Shown in pieces: positions 1 through 64,000 of a stretch of DNA of 64,000 bases; position 1 is the stretch's first letter, and every line of letters starts with the position of its first letter. The notes under the pieces were generated by a model. It was not told where the DNA came from, searched no databases, and worked only from the letters and a program-made list of their open reading frames with translations. The translations under genes and the position numbers were made by a program. Source of the DNA: Rhizobium sp. ASV8 (GTDB taxonomy: Bacteria; Pseudomonadota; Alphaproteobacteria; Rhizobiales; Rhizobiaceae); assembly GCF_016429255.1 (NCBI RefSeq), contig NZ_JAELUG010000011.1, positions 1 to 64,000 of the forward strand, read 5' to 3'.

Positions 1-704
1 GCCAAGTGATCGCCAAGGCCCTGGCCGATGATCTCAACCTGTCGGAAGACACGATCCGCAGGGATCTGCGGGAAATGGCTGCGGAGAAGCTGCTGAAGCG
101 CGTGCATGGCGGCGCGCTGCCGCTTTCGCCCGAGCTGCCGGATTTCTCGGCGCGCCAGGCCGTTTCATCGGACGAGAAGCGGCGGCTTGGCGCATTTGCG
201 GCACGCATGATCGAACCGGGGCAGACAGTATTTCTTGACGGGGGCACCACCAACGCGGAGATCGTCCGCCACCTGCCGAAAGATCTCGCCGTCACCATCG
301 TCACCCACAGCCCGACGATAGCGGGCGAGCTGGAACATCACCCTGCCGTCGACGTCATCCTGATAGGCGGCAAGCTTTACAAGCACTCGATGGTGGCAAC
401 AGGTGCCGCGGCCATGGCGGCAATCGCCGCCATACGAGCCGATATTTTCTTTCTCGGCGTCACCGCCGTTCACCCGGCGCGGGGCGTCTCCACCGGCGAC
501 TTCGAAGAAGCTGCCATCAAGCGACATATCGCCGAATGCTCCGCGGAAACTTACGTGCTGGGCACAGCGGAGAAACTAGACGCGGCGTCGCCATGCCAGA
601 TCCTGCCGATGACTGATATCTCGGGCCTGATCGTGCCGTCAGATCTTCCCGAGGAAAGCCTGGCGCCCTATCGCAACGCCGAAGTGCCGATTCTGCTCGC
701 GTGA
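1..704 (+). CDS. DeoR-family transcriptional regulator (5' end outside window)
   Basis: The reading frame is open from the window edge, so the start codon and the first part of the N-terminal helix-turn-helix are missing. The visible part begins in the recognition helix (LSEDTIRRDL, typical DeoR HTH) and continues into a DeoRC sugar-phosphate sensor domain (FLDGGTTNAEIVRHL, then the IGGKL motif near residue 120 of the visible part). DeoR repressors usually control carbohydrate catabolic genes and respond to a phosphorylated sugar. The target genes are not in the window; downstream is an unrelated DUF2127 gene on the same strand, 162 bases away. The GTG at position 6 is internal and not the start. 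Confidence 0.9.
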   Translation, partial: QVIAKALADDLNLSEDTIRRDLREMAAEKLLKRVHGGALPLSPELPDFSARQAVSSDEKRRLGAFAARMIEPGQTVFLDGGTTNAEIVRHLPKDLAVTIVTHSPTIAGELEHHPAVDVILIGGKLYKHSMVATGAAAMAAIAAIRADIFFLGVTAVHPARGVSTGDFEEAAIKRHIAECSAETYVLGTAEKLDAASPCQILPMTDISGLIVPSDLPEESLAPYRNAEVPILLA

Positions 705-866
705 AGGGAGCTTTGCCACAAGGAGCTGGAACAAGACGTGGCGATGGGATTTAGATGTGGACGAACATGATCCGGTCGAAGATTGATCCTATCTCAAGCT
801 GAGAGGGCCTGCCCAGCAGCGATTGCCGATCAGGTCCAGCTCAAACCTTGCAGGTTACGGTCGCAC

Positions 867-1343
867 ATGAACGAACGCCGCATTCACCAGATTTTCGAAA
901 TCAGCATCCTGCTGAAAGGCGCCCATGCCCTGATAGAATGCATCAGCGGCCTGATCCTGGCACTCGTGAGCACGGAATCCATCCTGCGTCTGGTGAATTG
1001 GCTCGTACAGCCCGAACGTCTCAACGACCCCAAGGATTTCGTGGCGAGCCACCTACATGCCTGGGCGCAGGATTTCTCCGTCAGCACCAAGAATTTCTAC
1101 GCCTGGTATCTCTTGAGCCATGGTGTAGTGAAGGTGCTGCTCGTCATCGGCTTGCTGAGGGGCAAGATGTGGGCCTATCCGGCATCGCTGGTGGCGCTCG
1201 GATTTTTCATCGCCTATCAGTTGTACCGTTTTACAGATACGCACGGCATCGGATTGATCATCCTCACCGTCTTCGACCTGTTCGTCATGGTTCTCATCTG
1301 GCACGAATACAAAATCGTCCGGCAACATGTGCCGGCACGCTAG
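867..1343 (+). CDS. DUF2127 family membrane protein
   Basis: A 158-residue integral membrane protein with about four hydrophobic segments (near residues 15-40, 78-98, 105-120 and 130-148). The pattern and the phrase FYAWYLLSHGVVKVLLVIGLL match the DUF2127 family, whose function is unknown. I take the ATG at 867 because the upstream extension to a TTG at 783 is polar, lacks family character and would be unusual. A copy of an intergenic palindromic repeat follows immediately after the stop (1341-1446). No regulator or partner is obvious. Confidence 0.8.
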   Translation: MNERRIHQIFEISILLKGAHALIECISGLILALVSTESILRLVNWLVQPERLNDPKDFVASHLHAWAQDFSVSTKNFYAWYLLSHGVVKVLLVIGLLRGKMWAYPASLVALGFFIAYQLYRFTDTHGIGLIILTVFDLFVMVLIWHEYKIVRQHVPAR

Positions 1344-1446
1344 AGCGCCGTGTTTCCTTTCGGAAACACAAAGGTCGCTCTATCTTTTTCATTCTACGCG
1401 TCAGGCTTTCCGAAAATCGGAACCGATTTTCGGGCCGATGCTGTAG
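1341..1446. repeat. Intergenic palindromic repeat, copy 1
   Basis: The segment starts TAGAGCG, overlaps the stop codon of the DUF2127 gene, and ends GATGCTGTAG. It contains nested inverted repeats: GTGTTTCC/GGAAACAC and CCGAAAATCGG next to CCGATTTTCGG. A clearly related copy lies at 8301-8385, sharing TAGAGCG, TTCCTTTCGGA, CTCTATCTTTT, and GATTTTCGGGCCGATGCT. Such TAGAGC-bounded elements are common between rhizobial genes; role unknown, possibly transcript stability or termination. Confidence 0.75.
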
Positions 1447-1473
1447 GCCAGAAGCCGAACTGCTGGCGGGAAT

Positions 1474-2481
1474 TTAAGCCGTCAGGGCCGAAGCCGGCCT
1501 GATATCGCCGACATGGATGCCGTTCCAGTTCTTGAAGGACTTGTTGGCGATCGCCATCAGGCCGGCATGCACGGCACCGTCCTTCTCAAAGAAGCGCGCA
1601 AGCGTTGCGGCAACCATGACTTCCGTAGCACGGCCGGTGCCATCGTCGCATTTCAGAGCGATGGCGATGCCCTGTTCCGGGATCGCAGCGCAGAACACGC
1701 CTTCAGCGCCGGTCTTGGCGAAGATGCGGCCGGGAGCAACCTGCATCAGCTTGGTGCAGGCGCGATCGGTGCCAGCCACGTAAAACGGCTCAGCCATGCA
1801 GGCCTCGAACAGCCGGCGCGATGCCTTGGCGCGCAGTGGCTCAAGGCCGACGCCGGTTGCCATCTTGGCAAAGCCATGCGCCAGCCCCTTGAGCGGCACT
1901 GCATAGGTTGGGATCGAGCAGCCATCCGTGCCGCAATTTTCATGGCCGAGAACGGCGCCGGTCAGGTTCTGCATGGTGTCGCGGATCTGTTGCTGCAGCG
2001 GGTGCTCGTAGCCGACATAGCCCTTGGGATCGATATCCTGATGGCAGCAGGCGCAGACGAAGCCGGCATGCTTGCCAGAGCAATTGTTATGCAGCGCAGT
2101 CGGCTTGTCGAGCGTGCGCGCCTGGTGGATGAGGGTCTTCTGATCGGAAGACCAATGCGCGCCACATTCCAGCGTGCCGACATCGCGGCCGGCGCGCGCC
2201 AGCATGGAAGCGGCAAGCGCAACATGCTCGTCCTCGCCATTGTGGGAGGAGCAGGCGAGCGCCAGTTCCTTGTTGCCGAAGCCATAGGCGTCTGCGGCGC
2301 CGCTTTCAACCAGCGGCAGGGCCTGCATTGCCTTGCAGGCGGAGCGCGGAAATACGCCTCTGTCGATATCGCCGACCGAAAAGACCACCTTGCCGTCGCC
2401 ATCGACCGCAACGATGGAGCCGCGGTGACGGCTCTCGACCAGATTGCCACGAGTGACTTCGACGCAGACGGGATTTGACAT
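1474..2481 (-). CDS. ansA: L-asparaginase II, thermolabile rhizobial type
   Basis: A 335-residue protein of the Asparaginase_II family (Rhizobium etli type), which hydrolyses L-asparagine to aspartate and ammonia and is unrelated to the E. coli enzymes. Residues described for the R. etli structure are visible with an offset of one: S47-x-x-K50 (RSACK), S79 (CSSHNGE), and a zinc-type site C134/K137 (NNCSGKH) with C188 (NCGTDGC). The ATG at 2481 starts MSNPVCVEV, the family's usual N-terminus; the in-frame extension to 2544 has no family likeness. In R. etli ansA is cotranscribed with the permease gene ansP; no permease is seen here, so this copy stands alone. The next gene is a regulator on the same strand. 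Confidence 0.92.
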   Translation of the reverse strand: MSNPVCVEVTRGNLVESRHRGSIVAVDGDGKVVFSVGDIDRGVFPRSACKAMQALPLVESGAADAYGFGNKELALACSSHNGEDEHVALAASMLARAGRDVGTLECGAHWSSDQKTLIHQARTLDKPTALHNNCSGKHAGFVCACCHQDIDPKGYVGYEHPLQQQIRDTMQNLTGAVLGHENCGTDGCSIPTYAVPLKGLAHGFAKMATGVGLEPLRAKASRRLFEACMAEPFYVAGTDRACTKLMQVAPGRIFAKTGAEGVFCAAIPEQGIAIALKCDDGTGRATEVMVAATLARFFEKDGAVHAGLMAIANKSFKNWNGIHVGDIRPASALTA

Positions 2482-2583
2482 GATGGAATGCAGCCTTTGA
2501 TTTGCGGGATGGCCACTGATAGCCGCTGTGCCGCGGATTGCCAATCTCCGATCACGCCCGATCGAGGCGAAAAAAGCGACCGC

Positions 2584-3210
2584 TCAAGCTGCGGCGCGGA
2601 TGCGATAGGCGCAACGCCTCGCGCCGAGCAGAATATGCTCCTCGCGCTCTACCTGCGCGCCGAGTATTGCACGAAAGGTCTCCAATTCCGATCGGCAGAA
2701 GCCTGAGCAGCCGCTCGCGGCGGTGCAGATCGGGCAATGATTCTCCACCAGGACGAGCGTGCCATCATCCTCCTGCCAGTGGTCGGCCATATAGCCTTCC
2801 TGCGTGCGGACGGCGGCCAGACTCGCAACGCGCGACGGAAGATCTTCGTCAATGTTGATCTGTGCACGGTAGCGCCGAAGCGTTTCGGTTTCGCGCGCCG
2901 AGATGACGATATCGACGGCGCCCTGCCCCAGCTGGCTGACCATGGTCGATAACAGCGTCGCCGTCAGATCCGCATGGCCGTCCGGAAATTGGCGGTTACC
3001 GGCGACGGTGAGATGCCACAGCTGCCGGGGCCTGCCTCTTCCCGAAGCTGCTTCCGTCACCGGCTCGACCAGTCCCTCCTCCGCCATCTTCGTCAACTGC
3101 TGACGGGCGGCCTCGGACGATATGCCCAGCGCATCGCCGACATCAGCCGCGAGCTGCGGACCATCGGTTTTCAACAGGATCAGAATTCTGTTGGCAGGTG
3201 ATTGGCGCAT
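2584..3210 (-). CDS. SufR-like winged-helix regulator with Fe-S-type cysteines
   Basis: A 208-residue regulator. Residues 1-60 form a winged helix (VGDALGISSEAARQQLTKMAEEGLV). The C-terminal half has the cysteine pattern of the SufR group: C159, C162, C168, C172 (NHCPIC ... CRSELETF) and C200 before AY. SufR proteins bind a [4Fe-4S] cluster and repress suf genes in cyanobacteria; here no suf genes are adjacent. The gene is divergent from an MFS exporter, and the 203-base intergenic region carries a strong palindrome starting next to this gene's start codon, so it probably represses itself and the pump. Fe-S binding is inferred from the cysteines only. Confidence 0.8.
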   Translation of the reverse strand: MRQSPANRILILLKTDGPQLAADVGDALGISSEAARQQLTKMAEEGLVEPVTEAASGRGRPRQLWHLTVAGNRQFPDGHADLTATLLSTMVSQLGQGAVDIVISARETETLRRYRAQINIDEDLPSRVASLAAVRTQEGYMADHWQEDDGTLVLVENHCPICTAASGCSGFCRSELETFRAILGAQVEREEHILLGARRCAYRIRAAA

Positions 3211-3276
3211 TTTTCCAAGTTATCTCTTGTTTTAATTCGATCGTCGTGCAATTTTCCAAATTATAACTTGGAAAAT
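3211..3276. promoter_or_regulatory. Palindromic operator region between SufR-like gene and MFS gene
   Basis: ATTTTCCAA at 3251-3259 and TTGGAAAAT at 3268-3276 are perfect 9-base inverted arms with an 8-base spacer. A second half site, TTTTCCAAGTTAT at 3211-3223, is the exact reverse complement of ATAACTTGGAAAA at 3263-3275. The first lies directly upstream of the regulator ATG (3210). This is the layout expected for autorepression plus control of the divergent transporter. Confidence 0.7.
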
Positions 3277-3413
3277 AAACGACCGCCAGAGCAATTCCGT
3301 TTTTTACACCGCGTCGCGGAAATGCTCCGTCTCTTGCTTCACGCAACACCGGAAGCCACGCCGCTGCGCATGTTTGCCGGGACTGCTTTCAGGAAAATAC
3401 CGAGGCTCATCCG

Positions 3414-4838
3414 ATGTCCAGCATCGAAAACTCCACTCCCCTCAAGTCGGCCACCATCTTCACCCTGTTCTCGCCAAGGCTTCTGCCCGCAACGTTGATG
3501 CTTGGCGGTGGCGTCACGCTCTATGCCGTCGAATCCTACATCACGGCCACCATCGCCCCTTCCATCGTCCGCGATATCGGCGGCCTTGAACTGTTCTCCT
3601 GGATGACCACGCTTTTCGTCGCGGCCGGCGTGCTCGGCTCGATCACGGTTGCGACGCGACCGAAAGGCATGGGCCTTCGCGCCGTCTATATCGCGGCAGC
3701 GCTCACTTTTGGCATCGGCAGCCTCGCCTGCGCCATCGCGCCGACCATGCCGGTGCTGCTCGTCGGCCGCGCCGTACAGGGCTATGGCTCGGGCATGCTA
3801 TCGGGCCTTGCCTATGCCTTCATTCGCTTCATCTATCCCGAACCGTTGTGGCGCAGGGCATCGACGCTCTATGCCGCCATCTGGGGCGTGGCGACCGTGC
3901 TCGGACCAACGCTCGGCGGCCTTTTCGCAGCCGGAGGCGCGTGGCGGGAAGCCTTCATCGTTCTGGTGCCATTGGCCGTCCTTATGGCGCTTTCGGCCCG
4001 CCGGCTGCTGCCCGATGTCGCCGACGACCGCATCGACACCAGAACGCCGCTCGTCCAGATCATACTTCTGCTTGCCGCAGTCCTGTTGGTCAGCATTGCC
4101 GGGACGATCGAACACGGATCCTACAAGGCCATGCTGATTGCGGTTTCGATCGCGCTCGTCGCGACGATGGTCCTGATCGAACGCAAGAGCGAGATACGCC
4201 TCCTTCCCTATGGCGCCGTCATGCTCAGCAATCCAATCGCGCGGCTCTACCTAACCATATTCACGATGATGCTGGTGCTGACGAGCGACATCTACATCCC
4301 CTACTTCCTGCAGACGCTCCATGGCGTAACGCCGCTGGTCTCGGGTTACCTCGTGGCGCTGGTGGCGCTTGGCTGGACCATCGCTGCCTTCTTCAGCAAT
4401 TCTTTCACCGGCAGACAGGCCGCCATCGCCATCATTACCGGCTGCATTCTGGAAACGGCTGCCACGGCATCGCTGATTCCGTTCCTGGCAACCGCGACGC
4501 CCTTCTCGGAGGTGGCGGCATTTGCGCCGGCCGTGATCGCCATGTTCCTGATGGGCTTCGGCGTCGGTCTGGGATGGGCTCATCTCGTCACGAGGATCAT
4601 CGGCACGGCCAGGAAGACGGAGCAGGACAAGGCCTCCGCGGCGATCTCGATGACGCAGTCGCTTGGCGGCGCCTTCGGCGCAGCCCTGACCGGCGTCATC
4701 GTCAATAGCGCCGGACTGACCCATCCGGGTGGCATGGCCGGCAGCCTTTCCGCCGCGCACTGGCTCTACGCGCTGATGGCGGTCCCCGGTCTGATCGCGA
4801 TCGTCCTGTCCTTTACGATCAAGCCAGCTTCAGCATGA
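3414..4838 (+). CDS. MFS transporter, DHA-type drug/metabolite exporter
   Basis: A 474-residue membrane protein with 12 or more hydrophobic segments and the MFS motif region [17 protein letters not shown] near residue 120. It resembles multidrug proton antiporters that export small organic molecules across the inner membrane; the substrate cannot be read from sequence. It is divergent from the SufR-like regulator and probably its target. The 3' end overlaps the convergent quinone oxidoreductase gene by 20 bases. ATG at 3414 is preceded by GAGG about nine bases upstream. Confidence 0.85.
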
Positions 4839-5817
4839 TCTTGCCGATGTGGTCGCTGGTCTCGAGCAATCGATGCGCCTCGACCACATCGTCAAAGGCG
4901 AATACCTTGTGAATGACAGGGGCGACCTTGCCCCCGTCGAGCAGCGGCCAGACCTGGGACAACAGATCATCGCGGATCGCGCGCTTTTCCTCTGCCGTGC
5001 GCGGACGCATGGTCGAGCCCGTCACCGTCAAGCGCTTGACCATGATCGGCGTCAGATTGGCCTTCTCCGCGACCGCCCCGCCAAGGAAGGCAATGATGGA
5101 AAGGCATCCGTCGCGAGCAAGCGAGGCGAGGTTCTTATCCAGATAGGCTGCACCGATCATGTCGAGAATGATATCGACGCCATGTTCCGTCTCTGCCTTG
5201 ATGACCTCGGCGAAATCCTCTTGCTTGTAGTTGATCGCCCGCTTCGCGCCGAGTTTCTCGCAGGCTTCACACTTTTCCTTCGAGCCAGCCGTCGCGTAGA
5301 CCGTTGCGCCGAAAGCCCGGGCGAGCTGGATAGCCGTGGTGCCGATGCCGCTGGAGCCGCCGTGGATCAGCACACTTTCCCCCTCGGTGAGACCCGCCAT
5401 CTGGAAGAGATTGGCCCACACGGTGAAGAAGGTCTCGGGAACTGCCGCGGCCCGCACGGCGTCATAGCCATTGGGAAAGCGAAGCGCCTGGCCGGCGGGC
5501 AACACGCAATATTCGGCATAGCCGCCGCCATTGGCGAGACCGCAGACCTTATTGCCGATCGCAAATTCCGTTACACCCGGGGCAACATCGACAACCTCCC
5601 CGGCAATCTCCAGTCCCAATATCGGGCTTGCATCCTTCGGCGGCGGATAGGTGCCCTGGCGCTGCGCCACATCAGGCCGGTTGACGCCGGCTGCCTCGAC
5701 ACGAACGAGGATTTCGCCCGGCTTCAAGATGGGCAGAGGTTTGCGGCCCATGGTCATGACCTCAGGACCGCCGAAGGTCGGCAAATCCACGAAACGCATT
5801 TCAGACGGCAAGGGCAT
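4819..5817 (-). CDS. NAD(P)H quinone oxidoreductase, zinc-free MDR family (PIG3-like)
   Basis: A 332-residue medium-chain dehydrogenase/reductase. The N-terminal GroES-like domain contains [16 protein letters not shown], the signature of quinone oxidoreductases lacking catalytic zinc, and the Rossmann domain has the nucleotide motif [15 protein letters not shown] near residue 150. Expected reaction: NAD(P)H-dependent reduction of quinones or enones in the cytoplasm. Start chosen at ATG 5817 because AGGAGATT lies about eight bases upstream; the longer frame to 5985 is Arg/Pro-rich and not family-like. It converges on and slightly overlaps the MFS gene. Confidence 0.9.
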
Positions 5818-5896
5818 CGCGCAATCTCCTATCCCGATGGAGCACTGGAGATAGTTGAGCGCGCGGCGCTTGAAAAGGAGGGACTGTAAGAGGGCG

Positions 5897-7702
5897 TCAA
5901 TTCGTCTCGGCAAGAGCCAGGAAGGCAACGCCGGCGTTGCTCTCCTTCGCCTTGGCCTTGATACCGGCGATGGAGGTGCTGACACGATTGATATTATCGA
6001 TCACCAATCCCTCGGGCAATTGCAGGATGCCGATGGAGCAGCGCATCAGCGGAAACTCCGCTTCGGCACCGCTGCGGTCGTGGCCGTGAATGCGACCAGC
6101 GGCACGATCATCAGCCGAATAAAGATCGAGAACGTCGGCATGGAAATCAGCCAGCAGGCGATCGAGGACTTCGCGAAGCTCGCCCATGCTCCAGCCGGTG
6201 ACGCCGATGAAGAAATCGTCGCCGCCGACATGGCCGAGGAAATTGCGCTCGGCAAAGAAGTAGCGGCGCATCAGCGCCGCAAACAGTGAAATGGCATGAT
6301 CGCCAAGATGAAAGCCATAGGCATCGTTGAATGGCTTGAAGTTATCGAAGTCGCAATAGCAGAAATGCCTGATTTCATCTCCGTCGCGGCCGGTGCCCTG
6401 CATGAAATCGTGGATTGCCCTGTTGCCCGGCAGGCCCGTCAGCGGGTTCTGATCCTGAGCGATCTTCAGCTGCTTTTCATTGATGACCTTGATCAGCGAC
6501 GCGGCCGAGACGATGCCGGCATAATGCGTGCCTTCGGTGACGATCAGGCAATCGCTGCTTTCCATATTGGCGAAGATCGCCATCAGCGTGTCGGCATCGG
6601 AATCGAGGCCGACGATCGGCGCCATCTCGACGAAATGCGAGATCGACCGCTCATAGACCTTGTTCTTCAGAAGGTCGCGGCCGAAGGGCTGATAGATGTA
6701 TTCCTTCAGCTGGTACTCGTGGATGATGCCGCGCGGCTCGTCATTGGCATTCACGACGGGGAAATAAGCGCGGCGCGGATTGCGGCGAAAAAGCTCGAAG
6801 ACGCTATCGATACTGTCGCTTTCGCGGATGGTCGGCAGCACCTCGATCTGCTTGCGGATGAGGATTTCGTCCAGCGATTGGCTGTTGCGCGCCGTCTTGC
6901 CGAGATCCTGCAGGTGCGGAAAGCTCTGTTTCAGCTCGTTGACCAGCACCGTCGGGCGAGCAATGAACCAGCCCTGGACCAGATCAACGCCGAATTCCCT
7001 GCAGGTCAGGAATTCCGCTTCGGTCTCGATGCCTTCGGCGATGACCCGCGTGCCGAGTACATGGGCGATGTTGACCAGATTTCGGAGAATATGGCGTTTG
7101 CGGGCGCTGCGATCGATATCGACGATGAAATGCCGGTCGATCTTGAGATAATCGACCGGATAGTCGGACAGCAGCTTCATTTCGCCATGACCGACGCCGA
7201 AATCGTCGATCGCCAGTTTGAAGCCGGCGTTTCGCATTCTGGCGACGAGGCCTGAGAACTCGGGGACGCTGGTATTGTCGAAGCGCTCGGAAAATTCGAA
7301 GCAGACCGAAGATGGCGTCACTCCGGCTTTCTTCATGTGCTGCAGCAGACTGTCTATCAGCGCCGCACCCTGCGGGATCAGCCGGACATCGAGGTTGAGA
7401 AACAGCGTCGCCGAAGCCGCATTGGGAAGCGTGGCGAACTTTGCCAGAGCGCGGCTGGTGATCATCTGTTCCAAACCGAGAAGCTGGCCGGTGCGCTCGG
7501 CTTCGTCGAGTATGTCGATGGGGCTGTCGAAGCCGATACGTTCCTGGCCGCGCATCAGCGATTCATAACCGAAGACGGCGCCCGTGCCGGCTTCCACGAT
7601 CGGCTGAAAAGCGTTTTCAATCACGAGCTTGGCGAGAGTGACGATCTGGTCGCTGGCATACCGGCGTAATACGCCGGGCTCGACTGCGGCAGTCAGGGAC
7701 AT
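5897..7702 (-). CDS. EAL-CBS-GGDEF cyclic-di-GMP signalling protein
   Basis: A 601-residue cytoplasmic protein without membrane segments. Order: EAL domain (about 25-260), two CBS modules (about 290-420), GGDEF domain (about 430-590). The EAL signature reads ESL, but the other metal and catalytic positions are kept (FLNLD, FEFSER, IDDFG, LKIDRHF, AEGIET, VQGW), so phosphodiesterase activity is plausible. The GGDEF signature reads GGDDF, so cyclase activity is doubtful. The CBS pair suggests adenine-nucleotide sensing. I prefer ATG 7702 over 7708: GGGAG is six bases from the former and abuts the latter. Upstream (7703-7910) is AT-rich promoter-like DNA. Confidence 0.9.
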
Positions 7703-7910
7703 GCCCATCTCCCTTGGGATTTTTTGATCAAATTATTTGAGTAAGATTTTGGATCTACTGCGTTTTCAACCCAAGATGCGCCATAAAGCGTCAACGAAAC
7801 CTTTCCCCTATGTGAAAGTTTCGTGAATGGTAAAGCAATATTAACCATTCATCCGGCCGAAAAATCAGGCACGCCGAGGTGGATCACGACGCGAAACGGG
7901 CGTTTCCGGC

Positions 7911-8156
7911 TTAATTATGCGGGTGCGTTTCTGCCTCATAATCTGCGAACATGTCGGCGACACAACGACCGCCCTTGCTGGTCTCGTCATTGGCGGCTCT
8001 TGGCACATCGCAGACATCGCTTCGCTTGCGCGCTGCATCCCACATGCGAAGTGCTTCCCGCACGACTTCGCTGCTTGAGGCATAGGTGCCGGTGTCGACC
8101 GCGGCGCGAATGCCGGCAGCCTGAAGCGGAGAGATGGAAACCGTTACCATCGGCAT
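7911..8156 (-). CDS. ParD-like ribbon-helix-helix antitoxin, orphan
   Basis: An 81-residue protein whose N-terminal half is ParD-like: MVTVSISPLQAAGIRAAV forms the strand and first helix of a ribbon-helix-helix, followed by GTYASSSEVVREALRMW. ParD antitoxins bind DNA and neutralise ParE gyrase toxins. The usual parE gene overlapping the 3' end is absent: the 200 bases downstream contain no suitable frame. The C-terminal part (about 45-81), normally the toxin-binding tail, is different and ends ADYEAETHPHN. It is either an orphan antitoxin or a stand-alone repressor. Confidence 0.75.
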   Translation of the reverse strand: MPMVTVSISPLQAAGIRAAVDTGTYASSSEVVREALRMWDAARKRSDVCDVPRAANDETSKGGRCVADMFADYEAETHPHN

Positions 8157-8463
8157 GATATTCCTCCCTTGACGTTATCAAGCGGAACTTGCACTGGAGA
8201 CCTATTCCGCAGCCTTCTTCGGTGCCTGCCGACAAGCCCCTCGGACATGTCCGCTCCAGATGATGACACCGTCGCTACATCAATTCGACGCCGCTCCGCC
8301 CTAGAGCGTCTTACTTCCTTTCGGACGTGCAAAGACACTCTATCTTTTCTGCTCTATGCATCAGATTTTCGGGCCGATGCTATAGACGGCAGCAGGCAAA
8401 GAGTAGCGCTGCTCACGCTCCTTGTCAAAAAGTAGCAGTTCGTTACCCCTTTTGGGACCCCCC
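8157..8463. other. Intergenic region with repeat copy 2
   Basis: About 307 bases between the hdeD and parD genes, both on the minus strand. It holds the palindromic repeat at 8301-8385 and otherwise no credible gene. CCTCCC at 8163-8168 is the minus-strand ribosome-binding site (GGGAGG) of the ParD gene. Confidence 0.6.
8301..8385. repeat. Intergenic palindromic repeat, copy 2
   Basis: Shorter relative of the repeat at 1341-1446. It begins CTAGAGCG and ends CGGGCCGATGCTATAG, sharing long blocks with copy 1 but lacking the roughly 20-base CCGAAAATCGGAACCG segment. Same orientation as copy 1. Confidence 0.75.
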
Positions 8464-9012
8464 TTACCGCCGAAGGACGAGCCCGAAAACCACCAGCGTC
8501 CACCCCTGGAAAATCAGATCGAACGCCAGGAAGAGCCCGAGGATCCAGAGGCTGTTGACCGGCCAGCCGACCATGATGGCAATGCCGGCAATGGCGGTCG
8601 CGACGCCACCGATGACGATCCAGATCCAGCCGCGCTCAGGCTTAACCTTGCGCCCTACCCAGACGCGGAAGGTCCCCGCAACGATCAACGAGACGGCGAG
8701 GAACAGGGTCAGCGCCGCGGAGGCCAGGAGCGGATTGGTAAAGGCCAGGATCCCGGCAAGCGTGTAGAGCAGGCCGCTGAGCACCCAGAAGAGGATATGT
8801 TCCCATCCCCTCACCTGAAAGGCCTGTGCCAGATGCACGATGCCGCCGATCAGCATCAGCACGCCGACATAATAGACCGATGCCACCGTGGCGATAAACA
8901 GATTGCCGAGCGCAATGCCACCGCAGACCAGCAACAATATGCCGAGGCCAACAAACCAGCCCCATTTGCCGCGCATTGCAGATGAGGGAACTCCATCAAG
9001 AACATCGACCAT
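8464..9012 (-). CDS. HdeD family membrane protein
   Basis: A 182-residue protein with six hydrophobic segments in three pairs, matching the HdeD/DUF308 family. In E. coli HdeD is linked to acid resistance at high cell density; the molecular function is unknown. The start is fixed by an excellent ribosome-binding site, GGAGGAGGT, about seven bases before ATG 9012; the longer frame to 9075 is rejected. It is divergent from betI with a palindromic operator in between, so its expression could be affected by BetI, though this is only positional. Confidence 0.85.
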   Translation of the reverse strand: MVDVLDGVPSSAMRGKWGWFVGLGILLLVCGGIALGNLFIATVASVYYVGVLMLIGGIVHLAQAFQVRGWEHILFWVLSGLLYTLAGILAFTNPLLASAALTLFLAVSLIVAGTFRVWVGRKVKPERGWIWIVIGGVATAIAGIAIMVGWPVNSLWILGLFLAFDLIFQGWTLVVFGLVLRR

Positions 9013-9112
9013 GATCGTACCTCCTCCTGGGTGGAAGTATGACACAGAAATACAACTCGGAAAGAGGCGCCGCATTTTTCGGCGAGGCTTGGCGGCGCAA
9101 GTGATTTTTTTA

Positions 9113-9132
9113 TTGATTGATCAGTCAATCAA
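9113..9132. promoter_or_regulatory. Candidate BetI operator
   Basis: TTGATTGA and TCAATCAA form perfect 8-base arms around TCAG, 35 bases upstream of the betI start. The half site ATTGATTG resembles the known E. coli bet operator half site. Consistent with autoregulation of betI and the operon, released by choline. Confidence 0.7.
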
Positions 9133-9166
9133 AAATAAAGTCACTCTCAGCTCTGGAGATTGACGC

Positions 9167-9754
9167 ATGCCGAAAGTCGGAATGGAACCGGTGCGCCGCA
9201 AGGCGCTGGTGGATGCTGCGATGCGCGTGATCGGCGATCACGGCTCGCTGACCGTTACCATGTCCGAAATCGCCAAGCAGGCCGGCGTTTCCCCTGCCCT
9301 TGCCCATCACTACTTCGGCAGCAAGGAACAGCTGCTGATCGAGACGGTCCGCGTTCACCTACAGCGCTTGCGCGACAGCGTCGTGACGGCGCTGCGGGAG
9401 GCGAAATCGCCGCGCGACAAGCTCTCCGCCGTCATCCGGGTCAGCTTCCAGGCCGATCAGTTCGCGCCAGAGACGATCGCTGCGTGGCTCGCCTTCTATG
9501 CCGAGGCGCAGCGCTCCGAAGAGACGCGGCGCTTTCTCGTCATCTATGCGCGCCGCCTGCACTCCAATCTGGTCGCCAATCTCAAGGCGTTGTGCCCGGC
9601 AGGCGATGCAGCGCGGATTGCCGAAGGTGCAGCCGCCATGATCGACGGCCTCTATATCCGCCAGAGCCTGCGCTCCGCGCCGATCAGCACCGAGGCATCC
9701 ATCGCCCTGACGGAAGACTATCTCACGACCAACCTCAATGCGTTGAAAGGCTGA
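9167..9754 (+). CDS. betI: BetI, choline-responsive TetR-family repressor
   Basis: A 195-residue TetR regulator, the normal BetI length. The N-terminal HTH reads MSEIAKQAGVSPALAHHYFGSK (about residues 32-53), split here as MSEIAKQAGV and SPALAHHYF, and the C-terminal part carries the BetI signature IRVSFQADQFAPETIAAWLAFYAEA region. It represses the bet genes and is induced by choline. It heads the betI-GST-betB-betA cluster; the GST gene starts four bases after its stop. The palindrome at 9113-9132 is the likely operator. Confidence 0.93.
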   Translation: MPKVGMEPVRRKALVDAAMRVIGDHGSLTVTMSEIAKQAGVSPALAHHYFGSKEQLLIETVRVHLQRLRDSVVTALREAKSPRDKLSAVIRVSFQADQFAPETIAAWLAFYAEAQRSEETRRFLVIYARRLHSNLVANLKALCPAGDAARIAEGAAAMIDGLYIRQSLRSAPISTEASIALTEDYLTTNLNALKG

Positions 9755-9758
9755 CGCA

Positions 9759-10400
9759 ATGTTGACCGTCTGGGGCCGCAAATCATCATCTAACGTTCAG
9801 GCGCTCATGTGGTGCATCGGCGAACTCGGCCTTGCCCATGAGCGCATCGATGCGGGCTTCAAGTATGGCATCACCGACACGCCCGAATTCCTCGCGATGA
9901 ACCCGAACGGCACCGTCCCGGTCCTGCGCGACGGGGATGATGAGCCGCTCTGGGAAACAGGCGCGATCCTGCGCTATCTCGCCACGCAATATGGCGACGA
10001 TACGTTCTGGCCCAAGGATGTGCGCCATCGCGCCCAGATCGACAAATGGACCGAATGGGCGAAGATCAACATTGCCCTGAATTTCACCGGCCCGGTGTTC
10101 TGGAATGCGGTTCGTACAGCCCCTGCCCTGCAAGACGAAAAGGCGATCAACGCGGCCGTCGCGGCGCTTGGGGCGAAGCTTGACATCGCCGAGTCGCAGC
10201 TCGGACGGCATCGCTTTCTTGCTGGCGATAGGCTGACGCTTGCCGACATACAACTCGGGCACGTTCTCTATCGCTATTTCGACATCGACATCCAGCGCCC
10301 GGTCCATCCGCGACTTGAGCGCTACTACGAAAACCTGACCGAACGGCCTGCTTTCAGAGAGCACGTCATGGTGTCCTACGAAGAATTGAGGGTTCTATAA
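9759..10400 (+). CDS. Glutathione S-transferase family protein inside the bet operon
   Basis: A 213-residue cytosolic GST. The thioredoxin-like N-terminal domain has [10 protein letters not shown] at the glutathione site, the cis-proline segment [10 protein letters not shown], and the [10 protein letters not shown] motif; the C-terminal helical domain has LTLADIQLG, the usual N-capping/hydrophobic staple region. The reaction is not known. It starts four bases after betI and its stop overlaps the betB start (TAATG), so it is translationally tied to choline catabolism. In Sinorhizobium meliloti this position holds betC, choline sulfatase; no betC is present here. Confidence 0.88.
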
Positions 10401-11863
10401 TGCGCGCACAACCGAAAGCCTCGCATTTCATCGACGGGGAATATGTCGAGGACACCGACGGCACTGTCATCGAAAGCATCTATCCCGCAACCGGCGAGGT
10501 GATCGCCCGTCTGCATGCGGCAACGCCCGCGATCGTCGAGAAGGCGATTGCGGCGGCCAAGCGGGCACAGCCGGAATGGGCCGCCATGAGCCCGACAGCA
10601 CGCGGACGCATCCTGAAGCGCGCGGCCGATATCATGCGCGAGCGTAACCGCGAGCTTTCCGAACTGGAGACGCTGGATACCGGCAAGCCGATCCAGGAAA
10701 CCATCGTCGCAGACCCGACGTCGGGCGCCGACAGCTTCGAATTCTTCGGCGGCATCGCTGCAGCCGGCCTCAATGGCTCCTATATCCCGCTCGGCGGCGA
10801 CTTTGCCTATACCAAGCGCGTCCCGCTCGGCGTCTGTGTCGGCATCGGCGCATGGAACTACCCGCAGCAGATCGCCTGCTGGAAGGGCGCGCCTGCTCTC
10901 GTCGCCGGCAACGCCATGGTATTCAAGCCCTCGGAAAACACGCCGCTCGGCGCGCTGAAAATCGCCGAGATCCTCATCGAGGCTGGTCTGCCGAAGGGAC
11001 TTTACAACGTCATTCAGGGCGACCGCGAAACCGGGCCACTGCTTATCAACCATCCTGACGTTGCCAAGGTATCGCTCACCGGCTCGGTGCCGACGGGCCG
11101 CAAGGTCGCGGCTTCGGCCGCCGGCAACCTCAAGCATGTCACCATGGAACTCGGCGGCAAGTCGCCACTGATCGTGTTCGACGATGCCGATATCGACAGC
11201 GCCATCGGCGGCGCGATGCTCGGCAATTTCTATTCGACGGGCCAAGTCTGCTCGAATGGCACCCGCGTCTTCGTCTCCAGTAAGATCAAGTCCGAATTCC
11301 TGAAGCGCCTGAAGAGCCGCACCGACGCCATGCTGATCGGCGACCCGATGGACGAGGCAACGCAGATCGGCCCGATGGTCTCCTGGGCGCAGCGCGAAAA
11401 GGTGCTCGCCTACATCGAAAAGGGCAAGGCCGAAGGCGCAACGCTGCTGACGGGCGGGGGCATTCCGAACAACGTCTCCGGCGAGGGCTACTACATTCAG
11501 CCGACCGTCTTTGCCGATGTCACCGACGACATGACGATCGCCCGCGAGGAGATCTTCGGGCCGGTCATGTGCGTTCTCGACTTCGATGACGAGGCCGAGG
11601 TCATCGCCCGCGCCAACGCCACCGAGTTCGGCCTTTCCGGCGGCGTCTTCACCGCCGACCTCACCCGTGCCCATCGCGTGGTCGATCAGCTCGAAGCCGG
11701 CACGCTGTGGATCAATACCTACAATCTCTGCCCGGTCGAAATCCCCTTCGGCGGCTCCAAGCAATCCGGCTTCGGTCGCGAGAACTCGCTGGCGGCGCTG
11801 GAGCACTATTCAGAACTGAAGACCGTCTATGTCGGCATGGGGCCGGTACAGGCGCCTTACTAA
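10400..11863 (+). CDS. betB: Betaine aldehyde dehydrogenase
   Basis: A 487-residue NAD-dependent aldehyde dehydrogenase that oxidises betaine aldehyde to glycine betaine, an osmoprotectant and, in rhizobia, a carbon and nitrogen source. Catalytic residues are visible: E250 in MELGGKSP and C284 in GQVCSNGTR; the NAD site lies around [16 protein letters not shown]. Its start overlaps the GST stop by one base. BetA follows after a 163-base gap containing a palindromic repeat. Confidence 0.96.
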
Positions 11864-11887
11864 CGCAAGCTCAGGGCTCGCCCCCGC

Positions 11888-12000
11888 CCTTCGAGGCCGC
11901 CTGCGGCGGCACCTCAGGGTGAGGTCGAGAGTGACCAACAGCAAAGTCGGACGATGACCCGCCTCATCCTGAGGTGCCCGCCAAAGGCGGCCCTCGAAGG
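11888..12000. repeat. RIME-like inverted repeat between betB and betA
   Basis: The left arm starts CCTTCGAGGCCGCC and ends CACCTCAGGGTGAGG (11888-11924); the right arm starts CCTCATCCTGAGGTG and ends GGCGGCCCTCGAAGG (11962-12000). The arms are imperfect inverted copies about 38 bases long. This motif family, with CCTCATCCTGAGGTGC as its core, recurs between genes in many rhizobia (RIME-type elements). Its insertion inside an operon suggests a role in differential mRNA stability, which is inference. Confidence 0.75.
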
Positions 12001-12026
12001 ATCGCGGCGGCCACAGGGAGATAGAC

Positions 12027-13679
12027 ATGGAACAGGCAGATTTCGTCATCGTCGGCTCGGGTTCGGCCGGTTCCGCCATGGCTGCGCGCCTGTCGGAGGA
12101 CGGCAAGCACTCGGTTATTGTTCTGGAGTTCGGCGGCAGCGACTTCGGCCCCTTCATCCAGATGCCGGCAGCACTTGCGTGGCCGATGAGCATGGATCGC
12201 TACAATTGGGGCTATCTTTCGGAGCCAGAGCCGCAGCTCAACAACCGCCGCATCACCGCGCCACGCGGCAAGGTGATCGGTGGCTCCTCCTCGATCAACG
12301 GCATGGTTTATGTGCGCGGCCATGCGGAAGACTTCAATCGCTGGGAAGAGCTCGGCGCCCAGGGCTGGGCTTACGCCGATGTGCTGCCCTATTTCAAGCG
12401 GATGGAGCACTCGCATGGCGGCGAAGAGGGGTGGCGCGGCACCAAGGGCCCGCTGCATGTGCGCCGGGGCGATGCTCGCAACCCGCTCTTCCACGCCTTC
12501 ATCGAGGCAGGCAAGCAGGCGGGCTTCGAGGCGACGGAGGATTATAACGGCAGCAAGCAGGAAGGCTTCGGCCTGATGGAGCAGACGACGTGGATGGGCC
12601 GGCGCTGGTCCGCGGCGACAGCCTATCTCAAGCCCGCGCTCAAGCGGCCGAACGTGCAGCTCATCCGCTGCTTTGCCCGCAAGATCGTCATCGAAAACGG
12701 CCGTGCAACCGGCGTCGAAGTCGAGCGTGACGGCAAGATCGAGGTGATCAGGGCGAACCGCGAGGTGATCGTCTCCGCCTCCTCGTTCAACTCGCCGAAG
12801 CTGCTGATGCTTTCGGGCATCGGACCGGGCCAGCATCTCCGCGACATGGGGATCGAGGTCAAGGTCGACCGTCCGGGCGTCGGCGCGAACCTGCAGGACC
12901 ACATGGAATTCTATTTCCAGCAGACGAGCCTGAAGCCGGTATCGCTCTATTCCTGGCTGCCCTGGTACATGCAGGGTATCGCCGGCGCACAATGGCTGTT
13001 CTTCAAGAAGGGGCTGGGCACCTCAAACCAGTTCGAAGCCTGTGCCTTCCTGCGCTCGGCGCCGGGCGTCAAGCAGCCCGATATCCAGTACCACTTCCTG
13101 CCTGTTGCCATCAGCTACGACGGCAAGGCGGCGGCCAAGAGCCACGGCTTCCAGGTGCATGTCGGCTATAACTTGTCGAAATCGCGCGGCAACGTCACGC
13201 TGCGTTCCTCCGATCCGAAGGCCGATCCGGTGATCCGCTTCAACTATATGAGCCACCCGGAGGACTGGGAGAAGTTCCGCCATTGCGTGCGCCTAACCCG
13301 CGAAATCTTCGGGCAAAAGGCCTTCGACGATTATCGTGGCGCTGAGATCCAGCCGGGAGCAAACGTCCAGACAGACGACCAGATCGATGCGTTTCTGCGC
13401 GAACATCTGGAAAGCGCCTATCATCCCTGCGGCACCTGCAGGATGGGCTCGAAAGACGATCCGATGGCGGTGGTCGATCCCGACACCCGCGTCATCGGCG
13501 TCGACGGCCTGCGCGTTGCCGACAGCTCGATCTTCCCGCATGTCACCTACGGCAACCTGAACGGCCCCTCGATCATGACCGGCGAAAAGGCGGCCGACCA
13601 TATTCTCGGCAAGCCGAGACTGGCGCGCTCGAACCAGGAGCCCTGGGTCAATCCGCGCTGGGAAACGAGCGATCGTTGA
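12027..13679 (+). CDS. betA: Choline dehydrogenase
   Basis: A 550-residue GMC-family FAD oxidoreductase that converts choline to betaine aldehyde, feeding BetB. The N-terminal dinucleotide motif [14 protein letters not shown] is at about residues 8-21, the GMC signatures [14 protein letters not shown] and [15 protein letters not shown] follow, and HPCGTCRMG holds the active-site histidine. Expected to act at the inner membrane face, passing electrons to the respiratory chain. Last gene of the bet cluster. Confidence 0.96.
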
Positions 13680-13857
13680 GATCGGTACAGCTCATCACCT
13701 GCAGCCGGTTGACGTAGCAGCACAGTCGGCGCAAAGAGACGGCCAGCAAAGTGAAGCTCTGTAAGACAGTGTGACTATCTTAAGACGTCGTTTTTAAGCA
13801 GATTGCCCGAACAGAGTCCGCAAAGACCCGTCCATCAATCCGCCGGTCATACGTCCC

Positions 13858-15219
13858 ATGCCCCCGATCTACCGCAAGTCCAAGCTGCTTCGCCGTTCCC
13901 GCGTCATCTGGGGATCTTTCAATCTGTGGCGACCGCGCCTGGTGTTCTGGACGGGAGCTCTTGCTATCGGCGTCATCAGCGTCGGCTTTGCCAAGCTGGC
14001 CGATCTGGCGCAGCGCGCCTTTACCGGCGTAACCCAATCGGGCGAGTGGATGTGGCTGCTGCCATTGGTGCTGACACCCCTCGGCTTCGTGTTGTCGGCC
14101 TATCTCGCAGCGAGGCTGTTTCCCAATTCGCAAGGGAGCGGCATTCCGCAGGCCATCGCCGCCCGGCACCTGCATCATGACGAGGATCGCACCAAGCTGC
14201 TGTCGCTGCGGCTCGCCTTCGGCAAGATCGTGCTGACCATATTGGGACTTCTGAGCGGAGCCTCGATCGGGCGCGAAGGGCCGACGGTGCAGGTCGGCGC
14301 GTCCTTCATGCTGGCTGTCGCCCGCTTCGGCGGCATGGCGCAGGCAAAGGGGTTGATCCTTGCCGGCTCCGCCGCCGGTATCGCGGCCGCGTTCAACACG
14401 CCGCTGGCCGGTATCGTCTTTGCCATCGAAGAGATGAGCCGCACCTATGAATCCCGCGCCAATGGTCTGGTTCTGACCGCCGTCATCCTTTCCGGACTTG
14501 CCGCGCTCGGCCTTTCCGGCAGCTACAACTATTTCGGCACGGCCGATGCCGCGCCGACGATGTTTCGGGACTGGATCGTCATGCTGATCTGCGGCGTCGG
14601 CGGCGGTGCGCTCGGCGCCACTTTCAGCGGACTGGCGCTCTATGCCGGCATCCGTATCCGCCGCTGGGCGCAGCCGCAGCCGCTCAAGCGCATGCTGATC
14701 CTTGCCGGCCTCTGCGGCCTCGTCGTGGCGGCCGTCGGCGTCATCTCCGGTGGCCAGACCTTCGGCACCGGTTACGAGCAGGCTCGCGGCGCGGTCGAGG
14801 GCCACGCCCTGCCGCCGCTGTTCTTTGTCGAAAAGCTTCTCGCCAGCTTTCTGTCGATGATCTCAGGCATTCCCGGCGGCATTTTCGCGCCCTCGCTTGC
14901 CGTCGGCGCGGGCTTCGGCAGCACGGTGGGGACGCTGGTCGGCGGCGGCGTGGCGCTTGCCGCGATCCTCGGCATGGCCGGCTATTTCGCCGGCGTGGTT
15001 CAGGCGCCGATGACCGCCTTCGTCATCATCCTGGAAATGACCGGCGACCATCAGGCCGTCATTCCGATCATGGCCGTGTCTATGATCGGCTATGTCACCT
15101 CGAGACTGCTGTCGCGTGAGCCGCTTTATCATGGCCTGTCGCGTGTCTTCATCGCGGCAGCCATCCGCGCGCGGCGCGCCATGGAAAAGGAAGCCGGCGA
15201 GGAACACGCCGCCAGCTGA
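13858..15219 (+). CDS. ClC-family chloride/proton antiporter
   Basis: A 453-residue integral membrane protein. ClC signatures are present: GSGIPQ (93-98), GREGPT with the gating glutamate E140, and GIPGGIFAP. The glutamates in FAIEEMS (191-192) include the position used for proton transfer in E. coli ClcA, so an H+/Cl- exchanger is likelier than a channel. There are no C-terminal CBS domains. It is monocistronic; the 178 bases upstream show nothing recognisable. Confidence 0.92.
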   Translation: MPPIYRKSKLLRRSRVIWGSFNLWRPRLVFWTGALAIGVISVGFAKLADLAQRAFTGVTQSGEWMWLLPLVLTPLGFVLSAYLAARLFPNSQGSGIPQAIAARHLHHDEDRTKLLSLRLAFGKIVLTILGLLSGASIGREGPTVQVGASFMLAVARFGGMAQAKGLILAGSAAGIAAAFNTPLAGIVFAIEEMSRTYESRANGLVLTAVILSGLAALGLSGSYNYFGTADAAPTMFRDWIVMLICGVGGGALGATFSGLALYAGIRIRRWAQPQPLKRMLILAGLCGLVVAAVGVISGGQTFGTGYEQARGAVEGHALPPLFFVEKLLASFLSMISGIPGGIFAPSLAVGAGFGSTVGTLVGGGVALAAILGMAGYFAGVVQAPMTAFVIILEMTGDHQAVIPIMAVSMIGYVTSRLLSREPLYHGLSRVFIAAAIRARRAMEKEAGEEHAAS

Positions 15220-15281
15220 GGCCGGAATGGCTTCACGCCATTGCGAACGGACAGGCGCTCAAGACCGTTGCTCGAGATGCC

Positions 15282-15728
15282 TCAGGCCATAAGCCTTGTG
15301 ACCTCGGCGCCGTCAGTCTGAGCAACCGCATCGGCGATCGTGGTCGAGAATAACACCTTGCGGGTCGCATCCGCGACCCGGGCAAAGACATGGCGGATTT
15401 CGCAGGTCTGCTCACCATCACAATCATCACAGCGACGATAGGCGGTGAGCGACAGACAGGGCAGCGGCGCGATCGGCCCGTCGATAATACGAAGGATCTC
15501 GCCGAAGGTGATTTCTTCGGCCGGCTTGCGCAGGAGATAGCCGCCCTGCTTGCCGCGCCGACTGATCACGATACCCTGATGCTTCAGGTCGAGAAGGATC
15601 TGCTCCAGAAACTTCTTCGGGATCTTCTGCTGGGTCGCAATGTCGGAAATCATCATGGGCTCGCCTGCCCCTGACTGGGCCAGGGCAGATAGCGCCCGCA
15701 ACGCATATTTCGCTTTTTGAGTAATCAT
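15282..15728 (-). CDS. Rrf2-family transcriptional regulator
   Basis: A 148-residue Rrf2 protein: N-terminal winged helix (MITQKAKYALRALSALA) and recognition region IPKKFLEQILLDLKHQGIV. Cysteines C91, C100, C103 and C109 lie in the segment that holds [2Fe-2S] ligands in IscR and RirA, though the spacing (X8, X2, X5) differs. It is divergent from cysHDN across a 490-base region, so it is a good candidate for the regulator of sulfate assimilation. The ATG at 15728 gives the family's standard N-terminus; the seven-residue upstream extension is rejected. Confidence 0.88.
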   Translation of the reverse strand: MITQKAKYALRALSALAQSGAGEPMMISDIATQQKIPKKFLEQILLDLKHQGIVISRRGKQGGYLLRKPAEEITFGEILRIIDGPIAPLPCLSLTAYRRCDDCDGEQTCEIRHVFARVADATRKVLFSTTIADAVAQTDGAEVTRLMA

Positions 15729-16218
15729 TTCGAACCGCTTCACACACACATGCGATACGTTCGGCTGATGGATTCAGCCGGTCCGCTCCCGAACTCCTCA
15801 GCCCTCGTCCCGGGGGCAATTTCGAAGCACCCACACCCCTGGCGCAACGCCAGGAAAGATCAGCAACCCAGACTTGTTGTCATTCTTCGTCGCTATGCCC
15901 TTAGTTTAGCTTAAAATGCGCCATCACGCATCATTTTGGGCATCACTTCCGATTTCCGTTTGACAAGCTATGTGTAACTCTACTATTTCTATAGACATTA
16001 AAGCAAGCGCTTAAACATGGCTAGCCATACTGAGTGCTTCCGAAAGGCCGCTTCCGGCGGCAAAACGCCTTGGTTAACAGCCGAGGCGGTCGCTTTTCCT
16101 TATCGGCGCTGCTTCATGGAGATATTTACTCTCCATCCGCTCCCTTTCGAAATCTATTTTTCTGTCCGCCATCCGTGTGAGCTGCGATACTCCCGGCAAC
16201 ATCAGGACAGGATCCCCC
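15729..16218. other. Long intergenic region between Rrf2 gene and cysH
   Basis: About 490 bases with no credible gene. It holds a probable promoter/operator for cysH at 15960-15995 and therefore a 5' untranslated region of about 220 bases. I see no known riboswitch consensus in that leader. GCTTCCGAAAGGCCGCTTCCGGC around 16036 can fold but has no terminator T-tract. Confidence 0.5.
15960..15995 (+). promoter_or_regulatory. Candidate cysH promoter with overlapping Rrf2 operator
   Basis: TTGACA at 15960-15965 is followed 17-18 bases later by an AT-rich -10-like element. TCTA (15979-15982) and TAGA (15992-15995) form an inverted repeat with a 9-base spacer overlapping that -10. Rrf2 proteins commonly bind such short dyads over promoters. 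Assignment to the neighbouring Rrf2 regulator is inference. Confidence 0.45.
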
Positions 16219-16953
16219 ATGACTGCCATTACCTCAATTGAAGATGCAGCGACGCTGAACAGCCAGCTGGCATCGCTCGATCTCGCAGGTCGTCTGTCTC
16301 TCGTGGCCGGCCTCGGCGGCCGTGCCGTCTTCACGACGTCGCTCGGCATAGAAGATCAGGTGATCACGGCCGAGATCGGCAACCACCGCCTGCCGATCGA
16401 AGTCGCGACCCTGCAGACCGGCCGGCTCTTTCCAGAAACGCTTGCCCTGATCGACGAAACGGAAAGCCAGTACGACATCGATATTGTCCGCTATGAGCCG
16501 GAACAGGCCGATGTCGATGCCTATGCGGAAAAATACGGTCTGAACGGTTTCTATGAAAGCGTCGAAGCCAGGCATGCCTGTTGTGGTGTGCGCAAGCTTA
16601 AGCCGCTTGCGCGTGCGCTGTCCGGCGCCAGCATCTGGATCACCGGCCTGCGTCGCGGCCAGTCCGCCAATCGCGCCGATACGCCGTTCGCCGAGTTCGA
16701 TCCCGAGCGCAACCTGATCAAGATCAATCCGCTTGCCGACTGGGACATCGATGTCGTGAGTGCTTATGTCGCAGACAACGGCGTTCCGACAAACGCGCTG
16801 CACGCACGCGGCTATCCCTCGATCGGATGCGAGCCCTGCACCCGCGCGATCAAGCCCGGCGAGCCGGAGCGCGCCGGCCGCTGGTGGTGGGAAAACGACG
16901 AGAAACGCGAATGCGGCCTGCATGTCCACGAAGAGGCCGCAGCAGCACAATGA
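16219..16953 (+). CDS. cysH: Assimilatory adenylylsulfate (APS) reductase
   Basis: A 244-residue enzyme reducing activated sulfate to sulfite with thioredoxin electrons. The [4Fe-4S] ligand pairs C121-C122 and C204-x-x-C207 (CEPC) are present, which marks the APS-using type rather than the PAPS-using enteric enzyme; the catalytic cysteine C232 is in ECGLH. This agrees with the absence of an APS kinase domain in the downstream cysN. ATG 16219 was chosen because it gives the usual N-terminus. The stop overlaps an ATG opening a 46-codon frame before cysD. Confidence 0.95.
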   Translation: MTAITSIEDAATLNSQLASLDLAGRLSLVAGLGGRAVFTTSLGIEDQVITAEIGNHRLPIEVATLQTGRLFPETLALIDETESQYDIDIVRYEPEQADVDAYAEKYGLNGFYESVEARHACCGVRKLKPLARALSGASIWITGLRRGQSANRADTPFAEFDPERNLIKINPLADWDIDVVSAYVADNGVPTNALHARGYPSIGCEPCTRAIKPGEPERAGRWWWENDEKRECGLHVHEEAAAAQ

Positions 16954-17079
16954 AACACCCGCTGGCCTCCGATCTCGACCCGAAGCGCGTTTCCTCGCCG
17001 CCGGTCGATCGGGAGCCAAAGCATAGATTCCTTCCGGCCAGCCTCCCGGCCGGGGCACTTGAAAGTTCTGGAGTTATAA

Positions 17080-18033
17080 ATGCCCGATAGCCGTCCGGAT
17101 ACGGAACTCTCCAATCCACAAAGCATCAAGCCACCGCTCGACCCGCATTTGAAGGCGCTGGAAAACGAAGCCATCCATATCTTCCGCGAGGTCGCGGCCG
17201 AATTCGAGCGTCCGGTCATGCTCTATTCGATCGGCAAGGATTCGTCGGTGCTGCTGCATCTGGCACGCAAGGCCTTTTATCCCGGCCGCGTCCCCTTCCC
17301 GCTCCTGCACGTGAACACCGGCTGGAAATTCGCCGAGATGATCACCTTCCGCGACGAGATCGTGAAGAAGTACGATCTCGATCTGATCGAGCACATCAAT
17401 CCGCGCGGCAAGGCTGAAAATATCACGCCCTTCACTTACGGTTCGGCTCGCTACACCGACATCATGAAGACGGAAGCGCTGCGCCACGCACTCGATGCCG
17501 GTCAGTTCGATGCGGCTTTCGGCGGCGCTCGCCGTGACGAGGAAGCGTCCCGTGCCAAGGAACGCATCTACTCCTTCCGCACGCCCGACCATCGCTGGGA
17601 CCCGCGCAACCAACGCCCGGAACTCTGGAACGTCTACAATGGCCAGATCCGCAAGGGCGAGAGCGTTCGCGTCTTTCCGCTGTCCAACTGGACCGAAGTC
17701 GATATCTGGCGCTACATCCAGGCTGAAGAGATCCCCATCGTGCCGCTTTATTTCGCCGCCAAGCGCCCGGTTGTCGAGCGCGACGGCATGATGATCATGG
17801 CGGCCGACCCACGGCTGGAATTGCTGCCGGATGAAGTCAAGCGCGAGGAGCTGATCCGCTTCCGCACGCTCGGATGCTTCCCGCTGACCGGCGCCATCCG
17901 CTCCACCGCCACGACCCTTGAAGAAATCATTGCAGAGCTGGAAATCGCCACGGTTTCCGAACGGCAGGGCCGCGCCATCGACCGCGACCAGTCCGGCTCC
18001 ATGGAAAAGAAGAAGCGCGAAGGATATTTCTGA
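17080..18033 (+). CDS. cysD: Sulfate adenylyltransferase subunit 2
   Basis: A 317-residue PAPS-reductase-like ATP pyrophosphatase that adenylates sulfate to APS with the GTPase CysN. The PP-loop reads [14 protein letters not shown] (about residues 49-62) and [15 protein letters not shown] lies in the middle; the C-terminus ends [10 protein letters not shown], typical of CysD. GGAG lies about seven bases before ATG 17080. CysN starts two bases after the stop, so the two subunits are co-translated. Confidence 0.97.
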
Positions 18034-18034
18034 G

Positions 18035-19525
18035 ATGACCGCAAACGCAAATGTCGTCGCCCTGCCCGCTGTTGGGCCTGCCGCCGAACCCGGTAAGGCC
18101 GTCCGCGATTCGCGCCCGCTTCGCCTCATCACCTGCGGCAGCGTCGATGACGGCAAGTCGACGCTGATCGGTCGCCTGCTTTGGGATACCAAGGCGGTCA
18201 AGGAAGACCAGGCTGCCACGCTGCGACGCGATTCCACCGGCAAACAGAACGATCTCGGCCTGCCTGACTTCGCACTGCTGCTCGACGGTTTGCAGGCCGA
18301 GCGCGAACAGGGCATCACCATCGATGTCGCCTATCGCTATTTCTCGACGGACAACCGCTCCTTCATCGTCGCCGATACGCCCGGTCACGAGCAGTACACG
18401 CGCAACATGGCGACCGGCGCCTCCACCGCCGATCTTGCCGTGCTGCTGATCGATGCACGCGTGGGCATTCTCGAACAGACCCGCCGCCATGCGACCATCG
18501 CTTCGCTGCTCGGCATCAAGCAATTCGTACTGGCCGTCAACAAGATCGACCTGACGAATTACGACCGCGCCGGCTTCGAGAAGATTTCGCATGACTTCCG
18601 CGAATTCGCGCTGTCGCTCGGCGTCAAGCAGATCACCGCCATCCCGATGTCGGCCCTGAAGGGCGAAAACGTCGTCTATTCCGGCCAGGCCGTCATGCCC
18701 TGGTACACCGGCCCGACGCTGGTCGAGGCGCTGGAGCTGGCAACCGTTCGCTCGGCGCAGACCGTCGGCTTCCGCCTTTCCGTGCAGCGCGTCTCCCGCC
18801 CGGGCGAAAGCTTCCGCGGTTATCAGGGCACGGTTGCCGGCGGCTCGGTGAAGCCGGGCGACAGCGTCATGATCCTGCCGTCTGGCATGGTCGCCAATGT
18901 CTCCAAGATCGTCACTTTCGATCTGGTGCGGAACGCTGCCGTTGCCGGCGACGCAATCACCCTCGTTCTCGACCGCCAGGTGGACGTATCGCGCGGTGAC
19001 ATGATTGTCGCCATCGACAGCCAGCCGCAGTCGGGCCTGTCTTTCGATGCTCAAGTTGTGGCGCTGCAGCCCGAGGGCATCGAGCCCGGCAAGCGTTATT
19101 GGCTGAAGAGCGGCAGCCGCCGCCAACGCGTCCAGGTGCAGCCGATCGCGCAACTCGAGCTGAAAACCGGCGCTTGGGCACCGGCGCAGGCGCTGTGGAT
19201 GAACGCCATCGGCAAGGTTCGTCTTTCCTTCGATGAAGCCGCCGTCTTCGACCCCTACGACCAGAACCGTTCGACCGGCTCCTTCATCCTGATCGACCCA
19301 GAGACAAACAACACGATCGCCGGCGGCATGATCACCGGCAAGCGCACGGATGTCGGTGGCATCCACAAGGAAGGCCAGCGTGTTCTCCTGTCGCTGCCTG
19401 CCGACCTCGCCGAGCAGATCATGGCAAGCGAACTCTTCGCCAGTCGTCGCGACGAAACAGATGTACGCCGCGTCACAGCCTCCCAGGCAGCGGAAATCTG
19501 GGCAAATGCCGCAAGCGACATCTGA
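18035..19525 (+). CDS. cysN: Sulfate adenylyltransferase subunit 1 (GTPase)
   Basis: A 496-residue EF-Tu-like GTPase that energises APS formation by CysD. P-loop GSVDDGKST is at 35-43, followed by DTPGHEQYTRNM and NKID; a beta-barrel region ends the protein. Unlike the NodQ/CysNC fusions of many rhizobia, it lacks a C-terminal APS kinase domain, consistent with an APS-dependent reductase upstream. ATG 18035 lies two bases after the cysD stop; longer frames are overlap artefacts. A strong terminator follows at 19549. Confidence 0.96.
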   Translation: MTANANVVALPAVGPAAEPGKAVRDSRPLRLITCGSVDDGKSTLIGRLLWDTKAVKEDQAATLRRDSTGKQNDLGLPDFALLLDGLQAEREQGITIDVAYRYFSTDNRSFIVADTPGHEQYTRNMATGASTADLAVLLIDARVGILEQTRRHATIASLLGIKQFVLAVNKIDLTNYDRAGFEKISHDFREFALSLGVKQITAIPMSALKGENVVYSGQAVMPWYTGPTLVEALELATVRSAQTVGFRLSVQRVSRPGESFRGYQGTVAGGSVKPGDSVMILPSGMVANVSKIVTFDLVRNAAVAGDAITLVLDRQVDVSRGDMIVAIDSQPQSGLSFDAQVVALQPEGIEPGKRYWLKSGSRRQRVQVQPIAQLELKTGAWAPAQALWMNAIGKVRLSFDEAAVFDPYDQNRSTGSFILIDPETNNTIAGGMITGKRTDVGGIHKEGQRVLLSLPADLAEQIMASELFASRRDETDVRRVTASQAAEIWANAASDI

Positions 19526-19548
19526 TCGCGGCTTGGATTGAAACAACG

Positions 19549-19576
19549 AGAGGCCGATTTTGATCGGCCTCTTCTT
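19549..19576. terminator. Bidirectional terminator between cysN and hisC
   Basis: AGAGGCCGAT and ATCGGCCTCT form a perfect 10-base stem with loop TTTG, followed by TCTT on the plus strand. It sits between convergent genes and can serve both. Confidence 0.85.
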
Positions 19577-19603
19577 AAAAATAATGTGCCGCGCTCGTCC
19601 AGA

Positions 19604-20662
19604 TCAGCGCAATATGTCGTCGAGCGCTGCCAACAGCCGATCGCATTCGGCATCGGTTCCGATAGAGATGCGCAAGAAGTCGCTGATGCGGGCTCCTGAA
19701 AATCTCCTGATCAGTACCCCCCTGCTCCTTAGCTCCGCCGCCAGGTCCGCGCCCGGTTTGCTGGCGTGTCTTGCGAACACGAAATTGGCAGAAGACGGAA
19801 GCACCTCGAAGCCGAGTGTTTCGAGCGCGATACTCAAGCGATCCCTAGTCGCAATAACCAGCGCGCGGTGACGCTCGAACCAGTCGCGATCCCCCCAGGC
19901 AGCAATGGCGCCGGCCAAGGTGAGCCTGTCGATGGGATAGGAGTTGAAGCTATCCTTGACGCGCTCCAGAGCCTCGATCAACGGCCTCTGCCCAACGGCG
20001 AAGCCGACACGAAGCCCGGCAAGCCCGCGAGACTTCGAAAATGTCTGGACCACCAGGAGATTGGGGTATTTGCGCACCAGCGGAATGGCGCTTTCGCCAC
20101 CGAAATCCACATAGGCTTCGTCAATAACGACAACCTGCTCAGGGTGCTCCCGCACAAGGGTTTCGATATCGGCAAGGGGCAGGCCAATCCCTGTGGGAGC
20201 ATTGGGATTGGGCAGGATGATCGCGCCACAGGATTGGCGGTAATCGGCGACCCGAACCCGCATCCTGGCGTCGAGAGCCACTTCCCGAAACTCGATGCCA
20301 TAGAGACGGCAATAGGTCGGATAGAAACTGTAGGTGATATCAGGGAACAGCAGAGGCTCTTCGTGATTGAGCAGCGCCTGGAACGTATGTGCAAGAACTT
20401 CGTCCGATCCGTTGCCGATGAAGACCTCATCCTTGTCCAGCCCATAGCTTGCAGCGATCGCAGCCCGCAGTCCTCGCGCCGTCGGATCCGGATAGAGGCG
20501 CAGCGTATCGGATACGGCCTTCGAGATCGCCTCCAGCGCAAGCGGAGAAGGACCGTAAGGGTTTTCATTGGTGTTCAGCTTGGCAATATCGCTCATGGCA
20601 GGCTGCTCGCCGGCGACATAGGGGATCAAGGAATGAACAACAGGACTCCAGAAACGGCTCAT
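19604..20662 (-). CDS. hisC: Histidinol-phosphate aminotransferase-type PLP enzyme
   Basis: A 352-residue fold-type I aminotransferase. [12 protein letters not shown] near residue 30, [16 protein letters not shown] and the PLP-lysine motif [14 protein letters not shown] are diagnostic for HisC, which converts imidazole-acetol phosphate to histidinol phosphate; such enzymes may also transaminate aromatic amino acids. It is not in a his operon, and rhizobia often carry several paralogues, so the physiological substrate is uncertain. GGGA precedes ATG 20662 by six bases; the GTG at 20674 is less likely. Confidence 0.88.
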
Positions 20663-20890
20663 CGTGGTTCCCACATCTTGGCGGTTGCAGGCGGCCTTGG
20701 TATCGCGCGGTTCGATTTGCGGTCAATATGGCAAATGCTGCCATCGAAGGCAGCTTTCGGTCCTTAGCGGCGGTTGAAACTCTGGGATAAGAGGAAATAT
20801 CGCGCTTACTCATTGCTACGATAGGCTTGAGGCGAAGTCGGATCGTGGTTGCCTCGAGCACGACATCGATTGAAACAGGGAACCCAAAGC

Positions 20891-21352
20891 TTGACGGATT
20901 TGACATTTCGCAGGGCGACCGCCGCCGATCTGACAACGATAGTTGACTTGCTTGCTGATGACATTTTGGGCGCCACGAGGGAAACGAGCGGGCCGGAGGA
21001 TGCGGCTCGTTACCGCGAGGCATTCTCCGAGATCGAAGCCGATCCCAACCAGTTTCTGTGCGTTGTCGAGGATGGAAGTGAGGTAGTCGGGACATTCCAG
21101 CTGACGATTATCCCCGGACTGTCGCGCCGAGGGGCCAAGCGTGCCCAGATCGAAAGTGTTCGAGTTTCCCATTCAAGACGAAACGAACAGATCGGCGAGG
21201 CCATGTTCAAATGGGCCATCGACTATAGCCGGTCACACGGATGTTCCTTGATGCAGCTGACCACCGACAAGGCGCGCCCTGACGCACACCGCTTCTACGA
21301 TCGGATGGGCTTTGAACCCACCCACATCGGTTATAAACTGCAGCTGTCGTGA
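20891..21352 (+). CDS. GNAT-family N-acetyltransferase
   Basis: A 153-residue acetyltransferase. The acetyl-CoA binding region reads QIESVRVSHSRRNEQIGEAMFKWAI (motif A, with R/Q-x-x-G-x-A spacing), and the C-terminal HRFYDRMGFEP is the classic GNAT end. Substrate unknown. I place the start at TTG 20891: AGGGAA lies seven bases upstream and the protein then begins TDLTFRRATAADL like other family members; the ATG at 20849 would add a basic, unconserved stretch. Confidence 0.82.
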   Translation: MTDLTFRRATAADLTTIVDLLADDILGATRETSGPEDAARYREAFSEIEADPNQFLCVVEDGSEVVGTFQLTIIPGLSRRGAKRAQIESVRVSHSRRNEQIGEAMFKWAIDYSRSHGCSLMQLTTDKARPDAHRFYDRMGFEPTHIGYKLQLS

Positions 21353-21446
21353 TCGAAGCGTGGCTGCCGCAGGCAAAGTGACGGCTACCGCCAGCTCAAT
21401 CGACGATCTCGCAGGGGTGTTGAAGGCGAGCCAACATCGCCCCTAT

Positions 21447-22370
21447 TCATGCGTTGGGCGCAGAGGGCAAGATATCGCAACTCTTCGCGAATAGACGCTC
21501 GCCGAGAAAATCGACGAAGACACGGACCTTGGGCGACAAATGGCGGCTCGACGGCCAAAGCACATGGAAATGGCCGGGCTCGTCGATGAAATCATCAAGG
21601 ACGGTCTGCAGCTTACCTTCGGCAAGCGAGCTACGCACAAGAAAGTCCGGCATACATCCGATGCCGAGCCCGGCAACGGTCGCGCCGCGTACGGCCTCCA
21701 TGTTATTGCAGGAGAAGGCGGTGCGCAGCCGCAGCTCCGGCTCTCCATCCGGCAAGGTCAATGGCCACTCCTGCAGCTTGCCGCTGTTCGGAAAGCGGAA
21801 GCGCACCGCCAGATGCTCGTTGAGCGCACGCGGGCAATCGGGAACGCCGTGGCGCTCCAGATAAGAGGGTGCCGCGCAAAGCAGCATCTGGAACGGCCGC
21901 AAAGTGCGTGACATCAGGCGTGAATCCGGAAGATCGCCGCTGCGGATGGCCACATCGACGCCCTCTTCGATCATATCGACAATGCGGTCGTTGAAATCGA
22001 TATCGAGTTCGACCTCGGGATAGCGCGTCACGAATTCCGGCACCACCGGAAGGAGGAAGTGATAGCTGACGATCGGCACACTGACGCGCAGCCGCCCGCG
22101 CGGCACCGCAACCGCCTGCGCCAGCGAAGCTTGGGCATCATCGAGGTCGTCAAGCACGCGCCTGCAGCGCTCGTGAAAGAGGCGCCCCTCCTCCGTCAAA
22201 CGGATGCTGCGGGTGGAGCGCTGAAGCAACCGAACGCCGAGTTGGCGTTCCAGAGTGGTCACGGCCTTGCCGACTGCAGAAGCCGAAAGGCCGAGCACGC
22301 GACCGGCGGCTGCGAAACTGCCGAGATCTGCAGTCCGCACGAAAGCATTCAGGCCACTCAGGCGATCCAT
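21447..22370 (-). CDS. LysR-family transcriptional regulator
   Basis: A 307-residue LTTR. HTH at about residues 17-45 (GSFAAAGRVLGLSASAVGKAV), then a substrate-binding domain with FNDRIVDMIEEGVDVAIRSG, typical of the CrgA/DmlR-like subgroup. It is divergent from an MFS exporter gene across 174 bases, which is the classic arrangement for regulator and target. ATG 22370 has GGA six bases upstream and is preferred to ATG 22376. Confidence 0.88.
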   Translation of the reverse strand: MDRLSGLNAFVRTADLGSFAAAGRVLGLSASAVGKAVTTLERQLGVRLLQRSTRSIRLTEEGRLFHERCRRVLDDLDDAQASLAQAVAVPRGRLRVSVPIVSYHFLLPVVPEFVTRYPEVELDIDFNDRIVDMIEEGVDVAIRSGDLPDSRLMSRTLRPFQMLLCAAPSYLERHGVPDCPRALNEHLAVRFRFPNSGKLQEWPLTLPDGEPELRLRTAFSCNNMEAVRGATVAGLGIGCMPDFLVRSSLAEGKLQTVLDDFIDEPGHFHVLWPSSRHLSPKVRVFVDFLGERLFAKSCDILPSAPNA

Positions 22371-22544
22371 GTACATTCCATTCGAGCGTTTTCTTCCGGT
22401 ATATGTGGAGTTATAGCCCCATTATCATCAGATTACAGCAAAACTATCTTGCTGAGGTCATTCGAAGCCGTGGGCAGCGGCATCCGACCGCCCCACTCCC
22501 AGGCATGCCCACGGTCTCCTTGCTCAAACTCAACGGAAAACCCG

Positions 22545-24107
22545 ATGACCTCGCCCAAGACACAGGTTGCAAGTCCGACCGATAAATTCTTCGTTCTCGT
22601 GGCGGTCTGCTGTGCCGCCGCAGCCATGCCCCTGACATTCACAGGCCCGGCCGTCGCGCTGCCGGCGATTAGCCGGACGCTCGGCGGCAGCCCGATTGCC
22701 CTCAACTGGGTGACCAATGCCTTCATGCTCACCTTCGGCAGCAGCCTGATGGTTGCCGGGGCACTCGCTGACAGCTTCGGCCGCCGGCGCATCTTCCTGA
22801 TCGGCGTGGGCTGCTTTGCCCTGCTTTCCGCCGGTCTCGCCTTTGCCGGTAATATTGTCCTGTTCGACATCTTGCGGGCGCTGCAAGGTCTCGGCGCGGC
22901 AGCTGCCTTCTCGGGCGGCATGGCGGCTCTTGCCCAGGAATTCGACGGTACCGCGCGCATGCGGGCGTTCAGCATCGTCGGCTCCAGCTTCGGTGTCGGC
23001 CTCGCTTTTGGCCCGATCGCTTCGGGCCTGATGATCGATGCCTTCGGCTGGCCATCGATCTTCCTTCTCGTGGTCGTGCTGGCGCTGCTGGCTCTCGGCC
23101 TCGGCGCTTATTATCTACGCGAATCCCGCGATCCCGATACCGCCGGCCTCGATTGGCCGGGAGCGCTAAGCTTTACCCTTGCGCTGACGCTGTTCACCTA
23201 TGGCGTGCTGCGCGCGCCGGAGACCGGCTGGAGTGATTTACTTGTTATTGCGCTTCTGGCCGGTGCCGCATTGCTGTTCCTTGCTTTCGGCATTATCGAG
23301 CGCTCCGTAAAGAGGCCGATGCTGGATCTCACCCTCTTCCGTTACCCGCGCTTCGTGGGCGTGCAGCTGCTGGCGGCAGCACCCGCCTATGCCTTCGTCG
23401 TTCTTCTGATCCTCCTGCCGGTGCGCTTCGTGGGGATCGAGGGTATGAGCGAGATCGCCGCCGGACGGATGATGATCGCGCTTTCGGCACCTCTTCTCAT
23501 CCTGCCCATTGCCGCGGGCCTTCTGACCCGCTGGTTCAGCGCAGCAACGATTTGTGGCAGCGGCCTGCTCGTTTCGGCGGTCGGCCTCTTCTGGCTCAGC
23601 CATTTCACCGCCGGGGCCGCACCGCAGGCATTGATTGGTCCGCTGCTGACGATCGGCATCGGCATCAGCCTGCCCTGGGGCCTGATGGATGGGCTGGCCG
23701 TCAGTGTCGTTCCGAAAGAGCGCGCGGGCATGGCGACCGGCATCTTCAGCACGACACGCGTCGCCGGCGAAGGGGTTGCGCTTGCCGTCGTCAGCGCCAT
23801 CCTCTCCGCCTTCATTCAGGCTAATCTCGGAGCTGATGCGGGCGAACAGGCTTCATCTGCCGCCCAGCGGCTTGTCACCGGCAATCTTGCCGCCGCCGCA
23901 TCGAGTATCCCGGCGATCAGCCACGATGCATTGATCAACGGCTACGGCGATGCCTTCAGTTCGCTGCTTTGGCTGTTGACGGCGATTACCGCCATCACCG
24001 CAATCGTGGTTTTCACGGTCCTCGGCCGGGGCTCGTCAAGCCACATTGATGAGGACGCAAATCCGATCCCCCAGGAAGAAGAGGCGCTCGGCATATCCAA
24101 GGCATGA
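22545..24107 (+). CDS. MFS transporter, DHA2-type
   Basis: A 520-residue protein with about 14 hydrophobic segments. MFS motifs: NWVTNAFMLTFGSSLMVAGALADSFGRRR (motif A region) and LRALQGLGAAAAFSGGMAALAQEF. The family exports drugs or metabolites by proton antiport. The frame continues upstream to 22059 but that part is antisense to the LysR gene; ATG 22545 gives a normal N-terminus (MTSPKTQVASPTDKFF). Probably regulated by the divergent LysR gene. Confidence 0.87.
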   Translation: MTSPKTQVASPTDKFFVLVAVCCAAAAMPLTFTGPAVALPAISRTLGGSPIALNWVTNAFMLTFGSSLMVAGALADSFGRRRIFLIGVGCFALLSAGLAFAGNIVLFDILRALQGLGAAAAFSGGMAALAQEFDGTARMRAFSIVGSSFGVGLAFGPIASGLMIDAFGWPSIFLLVVVLALLALGLGAYYLRESRDPDTAGLDWPGALSFTLALTLFTYGVLRAPETGWSDLLVIALLAGAALLFLAFGIIERSVKRPMLDLTLFRYPRFVGVQLLAAAPAYAFVVLLILLPVRFVGIEGMSEIAAGRMMIALSAPLLILPIAAGLLTRWFSAATICGSGLLVSAVGLFWLSHFTAGAAPQALIGPLLTIGIGISLPWGLMDGLAVSVVPKERAGMATGIFSTTRVAGEGVALAVVSAILSAFIQANLGADAGEQASSAAQRLVTGNLAAAASSIPAISHDALINGYGDAFSSLLWLLTAITAITAIVVFTVLGRGSSSHIDEDANPIPQEEEALGISKA

Positions 24108-24328
24108 CTGCATTCAGGGCCGGTCTCAGGTGCAAACGCCAACCGGCCCACGACACACGCGCACGGCAAGGCGGCAAATAAAGGGCCGAATTGCGCCGAA
24201 ATCGCTTCTGCCGCGCAACATAATATTTCGCCAACACATAAAATGTGCGCATCCAAATGCAATACGGCCCGCTCTTCGAAACGATGCAAGGCTAGCGTTT
24301 GGATGCGCCGCTGCTATATCATCGCCTG

Positions 24329-24688
24329 ATGATGTCTGACCGTCTTTTGAAGATAATCGCATGGGCCTATATCGCGGCACTCGTTGCCGTGACCCTTGCG
24401 CATCTCAATTGGCAGGTTGCATTCGGCAATCCATTCGACATCTTTCGCGCCGGCGCACTCTGCATAGCCGGCATGCTCGCGCGCCTAGCCTATCCGCAAT
24501 CCCCTTCCTTCACTTGCCTCCTGATGATTGGCAGCGTGCTGGTGCTTTGCCTTTCGCATTTCCTCGCAAACGGCAACTACGGCTCGACGCTCGACATCGT
24601 CGTCGGCATGATCAGCGGACTTTGGGGCATCATGCTCGGATCCGTATTGAGCAAGGTCATCGCCTCCGCCGGCAAGCGAACCGCATAA
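24329..24688 (+). CDS. Small VanZ-like membrane protein
   Basis: A 119-residue protein with about three to four hydrophobic segments (roughly 5-25, 36-50, 56-75, 88-110). The C-terminal NYGSTLDIVVGMISGLWGIMLG faintly resembles the VanZ family end. Function unknown. Start uncertain: ATG at 24329, the next ATG at 24332, or TTG 24299; no clear ribosome-binding site helps. Confidence 0.55.
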   Translation: MMSDRLLKIIAWAYIAALVAVTLAHLNWQVAFGNPFDIFRAGALCIAGMLARLAYPQSPSFTCLLMIGSVLVLCLSHFLANGNYGSTLDIVVGMISGLWGIMLGSVLSKVIASAGKRTA

Positions 24689-25155
24689 CCTTCGAAACGT
24701 GCCACTCCTTTGGAGTTCTGGCGCTTTCCCTTGAATTCCGAAAACGCTCTATCCCATTGTTTTCTTGCATGTTTTTGGCAGAAAGCAACTGCATCTGATC
24801 CGGAAGGATCGTCGGCGCGCACCTTCGGCGCTCATTCAAGTATATCCAACGCAACCAAAGGAAGTAACGGGACCTTTTCGTTCCGCTAAATGACTATTAC
24901 CTAGCCAATATTACGCCCAACTTACTATTTCTGTTTGTATATGTGGCATTCGTGCAACTAAAATTTTTAAATCACGGAAATGCCATGCTGATAAAAATAT
25001 ATCATATAACTTTACAGGAATTCCTCTTTAATAGGACCAGAAGCGGGTGGGGCCCGTTTCTCCCGAGTCGGGGTATTTAAACAGGGATAGGGTCAGGGCA
25101 CGTCGATTTTTCGGCGCGATTGCCTATGCCCAATCTATATTGGATTGGAGTTTTT
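24689..25155. other. Long intergenic region upstream of the porin gene
   Basis: About 467 bases without a gene. The first 110 bases include a degenerate element (GCTTTCCC ... GAAAGCAACTGCATCTGATCCGG) related to other intergenic elements. From about 24880 to 25040 the DNA is very AT-rich compared with the rest of the window, as expected for a strong porin promoter. The last 100 bases form a probable 5' untranslated region. Confidence 0.5.
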
Positions 25156-26217
25156 ATGAACATCAAGAGCCTTCTTCTCGGCTCCGCTGCTGCTCTCGCA
25201 GCAGTTTCTGGCGCTCAGGCAGCCGATGCCATCGTCGCCGCTGAGCCGGAACCGCTCGAATACGTCCGTATTTGCGACGCATACGGCGCTGGTTATTTCT
25301 TCATTCCGGGCACGGAAACCTGCCTCAAGATCGGCGGCTACGTCCGTACCGAAGGCAAGTGGTACAATGCTTACAACCCGGCTGACCGTTTCGGCACGCT
25401 GTGGCACACCCGCGCTCAGCTCCATGTCGACACTGCGACCGACACCGAATACGGCCCGCTGAAGACCAACATGGTTCTGCGTTGGGACTGGCAGGATGGC
25501 GGCGCGACTGCCACGAAGATGGTATTCGCCAACATCAGCCTCGGCGGTTTCCTCGTCGGTAAGGCTGACTCGCAGTATAACTCGTACATCGGCTATGCCG
25601 GCGGCGTCATGAACGACGACGTTGTCTATGACGGCCCGTACGAGCTGAACCAGTTGACCTACAGCTACGACGCCGGCAACGGCTTCACGGCTGTCGTCTC
25701 GGTCGAAGACACCAACTCCGGCTCCGGCGCCACCGGCGTGAACGGCGAAGACAGCTCCAACCACTACCTGCCGGACGTCGTCGCAGGTGTTGGCTACAAG
25801 GCTGGCAACTTCGGCTTCAAGGTCGTAGGCGGTTACGACTCGATCGTTGAAGAAGGCGCGGTCAAGGCTCGCGTCGATGCCGACTTCGGCGTCTTCAAGG
25901 CCTTCTTGATGGGCGGCTGGAACACCAACGGCGACAAGCTCAACAAGTACGCAAGCTCGAACGGTGCTGGCCCTGCCAAGACCATCGGCTGGGGCGACTG
26001 GGCTCTCTGGACCGGCGTAACCGTTCCGATCAACAGCAAGCTGCAGGCCAACGCTCAGATCGCTTACACCGACTCCAAGATCTTCGCAGCTACCGCGAAC
26101 GTCAAGTGGAACCCGGTTAAGAACCTGCAGATCACGCCGGAAGTATCCTACACCAACTGGGACTCCATCAACCAGGACCAGTGGGCCGGTATCCTGCGCT
26201 TCCAGCGCACGTTCTAA
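25156..26217 (+). CDS. RopA-type outer membrane porin
   Basis: A 353-residue porin of the rhizobial type. Residues 1-22 form a signal peptide ending GAQAAD; the mature N-terminus has the family signature YVRICDAYGAGYFFIPGTETC with two cysteines, then alternating beta strands ending in RFQRTF with a terminal phenylalanine, the outer membrane assembly signal. It forms diffusion channels for small solutes. GGAG lies six bases before ATG 25156. Codon use is strongly biased (many AAC, TAC, GGC), consistent with high expression. A long hairpin terminator follows. Confidence 0.95.
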   Translation: MNIKSLLLGSAAALAAVSGAQAADAIVAAEPEPLEYVRICDAYGAGYFFIPGTETCLKIGGYVRTEGKWYNAYNPADRFGTLWHTRAQLHVDTATDTEYGPLKTNMVLRWDWQDGGATATKMVFANISLGGFLVGKADSQYNSYIGYAGGVMNDDVVYDGPYELNQLTYSYDAGNGFTAVVSVEDTNSGSGATGVNGEDSSNHYLPDVVAGVGYKAGNFGFKVVGGYDSIVEEGAVKARVDADFGVFKAFLMGGWNTNGDKLNKYASSNGAGPAKTIGWGDWALWTGVTVPINSKLQANAQIAYTDSKIFAATANVKWNPVKNLQITPEVSYTNWDSINQDQWAGILRFQRTF

Positions 26218-26264
26218 GAACTCGTTTTCGAGATCTGATCTGACTTGACCCCTGATCGGATGAG

Positions 26265-26302
26265 GACTGGCCCGACTTCCAGCGAAGTTGGGCCGGTCTT
26301 TC
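26265..26302 (+). terminator. Porin gene terminator
   Basis: A 15-base-pair stem with two G-U pairs (GACTGGCCCGACTTC at 26265-26279 with GAAGTTGGGCCGGTC at 26284-26298), loop CAGC, then TTTCC. It lies 47 bases after the porin stop. Confidence 0.85.
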
Positions 26303-26513
26303 CGAGACAGGGGTTAATTTATTCATGCAAGCCGCGAGACGGGCGAACAGCCTTGCGGGAAGCAAAGCAGCAGTCGCAGCCAGCCAGTTTGGCGTGCGCG
26401 CACCCGAGCACCGATTTCCACTTTGTAGAGAAAGGGGTGCCGCGCTACGAACTCTTCCATTTCCCGATACCAATCTCATCGACAAGCAGGATTTTTTGTC
26501 GTAGAGACAGCGC

Positions 26514-26588
26514 ATGTCGATCATTTGCGCATACGCCTCGCGATTTTATTCGTACCGCTGCTCTCAGCGGAGGCGGGCCTGTGCGTAG
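26514..26588 (+). CDS. Candidate Phe/Tyr leader peptide of the aroG attenuator
   Basis: A 24-codon frame starting ATG 26514 and ending TAG 26586-26588. Residues 7-14 read YASRFYSY, giving three Tyr and one Phe codon in eight, followed by an arginine-rich tail. Its position, just upstream of mutually exclusive hairpins, a terminator and the DAHP synthase gene, is the layout of a classical amino-acid attenuator leader. The ribosome-binding site is weak (AGAGAC about seven bases upstream). Whether it is translated is not shown by sequence alone. Confidence 0.65.
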   Translation: MSIICAYASRFYSYRCSQRRRACA

Positions 26589-26641
26589 TTAGAAAAGACA
26601 CGACAGCAAAGACCCGAACAGCCGCTAGTCTACCTGGCGGC
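26555..26641 (+). promoter_or_regulatory. Attenuator hairpins 1:2, 2:3 and 3:4 upstream of aroG
   Basis: Segment 1 CCGCTG (26555-26560) pairs with segment 2 CAGCGG (26565-26570). Segment 2 AGCGG can instead pair with CCGCT (26622-26626) in segment 3. Segment 3 GCCGCTAG (26621-26628) pairs with segment 4 CTGGCGGC (26634-26641) to form the terminator. The last Tyr codon (26553-26555) touches segment 1, so a ribosome stalled on Tyr codons would free segment 2 to form the antiterminator. Confidence 0.65.
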
Positions 26642-26648
26642 TTTTTTG
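26621..26648 (+). terminator. Rho-independent terminator in the aroG leader
   Basis: Eight-base stem GCCGCTAG/CTGGCGGC with one G-U pair, loop TCTAC, followed by six T residues (26642-26647). It lies 34 bases upstream of the aroG start, inside the leader, not after a gene. Confidence 0.85.
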
Positions 26649-26652
26649 TCGC

Positions 26653-26684
26653 CACGGTATGACCCCAAAAGGAACTATACCGTG
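26653..26684 (+). promoter_or_regulatory. Hairpin enclosing the aroG ribosome-binding site and start codon
   Basis: CACGGTAT (26653-26660) and ATACCGTG (26677-26684) are perfect 8-base inverted arms. The 16-base loop contains AAAAGGAACT, and the right arm ends in the GTG start codon. Could tune translation of aroG. Confidence 0.6.
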
Positions 26685-27740
26685 TTGAATTCCACTGACG
26701 ATTTGCGCATTCTTGAAATCACGGCACTCACGCCGCCTTCCCGGATCATCGATGAAATCCCCCGCGACCAGGCGGTGACGACCACGGTCACCGATGCGCG
26801 CAGTGCCGTTCACAATATCCTGCGCGACAACGACGACCGGCTTATCGTCGTCATCGGCCCCTGCTCGATCCACGATCCGGCGGCAGCGCGAGAATACGCT
26901 GCGCGGTTGAAGGAGCAGCGTGACCGGTTCGCCGGCGATCTCGAAATCATCATGCGGGTCTATTTTGAGAAGCCGCGTACGACGGTGGGTTGGAAGGGTC
27001 TGATCAACGATCCGCATCTCGACGGAAGCTATCGTATCGAAGAAGGCCTGCGCATTGCGCGAAAGCTGCTGGTCGACGTCAACGAGATCGGCCTGCCAGC
27101 TGGCTGCGAATATCTCGACACCATCACGCCGCAATATATCTCCGACCTCGTCAGCTGGGGCGCAATCGGCGCGAGGACGACCGAGAGCCAGGTGCACCGT
27201 CAGCTGGCGTCCGGCCTCTCCTGCCCTGTCGGCTTCAAGAACGGCACCAACGGCGATGTGCGGATCGCGCTCGACGCCATCATCGCCGCATCGCAGCCGC
27301 ATCATTTCCCGGCAGTAACCAAGGAGGGACTTGCGGCGATTGCTTCGACGCGCGGTAACGAGGACTGCCACATCATTCTGCGCGGTGGCAAGCAAACCAA
27401 CTATGACGCCGCAAGCGTTCAGGCGACCGCCGAGCAGTCCCTCAAAGTCGGGCTTGAGCCGCGGATCATCATCGACGCCAGCCATGCCAACAGCAGCAAG
27501 AACCCCGAGAATCAGCCACTCGTCGTTACTTCGGTCGCGGAGCAGGTTTCGGCTGGCGATCGGCGAATCAAGGGCATGATGATGGAGAGCAATCTCGTTG
27601 CCGGCCGCCAGGATCTCGTGCCCGGCAAGCCGCTGGTCTACGGCCAGAGCATTACCGATGGCTGCATCGACTGGCCGACTTCGGTCCGCACGCTGGAAGA
27701 TCTGGCAAAGGCGGTGCAGGCACGGCGCCGGGCGCGCTAA
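26682..27740 (+). CDS. aroG: Class I 3-deoxy-D-arabino-heptulosonate 7-phosphate (DAHP) synthase
   Basis: A 352-residue class I DAHP synthase (E. coli AroF/G/H type) that condenses phosphoenolpyruvate and erythrose 4-phosphate, the first step to aromatic amino acids. Motifs: GPCSIHD (59-65), KPRTTVGWKGLINDP (from about 97), GARTTESQ, GFKNGTNG and DASHANS. I take GTG 26682: AAAAGG is eight bases upstream; TTG 26685 is an alternative, and a TTG at 26646 lies inside the terminator T-tract and is rejected. Upstream lies an attenuator-like leader with Phe/Tyr codons, suggesting control by aromatic amino-acid supply, besides any allosteric control. Confidence 0.95.
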   Translation: MLNSTDDLRILEITALTPPSRIIDEIPRDQAVTTTVTDARSAVHNILRDNDDRLIVVIGPCSIHDPAAAREYAARLKEQRDRFAGDLEIIMRVYFEKPRTTVGWKGLINDPHLDGSYRIEEGLRIARKLLVDVNEIGLPAGCEYLDTITPQYISDLVSWGAIGARTTESQVHRQLASGLSCPVGFKNGTNGDVRIALDAIIAASQPHHFPAVTKEGLAAIASTRGNEDCHIILRGGKQTNYDAASVQATAEQSLKVGLEPRIIIDASHANSSKNPENQPLVVTSVAEQVSAGDRRIKGMMMESNLVAGRQDLVPGKPLVYGQSITDGCIDWPTSVRTLEDLAKAVQARRRAR

Positions 27741-27770
27741 ACCTGCCTTCTGTCGGCGGACACGCTCGGG

Positions 27771-28184
27771 TCAAACACGTCGATAGTGCGCGAGGCTCAG
27801 ATAATTCTTTCTAGGCCCGCGCACCCGCCACGCCTCTGCCCAGGCGTCGGACGCGCGAAAAAACAAACGGCCCCGATAGAGATCGGGACCACAATGATGG
27901 ATGACGCACTGCGTTGCGGCGGTGCCGATACGGATGAATTCCGAAAGATCGGGAAAACGCACGACGATCTCGCTGTCGGCCTCGTCGAGCCGATAGGTGC
28001 GACTGCTTCTCAACGTAGCAATGCCGCTGCGCGTATCGCCATGCTCCTCAAACTGGACAGGCGTTACGAACGCCTGTCCCTCGAAGGTGATCAGGGAGCT
28101 GTTGAAGTGATCGATGATCCGCCGCTTCACCTCCCACGTGCCGAGGAAGGAACTCAGCCGGCCAGCGCCGGCCGATCTCTCCAT
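27771..28184 (-). CDS. DUF6314 family protein
   Basis: A 137-residue cytoplasmic protein beginning LSSFLGTWEVKRRI and ending with GPRKNYLSLAHYRRV, the pattern of DUF6314, a small barrel family of unknown function. Motifs FEGQAFV and YRGRLFF suggest an antiparallel beta barrel that might bind a ligand. Its ATG (28184) overlaps the TAA of msrA by one base, so it is the last gene of the msr operon and probably linked to oxidative-damage repair by context. Confidence 0.75.
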   Translation of the reverse strand: MERSAGAGRLSSFLGTWEVKRRIIDHFNSSLITFEGQAFVTPVQFEEHGDTRSGIATLRSSRTYRLDEADSEIVVRFPDLSEFIRIGTAATQCVIHHCGPDLYRGRLFFRASDAWAEAWRVRGPRKNYLSLAHYRRV

Positions 28185-28711
28185 TAAGATGCCGCACGCT
28201 GCGCTGCGTCGGCCTGCCGGCGCGGAAGCTTCCAGCCGGGACGGACGAAATGGCACGTATAGCCGTTCGGATAACGCTCCAGATAATCCTGATGCTCCGG
28301 CTCGGCCTCCCAGAAATCGCTGACAGGGGCTACCTCGGTGACGACCTTGCCGGGCCACAAGCCAGAGGCATCGACGTCAGCAATCGTATCAAGGGCGACC
28401 TGCTTCTGCTCTTCGCTGGCGTAGAAGATCGCCGAACGATAGCTCGTGCCGAGATCATTGCCCTGGCGATTGCGCGTGCTGGGATCGTGGATCTGGAAAA
28501 AGAATTCCAGCAGATCGCGGTAGCTGATCTTCTGCGGATCGAAAATGATTTCGATCGCTTCTGCGTGCGTGCCGTGGTTGCGGTAGGTGGCATTGCGGAC
28601 ATCGCCGCCGCTGTAGCCGACGCGCGTCGAGATGACGCCGTTGTAGCGGCGGATGAGATCCTGCATGCCCCAGAAACAACCGCCGGCGAGAACTGCACGT
28701 TCCGTTGTCAT
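28184..28711 (-). CDS. msrA: Peptide methionine (S)-S-oxide reductase
   Basis: A 175-residue MsrA that reduces the S-epimer of methionine sulfoxide in proteins using thioredoxin. The catalytic motif GGCFWGM is at residues 10-16 and [14 protein letters not shown] follows. Length is that of the compact cytoplasmic form. It overlaps msrB (ATGA) upstream and the DUF6314 gene downstream, forming a tight operon. Confidence 0.95.
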
Positions 28712-29157
28712 CTTACATCCTCCACTTGGTCGATATAGGCACCATAGCCCTCTGCTTCCATGCGGTCACGCGGCACGAAACGAAGAGAGGCGGAATTGAT
28801 GCAATAGCGTAGGCCGCCGCGATCATACGGCCCATCAGGGAAAACATGGCCGAGATGGCTGTCACCATTTGCCGAACGCACCTCCGTGCGCACCATGCCA
28901 TGCGAAATATCCGTGAGTTCGCTGACATTGGCGGGCTCGATCGGCTTCGTGAAGCTCGGCCAGCCGCAGCCGGAATCGAATTTGTCTGCCGAGGCAAAAA
29001 GCGGCTCGCCCGAGACGATGTCCACGTAGATGCCTGGCTCCTTGTTGTAGAGATACTCGCCCGACCCGGGACGCTCCGTGCCGCTCTGCTGCGTCACACG
29101 ATACTGCTCGGGGGTAAGCTTGGCGACCGCTTCTGCTGTCTTGCTGTATTTGCTCAT
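28708..29157 (-). CDS. msrB: Peptide methionine (R)-S-oxide reductase, zinc-less type
   Basis: A 149-residue MsrB that reduces the R-epimer of protein methionine sulfoxide. [16 protein letters not shown] and [11 protein letters not shown] (catalytic cysteine) are present. The CxxC pairs that bind zinc in many MsrB proteins are missing ([14 protein letters not shown] replaces the first). ATG 29157 has GGAGAACA just upstream; longer frames are not family-like. Its stop overlaps the msrA start (ATGA). Confidence 0.95.
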
Positions 29158-29337
29158 TCTTGTTCTCCTTGCCCGTCGGCACACATTTCGAGCTTGGCCA
29201 AGGCCTGCGGGGAGGAACCAGGGACGGATATCAAGCTCGATCAGCGCTAAGGGAATGATTGCCTGCCGAATATAGGCATCACTCGGCCGATTTGCCATAT
29301 CGATCACGCGCGCGTGACGCCCCGCCCTTGCAGGCGT

Positions 29338-29835
29338 TCAATCAACCGCTGCGCAGGCAGCGACATAGATTGCCGCGAGCACTTCGATACCGGCCTGATC
29401 GTCAGGATCGAACCGGCCGGCAACCGGGCTGTCGAGATCGATCACGCCGAAAACCCGGCCATCCCGGAACAAGGGCACCACCAGTTCCGAACGCGAGGCA
29501 GCGTCACAAGCAATATGGCCCGGAAAGGCATGCACGTCCTCGACAAGGATCGACTGCGCCTTTTCGACCGCCGTTCCGCAAACACCGCGGCCGACCGCAA
29601 TGCGCACGCAGGCCGGCTTGCCCTGAAACGGTCCGAGCACCAGTTCATCGTCGGCGTGCAGGAAGTAGAAGCCGGCCCAATTGAGATCCGGCAGCATCTG
29701 GAAGATCAGCGCCGATGTGTTGGCGGCGTTGGCGATCGGATCCGTTTCCCCGGCAAGCAGCGCCCGCAGTTGGTCCGCAAGTTCGCGGTAGAATTCGGGC
29801 TTGCTATCGCTCTGGATCGTCTTCTCGGCAAACAT
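29338..29835 (-). CDS. msrC: Free methionine-(R)-sulfoxide reductase (GAF domain)
   Basis: A 165-residue single GAF-domain protein of the fRMsr family, which reduces free (not protein-bound) methionine R-sulfoxide. The family's cysteines are visible in ACVRIAVGRGVCGTA and HIACDAASRSELVVP, and NWAGFYF is conserved. ATG 29835 is preferred to the GTG one codon upstream. It lies 180 bases before msrB on the same strand, so this strand encodes enzymes for all three methionine sulfoxide forms in a row. Confidence 0.9.
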   Translation of the reverse strand: MFAEKTIQSDSKPEFYRELADQLRALLAGETDPIANAANTSALIFQMLPDLNWAGFYFLHADDELVLGPFQGKPACVRIAVGRGVCGTAVEKAQSILVEDVHAFPGHIACDAASRSELVVPLFRDGRVFGVIDLDSPVAGRFDPDDQAGIEVLAAIYVAACAAVD

Positions 29836-29878
29836 CACATATCGCTTTCTTTGCGTACTACGCCCCTCGGGAGTGACA

Positions 29879-30679
29879 TTAGTCCTTGTCGTCTGGGTCG
29901 TCAGGCGGACACGGCCAGACGGCCGGCGCCTTCAACCACGTCGGCAGCTTGGTGGAACCGTCTCCACAGGCCAGATTGAGCTGGGCCTGCTGAAGGCCGG
30001 TCGCATTCGACAGATCGAGACCCTCGATGCGGGCCAGATACAGGAAGGCGCCGCTGAAGGAGACCGGCCCCTTCATCACAGCGCCGCCCAGCGTCGCGCG
30101 GGAGAGATTGGCGAATGAGAAATTCACATCCGAGAGAATAGCCTTGTCGAAGTCGGCGCGACCGAGCTCGGCCTTCTGAAAATCTGCGTTGGCAAGCTGA
30201 GCGCCGGCGAATTCGGCCCGCTGCAGCTCGGCATTCGCGAAGGACGCGCCGTTGACAGATGCGTTGCTGAAATCGGAGCGATAGGCCTCGATCCTCTTGA
30301 AGTTGGCGCCATCGGCCTTGGCGTTCTTCAGCCAGGCCCGCACGAGCGTCGCCTTCTCAAGGTTGGCCGACGTCAGGTTGGCATCGCTGAGATCCGTGCT
30401 GTCGAAGTGAGCGCCAGCAAGATTGGCGCCGTGCAAATCGCTGTTCTGCAGCATGATGTTGGTCTTGCTGCATTTGCTCCAATCGAGGCCAGGCGCCGCG
30501 ACATTGCCGCAATCGGCGGCGCGAAGAGCATTGGTGCTGGAGGCGAGGAGAAATCCGGTGCTCAGGGCCAAAATGCCGAAGCCCGTTGCCATCCCGAGCT
30601 TGCGAGCGATCGCGGTACGCGACCGACGGCGCAAATGTCCTTCGCCAGCCAATTGGACCGCTCGTTCAGCAAGACTCAT
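29879..30679 (-). CDS. Pentapeptide-repeat protein with N-terminal membrane segment
   Basis: A 266-residue protein. A basic N-terminus (LRRRSRTAIARK) is followed by a hydrophobic segment at about 30-48 and an ALRAAD cleavage-like site, so the rest is probably periplasmic or membrane-anchored. From about residue 75 to 210 come tandem pentapeptide repeats (A(D/N)Lxx: DLHGANLAGAHF, DLSDANLTSANL), forming a right-handed beta helix; the C-terminus is proline/aspartate-rich. Function unknown. GGAGGG five bases before ATG 30679 fixes the start. Confidence 0.85.
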   Translation of the reverse strand: MSLAERAVQLAGEGHLRRRSRTAIARKLGMATGFGILALSTGFLLASSTNALRAADCGNVAAPGLDWSKCSKTNIMLQNSDLHGANLAGAHFDSTDLSDANLTSANLEKATLVRAWLKNAKADGANFKRIEAYRSDFSNASVNGASFANAELQRAEFAGAQLANADFQKAELGRADFDKAILSDVNFSFANLSRATLGGAVMKGPVSFSGAFLYLARIEGLDLSNATGLQQAQLNLACGDGSTKLPTWLKAPAVWPCPPDDPDDKD

Positions 30680-30932
30680 TCCATCCCTCCACATCGGCGC
30701 CCACAAGCCATTCCATGCCCGAGTCGGACGCGCTCCCACCCTTTGTATATCGTGATTTGTATGACAAAAAGAGCCGGTTTTGCAAAAGCATATCCGAACG
30801 GCAGCCGGATGCCGAGCTGGCAATCGAGAAGACGCCATGGTGGCTGGCGGATCAAGCGCAACCATTTTAACGGTCGGGGCTGAGCATCTCGTTTTGGCTT
30901 GGAATTTTTTCGGGAAGATCGGTGTTTAGAAC

Positions 30933-31009
30933 TGGTCGGAGTGGAGTGATTCGAACACTCGACCCCCACGTCCCGAACGTGGTGCGCTACCAGACTGCGC
31001 TACACTCCG
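30933..31009 (-). tRNA. tRNA-Pro (anticodon CGG)
   Basis: 77 bases on the minus strand with CCA encoded (TGG at 30933-30935 on the plus strand). Acceptor CGGAGTG pairs with CACTCCG; anticodon stem CCACG/CGTGG encloses loop TTCGGGA, giving CGG; T-loop TTCGAAT is flanked by GAGTG/CACTC. All arms pair perfectly. Confidence 0.97.
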
Positions 31010-31313
31010 TGACCAGCGGCGCTTCTATAGACCAGCCATTTTTGATGCACAAGCACCAATTTCAAAAAAAGGCTTTGATTTTTGACGAAAAAATTACAGC
31101 GGCATCTGCCTAGAAAAACGGCAGGAAACCGGAACCGAAATTGCCGGCGTGCAAAAGACGCAACAGATCGATTAAAATCCTTCTAGAACACGCGGATGGG
31201 AATTTTCTTTTGCCGGCTTTGGCGCTAAAGCCCTTAGCGGGACAGGTGGAAACGTCGTTGGACAGAGCGGCTTTCCGCAACCGAATGCGTGACAGAAGCT
31301 CAAGGACGACACG
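31010..31313. other. Intergenic region between tRNA-Pro and lipoprotein gene
   Basis: About 304 bases, AT-rich near the tRNA, with no credible gene. It should hold the tRNA promoter on the minus strand and the promoter of the lipoprotein gene on the plus strand; no clear boxes are visible. Confidence 0.4.
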
Positions 31314-31742
31314 ATGAATATCCGCATGATGACCGCGGCGGGACTGTTGCTGGCGCTAGCCGGTTGCAGCACCACAACCACGACGACAAAGACAGCAGTC
31401 ATTCCGCTGCTCGCCAAGAACCCAGTTCAGGATCGCTGGCAAGGCCAGTCCGCAGGACGCTTCTTCGCGGCCTACGGCCCACCGCTCTCGGACCGCGACG
31501 ACGGCGGCAACCGTGTCTACACCTGGCGCGGCGGCTACAAGAACGTCACCGTCAAGACCAAGGAAGGCAAGACGACCGGCAAGCGCTCCCTCAGCTGCAA
31601 GGCCGACATCGTCACCAACCAGAGCTACGAGATCCGCTCGGTCCGCATCCTCGGCGACCAGCCCGGTATCAGCGGCCCCTCCTATTGCGCCGAGCTTCTG
31701 GCGCCCGTGGAAAAAGCCGCGAAGGCCGACGACGCCGATTGA
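31314..31742 (+). CDS. Small hypothetical lipoprotein
   Basis: A 142-residue protein with a lipoprotein signal: hydrophobic TAAGLLLALAGC, lipobox LAGC with Cys18, then a run of threonines. The mature part (VQDRWQGQSAGRFFAAYGPPLSDRDDGGNRVYTWRGGY) resembles small SmpA/BamE-like outer membrane lipoprotein domains of alphaproteobacteria, but this is a weak likeness. Two cysteines (in LSCKAD and SYCAEL) may form a disulfide. Monocistronic. Confidence 0.75.
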   Translation: MNIRMMTAAGLLLALAGCSTTTTTTKTAVIPLLAKNPVQDRWQGQSAGRFFAAYGPPLSDRDDGGNRVYTWRGGYKNVTVKTKEGKTTGKRSLSCKADIVTNQSYEIRSVRILGDQPGISGPSYCAELLAPVEKAAKADDAD

Positions 31743-31913
31743 GGCCAAAGCTTCATCACGAGGAATACCAGCGGGCGGCCTGCAAGGGCCGCCTGTTATG
31801 TTTTTAAACCTCGGCCATTTGCTGACAGAAAATGCGGGGTCATTTTCGGCTAGCGCAAATCGGCGCCTTTGGATGAAACCTTATCGGCGGAAAAACACTG
31901 CGCTGAAGATGGA

Positions 31914-31988
31914 TGGCTGGGGCGCCAGGATTCGAACCTGGGAATGCCGGTACCAAAAACCGGTGCCTTACCGCTTGGCGACGCCCCA
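31914..31988 (-). tRNA. tRNA-Gln (anticodon TTG)
   Basis: 75 bases on the minus strand with CCA encoded. Acceptor TGGGGCG pairs with CGCCCCA; anticodon stem CCGGT/ACCGG encloses TTTTGGT, giving TTG; T-stem CCAGG/CCTGG encloses TTCGAAT. All arms pair. Confidence 0.97.
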
Positions 31989-32146
31989 ACAAAGGAAATG
32001 GCTTCGATATCGGCCAAATCGGCGTCTGATTAGCAAAGGTCGCACCCGGCCACAATCACTAAGTTATACGTGAACGCATATTTCTGTGCGCTTTTCTGGC
32101 GGCTATGCTAGGTCTTGCTGCACTGCAATCCCAAGGAGAAGGCCCG

Positions 32147-32449
32147 ATGAGCCAATTTCGCGCCCGACCGCCGGCTGTTCCTACCGTGCTTCTTGATGAC
32201 GCCGTCGTGCGCATTACGCGCTGGGACTTCGAGCCGGGCGCCGATACCGGACATCATGTTCATGGCCTTGGCTACGTCGTCGTGCCGATGACGGATTGTC
32301 AGTTCCTGCTGGAGGAGCCTGCCGGCAACCGCCGGGTCGATATCGCTCGGGGCGCCGCCTACCGCCGCGAGGCGGGTATCGAGCACAATGTCGTCAACGC
32401 CGGCTCGGAGCCGATGTCCTTTATCGAAATCGAATATAAGCAATCATGA
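32147..32449 (+). CDS. Cupin-domain protein
   Basis: A 100-residue single cupin barrel. The metal-binding histidines are in DTGHHVHGLGYVVVPMTD (motif 1) and EHNVVNAGSEPMSFIEIE (motif 2). Substrate unknown. AAGGAGAAGG precedes ATG 32147. Its stop overlaps the start of the MBL-fold gene (ATGA), so the two are co-translated. Confidence 0.88.
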   Translation: MSQFRARPPAVPTVLLDDAVVRITRWDFEPGADTGHHVHGLGYVVVPMTDCQFLLEEPAGNRRVDIARGAAYRREAGIEHNVVNAGSEPMSFIEIEYKQS

Positions 32450-33354
32450 GCACGCCCGACTTCGACCTTGCCTTCGAGCCCGCTTACGGCCGGGCCGTTC
32501 CCATTGCGCCCGGCATCGAGCGGATGACGGTGAACAATCCCAGCGCGTTCACCTTTCACGGCACCAACAGCTATATCGTCGGCGGCTCGTCCGTTGCGGT
32601 CATCGACCCCGGTCCGGAGAACGAGGCGCATTTTACCAGCCTGATGGCGGCACTGAAGGGGCGCGAAGTTACGCATATCTTCGTCAGCCATACGCACCGA
32701 GATCACTCGCCGCTCGCCAAGCGGCTGAAGGAGGCGACTGGAGCGCTCACTGTTGGCGAAGGGCCACATCGCTCCGCGCGCCCGCTTCATCAAGGCGAGG
32801 TCAATCCGTTTGCCGAAAGCTCCGATATGGAGTTCCAACCGGATATCGTGCTTGGCGACGGTCAAAGCGTCTCCGGAGACGGCTGGCAGATGACGGCGCT
32901 GCTGACGCCGGGCCACGCCGCCAATCACGCCTGCTTCGCGCTCGACGGCACCGGCATCGTGTTCTCCGCCGATCACGTCATGGCCTGGGCGACCTCGATC
33001 GTCGCGCCGCCGGATGGCTCGATGGCCGATTACATGGCCTCGCTGGAGAGGCTTCTGGCCCGCGAGGACCGGCTGTTCCTGCCCGGTCACGGTGGGCCAG
33101 TCGCGGAACCCGCGTCCTTCATGCGTGGGCTCAGAACCCATCGCCGCATGCGCGAGCGCGCCGTGCTGGAGCGTATCAAGGCCGGCGATCGGCAGATCCC
33201 CGACATGGTGAAAGCCATCTATCGCGATACGGATCCGCGGCTGCATGGCGCGGCGGCGCTTTCGGTGCTGGCGCATCTGGAAGATCTTGTCGAGAAAGGC
33301 CGGGTGGAAACCGATGGCCCGCCGGCACTGGCTGGAACCTATCGGCCGCTCTGA
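32446..33354 (+). CDS. MBL-fold metallohydrolase (LACTB2-like)
   Basis: A 302-residue metallo-beta-lactamase fold protein. SHTHRDHSP (about residues 80-88) is the HxHxDH metal motif; TPGHAANH, SADHVM and LPGHGG supply the other metal ligands. The C-terminal winged-helix-like tail and length match the LACTB2/glyoxalase-II-like group. The physiological substrate is unknown. Coupled to the cupin gene upstream. Confidence 0.9.
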   Translation: MSTPDFDLAFEPAYGRAVPIAPGIERMTVNNPSAFTFHGTNSYIVGGSSVAVIDPGPENEAHFTSLMAALKGREVTHIFVSHTHRDHSPLAKRLKEATGALTVGEGPHRSARPLHQGEVNPFAESSDMEFQPDIVLGDGQSVSGDGWQMTALLTPGHAANHACFALDGTGIVFSADHVMAWATSIVAPPDGSMADYMASLERLLAREDRLFLPGHGGPVAEPASFMRGLRTHRRMRERAVLERIKAGDRQIPDMVKAIYRDTDPRLHGAAALSVLAHLEDLVEKGRVETDGPPALAGTYRPL

Positions 33355-33360
33355 ACGACT

Positions 33361-34293
33361 TCAGCTGCCGGCGATGCCGAGCAATTCCGCATCGAGCGCC
33401 TTCAAAAAACTGTCCGCCGCATCGGCGCTGACACCAAGATCATTCTGACCGTAGCGGGAGGCGACGCGAATATCGACGAGCGTCGTCTCAGATTCCTCGC
33501 GGATCCGGATCAACACATCGCACGGCAGACCGAAAATGCGCGTGCGCATCTCGCCCTGGAGGATGACATCGGTGTTCTGACGGATGAGATCGGCAACGCC
33601 GTCGCGGAAGGGACGCGGCGTCGGCACGGGGATGAAATCCGGGACATCGCCGACGGCCGTGTCATTCTGTGTCGGGGCAGTGTGTTGAAGACGCGTGCGG
33701 CGTTTGGCCTTCACAGCGCCGTTCGGATCGGCCACATCAGCCCCTTCCGCCTTGACGATAGTGATGTGATTATCCCGCGCGACCTTGCGCACTGCCTCGA
33801 GCACACGGTCGGCCGCTCCTTCATATCGGCGGCTGATGAGGGCCGGATAGGCATCGAACTGCGCTTCGCGCTCCCCTTGCGTTACCAAATGGCGTGGCGG
33901 CAGCCAGATCTGTCTGGCATCGGGCGGCGCAAGCCATTCCGGCGGGTCATTGAGATCGGTCGAAACCTCGTAAATCGGCGGGCGGCTCCAATAGCGCTCG
34001 GCGCCGAAGCCGAAAATGGCAAGCGGCACGGCGGCATAGACGATTGCCTTGACGGCCGAGACACCGCCAAAGGCGGCACTTTGCCAAAGCTGGGCAAGAC
34101 CGATGGCCGCAAGCAGCAGCGCAACCGCCGCACATGCCGCCGAGATCAGCATCAGCAGCACGAAATAAGGCATTTCCAGCGGCCCGAAGCGATGGCCGAT
34201 CAGCGTCACTCCGCAGAGCACCAGGGCAAAGGCGGCAATGAGACGCGCGGCGCGGGCAGCATGTGAAACGGGACGGTCGAAACGAATGGTCAT
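33361..34293 (-). CDS. DUF1499 family membrane protein
   Basis: A 310-residue protein with three hydrophobic segments in the first 100 residues and a DUF1499 domain after about residue 125 (YPALISRRYEGAADRVLEAVRKVAR ... DVLIRIREESETTLVDIRVASRYGQNDLG). Function unknown. ATG 34293 is preferred over the TTG one codon upstream. It converges on the MBL-fold gene with a gap of six bases. Confidence 0.85.
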   Translation of the reverse strand: MTIRFDRPVSHAARAARLIAAFALVLCGVTLIGHRFGPLEMPYFVLLMLISAACAAVALLLAAIGLAQLWQSAAFGGVSAVKAIVYAAVPLAIFGFGAERYWSRPPIYEVSTDLNDPPEWLAPPDARQIWLPPRHLVTQGEREAQFDAYPALISRRYEGAADRVLEAVRKVARDNHITIVKAEGADVADPNGAVKAKRRTRLQHTAPTQNDTAVGDVPDFIPVPTPRPFRDGVADLIRQNTDVILQGEMRTRIFGLPCDVLIRIREESETTLVDIRVASRYGQNDLGVSADAADSFLKALDAELLGIAGS

Positions 34294-34526
34294 CAAGGGC
34301 TCGTCGGCGCGTCGGATCGGAAGCCGGATGCACCGAATCCCGGATAAGTGATCCCTGTTTAAAGCAAGAAATGATGAAAATAAATCTTAAGTCATGCCAT
34401 GTGCGAGCGCCGCCTTGCCAAAACCGAACCCCGCGATAGATAGGCCCAAAATGTGAGCGCTTGCTTAAATTCCCTAAAAAGGCCATTCTTAGGCGTTTTA
34501 TCGAGGCTTTGAAGGGACTTGATGAG

Positions 34527-34952
34527 ATGGAATCGATGTTTTCTCAAGAGATCGCCGCCCAGCCGCTGCCGAGTGCGGCCATTGCCGCGGCGGACGCTAC
34601 AGACCCGGTCCTGCCGCTTGAGCTTCTCGAACTGGAGCTCTCCCTCGAAGGCTTTTCCGGTGGCGAGCCCTCGTTCTGCGAAGCCGTACGGCAGGCGGCA
34701 TCCGCCGTGCGCGGCGACTTCCTGTTCGATCTTCCCGCCACAGGACTGATCTCCGATTGCCGCCGCCTGGCGGTTATCAGGATTCCGGAAGGGGATGCGA
34801 CGATGCGCACGCTCTTTGCGGCGCTGGATGAAGATGGGGCCGAAATCCGCCTGCTGCAGCCGGATGAGGAAACAGAGCACCTTTTGCGCTTCGCCGACGC
34901 CTTCGTGAACCTGCTGCAACGGCTGCCGGGAAAACCGAAAGAAGACGCCTAG
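34527..34952 (+). CDS. Conserved-looking hypothetical protein
   Basis: A 141-residue acidic, soluble protein with no signal peptide or membrane segment; I do not recognise a family. It has leucine- and glutamate-rich stretches (LPLELLELELSLEG), a region FCEAVRQAASAVRGDFLFDLP and a mixed alpha/beta feel. AAGGGA lies ten bases before ATG 34527; the frame also extends to a TTG at 34461. Codon use is like the neighbours, which supports a real gene. Confidence 0.6.
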   Translation: MESMFSQEIAAQPLPSAAIAAADATDPVLPLELLELELSLEGFSGGEPSFCEAVRQAASAVRGDFLFDLPATGLISDCRRLAVIRIPEGDATMRTLFAALDEDGAEIRLLQPDEETEHLLRFADAFVNLLQRLPGKPKEDA

Positions 34953-35109
34953 CGTATTTCCGCGCTGACGCATTCCTGATGGAAAGCAATTGCGCACTTT
35001 TTCCGGAGCCGCTGCCGGCATCCCAGCCTGCGGCGATGACAACCCTTTCGCGCCATGACGCGCGGCGCTATAATCCGTCTTTGCATATCTGCATTCGGGA
35101 CATCAAGTC

Positions 35110-35391
35110 ATGCGTATCACCGCTTCCATCCTCTATCTCCTCGCCATCACCTTCGTGCTTTCGTCGTGCCAGACGGCCGAGGAAATCCGAGCGGCCGATG
35201 AGGCCAGATGCGGCGGTTACGGCTTCCGGCGCGGCAGCGAAAATTTCGCAAATTGCCTGATGAACCAGGATCTTAGCCGACGCGCCGATCAGCGGGCGTT
35301 CATGGAAAGCAACGATGATTTCTTCTGGGGGCCGACCGTCGTCGTCGGAGGTCCAGGATACTACTATCATCGCGGCTACTGGCGCCGCTGA
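35110..35391 (+). CDS. Small hypothetical lipoprotein with Tyr/Gly-rich tail
   Basis: A 93-residue protein: signal peptide with lipobox LSSC (Cys20), then a short domain EEIRAADEARCGGYGFRRGSENFANCLMNQDL with two cysteines, and an aromatic tail GPGYYYHRGYWRR. The cysteine-bearing segment resembles small rhizobial lipoproteins of unknown function. Monocistronic, convergent with ppdK. Confidence 0.75.
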   Translation: MRITASILYLLAITFVLSSCQTAEEIRAADEARCGGYGFRRGSENFANCLMNQDLSRRADQRAFMESNDDFFWGPTVVVGGPGYYYHRGYWRR

Positions 35392-35445
35392 CGATCGCTG
35401 GATCGGTTCAACCCTTCGAGATATATCCGAGCGAAATCGACGTCA

Positions 35446-38112
35446 TCACGCGCGCGCCTTGATTGCCGCCTGCGCCGCCGCAAGTCGTGCAATCGGCACG
35501 CGGAAGGGCGAGCACGACACATAGTCCAGCCCGATATCCTCGCAAAAATGGATCGAGGCGGGATCGCCGCCATGTTCGCCGCAAATCCCCAGCTTCATGT
35601 CGTTGCGCGTGCGTCGGCCGCGCTCGGCGGCAATGCGGATCAGCTCCCCTACCCCATCGAAATCGAGCGAGATGAACGGATCGTGCTCGATGATGCCCTT
35701 GCGTTGATAAGTGGGGATGAAAGCGGCAGCGTCGTCGCGCGATATGCCGAAGGTCGTCTGCGTAAGGTCGTTGGTGCCGAAGGAGAAGAATTCGGCTGCC
35801 TCGGCGATGATATGGGCACGCAGGGCGGCGCGCGGCAACTCGATCATCGTACCGACGAGATAGTCTATCTTCATCATGGCTTCGGTCATGACGGCGCGCG
35901 CCACTTCGTCGATCCGGGCCTTGACGTAGTCCAGCTCCGAGCGCAGGCCGACGAGCGGCACCATGATCTCGGGCACGACCGGAGCGCCGGTTTCGCGTGC
36001 GGCAAGAACCGCCGCCTCGAAGATCGCGCGAGCCTGCATCTCGACGATCTCCGGATAGGAAATCGCCAGGCGACAACCGCGATGGCCTAGCATCGGATTG
36101 AACTCATGCAAGGCATCGACGCGCTGACGCAATATCGCCGGCTCCATGCCCATGCTGCCGGCAACCTCGGCGATCTCCTCATCGGTCTTCGGCAGGAATT
36201 CGTGAAGCGGCGGATCGAGCAGGCGGATTGTGACCGGCAGGCCGTGCATGATGGTGAAAAGGGCGGTGAAATCGAGCCGCTGCATGGGCATCAGCTTGGC
36301 AAGTGCCGCGCGGCGCCCGGCCTCGTCTTCAGCCAGAATCATCTCGCGCATCACATGGATGCGGTCGCCCTCGAAGAACATATGTTCGGTTCGGCAAAGC
36401 CCGATGCCTTCGGCGCCAAACGAGCGGGCGGCCCGCGCATCGGCCGGCGTATCGGCATTGGTGCGCACTGTCATGCGGCGGGACCGATCGGCCCAGACCA
36501 TGATGCGTCCGAAATCGCCCGACAGTTCCGGCTGGATCATCGGCACTTCGCCCTTCAGTACCTGGCCTGTCGAACCGTCGATGGTGATGATGTCGCCCTT
36601 GGTCAGGGTGACGCCGATGCCGATCAGCTTCTCGTTGCGCATGTCGATACGCATGGTGCCGGCACCCACGACGCACGGAATGCCCATGCCGCGGGCGACA
36701 ACGGCCGCATGGCTGGTCATGCCGCCGCGCGTCGTCAGGATCGCTTCGGCAGCATGCATGCCGTGAATGTCTTCCGGGCTGGTTTCGATGCGCACGAGGA
36801 TGGCTTTACGGCCCTCCTCCTCGGCAACGATCGCCTCCTCGGCGGTAAACACGATTTCGCCGGTGGCCGCGCCGGGCGAAGCGGGCAGGCCCGAACCAAT
36901 GACCTCGCGGCGAACGCGCGGGTCGATCGTCGGATGCAGCAGCTGATCGAGCGTCATCGGATCGATGCGAGCCACGGCTTCATCCTCCGTGATCACCCCC
37001 TCGTCGACCATATCGACGGCAATCTTCATCGCCGCCTTGGTGGTTCGCTTGCCGGATCGCGTCTGCAGCATCCAGAGCTTGCCGCGCTCGATGGTGAACT
37101 CCAGATCCTGAACGTCGCGATAATGTGCTTCCAATTGCGCACAGATACTCCGGAACTCAAGGAAAGCTTCCGGCATCAGCTTTTCCATCGACGGCCGCTC
37201 GTAACCCGAGGCGATGCGGGCGGCCTCCGTGATGCTCTGCGGCGTGCGAATACCGGCGACGACATCCTCACCCTGCGCGTTGACGAGGAATTCGCCGTAA
37301 AGCTCCTTCTCGCCCGTCGACGGGTTGCGGGTGAAGGCGACCCCGGTTGCCGAGGAATTGCCGAGATTGCCAAAGACCATCGCCTGAATGTTGACAGCGG
37401 TGCCCCAAGCTTCCGGAATGTTGTGCAGATGACGATAGGTGACGGCGCGGGCATTCATCCAGCTGGAAAAGACAGCGGAGACGGCACCCCAGAGCTGCAC
37501 CTCCGGATCCTGCGGGAAGGCTTCGCCCAACTCCTCCTCGATCACGGACTTGTAGATCGAAACGACGTGCTGCCATTCGACCGCGGTCAGGTCCGTGTCG
37601 AACTCATGGCCGAACCGGGCTTTTTCGTCCTCGAGGATTTCCTCGAAAATCTCGTTGTCGAGACCCATGACGACGTCGGCATACATCTGGATGAAGCGAC
37701 GATAGCTGTCCCAGGCGAAACGGGCGTCGCCGGCATCGTGGCCGAGCGCCTGCACCGTCGTGTCGTTGAGACCCAGGTTGAGAACGGTATCCATCATGCC
37801 GGGCATGGAAGCACGACCGCCGGAGCGCACGGAGACCAGCAGCGGTCGCTCCGTATCGCCGAATTTGCGGCCGGTAATGGCCTCCATCTGCTTGAGGCCC
37901 TGCATCACCTGCGGCTTCAGCTCGTCGGAGACTTTGCGTCCGTTTTTATAATAGGAAGTGCAGGCGTCGCAGACAATCGTCAGTCCCGGAGGAACCGGCA
38001 GGCCGAGACTGCACATTTCGGCAAGGTTCGCGCCTTTGCCGCCGAGCCTCTCAAAGTCTCCCGCGCCGCCCTCGGCTTTGCCGTCGCCGAATGTATAAAC
38101 CCACTTCGTCAT
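35446..38112 (-). CDS. ppdK: Pyruvate, phosphate dikinase
   Basis: An 888-residue enzyme interconverting pyruvate, ATP and phosphate with phosphoenolpyruvate, AMP and pyrophosphate. Order: ATP-grasp N-domain (GGKGANLAEM near 27), the phosphohistidine domain (LTTRGGMTSHAAVVARGMGIP, catalytic His in TSHAA), and the PEP-binding TIM barrel ending with SFGTNDLTQTTFG and GICGEHGGDP. In rhizobia it supports gluconeogenic growth on C4 acids. ATG 38112 gives MTKWVYTFG, the standard N-terminus. The gene stands alone; upstream is a large hairpin. Confidence 0.97.
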   Translation of the reverse strand: MTKWVYTFGDGKAEGGAGDFERLGGKGANLAEMCSLGLPVPPGLTIVCDACTSYYKNGRKVSDELKPQVMQGLKQMEAITGRKFGDTERPLLVSVRSGGRASMPGMMDTVLNLGLNDTTVQALGHDAGDARFAWDSYRRFIQMYADVVMGLDNEIFEEILEDEKARFGHEFDTDLTAVEWQHVVSIYKSVIEEELGEAFPQDPEVQLWGAVSAVFSSWMNARAVTYRHLHNIPEAWGTAVNIQAMVFGNLGNSSATGVAFTRNPSTGEKELYGEFLVNAQGEDVVAGIRTPQSITEAARIASGYERPSMEKLMPEAFLEFRSICAQLEAHYRDVQDLEFTIERGKLWMLQTRSGKRTTKAAMKIAVDMVDEGVITEDEAVARIDPMTLDQLLHPTIDPRVRREVIGSGLPASPGAATGEIVFTAEEAIVAEEEGRKAILVRIETSPEDIHGMHAAEAILTTRGGMTSHAAVVARGMGIPCVVGAGTMRIDMRNEKLIGIGVTLTKGDIITIDGSTGQVLKGEVPMIQPELSGDFGRIMVWADRSRRMTVRTNADTPADARAARSFGAEGIGLCRTEHMFFEGDRIHVMREMILAEDEAGRRAALAKLMPMQRLDFTALFTIMHGLPVTIRLLDPPLHEFLPKTDEEIAEVAGSMGMEPAILRQRVDALHEFNPMLGHRGCRLAISYPEIVEMQARAIFEAAVLAARETGAPVVPEIMVPLVGLRSELDYVKARIDEVARAVMTEAMMKIDYLVGTMIELPRAALRAHIIAEAAEFFSFGTNDLTQTTFGISRDDAAAFIPTYQRKGIIEHDPFISLDFDGVGELIRIAAERGRRTRNDMKLGICGEHGGDPASIHFCEDIGLDYVSCSPFRVPIARLAAAQAAIKARA

Positions 38113-38203
38113 TGTCCCGTCCAACTCCCGAGGCTGAACTTAATTCATTGAGCGACAAATGAAAATCGACAAATGCGGCGGAATGTTGCATTGCACAATA
38201 AAT

Positions 38204-38261
38204 ATGGCCCGCAAGCCATGGAATTCAATCGATTGATTGGAATCCATGGCTTGCGGGCCAT
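38204..38261. terminator. Large hairpin between the CorC-type gene and ppdK
   Basis: Perfect 19-base arms (ATGGCCCGCAAGCCATGGA at 38204-38222 and its reverse complement at 38243-38261) separated by 20 bases, whose centre CAATCGATTG is itself palindromic. It follows the CorC-type gene on the minus strand and is trailed there by ATTTATT, so it may be its terminator; the length is exceptional. Confidence 0.6.
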
Positions 38262-38319
38262 TTCGGATGCGAGAAAGAGACCGGCTCGAACGAGCGGCTC
38301 ACCACCCACAGATCGGTGC

Positions 38320-39645
38320 CTAGGCTTGCGATTCGCGTCGAGCCAGGATCTTGTCGATCCGCATGCCGTCGAGGTCGACGATCTCGAAGTGCCAGCCGCC
38401 GAAGATGAAGCTTTCGCCCACCTCGGGCAGGTGACCGAGATGATAGAGAGCAAAACCGGCGAGCGTGTGGAAATTGACGTCTTCCTCGCCCTCGCGCAGG
38501 CCGAGCCTCGCAAAGGCATCATAAACCGGCATCATGCCTTCCATCAGCAAGGAGCCGTCGGCACGCTCGACGACGTCGGGCGCTTCGTTTTCCATATCGG
38601 GAAGATCGCCGGCAATCGCTTCCAGCAGATCCGTCTGGGTGACGATACCTTCCAGGCTTCCATACTCGTCGATGACCATGGCAAGACGAACGGGCGCGCG
38701 CTTGAAGTTTTCAAGCACCTTGAAGACGGCGGTGGATTCGTGGACGACCAGAGGCTGGCGAATGACGGCCATTGGATTGAGCGGTTCGCCATTTAGAAGT
38801 TGATCGAGAAGATCCTTCTTCAGGACCATGCCGAGCGGCTCGTCGATCGATCCGCGCGCAACCAGAAGCTGTTCGAAGCGGCTCGCGCGAATGGTCTTCT
38901 GCATCTCTTCCGGCGTATCGTCGGCATCGATCCAATCCACCTCCAGCCGAGGCGTCATGATGTTCGACACATCGCGGTTGCCGATGTTGAAAATGCGTTC
39001 GACCAGGTCCTGCTGTGCCTGTTCCAAGAGACCGGCCTCCTGGCTTTCGGCGATCAAGAGCTTGATCTCGGCCGGCGAATGCAGCGAGCCCTCGCCGGCG
39101 CCGGGACGCAGCCCGAAAAGCCGCAGGACGAGATTGCCAAGGCCGTTGAGCACGGTGATTGCCGGACGCAGCAGGAAGAGGAAGAGGCCTAGCGGCCGCA
39201 CCACGCCCAGAGCCGTACCCTCGCTGCGCTGCAAGGCCAGGCTCTTCGGCGCGAGCTCGCCGAGCACGATATGGAGTGCGGTGATGATGATGAAGGAAAT
39301 CGCGACGGCGATCGCATGAGAGCTTGCCGCGGCCCATGCGCCTGGAAGAAAATCGAGAAGTGGCTCGAGAAGATGGGCGAGAGCGGGTTCGCCGACCCAG
39401 CCGAGAGCGAGCGACGAAATCGTAATACCGAGCTGCGTGGCCGCCAGGTTGGCGTCGAGATTGTCGACCGCCTTCTGCAGCGACTTGGCATTCATCCGCC
39501 CCTCGGCGACCAGCTCCGTCACACGGCTGCGGCGAACGGAAACCAGAGAAAACTCCGCCGCAACGAAAAAGCCGTTGGCGGCAACGAGTAGCAGCACGGC
39601 GAGTATTCCGAGGAAATCGAAAATACCGCCACCAGATCCAGACAT
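38320..39645 (-). CDS. CNNM/CorC-type membrane protein with CBS and transporter-associated domains
   Basis: A 441-residue protein: DUF21/CNNM membrane domain (about 1-200, starting with ILAVLLLVAANGFFVAAEFSLVSVRRSR), a CBS pair (about 215-340) and a C-terminal CorC_HlyC domain (DVNFHTLAGFALYHLGHLPEVGESF). Often labelled hemolysin, but the family is associated with magnesium or cobalt efflux. ATG 39645 has GGAAGGGAA just upstream. Upstream lies smc on the same strand. Confidence 0.9.
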   Translation of the reverse strand: MSGSGGGIFDFLGILAVLLLVAANGFFVAAEFSLVSVRRSRVTELVAEGRMNAKSLQKAVDNLDANLAATQLGITISSLALGWVGEPALAHLLEPLLDFLPGAWAAASSHAIAVAISFIIITALHIVLGELAPKSLALQRSEGTALGVVRPLGLFLFLLRPAITVLNGLGNLVLRLFGLRPGAGEGSLHSPAEIKLLIAESQEAGLLEQAQQDLVERIFNIGNRDVSNIMTPRLEVDWIDADDTPEEMQKTIRASRFEQLLVARGSIDEPLGMVLKKDLLDQLLNGEPLNPMAVIRQPLVVHESTAVFKVLENFKRAPVRLAMVIDEYGSLEGIVTQTDLLEAIAGDLPDMENEAPDVVERADGSLLMEGMMPVYDAFARLGLREGEEDVNFHTLAGFALYHLGHLPEVGESFIFGGWHFEIVDLDGMRIDKILARRESQA

Positions 39646-39778
39646 ACTTCCCTTCCGGGCGGATGAGCGCCACATGTTGTTGATCGGAAACGAAACTATC
39701 ACGCTTTCAGGCTGTGCGGCAGCCGAGGCGGCAATTTCTTGTCTATATCAGAACAGTTTTCTTTCCTGACGGAAAGGC

Positions 39779-42700
39779 TCAGGCGATCTCGCGCAGCCGC
39801 TCTGCGGTCTGGAGGTCAACGGAGACGAGTTGCGATACGCCCTGTTCGGCCATCGTCACGCCAAAGAGGCGATCCATGCGGGCCATGGTGATGGGATTGT
39901 GGGTGATGACCACGAACCGCGTCTCGGTCGAAGCAGCCATCTCGTCCATCAGATTGCAATAGCGCTCGACATTGTGGTCGTCGAGCGGTGCGTCCACTTC
40001 GTCCAGAACGCAGATCGGCGCGGGATTGGTGAGAAACACTGCAAAGATCAGCGCCATCGCCGTCAACGCCTGCTCGCCGCCAGACAGCAGCGTCATGGTC
40101 TGCGGCTTCTTGCCGGGCGGACGAGCGAGGATTTCGAGACCGGCCTCAAGCGGATCGTCCGACTCGATCAGCTGCAACTCGGCCGTGCCACCACCGAAAA
40201 GGTGGGTGAAGAGCCGCTGGAACTGCGCGTTGACGATATCGAAGGCCACGATCAGACGCTCGCGGCCCTCACGATTGAGGCTCTGGATCGCGCCGCGCAA
40301 CTTCCTGATGGCGTCGATGACGTCATCGCGCTCCTTGATCAGCGCCTGCAGCCGCTCGGTCAGCTCCTTGCTTTCTTCCTCGGCGCGCAGATTGACGGCG
40401 CCAAGGCGCTCGCGCTCCATCTTCAGCCGTTCCAGCTCGCGCTCGACCTCGCGCAGATCCGGTATAGTCTGCGATGCAGAAAGGCCGGTCAGGCGCATCG
40501 CTTCATGCGGCTCGACATTCAGCGCCTGTCGAATGCGCAGCTCGCTTTCCTGCCGCCGCTCCCGTGCGGACACCAGACGCTCCTCGACGCGGCCGCGCTT
40601 TTCGCGGCTTTCGGCAAGCTCGGAAAGCGCCGTCGCCGCGTGCCGATCGGCCTCGCGCTGAACGACTTCCGCCTCCGCGAGACGGTCAGCAGCCAAACGG
40701 CGGGCATCATCGGCCTTCTGCAGCTCGTTCATCAGCGCACGGCGCTTGTCGTCGAACTCATCAGGCGCGAGATCAAGCTCGGAAGCTTCGTCACGCGCTT
40801 CCTCTTCGCGGTCGCGCAAGGTCTGAATGTGTTCTTCGGCGCTGGCCGCACGCTGGCGCCAAGTGTCGCGCTCCTGCCGGATCGCGAGGATGCGGCGTTG
40901 CCGAGCCTCGTTTTCCCGGTTCAGGCCTTCGTGGCGGGCGCGGGCTTCGGCCAGCGCGCCGCGATCGGTCGCGACTTCCACCTGCTGCGCCTGCAGTTTC
41001 AGATCGATGCCTGCGAGATCCGGCGCATCTTCCAGCTCGATCCGGACATTCTCGTCCTGCATCGTCACGTCTTCCAGCTGCTCGTGCAGCCCGCTGACGG
41101 CCTCAGCAATCACATCGCGGCGGCGGATGAGGTCGCCGGATGCGCGTTCGGCTGCAGCCAAAGCTTCCCGAGCTTCGGCGAGGTTGCGGGCGGCGAGCCG
41201 GCTGGTATCGCGAGCCGCCGTCAAGCGTCCTTCCTCGGCCCGGATCGCCTCGGCGGCGGCAGACAGGCGCTCTTCCGCTTCCATCTGCACGTCGCGCGCA
41301 AGCTCAGCCTCGGCTTCCAGTTCGGAGAGACGGTTTTTCTGCGCCAGCCGCAGAGCTGCTGCACTTGGGGCATCCGCCCCGGTCACATGGCCGTCCCACC
41401 GGAAAACCGCGCCATCCTTCGTCACCAGCCGCTGGCCCGGTTTCAACGCCGACATCAGGCGCCGTGCATCATCTGCGGCCGCGATACCGATCTGGCGAAG
41501 GCGCCGCGTCAGCGCCGTCGGCGCACCGACGTGCGAAATGAGCGGCACCACGCCTTCCGGCAAGGCCGGATCGGTCGCGCCGCTGCCATTGTCGGACCAA
41601 TAGACCGGCGCCTGCGGATTAAGCGGGGATTCCAGATCATCGCCGAGCGCCGCACCAAGCGCCGTCTCATAACCGCGATCGACACGCAGTTCCTCGGCAA
41701 CGGGCGAAAATGCGCCGGACGCGGCTCCCGCTGCCAGCATCTTGGAAATGGTGCGGGCTTCTGTTTCGAGCGCGTTCAGCCGCGAGCGCGCCTGTTCGAC
41801 CGGGCCGCGCGACAGGGCTTCGGTCTCCCGAGCCTTGGAGAGAGCCGTCTCGACAAGCTGGATAGCAGCTTCAGCGTCAGCGACAACACTCTCCGCCGCC
41901 TCGACCATGTCACGCTTCTCGCCCGGGTCCGGCAACTCGGCCATCTTTTCGTCGATCGCGGCAAGTTCACGGTTCGCCTCATCGACCTGGCGCTCGAGCC
42001 TCATCTTGCGGTCGGCGAGATCGCGAATGGCGCGCTCGAGCTGATTGCGAGCAGCGGCAGCCTCGGCGCGCTCTGCGGTCAGAGCGGAAAAAATCCGTTC
42101 GCTATCGGCAAGCTTTGCAGCCGCCTCCTCGAATACGCCGCGTGTTTCCTCGGCAAGCCGACCGGAATCGGCGAGAATATCAGCGAGATCTGCCTCCTCG
42201 GCATCGAGCTTGGCGAGAATGGACGCGTTGTCGGCGACGAGACGTTCCTCGCGGCTGATATCTTCGCCAAGCTGCGCCAATCGGCGCGTCAGCTCGTCGC
42301 GCCGACGCAGGATGCGGTTGGCATCCTCTTCCAGCTGGTTGCGTGCGAACTGCAGGCGTTGCAGGGCAGCTGCGGCTTTCGCCTCCTCGTCGCGCAATTC
42401 CGGCAGCTTGAAGCTGGCGATGCCCTGCAACTTCGCCGCCTCCATCTGGATCTGCGCCTTTTCCGCGACCAGAACGGTTGCCTGATTGAGAGCGCTATCG
42501 GCCTCGGCCTCGGCTTCCTTGGCCTGCACCCAACGAATATGCAGCAGCATTGCCTCACGGGCGCGAATATCGGCCGAAAGCATCTTGAAGCGGTTCGCCT
42601 GGCGGGCCTGACGCTTCAGGCTCTCGATCTGGCTTTCGAGCTGCGACGTCACATCATCGAGCCGCTCGAGATTGCTCTCCGCGGCGCGCAGACGAAGCTC

Positions 42701-43240
42701 GGCCTCATGGCGGCGAGAATGCAGGCCGGAAATGCCGGCCGCCTCTTCCAGCAGCTGACGCCGCGCCTGGGGCTTTGCCTGAATGAGTTCGCCGATACGA
42801 CCCTGCCCCACCATGGATGGAGAGCGCGCGCCGGTGGAAGCGTCGGCGAAAAGCAGCTGCACATCCTTGGCGCGCGCCTCCTTGCCGTTGATACGATAGA
42901 CCGAACCCTGTTCGCGCTCGATACGACGCGTCACCTGGATTTCGTCGCTATCGTTGAAGGCGGCAGGCGCCGTGCGGTCACTATTATCGAGATAAAGGCC
43001 GACTTCGGCGGTGTTGCGCGCCGGACGATTGCCCGAGCCTGAGAAGATGACGTCGTCCATGCCCGACGCGCGCATGTTCTTGTAGGAATTCTCACCCATC
43101 ACCCAACGCAAGGCTTCGACAAGGTTGGACTTGCCGCAGCCGTTCGGGCCAACCACGCCGGTCAGGCCGCGCTCGATGACGAATTCTCCCGGCTCTACGA
43201 AGGATTTGAAACCGACGAGTCTAAGCTTGTTGAACTTCAT
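39779..43240 (-). CDS. smc: Chromosome segregation SMC ATPase
   Basis: A 1153-residue SMC. Walker A GPNGCGKSN lies near residues 32-40; long coiled coils (about 170-490 and 660-1000, rich in E, A, R and heptads) flank a hinge around 500-650 (GYETALGAALGDDL, DGHVTGADAP); the C-terminal head has LSGGEQALTAMALIFA and Walker B CVLDEVDAPLDD. It condenses and organises the chromosome with ScpA/B. ATG 43240 gives the canonical MKFNKLRLVGFKSFV start. Divergence in length is normal for alphaproteobacteria. Confidence 0.97.
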   Translation of the reverse strand: MKFNKLRLVGFKSFVEPGEFVIERGLTGVVGPNGCGKSNLVEALRWVMGENSYKNMRASGMDDVIFSGSGNRPARNTAEVGLYLDNSDRTAPAAFNDSDEIQVTRRIEREQGSVYRINGKEARAKDVQLLFADASTGARSPSMVGQGRIGELIQAKPQARRQLLEEAAGISGLHSRRHEAELRLRAAESNLERLDDVTSQLESQIESLKRQARQANRFKMLSADIRAREAMLLHIRWVQAKEAEAEADSALNQATVLVAEKAQIQMEAAKLQGIASFKLPELRDEEAKAAAALQRLQFARNQLEEDANRILRRRDELTRRLAQLGEDISREERLVADNASILAKLDAEEADLADILADSGRLAEETRGVFEEAAAKLADSERIFSALTAERAEAAAARNQLERAIRDLADRKMRLERQVDEANRELAAIDEKMAELPDPGEKRDMVEAAESVVADAEAAIQLVETALSKARETEALSRGPVEQARSRLNALETEARTISKMLAAGAASGAFSPVAEELRVDRGYETALGAALGDDLESPLNPQAPVYWSDNGSGATDPALPEGVVPLISHVGAPTALTRRLRQIGIAAADDARRLMSALKPGQRLVTKDGAVFRWDGHVTGADAPSAAALRLAQKNRLSELEAEAELARDVQMEAEERLSAAAEAIRAEEGRLTAARDTSRLAARNLAEAREALAAAERASGDLIRRRDVIAEAVSGLHEQLEDVTMQDENVRIELEDAPDLAGIDLKLQAQQVEVATDRGALAEARARHEGLNRENEARQRRILAIRQERDTWRQRAASAEEHIQTLRDREEEARDEASELDLAPDEFDDKRRALMNELQKADDARRLAADRLAEAEVVQREADRHAATALSELAESREKRGRVEERLVSARERRQESELRIRQALNVEPHEAMRLTGLSASQTIPDLREVERELERLKMERERLGAVNLRAEEESKELTERLQALIKERDDVIDAIRKLRGAIQSLNREGRERLIVAFDIVNAQFQRLFTHLFGGGTAELQLIESDDPLEAGLEILARPPGKKPQTMTLLSGGEQALTAMALIFAVFLTNPAPICVLDEVDAPLDDHNVERYCNLMDEMAASTETRFVVITHNPITMARMDRLFGVTMAEQGVSQLVSVDLQTAERLREIA

Positions 43241-43343
43241 CGGGAACGCACCCCACTCCACCGGCAGGAGAAGGAAACGCGAGAAGCCGCCGTCCGAGAT
43301 ACCGAGACGGTGGCGACAAAATACTTGTGTTCAAAGGGGATTG

Positions 43344-43377
43344 TCACAGGCGTGCGACCTCGGCCGCTCGCCTGTGA
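43344..43377. other. Inverted repeat between the DsbA-type gene and smc
   Basis: TCACAGGCG (43344-43352) and CGCCTGTGA (43369-43377) form perfect 9-base arms with a 16-base loop. No T-tract follows on the minus strand, so it is not a clean terminator; it may be a regulatory or mRNA-stability element in front of smc. Confidence 0.5.
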
Positions 43378-43393
43378 TTCAAAAAGGCGCGGA

Positions 43394-44083
43394 TCAGAGC
43401 AGGCTGTCGATAAGCTTCGACATGGCACCAACAGACATGTCCCCTGCGTAGCGCTTGCCATTAATCAGGAAGGTCGGCGTCGCATTGACACCGAAATCCT
43501 TGGCTGCGCGTTCACGTACGGAGTTGACATCATCCAGAAGCTTCTGGTTCGTCAAGCATTTCGTGAAGCTATCCTCAGTAAAACCGGCGAGTTTCGACAT
43601 CTGAAGCAATGCGGCGCGACCGTCGACATCAGGTGAAGCCCAGGCGATCTGCTGCTTGAACAGCATCTCGACCATCGGCATGTACTGCTCCTGCGGGGCG
43701 CAACGAGCCAGCATGAAGGCTGCGGCGGCGCGCGGGTCAAACGGGAATTCGCGAATGATGAAGCGAACCTTGCCGGTATCGATGTATTTCTGCTTGATCG
43801 TGTCGAAGGTCGTGACGGCGAAATGCGCGCAATGCGGGCAGGTCAGCGACATGTATTCGACGATCTTGACCGGTGCATCTTCCTTGCCGAAAGCGATTTC
43901 CGGCAGCGGGCCGGGCTTCATCACCTCGTTCATGTCTACGTTGCCATCCGACGGGGGAATGGCGTCGTCGCCGGACGCAGCGGATGCGGTGTCGGCAAAG
44001 GCAGCGAACGCCACCGAAAGAGCTGCAACGGCGGAGCCGCCCAGCAGGTGGCGTTTGGTCAAAAGCATGTCGGACATCGGCAT
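43394..44083 (-). CDS. Periplasmic DsbA-type thiol:disulfide oxidoreductase
   Basis: A 229-residue exported thioredoxin-fold protein. A signal peptide with KRHLLGGSAVAALSVAFAAF and cleavage near ASA lies at 10-40; the active site is CPHC in YMSLTCPHCAHF and the cis-Pro loop is NATPTFLINGK. Related to the DsbA/Com1 group of alphaproteobacteria, which oxidise or isomerise disulfides in the periplasm. ATG 44083 or 44077 could be the start; I use 44083 for the nearby GGGTGA. It lies downstream of a DUF721 gene on the same strand. Confidence 0.9.
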   Translation of the reverse strand: MPMSDMLLTKRHLLGGSAVAALSVAFAAFADTASAASGDDAIPPSDGNVDMNEVMKPGPLPEIAFGKEDAPVKIVEYMSLTCPHCAHFAVTTFDTIKQKYIDTGKVRFIIREFPFDPRAAAAFMLARCAPQEQYMPMVEMLFKQQIAWASPDVDGRAALLQMSKLAGFTEDSFTKCLTNQKLLDDVNSVRERAAKDFGVNATPTFLINGKRYAGDMSVGAMSKLIDSLL

Positions 44084-44252
44084 AGAGTCACCCGTCGTTA
44101 AAAGAGGTCTTCGAATGTTCCATGCGATATAACGGCTGGTTGCCGCTAACAAGGCACGGTTGACCAACTTTCTTCAAAGAATTGTGACCTGGCGAAGACA
44201 AACAACTCAAATTTCTTCCACAAGTCTACAAAGAGCTATCTGGCGAGCGCTC

Positions 44253-44747
44253 TCAGCGCCGTTTCCAGACCATCGCAGTGCCCAGCCTCTGGATTGCCGC
44301 GCGAATTTTCTCGTCCTCGATACCATCCATCATGCTCTCGAGCTTTCTTGCGGCCTCCCCCTTCAACGGCGGCGGCGTGCGGGATCGCTTCGAAGCCACC
44401 GAAACCGGCTTCTGCACGATGCGGATCTGGTGAACCGCGTGAAAGCCGAAGAAGCCGTTGATGCGCTGGATGAGCTCACCTTGCGCATGGGTGAGAAAGA
44501 GCGCACGGGCACCTTCGCAGGCAATCGTCAGCACGCCCGGCTGATACCGATCGTCCATGCCGGGGCCGCTGCGCTTGGCCCAGGCAATCTTTTCCGGGCG
44601 TGTGCAATCGGCAAAATCCTCGCCGGCGATCTCGTCCCAGCAGCCAAGCAGCGTCGTATTGATCCCGGCGCGCTTCGCCAGCACGGGATCGACGATGCCG
44701 TTGGTCAGCTCGGAAATCTGTTTCTCGCCTTTTCGGGGATAACTCAT
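44253..44747 (-). CDS. DUF721/DciA-like protein
   Basis: A 164-residue protein with a DUF721 (DciA) domain: LLGCWDEIAGEDFADCTRPEKIAWAKR and LTIACEGARALFLTHAQGELIQRINGFFG. DciA is the ancestral loader of the replicative helicase DnaB in many bacteria, alphaproteobacteria included. The start is uncertain (ATG 44747, ATG 44768 or TTG 44813). It is divergent from mutY, placing a replication factor next to a repair enzyme. Confidence 0.8.
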   Translation of the reverse strand: MSYPRKGEKQISELTNGIVDPVLAKRAGINTTLLGCWDEIAGEDFADCTRPEKIAWAKRSGPGMDDRYQPGVLTIACEGARALFLTHAQGELIQRINGFFGFHAVHQIRIVQKPVSVASKRSRTPPPLKGEAARKLESMMDGIEDEKIRAAIQRLGTAMVWKRR

Positions 44748-44845
44748 GTCAATCGGGTTCCGGCGCATGCTTTGTACGTTCCGGACCTTGATCGCCCGAC
44801 GCAGCTTGGCCAAGTATAGAGCACTTCCCCTCGATGCGGCAAATC

Positions 44846-45973
44846 ATGACCACGACTTTAGAATCACCTTCGGCCGCTTCCCTGCTTGCTTGGTACGACC
44901 GCCATCACCGAGACCTGCCCTGGCGCGTTTCGCCGCCGATGGCCTCGCGCGGCGTCAAGCCCGACCCCTATCGCATCTGGCTGTCGGAAGTGATGTTGCA
45001 GCAGACGACGGTGCTGGCGGTCAAATCCTATTTCGCAAAATTCCTGGAACGCTGGCCCACGGTCAATGATCTGGCGGCAGCACCCAACGACGATGTCATG
45101 GCAGCATGGGCAGGGCTAGGCTACTACGCCCGCGCCCGAAACCTGAAGAAGTGCGCGGAAGCGGTCGCGGGCGAGCACGGCGGACGATTTCCCGATACCG
45201 AGGAAGGCCTGCGGGCACTCCCGGGTATCGGCGATTATACGTCTGCCGCGGTCGCAGCCATCGCCTTCAACCGGCAGGCAGCCGTGATGGACGGCAATGT
45301 CGAGCGCGTCATCTCCAGGCTATACGCGATCTCAACGCCCCTGCCCGCCGCCAAGCCGCTGATGAAACAGAAGGTTGCCCTGCTGACGCCCGCGGATCGG
45401 CCGGGCGATTTCGCGCAGGCGATGATGGACCTCGGCGCGACGATCTGCACGCCCAAGCGCCCCGCCTGTTCGCTCTGTCCCTTCAATGGCGCCTGTGAGG
45501 CGCTGGCTGCACACGATCCCGAGCATTTTCCGGTCAAGGCCGCAAAGAAGGATAAGCCCGTGCGCCAAGGTGCTGCCTTCATTGCCGTCAGTGACGAGGG
45601 CGAAATCCTCCTGCGCCGGCGGGTCGAGAGCGGTCTGCTCGGCGGGATGACCGAAGTACCGACGACAGGCTGGACGGCGCGCATCGATGGCGCGACCGGT
45701 ATCGAGGCAGCCCCCTTCCCGGCGGACTGGCAGCAGGCTGGAACCGTGACACATGTCTTCACGCATTTTGAACTGAGGCTGTCGATCTGGCGTGCAAAAT
45801 CCGTTTCGCGGAAAGACAACCATGACGGATGGTGGGAGCCGGTTACAAATCTTGAAGAGCAGGCGCTGCCAACAGTCATGAAAAAAGCGATCGCTCAGGC
45901 TATTCCCAATGCGTTCGTAAAAACGCACATCCGAGAAAAATCAGGCAACAGAAAATCAGGAACTGACTTATGA
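44846..45973 (+). CDS. mutY: A/G-specific adenine glycosylase
   Basis: A 375-residue MutY that removes adenine mispaired with 8-oxoguanine. LSEVMLQQTTV holds the catalytic glutamate, PGIGDYTSAAV is the helix-hairpin-helix, VMDGNVERV holds the catalytic aspartate, and C-X6-C-X2-C-X5-C (CTPKRPACSLCPFNGAC) binds [4Fe-4S]. The C-terminal NUDIX-like domain recognises 8-oxoG (LRRRVESGLLGGMTEVPT, VTHVFTHFELRL). The start could also be ATG 44834. Its stop overlaps the HAD gene start (ATGA). Confidence 0.95.
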   Translation: MTTTLESPSAASLLAWYDRHHRDLPWRVSPPMASRGVKPDPYRIWLSEVMLQQTTVLAVKSYFAKFLERWPTVNDLAAAPNDDVMAAWAGLGYYARARNLKKCAEAVAGEHGGRFPDTEEGLRALPGIGDYTSAAVAAIAFNRQAAVMDGNVERVISRLYAISTPLPAAKPLMKQKVALLTPADRPGDFAQAMMDLGATICTPKRPACSLCPFNGACEALAAHDPEHFPVKAAKKDKPVRQGAAFIAVSDEGEILLRRRVESGLLGGMTEVPTTGWTARIDGATGIEAAPFPADWQQAGTVTHVFTHFELRLSIWRAKSVSRKDNHDGWWEPVTNLEEQALPTVMKKAIAQAIPNAFVKTHIREKSGNRKSGTDL

Positions 45974-46584
45974 CGACGGAAATACGGCATATCGTTTTCG
46001 ATATCGGCAAGGTTCTCATCCACTACGATCCGAACCTTCCCTACAGCCGCGTCATCCCCGACGCAGCCGAACGCGAATGGTTCTTCGCCAATGTTTGCAC
46101 GCACGACTGGAACATCGAGCAGGACCGCGGCCGCACCTGGGAAGAGGCAGAGGGCCTGCTGATTGCCGAGCACCCGGAACGCGAAGAGCAGATTCGCGCC
46201 TTCCGCAAACACTGGCACGAGATGGTTCCGCATGCCTATGAGGACAGCGTCGCCATCATGGAAAAGCTGATCGAAGAGGGTCGCGACGTCACCATGCTGA
46301 CGAACTTCGCCTCCGATACTTTCCGCGAGGCGCAGGTGCGCTATCCCTTCCTCAACAAGCCGCGCGGCGTCACGGTATCGGGCGATATCGGGCTGATCAA
46401 ACCGGATGTTGCGATCTACGATACCCATGCTAGGAGTTTCGGCCTCGATCCGGCGGCGACGATTTTCATCGACGACTCGCTTCCGAACGTCGAAGGCGCA
46501 CGCGCTGCCGGCTGGCATGCGGTCCATTTTACCGGTGCCGAGAAGCTGCGCAGCGATCTCGCCGCCCATGGCATAAAGGTTTGA
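45970..46584 (+). CDS. HAD-superfamily hydrolase
   Basis: A 204-residue HAD-IA hydrolase. Motif I is VFDIGKVL, where the second catalytic aspartate is replaced by G-K as in many HAD-like epoxide-hydrolase/YihX relatives; motif II is MLTNFAS, motif III lysine is in IGLIKPD and motif IV is FIDDSLPN. Substrate unknown; YihX-type members dephosphorylate sugar phosphates. Overlaps mutY by four bases and is followed four bases later by the NTF2-like gene, so the three form one operon. Confidence 0.88.
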   Translation: MTTEIRHIVFDIGKVLIHYDPNLPYSRVIPDAAEREWFFANVCTHDWNIEQDRGRTWEEAEGLLIAEHPEREEQIRAFRKHWHEMVPHAYEDSVAIMEKLIEEGRDVTMLTNFASDTFREAQVRYPFLNKPRGVTVSGDIGLIKPDVAIYDTHARSFGLDPAATIFIDDSLPNVEGARAAGWHAVHFTGAEKLRSDLAAHGIKV

Positions 46585-46588
46585 ACCA

Positions 46589-46954
46589 ATGATTTTCGAT
46601 CCCGCAGAACGCATCGAGCTGTTTCACGACGCGATCAATCGTATCAACTATGAAGAGATCGAGAATTTCTTCGCCGAGAACGCCACCTATGTCTCCAACG
46701 GCGTCGGCAGCCTTGCCGGGCGCGACGCGATCATGGAGGCCTTCCGCGGCTACTTCGACAAGTATCCCGATCAGACCGCATCCAACTCGCTGGTCGAGAC
46801 GCTGACGCCGCTTTCCGGTCGGGCCGTCTGGTCGGTCCGCGCCACCAACAGCAAGACTGGCCAGCCGCTGATCCGCGAAGGCGAAGAAACGATCACCTTC
46901 GACCAGGAAGGCCGCGTCGTTCGCGTCGACGTCACGGACTATCAGGACTTCTGA
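46589..46954 (+). CDS. NTF2-like/SnoaL-like protein
   Basis: A 121-residue protein with the SnoaL/NTF2 cone fold pattern: FHDAINRINYEEIENFFAENATYVSNGVGSLAGRDAIMEAFRGYF. Such proteins are enzymes or ligand binders; no catalytic residues can be assigned. Third gene of the mutY operon; a hairpin follows 17 bases after the stop. Confidence 0.82.
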   Translation: MIFDPAERIELFHDAINRINYEEIENFFAENATYVSNGVGSLAGRDAIMEAFRGYFDKYPDQTASNSLVETLTPLSGRAVWSVRATNSKTGQPLIREGEETITFDQEGRVVRVDVTDYQDF

Positions 46955-46971
46955 GATTTCAAACGAAAGAT

Positions 46972-47018
46972 GCCCAGGGCCCTACCGCATGTTTCGTCGG
47001 TCAGGCCCTGGGCTTCTC
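46972..47018 (+). terminator. Terminator after the mutY-HAD-NTF2 operon
   Basis: GCCCAGGGCC (46972-46981) and GGCCCTGGGC (47004-47013) form perfect 10-base arms around a 22-base loop, followed by TTCTC. The T-tract is short, but the position fits. Confidence 0.6.
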
Positions 47019-47137
47019 ACCTTCTTCCCTAACTGGAGGTACACGACGGAAGAAGACGGATGTGTCGATCTTATCGGAGACCTCCGGGAAACCGTGGGGC
47101 GGCTTGCGACAGGGCGCTCCCGAGCTGACGGCGGAAA

Positions 47138-48340
<1,203 letters not shown>

Positions 48341-48406
48341 CTAAAGCGGCGTCATATTTTTCGAATTCCCGGTTGTTGCCGGGAATTCGTCGCGCACCGA
48401 TTGAGC

Positions 48407-48772
48407 CTATCTTGCGAGGTTGGCGGGCTTGTCATGCATGGCGCGGCTGTCATCAGGCGCCTCGTCCCGCTCCATCATGCCGTAGTCGCGCAGGACTTGC
48501 GCCACGCGCAGTCGATAATCGGCGAAAACCGTTGCGCGACCGGCCTTTTGAGCGGCGCGGTGTGCCTCGCGATTTCGCCATTCGAGAACGGCGGCCTCAT
48601 CGCGCCAGAAGGAAAGCGACAGGAACTTGCCTGGTTGGCTCAGGCTTTCGAAGCGCTCGATCGAGATAAAGCCATCGATCGTTTTGAGTTCGGAAAGCAG
48701 CCTTGCGGCAATGTCGAGATAGTGCTGCCGTTCGTCGGCATGCGGGACGACTTCGAAAATAACTGCGATCAC
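48407..48772 (-). CDS. Antibiotic biosynthesis monooxygenase (ABM) domain protein
   Basis: A 121-residue protein with a ferredoxin-like ABM fold: MIAVIFEVVPHADERQHYLDIA, ERFESLSQPGKFLSLSFWRDEAAVLEWRN. ABM proteins include small monooxygenases and heme-degrading or stress proteins; function here unknown. The ATG overlaps the stop of the NIPSNAP gene (ATGA), so the two form an operon divergent from an ArsR regulator. Confidence 0.85.
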   Translation of the reverse strand: MIAVIFEVVPHADERQHYLDIAARLLSELKTIDGFISIERFESLSQPGKFLSLSFWRDEAAVLEWRNREAHRAAQKAGRATVFADYRLRVAQVLRDYGMMERDEAPDDSRAMHDKPANLAR

Positions 48773-49098
48773 GGCGATACCCTCGGAGCATGTGGCAGAG
48801 ACACGTTTTTCAGGAAAATTCGATCCTCCTGCAAGATGAAACGCTCCTTGCGCGCGAAATCGAGATTGGCGCGGGCGAGCGAATCACTAGCCAGGCTCTT
48901 ACGATAGGCTTCGTAGGCGGCCAGGCTCTCGATATTGTAGATGCCATAAGCCGTCGTGAGCGAACCTTCATGCGGTGCGAAATAGCCGATGAGATCGGCG
49001 CCGTTGCGCGGGATGACCTGGCCCCAGGCCTTGCCATATTCGGCGAAAGCTTCCTGCTTGAAAGGGTCTATCTGATAGCGGATGAGACAGGTAATCAT
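48769..49098 (-). CDS. NIPSNAP family protein
   Basis: A 109-residue protein with the NIPSNAP ferredoxin-like fold: ITCLIRYQIDPFKQEAFAEYGKAWGQVIPRNGADLIGYFAPHEGS. NIPSNAP proteins have no settled bacterial function. ATG 49098 has AGGAGAACATC just upstream; the frame's extension to 49122 is rejected. Head of the two-gene operon controlled, by position, by the divergent ArsR regulator. Confidence 0.87.
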   Translation of the reverse strand: MITCLIRYQIDPFKQEAFAEYGKAWGQVIPRNGADLIGYFAPHEGSLTTAYGIYNIESLAAYEAYRKSLASDSLARANLDFARKERFILQEDRIFLKNVSLPHAPRVSP

Positions 49099-49132
49099 GA
49101 TGTTCTCCTTTGCTGATGGCAATGTTCTCGCA

Positions 49133-49168
49133 CGTTGCGCAACGGAGATGCTTCGGTTACCATCGAAG
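49133..49168. promoter_or_regulatory. Candidate ArsR operator
   Basis: CGTTGCGCAACG (49133-49144) is a perfect 12-base palindrome, followed by CTTCG (49151-49155) and CGAAG (49164-49168) as a second dyad just before the ArsR ATG at 49170. The 71-base divergent region probably holds both promoters. Confidence 0.6.
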
Positions 49169-49169
49169 T

Positions 49170-49868
49170 ATGAAAGAAGGCCCAGACATAGCCCAGATCG
49201 GTTCGCTGATCGGCGATCCGGCGCGAGCGAACATGCTGACGGCGCTGATGGGCGGCCGCGCCCTGACGGCTACCGAACTGGCAGGAGCGGCAGGCGTGAC
49301 GCTGCAGACCGCGAGCGCTCATCTTTCCAAGCTCGAAGCAGGAGGCTTGCTGGCGCAGCGCAAACAGGGCCGGCATCGCTATTTCACGCTCGCGGATGAC
49401 GGCGTCGGGAAGTTGCTCGAAGGGATCATGGGCTTTGCCGCCGGCCGCGGCCATCTGCGCCATCGTCCCGGCCCGAAGGATCCGGCGCTGCGCAAAGCGC
49501 GTATCTGCTACGACCATCTCGCCGGCGATTATGGCGTGCGAATGCTGGACAGCCTGATAGGAAGCGGCGCGATCTCAGCCCTGGGCGAAGGCCTGAACCT
49601 GACGCCGCATGGCGAGACCCATCTCGGCTCGATCGGTATAGACGTCTCCGGATTGCGCTCGAACCGGCGCCCGCTCTGCCGGTCTTGCCTCGACTGGAGC
49701 GAAAGACGAGCGCATCTGGCGGGTAGCCTCGGTAATGCGCTGCTTTCGAATTTCCTCGATAAGGGTTGGGCGCGGCGGACCGAAAACAGCCGCTCGATCT
49801 TCTTTACGCCGGAAGGCGAGCGCCGTTTCCTGGCGCTCTTTCCCATCGAGACAATCGGCCTGCCCTAA
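49170..49868 (+). CDS. ArsR/SmtB-type transcriptional regulator
   Basis: A 232-residue regulator. The N-terminal wHTH reads IGDPARANMLTALMGGRALTATELA and AGVTLQTASAHLSKLEAGGLL (residues about 14-62). The long C-terminal part (KARICYDHLAGDYGVRMLDSLI; RPLCRSCLDWSERRAHLAGSLG) is typical of a rhizobial ArsR subgroup found next to ABM/NIPSNAP genes; it lacks the standard metal-binding cysteine motif in the recognition helix. Divergent from the NIPSNAP-ABM operon and likely its repressor. Confidence 0.88.
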   Translation: MKEGPDIAQIGSLIGDPARANMLTALMGGRALTATELAGAAGVTLQTASAHLSKLEAGGLLAQRKQGRHRYFTLADDGVGKLLEGIMGFAAGRGHLRHRPGPKDPALRKARICYDHLAGDYGVRMLDSLIGSGAISALGEGLNLTPHGETHLGSIGIDVSGLRSNRRPLCRSCLDWSERRAHLAGSLGNALLSNFLDKGWARRTENSRSIFFTPEGERRFLALFPIETIGLP

Positions 49869-49900
49869 GAAAAGCAGTCGTACAACGCGATGTAACGACT

Positions 49901-50326
49901 TCAGGCATGGCCTATCAGCACGCCCGCGAATTTATCCCCGGCGATGCGGCTGCACAGATCTCCCCACTCGCAACCGTTGCAGGCATGACGAATCTCGCCG
50001 CTGGCGAAGTTGCGTCGCAGCTTTGTGAGAAAACTTGCATCGGGTACGAATACGGCGCCTGGCTCGATCGTTTCGCCCAAAAGCGCCGCCACGTCCGCAA
50101 GGGCGGCGGCATCCCGCTCGATGATCGACGCTTTGAAACAATGCGGCTCCTCTTCGCCGAGCAGAGGCACACAGATATCGTCGGGGCCGGAGACCAGCTT
50201 GATCTCCTCCCCTGCCGTCAGGCGTTCGGCAATGCGTCGATAGTTGTCGGTGAAGGCGGAGGTATAGCCTTCACCGACAAACGTCAGCATGCAGAGCAGA
50301 TGATGGGCGCGAAGCCGAACCGTCAA
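49901..50326 (-). CDS. DUF1284 family protein
   Basis: A 141-residue protein beginning TVRLRAHHLLCMLTFVGEGYTSAFTDNYRRI, the DUF1284 signature, with cysteines in DDICVPL, EPHCFKA and HACNGCEWGDLC that suggest a metal or Fe-S site. Function unknown. I place the start at TTG 50326, which overlaps the bioY stop as TTGA and follows AAGGT; there is no ATG nearby. It is therefore translationally coupled to bioY and presumably under biotin control. Confidence 0.78.
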   Translation of the reverse strand: MTVRLRAHHLLCMLTFVGEGYTSAFTDNYRRIAERLTAGEEIKLVSGPDDICVPLLGEEEPHCFKASIIERDAAALADVAALLGETIEPGAVFVPDASFLTKLRRNFASGEIRHACNGCEWGDLCSRIAGDKFAGVLIGHA

Positions 50327-50913
50327 TTCAGCTTTACCTTGCCGCCATAGGTCTTGACCGCCTTCAGCGCGGCAGCTGCCAGAGCCGACTTCAACACCGC
50401 ACCAAGGATGAAGGGGGCAACGCCGAGGAGCCAGCCTCTTTCGGCACCGATCAACGCGGCAAGCCATGCGCCACCGATCCCAAGGCAGAGGATGTTGGCC
50501 GAAAGATGAGCGAGAAAACTGCGAACGACGCGGTCACCGCTCCAGCCACGTTCGGCAAGCAAACCGACGAGGGCACCGATGATCGGGAACGAAGCGAGAT
50601 AGCCGGCCGTCGGACCCATGAAGGGCGCGATGCCCCCTGCTCCACCGGCGAGGACCGGGAAGCCCACCATGGCTTCGCCCAACCACGCCAGAATGGTGAC
50701 GGCGCCGAGGCGCCAGCCATAGAGCGCACCGATCATCGTAACCGCAAAGGTCTGCATGGTGATCGGCACCGGCACCATCGGCACGGAAATCTGCGATGCC
50801 AGCGCCAACACCAAGGTTCCTGCGAGGACGAAAACCGATTTGGCGACCAGGGATCGCTGACCGAGACGAAGCGGATCGAAGGCGGCTTCGTCGTGATGAT
50901 GCAATAGGGACAT
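50323..50913 (-). CDS. bioY: BioY, biotin uptake substrate-binding membrane protein
   Basis: A 196-residue membrane protein with about six hydrophobic segments and the BioY signatures PVPITMQTFAV and GGIAPFMGPTAGYL. BioY is the S-component of ECF biotin transporters; the ATPase and T-component genes bioM and bioN are not in the window, and some BioY proteins work without them. A perfect BioR box lies 19-28 bases before the ATG. The DUF1284 gene is coupled downstream. Confidence 0.93.
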   Translation of the reverse strand: MSLLHHHDEAAFDPLRLGQRSLVAKSVFVLAGTLVLALASQISVPMVPVPITMQTFAVTMIGALYGWRLGAVTILAWLGEAMVGFPVLAGGAGGIAPFMGPTAGYLASFPIIGALVGLLAERGWSGDRVVRSFLAHLSANILCLGIGGAWLAALIGAERGWLLGVAPFILGAVLKSALAAAALKAVKTYGGKVKLN

Positions 50914-50931
50914 GGTCTCTCCTTTTAAAAA

Positions 50932-50941
50932 TTATAGATAA
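50932..50941. promoter_or_regulatory. BioR box proximal to bioY
   Basis: TTATAGATAA, the exact reverse complement of the BioR consensus TTATCTATAA, 19 bases upstream of the bioY ATG. Expected to mediate repression by BioR when biotin is sufficient. Confidence 0.85.
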
Positions 50942-51171
50942 TTTTCGCTTCCCATATATTATATGGCCGAGTTTATGAAACGAGGCAAGCAACAGAGATG
51001 AAAATCGGTTTCCGGCACACAAACGCAGGAATCATCACCCACATGAAGAGAAATTAGAAGTTGCGGACCGCCTCCGCGCGCGGAACCATCAAGATGCCTC
51101 CGCACCAATCTCACGTGAAGAGGCAACAGCCACCGCATCGCAAAGCAATGCACGAGAGCGCCAATGCAGGA

Positions 51172-51181
51172 TTATCTATAA
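51172..51181. promoter_or_regulatory. BioR box distal, beside the bioR stop codon
   Basis: TTATCTATAA, a perfect BioR consensus, 12 bases beyond the bioR stop and about 260 bases upstream of bioY. There is no such box upstream of the bioR start. Confidence 0.8.
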
Positions 51182-51192
51182 TTTTTTGGCAT

Positions 51193-51861
51193 TTAGCCGA
51201 CGATGGCGAAAGCTTCGCGAGTTGAGCCGGAGGGCGTGCGCACAGGGGCACGGCCGATCCATTGCACATGCTTCTGCAGAATGGCTGCTGCTTCATCCGT
51301 GCGCCCCTGGCGCAAGGCCGCAAGGATGGCGCGATGATCGTGATCCGTGCGTTTTTCCCAGCCGGATTGCCATGCTGAGAACAGAAAACGCGCGCTGGCG
51401 GCGTGCAGATCGTCGATGGCCGCCAATAGGCGCGCCATGCCGGAAGGCGCCAGGATTAGACGATGGAAGCGGCGGTTGGCCTCCTCCCACGCATAGACGT
51501 CGGAGGCTGCATCCCCTTCCCGCGTCGCCTCTTCGGCCGCATCCAGAATGGCCGGGGTCAGGTGCTGTGCCGCGTGCCTCAAGGCGAGGCCTTCCAGTGC
51601 GGCACGCATTTCCGCAACCTCCCGCACCTCCTTGAGATCGAAGGACGCCACGCGAACGCCGCGGCGCGGCAGATTGATCGCCAGACCCTGCGCCTCCAGC
51701 CGCCGAAACGCCTCGCGCACCGGCACATGACTGGTGCCGAACTCCTCGGCAATATGATCCTGCCGCAAACGCGCATCGGGCGCGAGCTCTCCGCGAATGA
51801 TGCGGTCGGCAAGCACCCGGCTGATGCGGCTGGCAATTGTGTCGTCGCGCTCCTTGGCCAT
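51193..51861 (-). CDS. bioR: BioR, GntR-family biotin regulator
   Basis: A 222-residue GntR/FadR-subfamily regulator: wHTH with APDARLRQDHIAEEFGTSHVPVREAFRRLEAQGL and an FCD domain with LEGLALRHAA and RFHRLILAPSG. BioR represses biotin biosynthesis and transport genes in alphaproteobacteria; identity is supported by two perfect BioR boxes and bioY next door. The FCD domain would bind a ligand or metal through its histidines. It shares the strand with bioY, 279 bases upstream. Confidence 0.9.
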   Translation of the reverse strand: MAKERDDTIASRISRVLADRIIRGELAPDARLRQDHIAEEFGTSHVPVREAFRRLEAQGLAINLPRRGVRVASFDLKEVREVAEMRAALEGLALRHAAQHLTPAILDAAEEATREGDAASDVYAWEEANRRFHRLILAPSGMARLLAAIDDLHAASARFLFSAWQSGWEKRTDHDHRAILAALRQGRTDEAAAILQKHVQWIGRAPVRTPSGSTREAFAIVG

Positions 51862-52095
51862 GATCGATCCTTAATGACGGGCTTGGCCGATGTCGAGCGA
51901 CAAGCTGACGCCATCAAGCCTTTTGAAGCGGTCTCGACCCTTTCGATCCGTGCAGTACAGCCATGTCCGCCAATTGGTTGAGCTTTGTCGACACATCGTG
52001 TAAAGCGCGACGGTCATTTTCAGAGCCTGTTCCGAGACGCGAATGTTTTCGCCGGAACTTGCCGAACCCAGCCCACACCAAAGGCAGCAATTTTC

Positions 52096-52788
52096 ATGAG
52101 CAATGGCTTCGACCTCATCATCTTCGACTGCGACGGCGTTCTGGTTGATTCGGAAATCATAGCGGCAGAAGTCGAATCCAAATTGCTGACCGACGCAGGC
52201 TACCCGATCAGCACCGAGGAAATGGGCGAGCGCTTCGCCGGCATGACCTGGCGCAACATTCTCTTCGAAGTCGAGCGCGAGGCGAGCATCCCACTCTCCG
52301 CGTCGCTGCTCGACAAATCGGAAAAGCTGCTGGATCTGCGGCTTGCCAATGATGTCCAGGCAATTCCGGGCGTTCCGCTTGCGCTATCGCGCCTGCCGAT
52401 GCCGCGCTGCATCTGCTCGAACTCCAGCGCCGCCCGTCTCGACATGATGCTCACCAAGGTCGGCTACATCAAACTGTTTGCGCCACACATCTATTCCGCC
52501 AAGGATCTCGGCGCCGACCGTGTGAAGCCCAAGCCGGACATTTTCCTGCATGGCGCCCAGCAGATGAATGTCAGCCCCACCAACACGATCGTCGTCGAGG
52601 ATTCGATCCACGGCGTTCAGGCTGCGCGCGCCGCCGGCATGCGCGTCATCGGCTTTACCGGCGCATCGCACACCTACCCCTCGCATGCCGACAAGCTGAC
52701 GGACGCCGGCGCGGAAACCGTCATCAGCCGCATGGCTGACCTGCCGGGCGTGGTCATGGCTCTGGCCGAATGGGACGGCGTGCTTTAA
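52096..52788 (+). CDS. HAD-IA family phosphatase
   Basis: A 230-residue HAD hydrolase of the beta-phosphoglucomutase-like group. Motif I DCDGVLVDSE (residues 11-20), motif II ICSNSSAARL, motif III K in VKPKPDIF and motif IV VVEDSIHG are all intact, so it is probably an active phosphatase or phosphomutase. Helical cap between motifs I and II. ATG 52096 has only a weak AAGG upstream but gives the standard MSNGFDLIIFDCDG start. A perfect 19-base palindromic terminator follows. Confidence 0.92.
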   Translation: MSNGFDLIIFDCDGVLVDSEIIAAEVESKLLTDAGYPISTEEMGERFAGMTWRNILFEVEREASIPLSASLLDKSEKLLDLRLANDVQAIPGVPLALSRLPMPRCICSNSSAARLDMMLTKVGYIKLFAPHIYSAKDLGADRVKPKPDIFLHGAQQMNVSPTNTIVVEDSIHGVQAARAAGMRVIGFTGASHTYPSHADKLTDAGAETVISRMADLPGVVMALAEWDGVL

Positions 52789-52810
52789 GGCAGCCGAAAT
52801 TATCAACCAA

Positions 52811-52850
52811 AGAAAAGGCCCCGCCGATCGATCGGCGGGGCCTTTTCTTT
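52811..52850. terminator. Bidirectional terminator between HAD and lipoprotein genes
   Basis: A perfect palindrome with 19-base arms (left arm 52811-52829, core GGCCCCGCCGATC) and T-rich flanks on both strands (TTTTCTTTT and its counterpart). Sits between convergent genes. Confidence 0.93.
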
Positions 52851-52903
52851 TCAAATCATCACGGTGCTCTCGCAGCGCCGGGCCGGCGCCGCGATCGAAA
52901 GCC

Positions 52904-53524
52904 TTAGTGGCGCTTCTTGCGCACCGGCTTGTCGCCCTTTGCGGGCTTCTGCGGGCCTTGATCGAAACCGATCTGAACGATCGTGAAGCCGCCCGAGCCG
53001 CCGGCAACCTGGATATCGTTGTTCGTGAACAGGAACTGCGTCGTGGTTTCGCCTGGCGGGATCTCTGCGACGAAGTTGATCGTCTTGCTGTAGAGCGCCT
53101 TGTCGTTGTCCATGACGGCGACGTGGATCGGCAAGGTCACCTTGCCGGAGCTACCCATCGGGCCGGCAACCAGGCGCCCCTGCGCCACAACCTGAATGCC
53201 GAGGCTGGTACCGTCGGACGTGCATTGGCGCGAGGCCTGGGCGAGCGAAGCCTGATAGGCCAGCTTGCTTGCATCGTCCTTGGCGCCCTTGGCGTATATC
53301 TTGTAGACGGAGTCCTCATCGCGAATAACCGCCTGAGGGCACTTGCCGACGACATAGCCGCCGGCGTTTGTGGGGGCAGCACTCGCAGCACCTGCCTGCG
53401 GAGCGACGGTAACATCGGTTGCCGGCTGCTTATCACTGCTACCGCCGATGCCGAGGGTACTGCAACCGGTCAGCAATGCCAGAACCGAAGCGGAGAAAAG
53501 ACGACGCGAAACCTTGCCAAACAC
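52904..53524 (-). CDS. Hypothetical lipoprotein
   Basis: A 206-residue protein: signal peptide with lipobox LTGC (Cys21), a low-complexity Ala/Thr/Pro linker (about 30-55), then a compact domain (CPQAVIRDEDSVYKIYAKGAK ... LPIHVAVMDNDKALYSKTINFVAEIPPGETTTQFLFTNNDIQV) and a basic tail KPVRKKRH. Similar lipoproteins of unknown function occur in Rhizobiales. Probably an outer-membrane lipoprotein; the mature domain looks immunoglobulin-like but this is a guess. Confidence 0.8.
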   Translation of the reverse strand: MFGKVSRRLFSASVLALLTGCSTLGIGGSSDKQPATDVTVAPQAGAASAAPTNAGGYVVGKCPQAVIRDEDSVYKIYAKGAKDDASKLAYQASLAQASRQCTSDGTSLGIQVVAQGRLVAGPMGSSGKVTLPIHVAVMDNDKALYSKTINFVAEIPPGETTTQFLFTNNDIQVAGGSGGFTIVQIGFDQGPQKPAKGDKPVRKKRH

Positions 53525-53837
53525 TATAATTCCACCCTCTCCATATATTTCATATTATCGGCCTGCAGCCCGCCAAACGGGCCTTTTATGACACTTGGCG
53601 ATGGTCTATACCAGCGGCGCAGCGAAAAATCGATTGGGTAGACACCGTTTTGGCTCACTTTTCGAGATCGACAGATCGGCATAAACCGCCGCCGGCAGGC
53701 GCCAATCCCACGCGCCTTGTGCAAACGCGAAAACCACGGGGCTGATCCGGCGCAAAAAGACAGGCCGGCACCGTTTCGTTCCTCTACTCTCTCAACCGAT
53801 CACTCAGGCAATTTTGCGACCAAAGGAATCCTAGACC
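53525..53837. other. Intergenic region upstream of thrC
   Basis: About 313 bases. A small hairpin GCCCG-CCAAA-CGGGC followed by CTTTTAT lies near 53568-53588. No leader peptide rich in Thr or Ile codons is visible, so I do not call an attenuator. Nothing else stands out. Confidence 0.4.
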
Positions 53838-55235
53838 GTGGACTATATTTCAACCCGGGGAGAAGCCCCTGCCCTTGGCTTCTGCGACGCTCTCCTGGCT
53901 GGCCTTGCCCGTGACGGCGGGCTCTATGTTCCCCGTGAATGGCCAACCCTGACGAAGAAAGAAATTCGGGCTTTCCGCGGCAAGAGCTATCAGGACATCG
54001 CCTTTGCCGTGCTTTCGCCCTTCACCAACGGTGAGATCCCTGCCGACGTCTTCCGCGGCATGATCGATGACGCCTATGCCACCTTCCGTCATCCGGCCGT
54101 GGCGCCGCTTGTCCAGACCGGCCCGAACAGCTTCGTCATGGAGCTCTTCCACGGCACGACGCTTGCTTTCAAGGATGTCGCCATGCAGTTGCTGGCGCGG
54201 CTGATGGACTATGCGCTGGAAAAGCGCGGACAGCGGGCGACCATCGTCGGTGCCACTTCGGGCGATACCGGCGGCGCTGCGATCGACGCTTTTGCCGGCC
54301 GGGAACGCACCGATATCTTCATTCTCTTCCCGCATGGCAAGGTTTCCCCGGTACAGCAGCGGCAGATGACCACGTCCACGGCGGCAAACGTCCATGCGCT
54401 GGCGGTCAAGGGCAATTTCGACGATTGCCAAAACCTCGTCAAAGCCATGTTCAACGACGCCGCCTTCCGCGACAAGGTCAGGCTTTCAGGCGTCAACTCG
54501 ATCAACTGGGCGCGAATCATGGCGCAGGTGGTCTATTATTTCACGACGGCGGTTGCCCTCGGCGGCCCGGATCGCAAAATCTCCTTTACCGTGCCGACGG
54601 GCAATTTCGGCGATATCTTTGCCGGCTACGTCGCCAAGCGCATGGGCCTGCCGATCGAGCGCCTGATCATCGCTACCAACGAAAACGATATTCTCGCGCG
54701 CATGCTCAAGACCGGCCGCTATGAAATGCGCGAGGTCAAGGCAACCACGTCGCCGTCGATGGATATCCAGATTTCCTCCAACTTCGAACGGCTGTTGTTC
54801 GAGGCCAATGGCCGCGATGCTTCCAAGGTGCGGGCCGCGATGGAAAGCCTGAAGCAGTCGAATGGCTTTTCGACCAGCGAAGAGGCGCTGAAGTTCATCA
54901 AGAAGGATTTCCGCGCCGGACGCACGAGCGAGAAGCAGGTGGCCGAAACCATCCGCAAGACCCTTGCCGAAACCGGCTATTTGCTCGATCCGCATACGGC
55001 AATCGGCGTCTTCGTCGCGGAAAAGAACGAGCGTCCGACGAGCCCTATGGTGACGCTTGCAACCGCCCATCCGGCAAAATTCCCTGCAGCAGTAAAATCC
55101 GCATCCGGTATTGACCCAGCGCTTCCGACGTGGCTTGCTGGTTTGATGACCAGGGAGGAGCGTTTCGAGGTTCTCGATCCGGAGCTTAAAGCTGTTGAAG
55201 GCTTTATCGGCAAACACACCCGGGCCGGCGAATAA
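53838..55235 (+). CDS. thrC: Threonine synthase
   Basis: A 465-residue PLP enzyme converting O-phosphohomoserine to threonine. The N-terminal motif GGLYVPREWP and the PLP-lysine motif FHGTTLAFKDVAMQL (K112) place it in the long class of threonine synthases; GATSGDTGGAAIDAF binds phosphate. GTG 53838 is the start, preceded by AAAGGA; MDYISTRG is the normal N-terminus. Followed 20 bases downstream by an M16 protease gene, a common order in Rhizobiales. Confidence 0.95.
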   Translation: MDYISTRGEAPALGFCDALLAGLARDGGLYVPREWPTLTKKEIRAFRGKSYQDIAFAVLSPFTNGEIPADVFRGMIDDAYATFRHPAVAPLVQTGPNSFVMELFHGTTLAFKDVAMQLLARLMDYALEKRGQRATIVGATSGDTGGAAIDAFAGRERTDIFILFPHGKVSPVQQRQMTTSTAANVHALAVKGNFDDCQNLVKAMFNDAAFRDKVRLSGVNSINWARIMAQVVYYFTTAVALGGPDRKISFTVPTGNFGDIFAGYVAKRMGLPIERLIIATNENDILARMLKTGRYEMREVKATTSPSMDIQISSNFERLLFEANGRDASKVRAAMESLKQSNGFSTSEEALKFIKKDFRAGRTSEKQVAETIRKTLAETGYLLDPHTAIGVFVAEKNERPTSPMVTLATAHPAKFPAAVKSASGIDPALPTWLAGLMTREERFEVLDPELKAVEGFIGKHTRAGE

Positions 55236-55255
55236 CAGACGCGGAAAGACAAGCG

Positions 55256-56554
55256 ATGACAGTGGAGTGCACCCGGCTCGCGTCCGGGCTGACAGTAGCG
55301 ACCCAATCGATGCCACACCTCGAAAGCGTGGCACTCGGCGTTTGGATCAAATCGGGCTCGCGCAACGAGACCGAAGCAGAACACGGGATCGCCCATCTGC
55401 TCGAACATATGGCGTTCAAGGGCACGGCGCGGCGCAGCGCCCGTCAGATCGCCGAGGAAATCGAGAATGTCGGCGGCGAAGTCAACGCCGCCACATCTAC
55501 CGAAACCACCTCCTACTATGCCCGGGTTCTGAAAGATCATGTGCCGCTCGCGGTCGATATCCTTGCCGATATCCTGACCGAATCCGCTTTCGACGAGGAA
55601 GAGCTGGCACGCGAGAAGCAGGTTATCCTGCAGGAAATCAACGCCGCGAACGACACGCCTGACGACGTGGTCTTCGACAAGTTTTCCGAAGTCGCCTATC
55701 GCGGACAGACATTGGGGCGAGCCATTCTCGGCACGCCTGAGACCGTCGTTTCCTTTTCGCCGGCACAGATTCGTCACTACCTTGATCGCAACTACACCAC
55801 GGACCGCATGTTCGTGGTGGCGGCCGGTGCGGTCGACCATGAGAGCTTCGTTCGCCAGGTCGAGGAGCGTTTCTCCAGCCTGCCGACGAAACCGTCCGCT
55901 CCGCCCATTATCGAGCCTGCTCGTTATATCGGCGGCAATATTCGCGAGACGCGCGACCTTATGGACGCGCAGATACTGCTCGGCTTCGAAGGCCGCGCCT
56001 ATCACACGCGCGATTTCTACTGTTCGCAGATCCTCGCCAATATCCTCGGCGGCGGCATGTCCTCGCGGCTGTTCCAGGAAGTGCGCGAACTCCGTGGCCT
56101 CTGCTATTCGGTCTATGCCTTCCATTGGGGCTTTTCCGATACCGGCATTTTCGGCATCCATGCGGCGACGGGCGGCGAGAACCTGCCGGAGCTGGTGCCT
56201 GTCATCGTCGATGAACTGCATAAGGCGTCCCACAATATCGAGCAGCAGGAAATCGAGCGCGCACGCGCCCAGATTCGTGCGCAGCTGCTGATGGGACAGG
56301 AGAGCCCGGCCGCTCGCGCCGGCCAGGTCGCCCGGCAGATGATGCTCTACGGCCGCCCCATTCCGAACCAGGAAATGCTGGAGCGCCTGCAGGGCATCAC
56401 CATCGATCGCCTCACCGATCTTGCCGGCCGGCTGTTCTTCGATACAGTACCGACGCTTTCGGCGATCGGGCCGCTGGAGCAGCTCGCACCGATGGAAGAC
56501 ATCGTCATGTCCCTGTCCTCACCGGCGCTCGCTTCCAAAAGCGCAAACGGCTAG
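55256..56554 (+). CDS. M16-family zinc metalloprotease (processing-peptidase-like)
   Basis: A 432-residue pitrilysin-family protein. The inverted zinc motif HLLEH is at 47-51 (AHLLEHMAFKGT) and the distal glutamate lies about 75 residues later in EEELAREKQVILQEI. Single-chain M16B proteins of alphaproteobacteria are the closest bacterial relatives of the mitochondrial processing peptidase beta subunit. Substrates unknown. Lies between thrC and a GNAT gene on the same strand, probably cotranscribed. Confidence 0.92.
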   Translation: MTVECTRLASGLTVATQSMPHLESVALGVWIKSGSRNETEAEHGIAHLLEHMAFKGTARRSARQIAEEIENVGGEVNAATSTETTSYYARVLKDHVPLAVDILADILTESAFDEEELAREKQVILQEINAANDTPDDVVFDKFSEVAYRGQTLGRAILGTPETVVSFSPAQIRHYLDRNYTTDRMFVVAAGAVDHESFVRQVEERFSSLPTKPSAPPIIEPARYIGGNIRETRDLMDAQILLGFEGRAYHTRDFYCSQILANILGGGMSSRLFQEVRELRGLCYSVYAFHWGFSDTGIFGIHAATGGENLPELVPVIVDELHKASHNIEQQEIERARAQIRAQLLMGQESPAARAGQVARQMMLYGRPIPNQEMLERLQGITIDRLTDLAGRLFFDTVPTLSAIGPLEQLAPMEDIVMSLSSPALASKSANG

Positions 56555-56571
56555 GGGCATGCCGCGAGCCG

Positions 56572-57219
56572 ATGGGTTCAATTCTCGGGGGAGTGCTTGG
56601 CGGCATGCAAAAATCTGTCTTTCGATTTCTCTCCCGTCATCCGGACGCGGTTGAACTCGAAGACGACACATATTTGCTGCGTCTGCCGCGCTACTCCGAT
56701 TTCAACCAATGGCACAGGCTGAGGGCCGAAAGCAGACGCTTTCTCGAACCCTGGGAGCCGACTTGGCGGCATGACGAACTGACGGAAGGCGCCTATCGGG
56801 CACGCATCATCAGGGGAAAGCAGGAGTACAATTCCGGCCAGGCGATCCCGCTGTTCATTTTCCTCAGGGAAAACATGACGCTGGTTGGAGGCATAACGAT
56901 CGGCTATATTCGCCGCGGTGCTGCGCAGAGCTGCATGATCGGATATTGGATGGGCGAGCGCTATTCCGGTCAGGGCCACATGTTCGCCGCACTTCGGTTG
57001 GTTATACCCTATATCTTTTCCGGACTTGAGTTGCACCGTATTGAAGCAGCCTGTATTCCGGATAACGAGCGTAGCATGCGGCTTCTAGAAAAAGCCGGTT
57101 TCCAACGGGAAGGTCATTTGCGCGGTTATCTCAAAATCAACGGTCAGTGGCGCGACCATGTGATGTTCTCAAGGCTGGCAGCCGATGCCGGCCCGAACCG
57201 AAGCTACGACCAGCGATGA
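56572..57219 (+). CDS. RimJ/RimL-type N-acetyltransferase
   Basis: A 215-residue GNAT enzyme resembling ribosomal protein alanine acetyltransferases: FLRENMTLVGGITIGYIRRGAAQSCMIGYWMGERYSGQGHMFAAL (acetyl-CoA site) and LHRIEAACIPDNERSMRLLEKAGF. It may acetylate the N-terminus of a ribosomal or other protein. The start may be ATG 56605 (MQKSVFRF); both sites have moderate ribosome-binding sequence. Its stop overlaps the next start (ATGA). Confidence 0.87.
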   Translation: MGSILGGVLGGMQKSVFRFLSRHPDAVELEDDTYLLRLPRYSDFNQWHRLRAESRRFLEPWEPTWRHDELTEGAYRARIIRGKQEYNSGQAIPLFIFLRENMTLVGGITIGYIRRGAAQSCMIGYWMGERYSGQGHMFAALRLVIPYIFSGLELHRIEAACIPDNERSMRLLEKAGFQREGHLRGYLKINGQWRDHVMFSRLAADAGPNRSYDQR

Positions 57220-60128
57220 TCGCCGGATTGATGCAGACGAGGCCGATGGCCGGGCGGCTATGTGCCGTGTTCGCAACGCTTGCGGCCATCATGCTGCTGT
57301 TGGTCGCCGGAATGGCGCAGGCAGCCGAGCCCGTGAAAATCTCGCGCGACGACACCGCTCTCGACCTGACGGCGACGACCGAGATCTATACCAACCAGGG
57401 CGAAGCCTTTCAGGTTTCGACGGCCGCCGGCACCGACGGCATCAGGCGACGCATCGAGGTCAGATCTTCGTCTCCGAATCATCAGGGTGACTGGGCGGTT
57501 TTCGCGCTCGCCAACGTCTCCGAAGAGCAGCTTGAGCGCGTTATCGTCGCCCCGCATTTCCGCCTGGTGAATTCGAAGGTCTTCTGGCCCGATCTGGGCT
57601 CGCAACGCATCGTCGCGATCACGCCGAGCGAAGGCTTTGCGCTCGATCGGCAGCCAAGCGACGAAGCGGACGTTTTCCGCATCACGCTGAACCCAGGCGC
57701 AGTCGTTACCTTCGTTGCCGAACTTTCGTCTCCCAATTTGCCGCAGCTCTATCTGTGGGAACCCAACGCCTACAAGGACACGGTCAACGCCTTCACGCTC
57801 TATCGCGGCATCGTGCTCGGCATTGCCGGCCTGCTGGCGGTGTTCCTGACCATCCTTTTCGTGGTCAAGGGAACATCGATGCTGCCGGCAACCGCGGCCC
57901 TTGCCTGGGCGGTGCTCGGCTATATCTGCGTCGACTTCGGCTTCCTCGGCAAGCTCATCAGCATCACCTCCAGCGACCAGCGAATATGGCGCGCCTGCGC
58001 GGAGGTGGCGCTCGCGTCGAGTTTGGTGATCTTCCTGTTCACCTATCTCAATCTCAATCGCTGGCACGCCCACCTCGGCTACGTCACCCTTGCCTGGGTT
58101 CTCGGCCTTGCCCTGCTCTTCGGCGTAGCGATCTACGATCCGTCGATTGCGGCCGGCATCGCGCGGCTGTCGCTGGCACTGACGGCAACGGCCGGCCTGC
58201 TGCTCATCATCTATCTCGGCTTCAGCCGATATGACCGCGCCATCCTGCTCGTGCCCGCCTGGGCGCTGATCCTCGTCTGGCTGTTCGGAGCCTGGATGAC
58301 GATCATGGGCAAGCTCGACAACGATATCATCCAGCCGGCCCTCGGCGGCGGCCTGGTGCTCATCGTTCTGCTCATCGGCTTCACCGTCATGCAGCACGCC
58401 TTTGCCGGCGGTGCTTTCCAGCAAGGCCTGTTTTCGGATCTGGAGCGGCAATCCCTAGCCCTCACCGGTTCCGGCGATACCGTCTGGGATTGGGACGTGG
58501 CGCGCGACCGCGTCGTGACCACGCCCGATATCTCGATGAAGCTCGGCCTTTCGCCCGGCAGCATGCATGGCGCGGCGCGCAACTGGCTGCCGCGACTGCA
58601 TCCCGACGACCGCGACCGGTTCCGAGCGACGCTCGACGTGCTGCTGGAACATCGACGCGGCAGACTGAACCACGAGTTCCGCATTCGCGCCGAAGATGGA
58701 CATTTCCATTGGCTGTCGATCCGCGCCCGGCCGGTGCTCGGCTCCAACGGCGAGATCATCCGCTGCGTCGGCACCATCGTCGATATCACCGAGCAGAAGA
58801 ATTCGATCGAGCGGCTGCTGCATGACGCCGTGCACGATAATCTCACCGGATTGCCGAACCGCCAGGTTTTCCTCGATCGTCTCCAATCCGTGCTGACACT
58901 CGCGTCTGAGGGCAATCAGCTCAGGCCGACGGTCATGGTGATCGACATCGATCGCTACAAGCTCGTCAACGATACCCTTGGTTTTGCCGCCGGCGACAAT
59001 ATCCTCATCGCGCTGACCCGGCGCCTTCGTCGCCTGATGAAGCCGCAGGATACGCTTGCCCGCCTTTCTGGCGACCAGTTCGGCCTCATCCTCGTATCCG
59101 AGCGCGATCCGGCCAAGGTTGCCGATTTTGCCGATGCGATCAGCAAGGCGATCATGGTGCCGATCAACTTCGCCAATCGCGAAATCATCCTGACCGCATC
59201 GGTCGGCCTGACCTCATGGGTCGACCAGCAGGAAAACGCAGCCGGCATGCTCAGTGACGCCGAACTTGCCATGTACCGCGCCAAGCGCGCCGGCGGCAAC
59301 CGCGTCGAGCCTTTCCAGCCTGCCTTCCGCAGCTTCGGCACCGACCGCCTGCAGCTGGAAACCGACCTGCGTCGTGCTGTCGAGCGCAAGGAGCTCTCGC
59401 TAGTCTACCAGCCCATCGTTCGGCTGGAAGATGCCGAAGTCGCAGGTTTCGAAGCGCTGATGCGCTGGGAGCATCCGAAGCGCGGCAATATTCCGCCCAC
59501 GGAATTCATCCCGATCGCAGAAGCCTCCGACATTATCGGGCCGCTCGGCATGTTTGCGCTGGAGCAGGCGACCAATGACTTGAAGGCGTGGCAACGACAG
59601 ACCGGCGACCTGCCATTGTTCGTTTCCATCAACCTTTCCAGCGTGCAACTGCTCAACAATGAGCTTTACGACGATATCCGCGCCCTGCTCGCCAAGACCC
59701 ATTGCGATCCGCACCGGATCAAGCTGGAGTTGACGGAATCGCAAGTGATGGAAAATCCGGAGCAGGCGCGCCTCGTGCTCGACAAGCTGCGCGACGCCGG
59801 CATTGGCTTGGCGCTCGACGACTTCGGCACCGGCTATTCTTCGCTTGCCTATCTCACGCGCTTCCCCTTCGACACCATCAAGCTCGACAAGGCGATGGTG
59901 CGCGACGAGAGCGATAAGAAGGCCGTCCTGCTCCGCTCCGTCATCTCCATGGCGCGCGAACTCAACATGCGGGTCGTCGCCGAGGGCATCGAATCGGAAG
60001 AGGACGCGCTGGAGCTCGCCAAGATCGGCTGCACCTACGGTCAGAGCTTCATCTTCGGTCCGCCAATGGGGTCAGATTCGGTGATCAGGCTGCTCAAGGA
60101 ACGCTTTCCGCTGACGAAGCGCGCCTAA
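57216..60128 (+). CDS. Membrane PAS-GGDEF-EAL cyclic-di-GMP phosphodiesterase-like protein
   Basis: A 970-residue sensor protein: signal peptide-like start (about 1-40), a periplasmic domain (about 40-210), seven hydrophobic segments (about 215-420) as in 7TM sensor proteins, a PAS domain (about 430-560 with DTVWDWDVARD), GGDEF (about 565-715) and EAL (about 725-965). The GGDEF signature is degenerate (SGDQF), so cyclase activity is unlikely; the EAL site is intact (EALMRW, SINLSS, ELTES, DDFGTGYSSL, KLDKA, AEGIES). It probably degrades c-di-GMP in response to a periplasmic signal. ATG 57216 overlaps the GNAT stop (ATGA). Confidence 0.9.
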   Translation: MIAGLMQTRPMAGRLCAVFATLAAIMLLLVAGMAQAAEPVKISRDDTALDLTATTEIYTNQGEAFQVSTAAGTDGIRRRIEVRSSSPNHQGDWAVFALANVSEEQLERVIVAPHFRLVNSKVFWPDLGSQRIVAITPSEGFALDRQPSDEADVFRITLNPGAVVTFVAELSSPNLPQLYLWEPNAYKDTVNAFTLYRGIVLGIAGLLAVFLTILFVVKGTSMLPATAALAWAVLGYICVDFGFLGKLISITSSDQRIWRACAEVALASSLVIFLFTYLNLNRWHAHLGYVTLAWVLGLALLFGVAIYDPSIAAGIARLSLALTATAGLLLIIYLGFSRYDRAILLVPAWALILVWLFGAWMTIMGKLDNDIIQPALGGGLVLIVLLIGFTVMQHAFAGGAFQQGLFSDLERQSLALTGSGDTVWDWDVARDRVVTTPDISMKLGLSPGSMHGAARNWLPRLHPDDRDRFRATLDVLLEHRRGRLNHEFRIRAEDGHFHWLSIRARPVLGSNGEIIRCVGTIVDITEQKNSIERLLHDAVHDNLTGLPNRQVFLDRLQSVLTLASEGNQLRPTVMVIDIDRYKLVNDTLGFAAGDNILIALTRRLRRLMKPQDTLARLSGDQFGLILVSERDPAKVADFADAISKAIMVPINFANREIILTASVGLTSWVDQQENAAGMLSDAELAMYRAKRAGGNRVEPFQPAFRSFGTDRLQLETDLRRAVERKELSLVYQPIVRLEDAEVAGFEALMRWEHPKRGNIPPTEFIPIAEASDIIGPLGMFALEQATNDLKAWQRQTGDLPLFVSINLSSVQLLNNELYDDIRALLAKTHCDPHRIKLELTESQVMENPEQARLVLDKLRDAGIGLALDDFGTGYSSLAYLTRFPFDTIKLDKAMVRDESDKKAVLLRSVISMARELNMRVVAEGIESEEDALELAKIGCTYGQSFIFGPPMGSDSVIRLLKERFPLTKRA

Positions 60129-60150
60129 GATAGCGCCCCCGCTCTGAGGC

Positions 60151-60267
60151 GCGTTGCGATTTCTAAAGCGCGTCGCGATCTTTCAGATTCGCTTCACGCG
60201 CTTTAGTTCTTTGATTTCACGCATGTCTTAGCCGCAAAAACCGCTGCACACTTTTGCGCGACATGCT
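60151..60267. repeat. Intergenic palindromic element
   Basis: AAAGCGCGT (60165-60173) and ACGCGCTTT (60196-60204) form 9-base arms, followed by a tail CCGCTGCACACTTTTGCGCG and CATGCTCTAAG. The tail resembles the ends of other short intergenic elements in this window and in rhizobial genomes generally. It sits between convergent genes. Confidence 0.55.
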
Positions 60268-61335
60268 CTAAGATTCGCTTCCCGCGCTTTCGATCAGTCG
60301 CCGGATGTAATCCAGCTTTGCGACCACCTGAGGGGAAAGGATAAAGGGGTAAGAATCCGGCTGCCCCATGCTGCGCTGGATGGAATTGATCGCAACGCTC
60401 AAGGGGATCCAGGCGCTGACAAGCTGGCCTGCGCTCTCAGCCTTGTAGGGGTTGAAGTCAACTTCCGCCGCCATGTCGTGATAGCGCTGCGGATCGATCG
60501 CCAGCCCGAAGGAGCGAGCCGTCTCCAGCGTATCCACGATATGCAGGTAGTGGGCGAAGCATTCGGCAAAATCTTCCCAGGGATGGGAGCTGGCATAGGC
60601 ACTGATGAAGCTTTCCTGCCAGTCCACAGGCGGACCGTTGTCGTAATGAGCCTGAAGTGCTGCGCCATAATCGGCGCGCTCATCGCCGAAGACGGCGCGA
60701 AAGGCATCGAACTGACCACGGTCGCGCACGAGCTTGTCCCAGATGAAATGACCGGTCTCGTGTCGGAAGTGCCCCAGCAGCGTGCGATAGGGCTCGTTCA
60801 TCGAGGTGCGCGCCTGCTCGCGTGTCACATCATCGGCCTCGGCGGCACGAATGGCAATCAATCCGTCTTCGTGGCCGGTCATGGCGGGAATGACGGTATT
60901 GCCCTGCATTTCATCTTCGAGGAAGTCGAACACCAACCCGCCTTGAGGATCCTCCGTCCGGTCGGGATGCGGCAGCTTCCAGCGCAGCAGAGAATAGAAC
61001 AGATGACGTTGCGCCTGCCCGATGCGCCTCCAGCGATTTATCCCCTGCTCCGTGCCCGTATTCGGCACCAGGCGATTGTGGCGGCAGGCGACGCAATAGG
61101 AGTTAGAATCATCCGTATCAATCAGCCAGTTGCAAATGTCGAGTTCGGCATTGGCGCAGAAACGGACATGTCGCGCCGCCTCGGAAACCAGATGCCAACT
61201 CGGGCCTTCATCCGGCTCCAGCGCATAGATTGCCAGACGATCCGGGACGAAGCCGAGCTGATGGCCACAACGGACACATTGCCTATTGTCGAAATGGACG
61301 GGTTGGCCGCAATGATCGCAGGTGAAAAGCCGCAT
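60268..61335 (-). CDS. Putative zinc-binding metallopeptidase
   Basis: A 355-residue protein. The N-terminus is a double zinc ribbon (FTCDHCGQPV ... CVRCGHQLG, about residues 4-27) and further cysteines appear in RFCANAELDICNW and YCVACRHN. In the middle, HFRHETGHFIWD has the HExxH-like arrangement H-E-x-G-H (HETGH) of zinc proteases. Known as a putative zinc-binding peptidase family (COG4307-like) with no established substrate. ATG 61335 gives MRLFTCDHCG, the standard start. Confidence 0.85.
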   Translation of the reverse strand: MRLFTCDHCGQPVHFDNRQCVRCGHQLGFVPDRLAIYALEPDEGPSWHLVSEAARHVRFCANAELDICNWLIDTDDSNSYCVACRHNRLVPNTGTEQGINRWRRIGQAQRHLFYSLLRWKLPHPDRTEDPQGGLVFDFLEDEMQGNTVIPAMTGHEDGLIAIRAAEADDVTREQARTSMNEPYRTLLGHFRHETGHFIWDKLVRDRGQFDAFRAVFGDERADYGAALQAHYDNGPPVDWQESFISAYASSHPWEDFAECFAHYLHIVDTLETARSFGLAIDPQRYHDMAAEVDFNPYKAESAGQLVSAWIPLSVAINSIQRSMGQPDSYPFILSPQVVAKLDYIRRLIESAGSES

Positions 61336-61472
61336 GAACTCCTCGGAAAAGGTGGATTGGCCCAAGATAAAGAGCCTGCCACGTTTCCGTAACAGGCTCT
61401 TCCTCCCAACATCGCTGCTACAACGTCAATTCAAACGGAACAGCGAGCACATATTGGCTAGCAATCAGTCGA

Positions 61473-61664
61473 TCACATACGATCGACGGCACCCTTGACC
61501 TTGTCTTTGGCCTTGCCAACGGCAGACTGTACTTTGCCCTTGGCTTCCTGGGCGGCACCTTCGGCGCGCATTCTCTTGTCATCGGTTGCCTTGCCGACGA
61601 CCTGCTTGGCCTTGCCGGCGATTTCGTTCACCTTGCCCGTAACCTTGTCGGTCGTGCTGCTCAT
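61473..61664 (-). CDS. CsbD-like stress protein
   Basis: A 63-residue hydrophilic, Lys/Ala-rich protein with the CsbD repeat pattern ([20 protein letters not shown] and [18 protein letters not shown]). CsbD proteins are induced by general stress; molecular function unknown. ATG 61664 (MSSTTDKV) has GGAGGCGC upstream; the frame to 61688 is too long. Confidence 0.87.
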
Positions 61665-61759
61665 GTGTAGCGCCTCCTTGGCTGGCACGGCTCTATTGCC
61701 GTTGCTCTGTCAGGGTAACGCCACGAGCGCTATTTCGTTCCGAAATAGTGCCGATCGTC

Positions 61760-62365
61760 TCAGCTATGGCCGGCGTGCGGCGACAGCATTGCGGCATTGA
61801 TGCCCATCAAGGCAAGGGCGCGCTCATACTTGTCGTCGAGGCTGCGGTCGAAGATCAGCTCTTCGTTTGCCGGGCAGTTCAGCCAGCCATTGTTGCCGAT
61901 CTCTGCCTCCAGCTGGCCTGCTCCCCAGCCGGCATAGCCGAGCAGCATCGTGGCTCGTTTCGGCCCGCTTCCTTTGGAGATGGCTCGCACGATGTCGAGC
62001 GTCGCCGTCAAGCTGATATCATCGCTGACCGGAATGCTGCTGTCGCTGAGGTAATCGTCGGAATGGAGGACAAAGCCCCGGCCGCTTTCGACCGGCCCCC
62101 CGGTCTGGATCGGGAAATTCCGTGCGTCCGCCGGGAGGACGATGGCATCGTCATCCTTGATCATATCCAGATGCAGAAGAACATCCGTAAACGTCAGCTT
62201 CTGAGGTCGATTAATGACGAAGCCCATGGCCCCGGCATCGGAATGAGCGCAAATGTAAATGACCGTCCGGTTGAAGTTCCTATCCTCCATGCCGGGCATG
62301 GCGATCAGGAACTGACCGTCGAGCAAACCTCTTTCGCGTTTATTCTTCAGCGTCGATAGGGACAT
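61760..62365 (-). CDS. YqgE/AlgH family protein
   Basis: A 201-residue protein of the UPF0301/YqgE family: [40 protein letters not shown] at the N-terminus and [14 protein letters not shown] later are diagnostic. AlgH was linked to alginate regulation in Pseudomonas, but the biochemical role is unknown. Divergent from the DsbD-N-domain gene. Confidence 0.93.
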
Positions 62366-62476
62366 CGTGCCTCCTGACCGCAGTCCATAGCTGCACCGCT
62401 AAAAAAGCAAGATGGGGCAATGTCATAAATCAATCAACTGAAAATGATCATTTCTTTTTTAGGTGGTGCTGGCTCC

Positions 62477-63346
62477 ATGCCGCCCGATCCGCTAAATCCT
62501 CATTCCATGACCGGATCAGCCACCCTCTCCCGCCTGTCGGCACTATCCGCCGGCGCATTTGCCACCATTCTTTGCATCGGCTCTGCCGCCCATGCCGCGA
62601 CAAGCGAATGGGCGGACAATCAAGGCGGCCGCATGCGCCTTGTGGCGCTGGCACCCGATGCCGAGGGCCATATCCGTGCCGCTCTGCAGATCGAACCGCA
62701 ACCCGGCTGGATCACCTATTGGCGTGAACCGGGCCAGAGCGGGATTCCGCCGCAAGTGACCCTTGCGCCTGAGAGCGGCGTGACGCTGGAAAAAGCCAGC
62801 TATCCGATACCGAAGCAGATCGTCGTCGGGAACATACATGAGATCGGCTACGATGCTCCCGTGACATTGCCGCTCGATTTCCGCGTCGCGGGCAAGGCGC
62901 CGGCCAAGTTGGAGCTGACCGCCTTCATCGGTCTTTGCAAGGATATCTGCATCCCCTTCCAGGCGGACTATTCTCTGCCGCTACCGGCAGGCGAACAGCC
63001 GACGACACATGAGTTGGCTCTGCTGGATGCCGCGAAGGCTTTGCTGCCGCAAACGCCGTCCTCCGATTTCGCCGTTCAGGGCCACAGCCTCTCCGCGGAT
63101 TCGAAAAACCTGACGCTGCGCCTCACCCTGCCGGAAACAACCGGAAATGCTCCGGCGATCTATGTCACCGGCCCGGCAGGTTACGTGTTCTTCCAGCAGG
63201 CGAATACCAAGCGGGAAGGCAACGCCTATTCGGCCGATATCGAGATCGGCAAGCTGCCGAAGAATTACGACATCAAGGGCAAGACCTGGGGCGTTCTGGC
63301 CGTCGACGGCGATCGCGCCATCGAAACCACCCTTGCGTTCGAATAG
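62477..63346 (+). CDS. Exported DsbD N-domain-like protein
   Basis: A 289-residue exported protein with a signal peptide at about 10-40 (LSALSAGAFATILCIGSAAHA) and a DsbD alpha-domain-like fold: GWITYWREPGQSGIPP and LTAFIGLCKDICIPFQADYSL, whose two cysteines sit where DsbD-alpha has its redox pair. There is no membrane domain or C-terminal thioredoxin domain. Such stand-alone proteins are thought to work in periplasmic thiol reduction. The start may be 62477 (AGGTGG upstream), 62507 or 62444. A peroxiredoxin gene follows on the same strand. Confidence 0.82.
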   Translation: MPPDPLNPHSMTGSATLSRLSALSAGAFATILCIGSAAHAATSEWADNQGGRMRLVALAPDAEGHIRAALQIEPQPGWITYWREPGQSGIPPQVTLAPESGVTLEKASYPIPKQIVVGNIHEIGYDAPVTLPLDFRVAGKAPAKLELTAFIGLCKDICIPFQADYSLPLPAGEQPTTHELALLDAAKALLPQTPSSDFAVQGHSLSADSKNLTLRLTLPETTGNAPAIYVTGPAGYVFFQQANTKREGNAYSADIEIGKLPKNYDIKGKTWGVLAVDGDRAIETTLAFE

Positions 63347-63429
63347 GCCCGACCTATAGTTCTGCCCGACAATTTCGCCCCATCGAAGGCGGTTCAAACG
63401 CCTCGAAACCATGCCCCAAGGAGAGAGCC

Positions 63430-63915
63430 ATGACCATCGCAATCGGTGATAAACTACCCGCCGCCACCTTCAAGGAAAAGACCGCGGACGGCCCGGTCGA
63501 AATCAGCACCGAGCAGCTCTTCGCCGGCAAGCGCGTCGTGCTCTTTGCCGTTCCCGGCGCATTTACCCCGACCTGTTCGCTCAACCATCTGCCGGGCTAT
63601 CTGGAAAACCGGGACGCCATTCTTGCAAAGGGTGTCGATGACATCGCCGTCATCGCGGTCAACGATTGGCACGTCATGGGCGCCTGGGCGCAATCGTCGG
63701 GCGGCATGGGCAAGATCCATTTCCTCGCCGATTGGGACGCTTCCTTCGCGAAGGCGCTTAGCCTCGATATCGACCTTTCCGCTGGGGGCCTCGGCGTCCG
63801 CTCGAAGCGCTACTCCATGCTGGTGGAAGACGGCGTGGTAAAAACGCTCAACATCGAGGAGAGCCCGGGCCAGGCAACGGTTTCGGGCGCTGCGGCGATG
63901 ATCGAGCAGCTCTAA
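63430..63915 (+). CDS. Peroxiredoxin, Prx5/glutaredoxin-dependent type
   Basis: A 161-residue Prx5-group peroxidase that reduces hydroperoxides. The peroxidatic cysteine is in PGAFTPTCSLNHLP (about residues 42-55) within the PxxxTxxC motif; WDASFAKALSL is conserved later. Only one cysteine is visible in the sequence, as expected for the 1-Cys glutaredoxin/glutathione-dependent type. AAGGAGAG precedes the ATG. A terminator follows. Confidence 0.92.
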   Translation: MTIAIGDKLPAATFKEKTADGPVEISTEQLFAGKRVVLFAVPGAFTPTCSLNHLPGYLENRDAILAKGVDDIAVIAVNDWHVMGAWAQSSGGMGKIHFLADWDASFAKALSLDIDLSAGGLGVRSKRYSMLVEDGVVKTLNIEESPGQATVSGAAAMIEQL

Positions 63916-63936
63916 AGCCAATTCCGGTCAGAGATG

Positions 63937-63968
63937 AAAGGGCGCCTCAATGGCGCCCTTTGTTGTTT
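63937..63968 (+). terminator. Peroxiredoxin gene terminator
   Basis: AAAGGGCGCC and GGCGCCCTTT form a perfect 10-base stem with loop TCAAT, followed by GTTGTTTT. Confidence 0.92.
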
Positions 63969-64000
63969 TGCCTGCCTGCCAGAGCTTCAATGACTCCAAC

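Follow-up and report, generated by a model that had tools for sequence, protein, structure and literature searches.

A putative ribosome-mediated attenuator with aromatic codons upstream of the class I DAHP synthase gene aroG in Rhizobium and other Alphaproteobacteria

Organization of the aroG leader region

The DNA analyzed, referred to as the window, is a stretch of 64,000 nucleotides from Rhizobium sp. ASV8. It carries aroG, which is preceded by a short ORF with a cluster of end-product codons upstream of this biosynthetic gene and, between this ORF and aroG, by an intrinsic terminator. The features are summarized in Table 1. From the end of the T run to the GTG codon of aroG at 26682, the distance is 34 bases. 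An earlier note on this DNA had placed the leader, segments 1 to 4, the T run and the 34-base gap, and all of these coordinates proved exact; translation likewise bore out the 24-residue peptide with three Tyr and one Phe within eight codons that had been described there.

Table 1. Features of the aroG leader region in window coordinates.
Feature	Position	Strand	Remark
-35 element TCGACA, predicted sigma-70-type promoter	26479..26484	+	conserved geometry
-10 element TAGAGA	26502..26507	+	six bases before AUG
Leader peptide ORF, MSIICAYASRFYSYRCSQRRRACA	26514..26588	+	24 aa; TAG stop 26586-26588; kept in relatives
Regulatory codons	26532..26555	+	Tyr7 26532-26534, Phe11 26544-26546, Tyr12 26547-26549, Tyr14 26553-26555
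Segment 1, CCGCTG	26555..26560	+	predicted partner: segment 2
Segment 2, CAGCGG	26565..26570	+	AGCGG 26566-26570 with CCGCT 26622-26626 as candidate antiterminator 2:3
Bridge helix, 5' strand CGGG	26574..26577	+	fold; permutation test
Bridge helix, 3' strand CCCG	26613..26616	+	fold; permutation test
Segment 3, AGCCGCTAG, 5' arm of the terminator	26620..26628	+	GCCGCTAG at 26621-26628
Segment 4, CTGGCGGCT, 3' arm of the terminator	26634..26642	+	CTGGCGGC at 26634-26641
T run of the intrinsic terminator	26642..26647	+	terminator scan
aroG, class I DAHP synthase (AroFGH type)	26682..27740	+	GTG start, AAGGA before it

With model TIGR00034, the aroG product scored 511 bits against a cut-off of 173, which places it above the curated class I (AroFGH) threshold; with the narrower AroG model NF006723 it reached 533, below the cut-off of 568. 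The best solved relative was the Phe-sensitive AroG of E. coli, and the identity to E. coli AroG was about 60%. The residue aligned to Ser211 of the E. coli enzyme, a site which we take to bear on Phe/Tyr feedback specificity, is Ala in the window protein. Two tRNA genes lie on the minus strand at 30936-31009 and 31917-31988.

A class II DAHP synthase is also encoded in the source genome and was found in all 28 other genomes queried, 24 with and 4 without the class I enzyme. Since the class II enzyme was present in every genome queried, the attenuated class I gene looks like an accessory one. No aromatic leader was found in the approximately 330 bases upstream of the class II gene of the source genome.

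The combination of features at the leader was compared with chance expectation in a survey of the whole window, whose two strands hold 723 ORFs of 10-40 codons that begin with ATG. At least four aromatic residues in nine were encoded by three of these ORFs, three had a terminator no more than 90 nt beyond the stop codon, and a promoter at fixed spacing preceded two. The leader ORF was the only one to combine two or more of these properties, and it has all three. In the region 26200-26750, the 3:4 hairpin was the sole site returned by the terminator scan, with 0.5 expected from shuffles. RNA beginning at the leader AUG folded better than all 200 dinucleotide shuffles (z -3.1); for a stretch beginning 14 nt further upstream, z was -2.2 and 4 of 200 shuffles were as good.

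As the -10 element ends six bases before the AUG, the predicted +1 position is A26514, which would make the leader ORF leaderless. The same geometry, described by the pattern NTGACA/NCGACA-16..18-TANNNN-6..7-ATG, was observed upstream of 108 of 119 leaders, with 0.04 expected from shuffles, and the spacer was 17 nt long in 107 of the 108. Among the 11 leaders missed by the pattern, L191, L204 and L209 show, by eye, equal geometry relative to an in-frame ATG two codons upstream. A generic consensus promoter scan did not list the leader promoter. Shine-Dalgarno pairing of the leaders was slight, averaging -1.4 kcal/mol (-2.9 for the window leader), and for the aroG starts the mean was -5.6 kcal/mol, taking the best of the candidate in-frame starts (-4.0 for the window aroG). 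Judged from these sequence features, transcription is predicted to begin on the A of the leader AUG, as published for trpL of S. meliloti, and not downstream of 26588, an outcome that the earlier note had named as a refutation.

An inverted repeat, CGACAA...TTGTCG, spans the promoter spacer (26480-26501). Of the 19 closest loci, 12 carry it without mismatch (L001-L003, L005, L012-L019), and it is absent from the R. leguminosarum-like group; it is possibly an operator.

Conservation of the leader and its aromatic codons

The upstream regions of 125 class I aroG genes, one per genome, were examined. Sets of 120 relatives, 385 class-wide genomes and 397 order-wide genomes supplied 60, 12 and 53 of these genes, respectively. 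A recognizable leader precedes 122 of these 125 alphaproteobacterial genes, so that the conserved leader peptide in related genomes which the earlier note had named as a check was found. The ORF-based survey detected an aromatic leader in 121 regions, of which one (G030, L051) was spurious and was dropped; a covariance model added G395 and G305 to the remaining 120. The leader of G395 (L062) is degenerate, with one Phe and one Tyr codon, and was detected by the model; that of G305 lies on a separate contig from aroG, and its adjacency is presumed. The leader of G007 (L028) fails the terminator rule, yet was found by the model. Three Rhizobium class I aroG genes among the 125 have no leader (G030, G037 and G057; L051, L055 and L057), which was either lost or never acquired there. 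Codons, promoters and reading frames were counted over 119 loci and 2:3 energies over 107 unique sequences, while alignment A1 comprised 40 of the 119 loci, below 90% identity, and 29 chosen representatives served for ribosome masking.

Rhizobium leaders typically encode MSITSIYASRFYWYRCSQRMRVHA, those of other families MITVATSYFWYFSYDSSLAAGGSRSI or MISATAATYFWYFSYPTVPAEAGVRAI, and the linkage of the leader to class I aroG spans 13 family labels and Paracoccus. One leader, L061 (G473), has two aromatic clusters, MIAAPTYFALAYFARFYTCYIAGGTGAV; its relative is G395.

Specificity was evaluated by searching the 385 class-wide genomes with covariance model R1 under stricter filters. Among the matches listed, 14 reached at least 62 bits, and their genomes were precisely the 14 in which a full-length class I AroG is encoded; the next best match had 34.5 bits. 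Twelve of the 14 genomes had contributed to R1, and G305 and G395 had not. Thirteen of the strong matches lay directly upstream of class I aroG, and one (G305) was on another contig. Three further AroG rows in these genomes were partial and weak, with E of 1.9e-4 or worse. Any model match at E up to 0.01 was observed in 100 of the 385 genomes; most of the other listed matches were confined to the terminator-containing 3' part of the model, and some spanned the model at 21-29 bits. The source genome contains one high-scoring copy (87.4 bits). A second copy was considered and rejected, the remaining matches being partial and the next scoring 28.6 bits.

In named plasmid records of Paracoccus, which were outside the model, all three aroG regions had a leader, with matches of 47.3, 41.6 and 35.9 bits (E 1.7e-8 to 1.6e-11) and peptides containing SFYWFR. 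No model match was found upstream of aroG in any of four beta- and gammaproteobacterial controls (Cupriavidus, E. coli, Burkholderia, Salinivibrio). The E. coli record gave weak matches of 13.9 and 9.5 bits downstream of aroG, and one Salinivibrio ORF, which the model did not match, satisfied the loosest aromatic rule (3 in 9). A pattern derived from the leader yielded 78 matches, 67 of them in Rhizobium/Rhizobiales; the 11 in unrelated groups (L077, L084, L091, L094, L103, L111, L116, L117, L122, L135, L141) are presumably due to chance.

Codon choice within the clusters was distinctive. The Phe codons in Rhizobium leader clusters were TTT in 56 cases and TTC in 12, as against 10 and 56, respectively, in five coding stretches of the window. 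Outside Rhizobium the clusters show synonymous variation (TAT 99, TAC 62; TTT 114, TTC 34). Codons for Phe, Tyr and Trp occur together in 79 of 119 leaders, comprising 21 of the 55 from Rhizobium and 58 of the 64 others, and they are interleaved, as in FWYFSY; the remaining leaders have Phe and Tyr. The Phe/Tyr label of the earlier note fits the source genome, whose leader has no Trp codon; for the family, with 79 of 119 leaders carrying all three codons, "aromatic attenuator" is the more apt name.

The order and number of the aromatic residues vary (FWYF, YYFWF, RFYSY, RFYYF). The aromatic codons stay in frame, and the conserved RNA core that follows them is read in all three frames. In A1, the GCGG core of segment 2 was in phase 2 in all six Rhizobium rows; of the other 34 rows, 32 had it in phase 0 and two in phase 1. 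Even within Paracoccus it is in phase 0 in P. pantotrophus and in phase 2 in P. kondratievae and P. versutus, and the tail residues encoded by the same core differ by phase, e.g., LAE or QRR. In-frame aromatic codons combined with a frame-independent RNA core are a signature of ribosome-mediated attenuation.

RNA structure and ribosome position

The earlier note had described mutually exclusive 1:2, 2:3 and 3:4 hairpins and had asked for co-varying pairing in related genomes. The 3:4 hairpin stood up clearly: 95.2% of its cells in the alignment were paired, 15 cells were altered on both sides, and none of 500 shuffles was as high on pairing, double changes or score. The bridge helix gained support from permutation, and covariation of 2:3 was modest. 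In the window itself, 2:3 comprises five base pairs rather than six to eight and did not exceed chance level. As the best partner of segment 3, the program chose AGGCGGG, shortly after segment 2; at -9.0 kcal/mol (z -0.1), this pairing was matched by 128 of 300 shuffles. Being no better than shuffles, the 2:3 pairing of the window gains weight only through comparison with relatives.

Across the 107 unique sequences the mean z of 2:3 was -1.1, and in only 28 sequences was the pairing matched by no more than 15 of 300 shuffles. For the 48 Rhizobium sequences z averaged -0.28; groups f1b, f35, f221 and f78 had 2:3 helices of 6-8 base pairs with mean z of -2.3 to -3.1. In the alignment, 2:3 consists of three invariant pairs and one nearly invariant pair, and in four of the six Rhizobium rows G-C is replaced by A-U, probably through a single event; the other two rows break that pair. 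Its covariation score was matched by 19 of 500 shuffles, and two other covariation measures were not above shuffles (215 and 412 of 500). The 1:2 hairpin amounted to -8.3 to -10.7 kcal/mol in 43 of the 48 unique Rhizobium sequences and to -6.3 in the other 5, and it was weak in f35 and f1b (-1.6 to -5.2 kcal/mol).

In the folds, the bases just 3' of segment 2 pair with those just 5' of segment 3, forming the bridge helix. Over 40 sequences, mean pairing with the own partner exceeded that in all 1000 permutations (Wilcoxon p 0.011), with relatedness uncontrolled; in 14 of the 40, the own partner had no advantage over the average foreign one. RNAalifold applied to the 40 sequences of A1 returned, besides the terminator, a small hairpin that overlaps segment 2, and found neither 2:3 nor the bridge helix, so both rest on the energy, fold, covariation and permutation analyses.

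The influence of ribosome position was modeled by masking a ribosome at successive positions in the 29 representatives and determining the upstream pairing of segment 3. In all 29, at least one aromatic-codon position gave more such pairing than the stop-codon position. With the ribosome on the aromatic cluster, values were roughly 0.45-0.9 in most representatives, and at the stop codon they were at most 0.43. For the window they were 0.70 at Phe11, 0.43 at the stop codon and 0.41 without a ribosome. The low exceptions were lone aromatic codons on either side of the main cluster: Tyr7 of the window (0.33) and of two further Rhizobium groups (0.15-0.18), Phe3 in G002 (0.38), and Phe17 in G014, Tyr20 in G473 and Phe26 in G453 (each 0.05 or less).

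At equilibrium, the terminator of the window wins at every ribosome position (0.97-0.98), so antitermination must be kinetic there. Without a ribosome, upstream pairing of segment 3 was at least 0.57 in 11 of the 29 representatives, and default termination is accordingly not predicted for these; the folding model would favor it as the state without a ribosome only in part of the families.

Proposed mechanism and relation to known systems

Taken together, these observations make it very probable that an accessory class I DAHP synthase is controlled here by ribosome-mediated transcription attenuation. This reading is based on sequence and comparison, namely the parts and their conservation, the frame-independent core, the co-varying terminator, the bridge permutation, the promoter geometry and the linkage to aroG; from these we infer where transcription starts, that the ribosome stalls, that termination and read-through occur in the cell, in which order the RNA folds and which amino acid matters most.

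According to the proposed scheme, RNA polymerase would start on the A of the leader AUG, and a ribosome would load on the leaderless start and translate towards the aromatic codons. When charged tRNA-Phe or tRNA-Tyr, or in many relatives also tRNA-Trp, is short, the ribosome would stall and cover segment 1; segment 2, kept near by the bridge helix, could then pair with segment 3 before RNA polymerase has transcribed segment 4, allowing read-through into aroG. Under ample supply, the ribosome would reach the stop codon, which lies inside the loop closed by the bridge helix, so that 2:3 would be disfavored, 3:4 would form and transcription would end after about 134 nt.

Among the alternatives, the leader could be a nascent-peptide arrest switch, in which binding of a free aromatic compound by the leader peptide inside the ribosome tunnel would stall the ribosome. 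TnaC and SpeFL are switches of this kind, and the likeness of the aromatic core and tail across several families would suit such a function. The tail, however, is kept as RNA and not as peptide, being read in phases 0, 1 and 2, and the aromatic residues vary in order and number. Judged by sequence, a mechanism depending on the tail peptide would hardly tolerate such frame shifts of the core and one depending on ribosome position would, which leaves peptide arrest very unlikely. The same variability of the peptide tail bears on a role in trans of the terminated leaderless RNA or of the peptide, besides attenuation in cis. A trans function has been reported for rnTrpL/peTrpL of S. meliloti, and the architecture shared with trpL (PMC10117765, PMC7298713), here a predicted leaderless ORF followed by a terminator, points the same way; with the tail not conserved as peptide and nothing in the present data demanding a trans role, we regard this addition as unlikely.

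A constitutive promoter-proximal terminator behind a fortuitous ORF, with no amino-acid response, would agree with the weak 2:3 pairing of the window and with the dominance of its terminator at equilibrium. It does not agree with the conservation of in-frame aromatic codons, the TTT bias, the linkage to class I aroG across the family labels and Paracoccus, or the permutation support for the bridge helix, and it is very unlikely. A riboswitch was also considered and rejected: no Rfam family, RF01859 (Phe_leader) included, matched the window at E up to 5, and conservation was strongest in the segment arms and the codons.

The ribosome-mediated attenuator favored here has several relatives by description. 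The closest in target is the aroR-aroF attenuator of C. glutamicum (Neshat et al. 2014, as presented in the review PMC11802643), where a Phe/Tyr leader peptide likewise precedes a DAHP synthase gene and stalling raises transcription; as far as that description goes, it is set apart by its actinobacterial host, by the Phe-Tyr-Phe motif and by a response to limitation of Phe and not of Tyr. The S. meliloti trpL-trpE(G) system is an alphaproteobacterial aromatic attenuator whose transcript begins at the leader AUG (PMC10117765, PMC7298713), but, compared by the description available, it senses Trp, controls another gene and has a 14-residue peptide. E. coli pheL-pheA (Rfam RF01859, Phe_leader) shares a Phe-rich leader peptide and a terminator with the window element and differs from it in the target gene. 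A relation to RF01859 was considered and found weak: of 14 related loci scanned, 3 matched it at 26.3-28.5 bits (E 0.2-0.63), below the gathering score of 55. For Acholeplasma, uORFC-13-1 has been proposed upstream of aroF, with a Phe codon by a terminator before a DAHP synthase gene; by its description, this proposed uORF differs in phylum, in having a ribosome binding site and in its motif, and the same source mentions that attenuation of E. coli aroF had been hypothesized earlier as well (PMC8632094).

The caution about novelty expressed in the earlier note was therefore justified, as DAHP synthase attenuation has, in the sources seen, been described in C. glutamicum and proposed in Acholeplasma. 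No description of the element in Alphaproteobacteria was found in the literature searched and in Rfam, a scope that did not include most subscription journals, Vitreschak et al. 2004 or Panina et al. 2001. The work of Vitreschak et al. (FEMS Microbiol Lett) reportedly deals with attenuators in proteobacteria and would be the likeliest place for an earlier prediction, and such a prediction in other literature is possible.

A wider interpretation, to which we give an even chance, is that an ancient alphaproteobacterial leaderless peptide polls the tRNAs for Phe, Tyr and Trp, so that a shortage of any of them would call up the class I enzyme as a reserve while the class II enzyme provides the standing supply, with Rhizobium partly narrowed to Phe and Tyr. 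The RNA core shifted between reading frames represents a natural experiment on codon versus peptide sensing, and the element offers a clean case for leaderless translation of a leader peptide. For the Alphaproteobacteria owning a class I enzyme, a single rule is proposed for entry into the shikimate pathway, in which a class II enzyme would be complemented by an on-demand class I enzyme under a multivalent attenuator.
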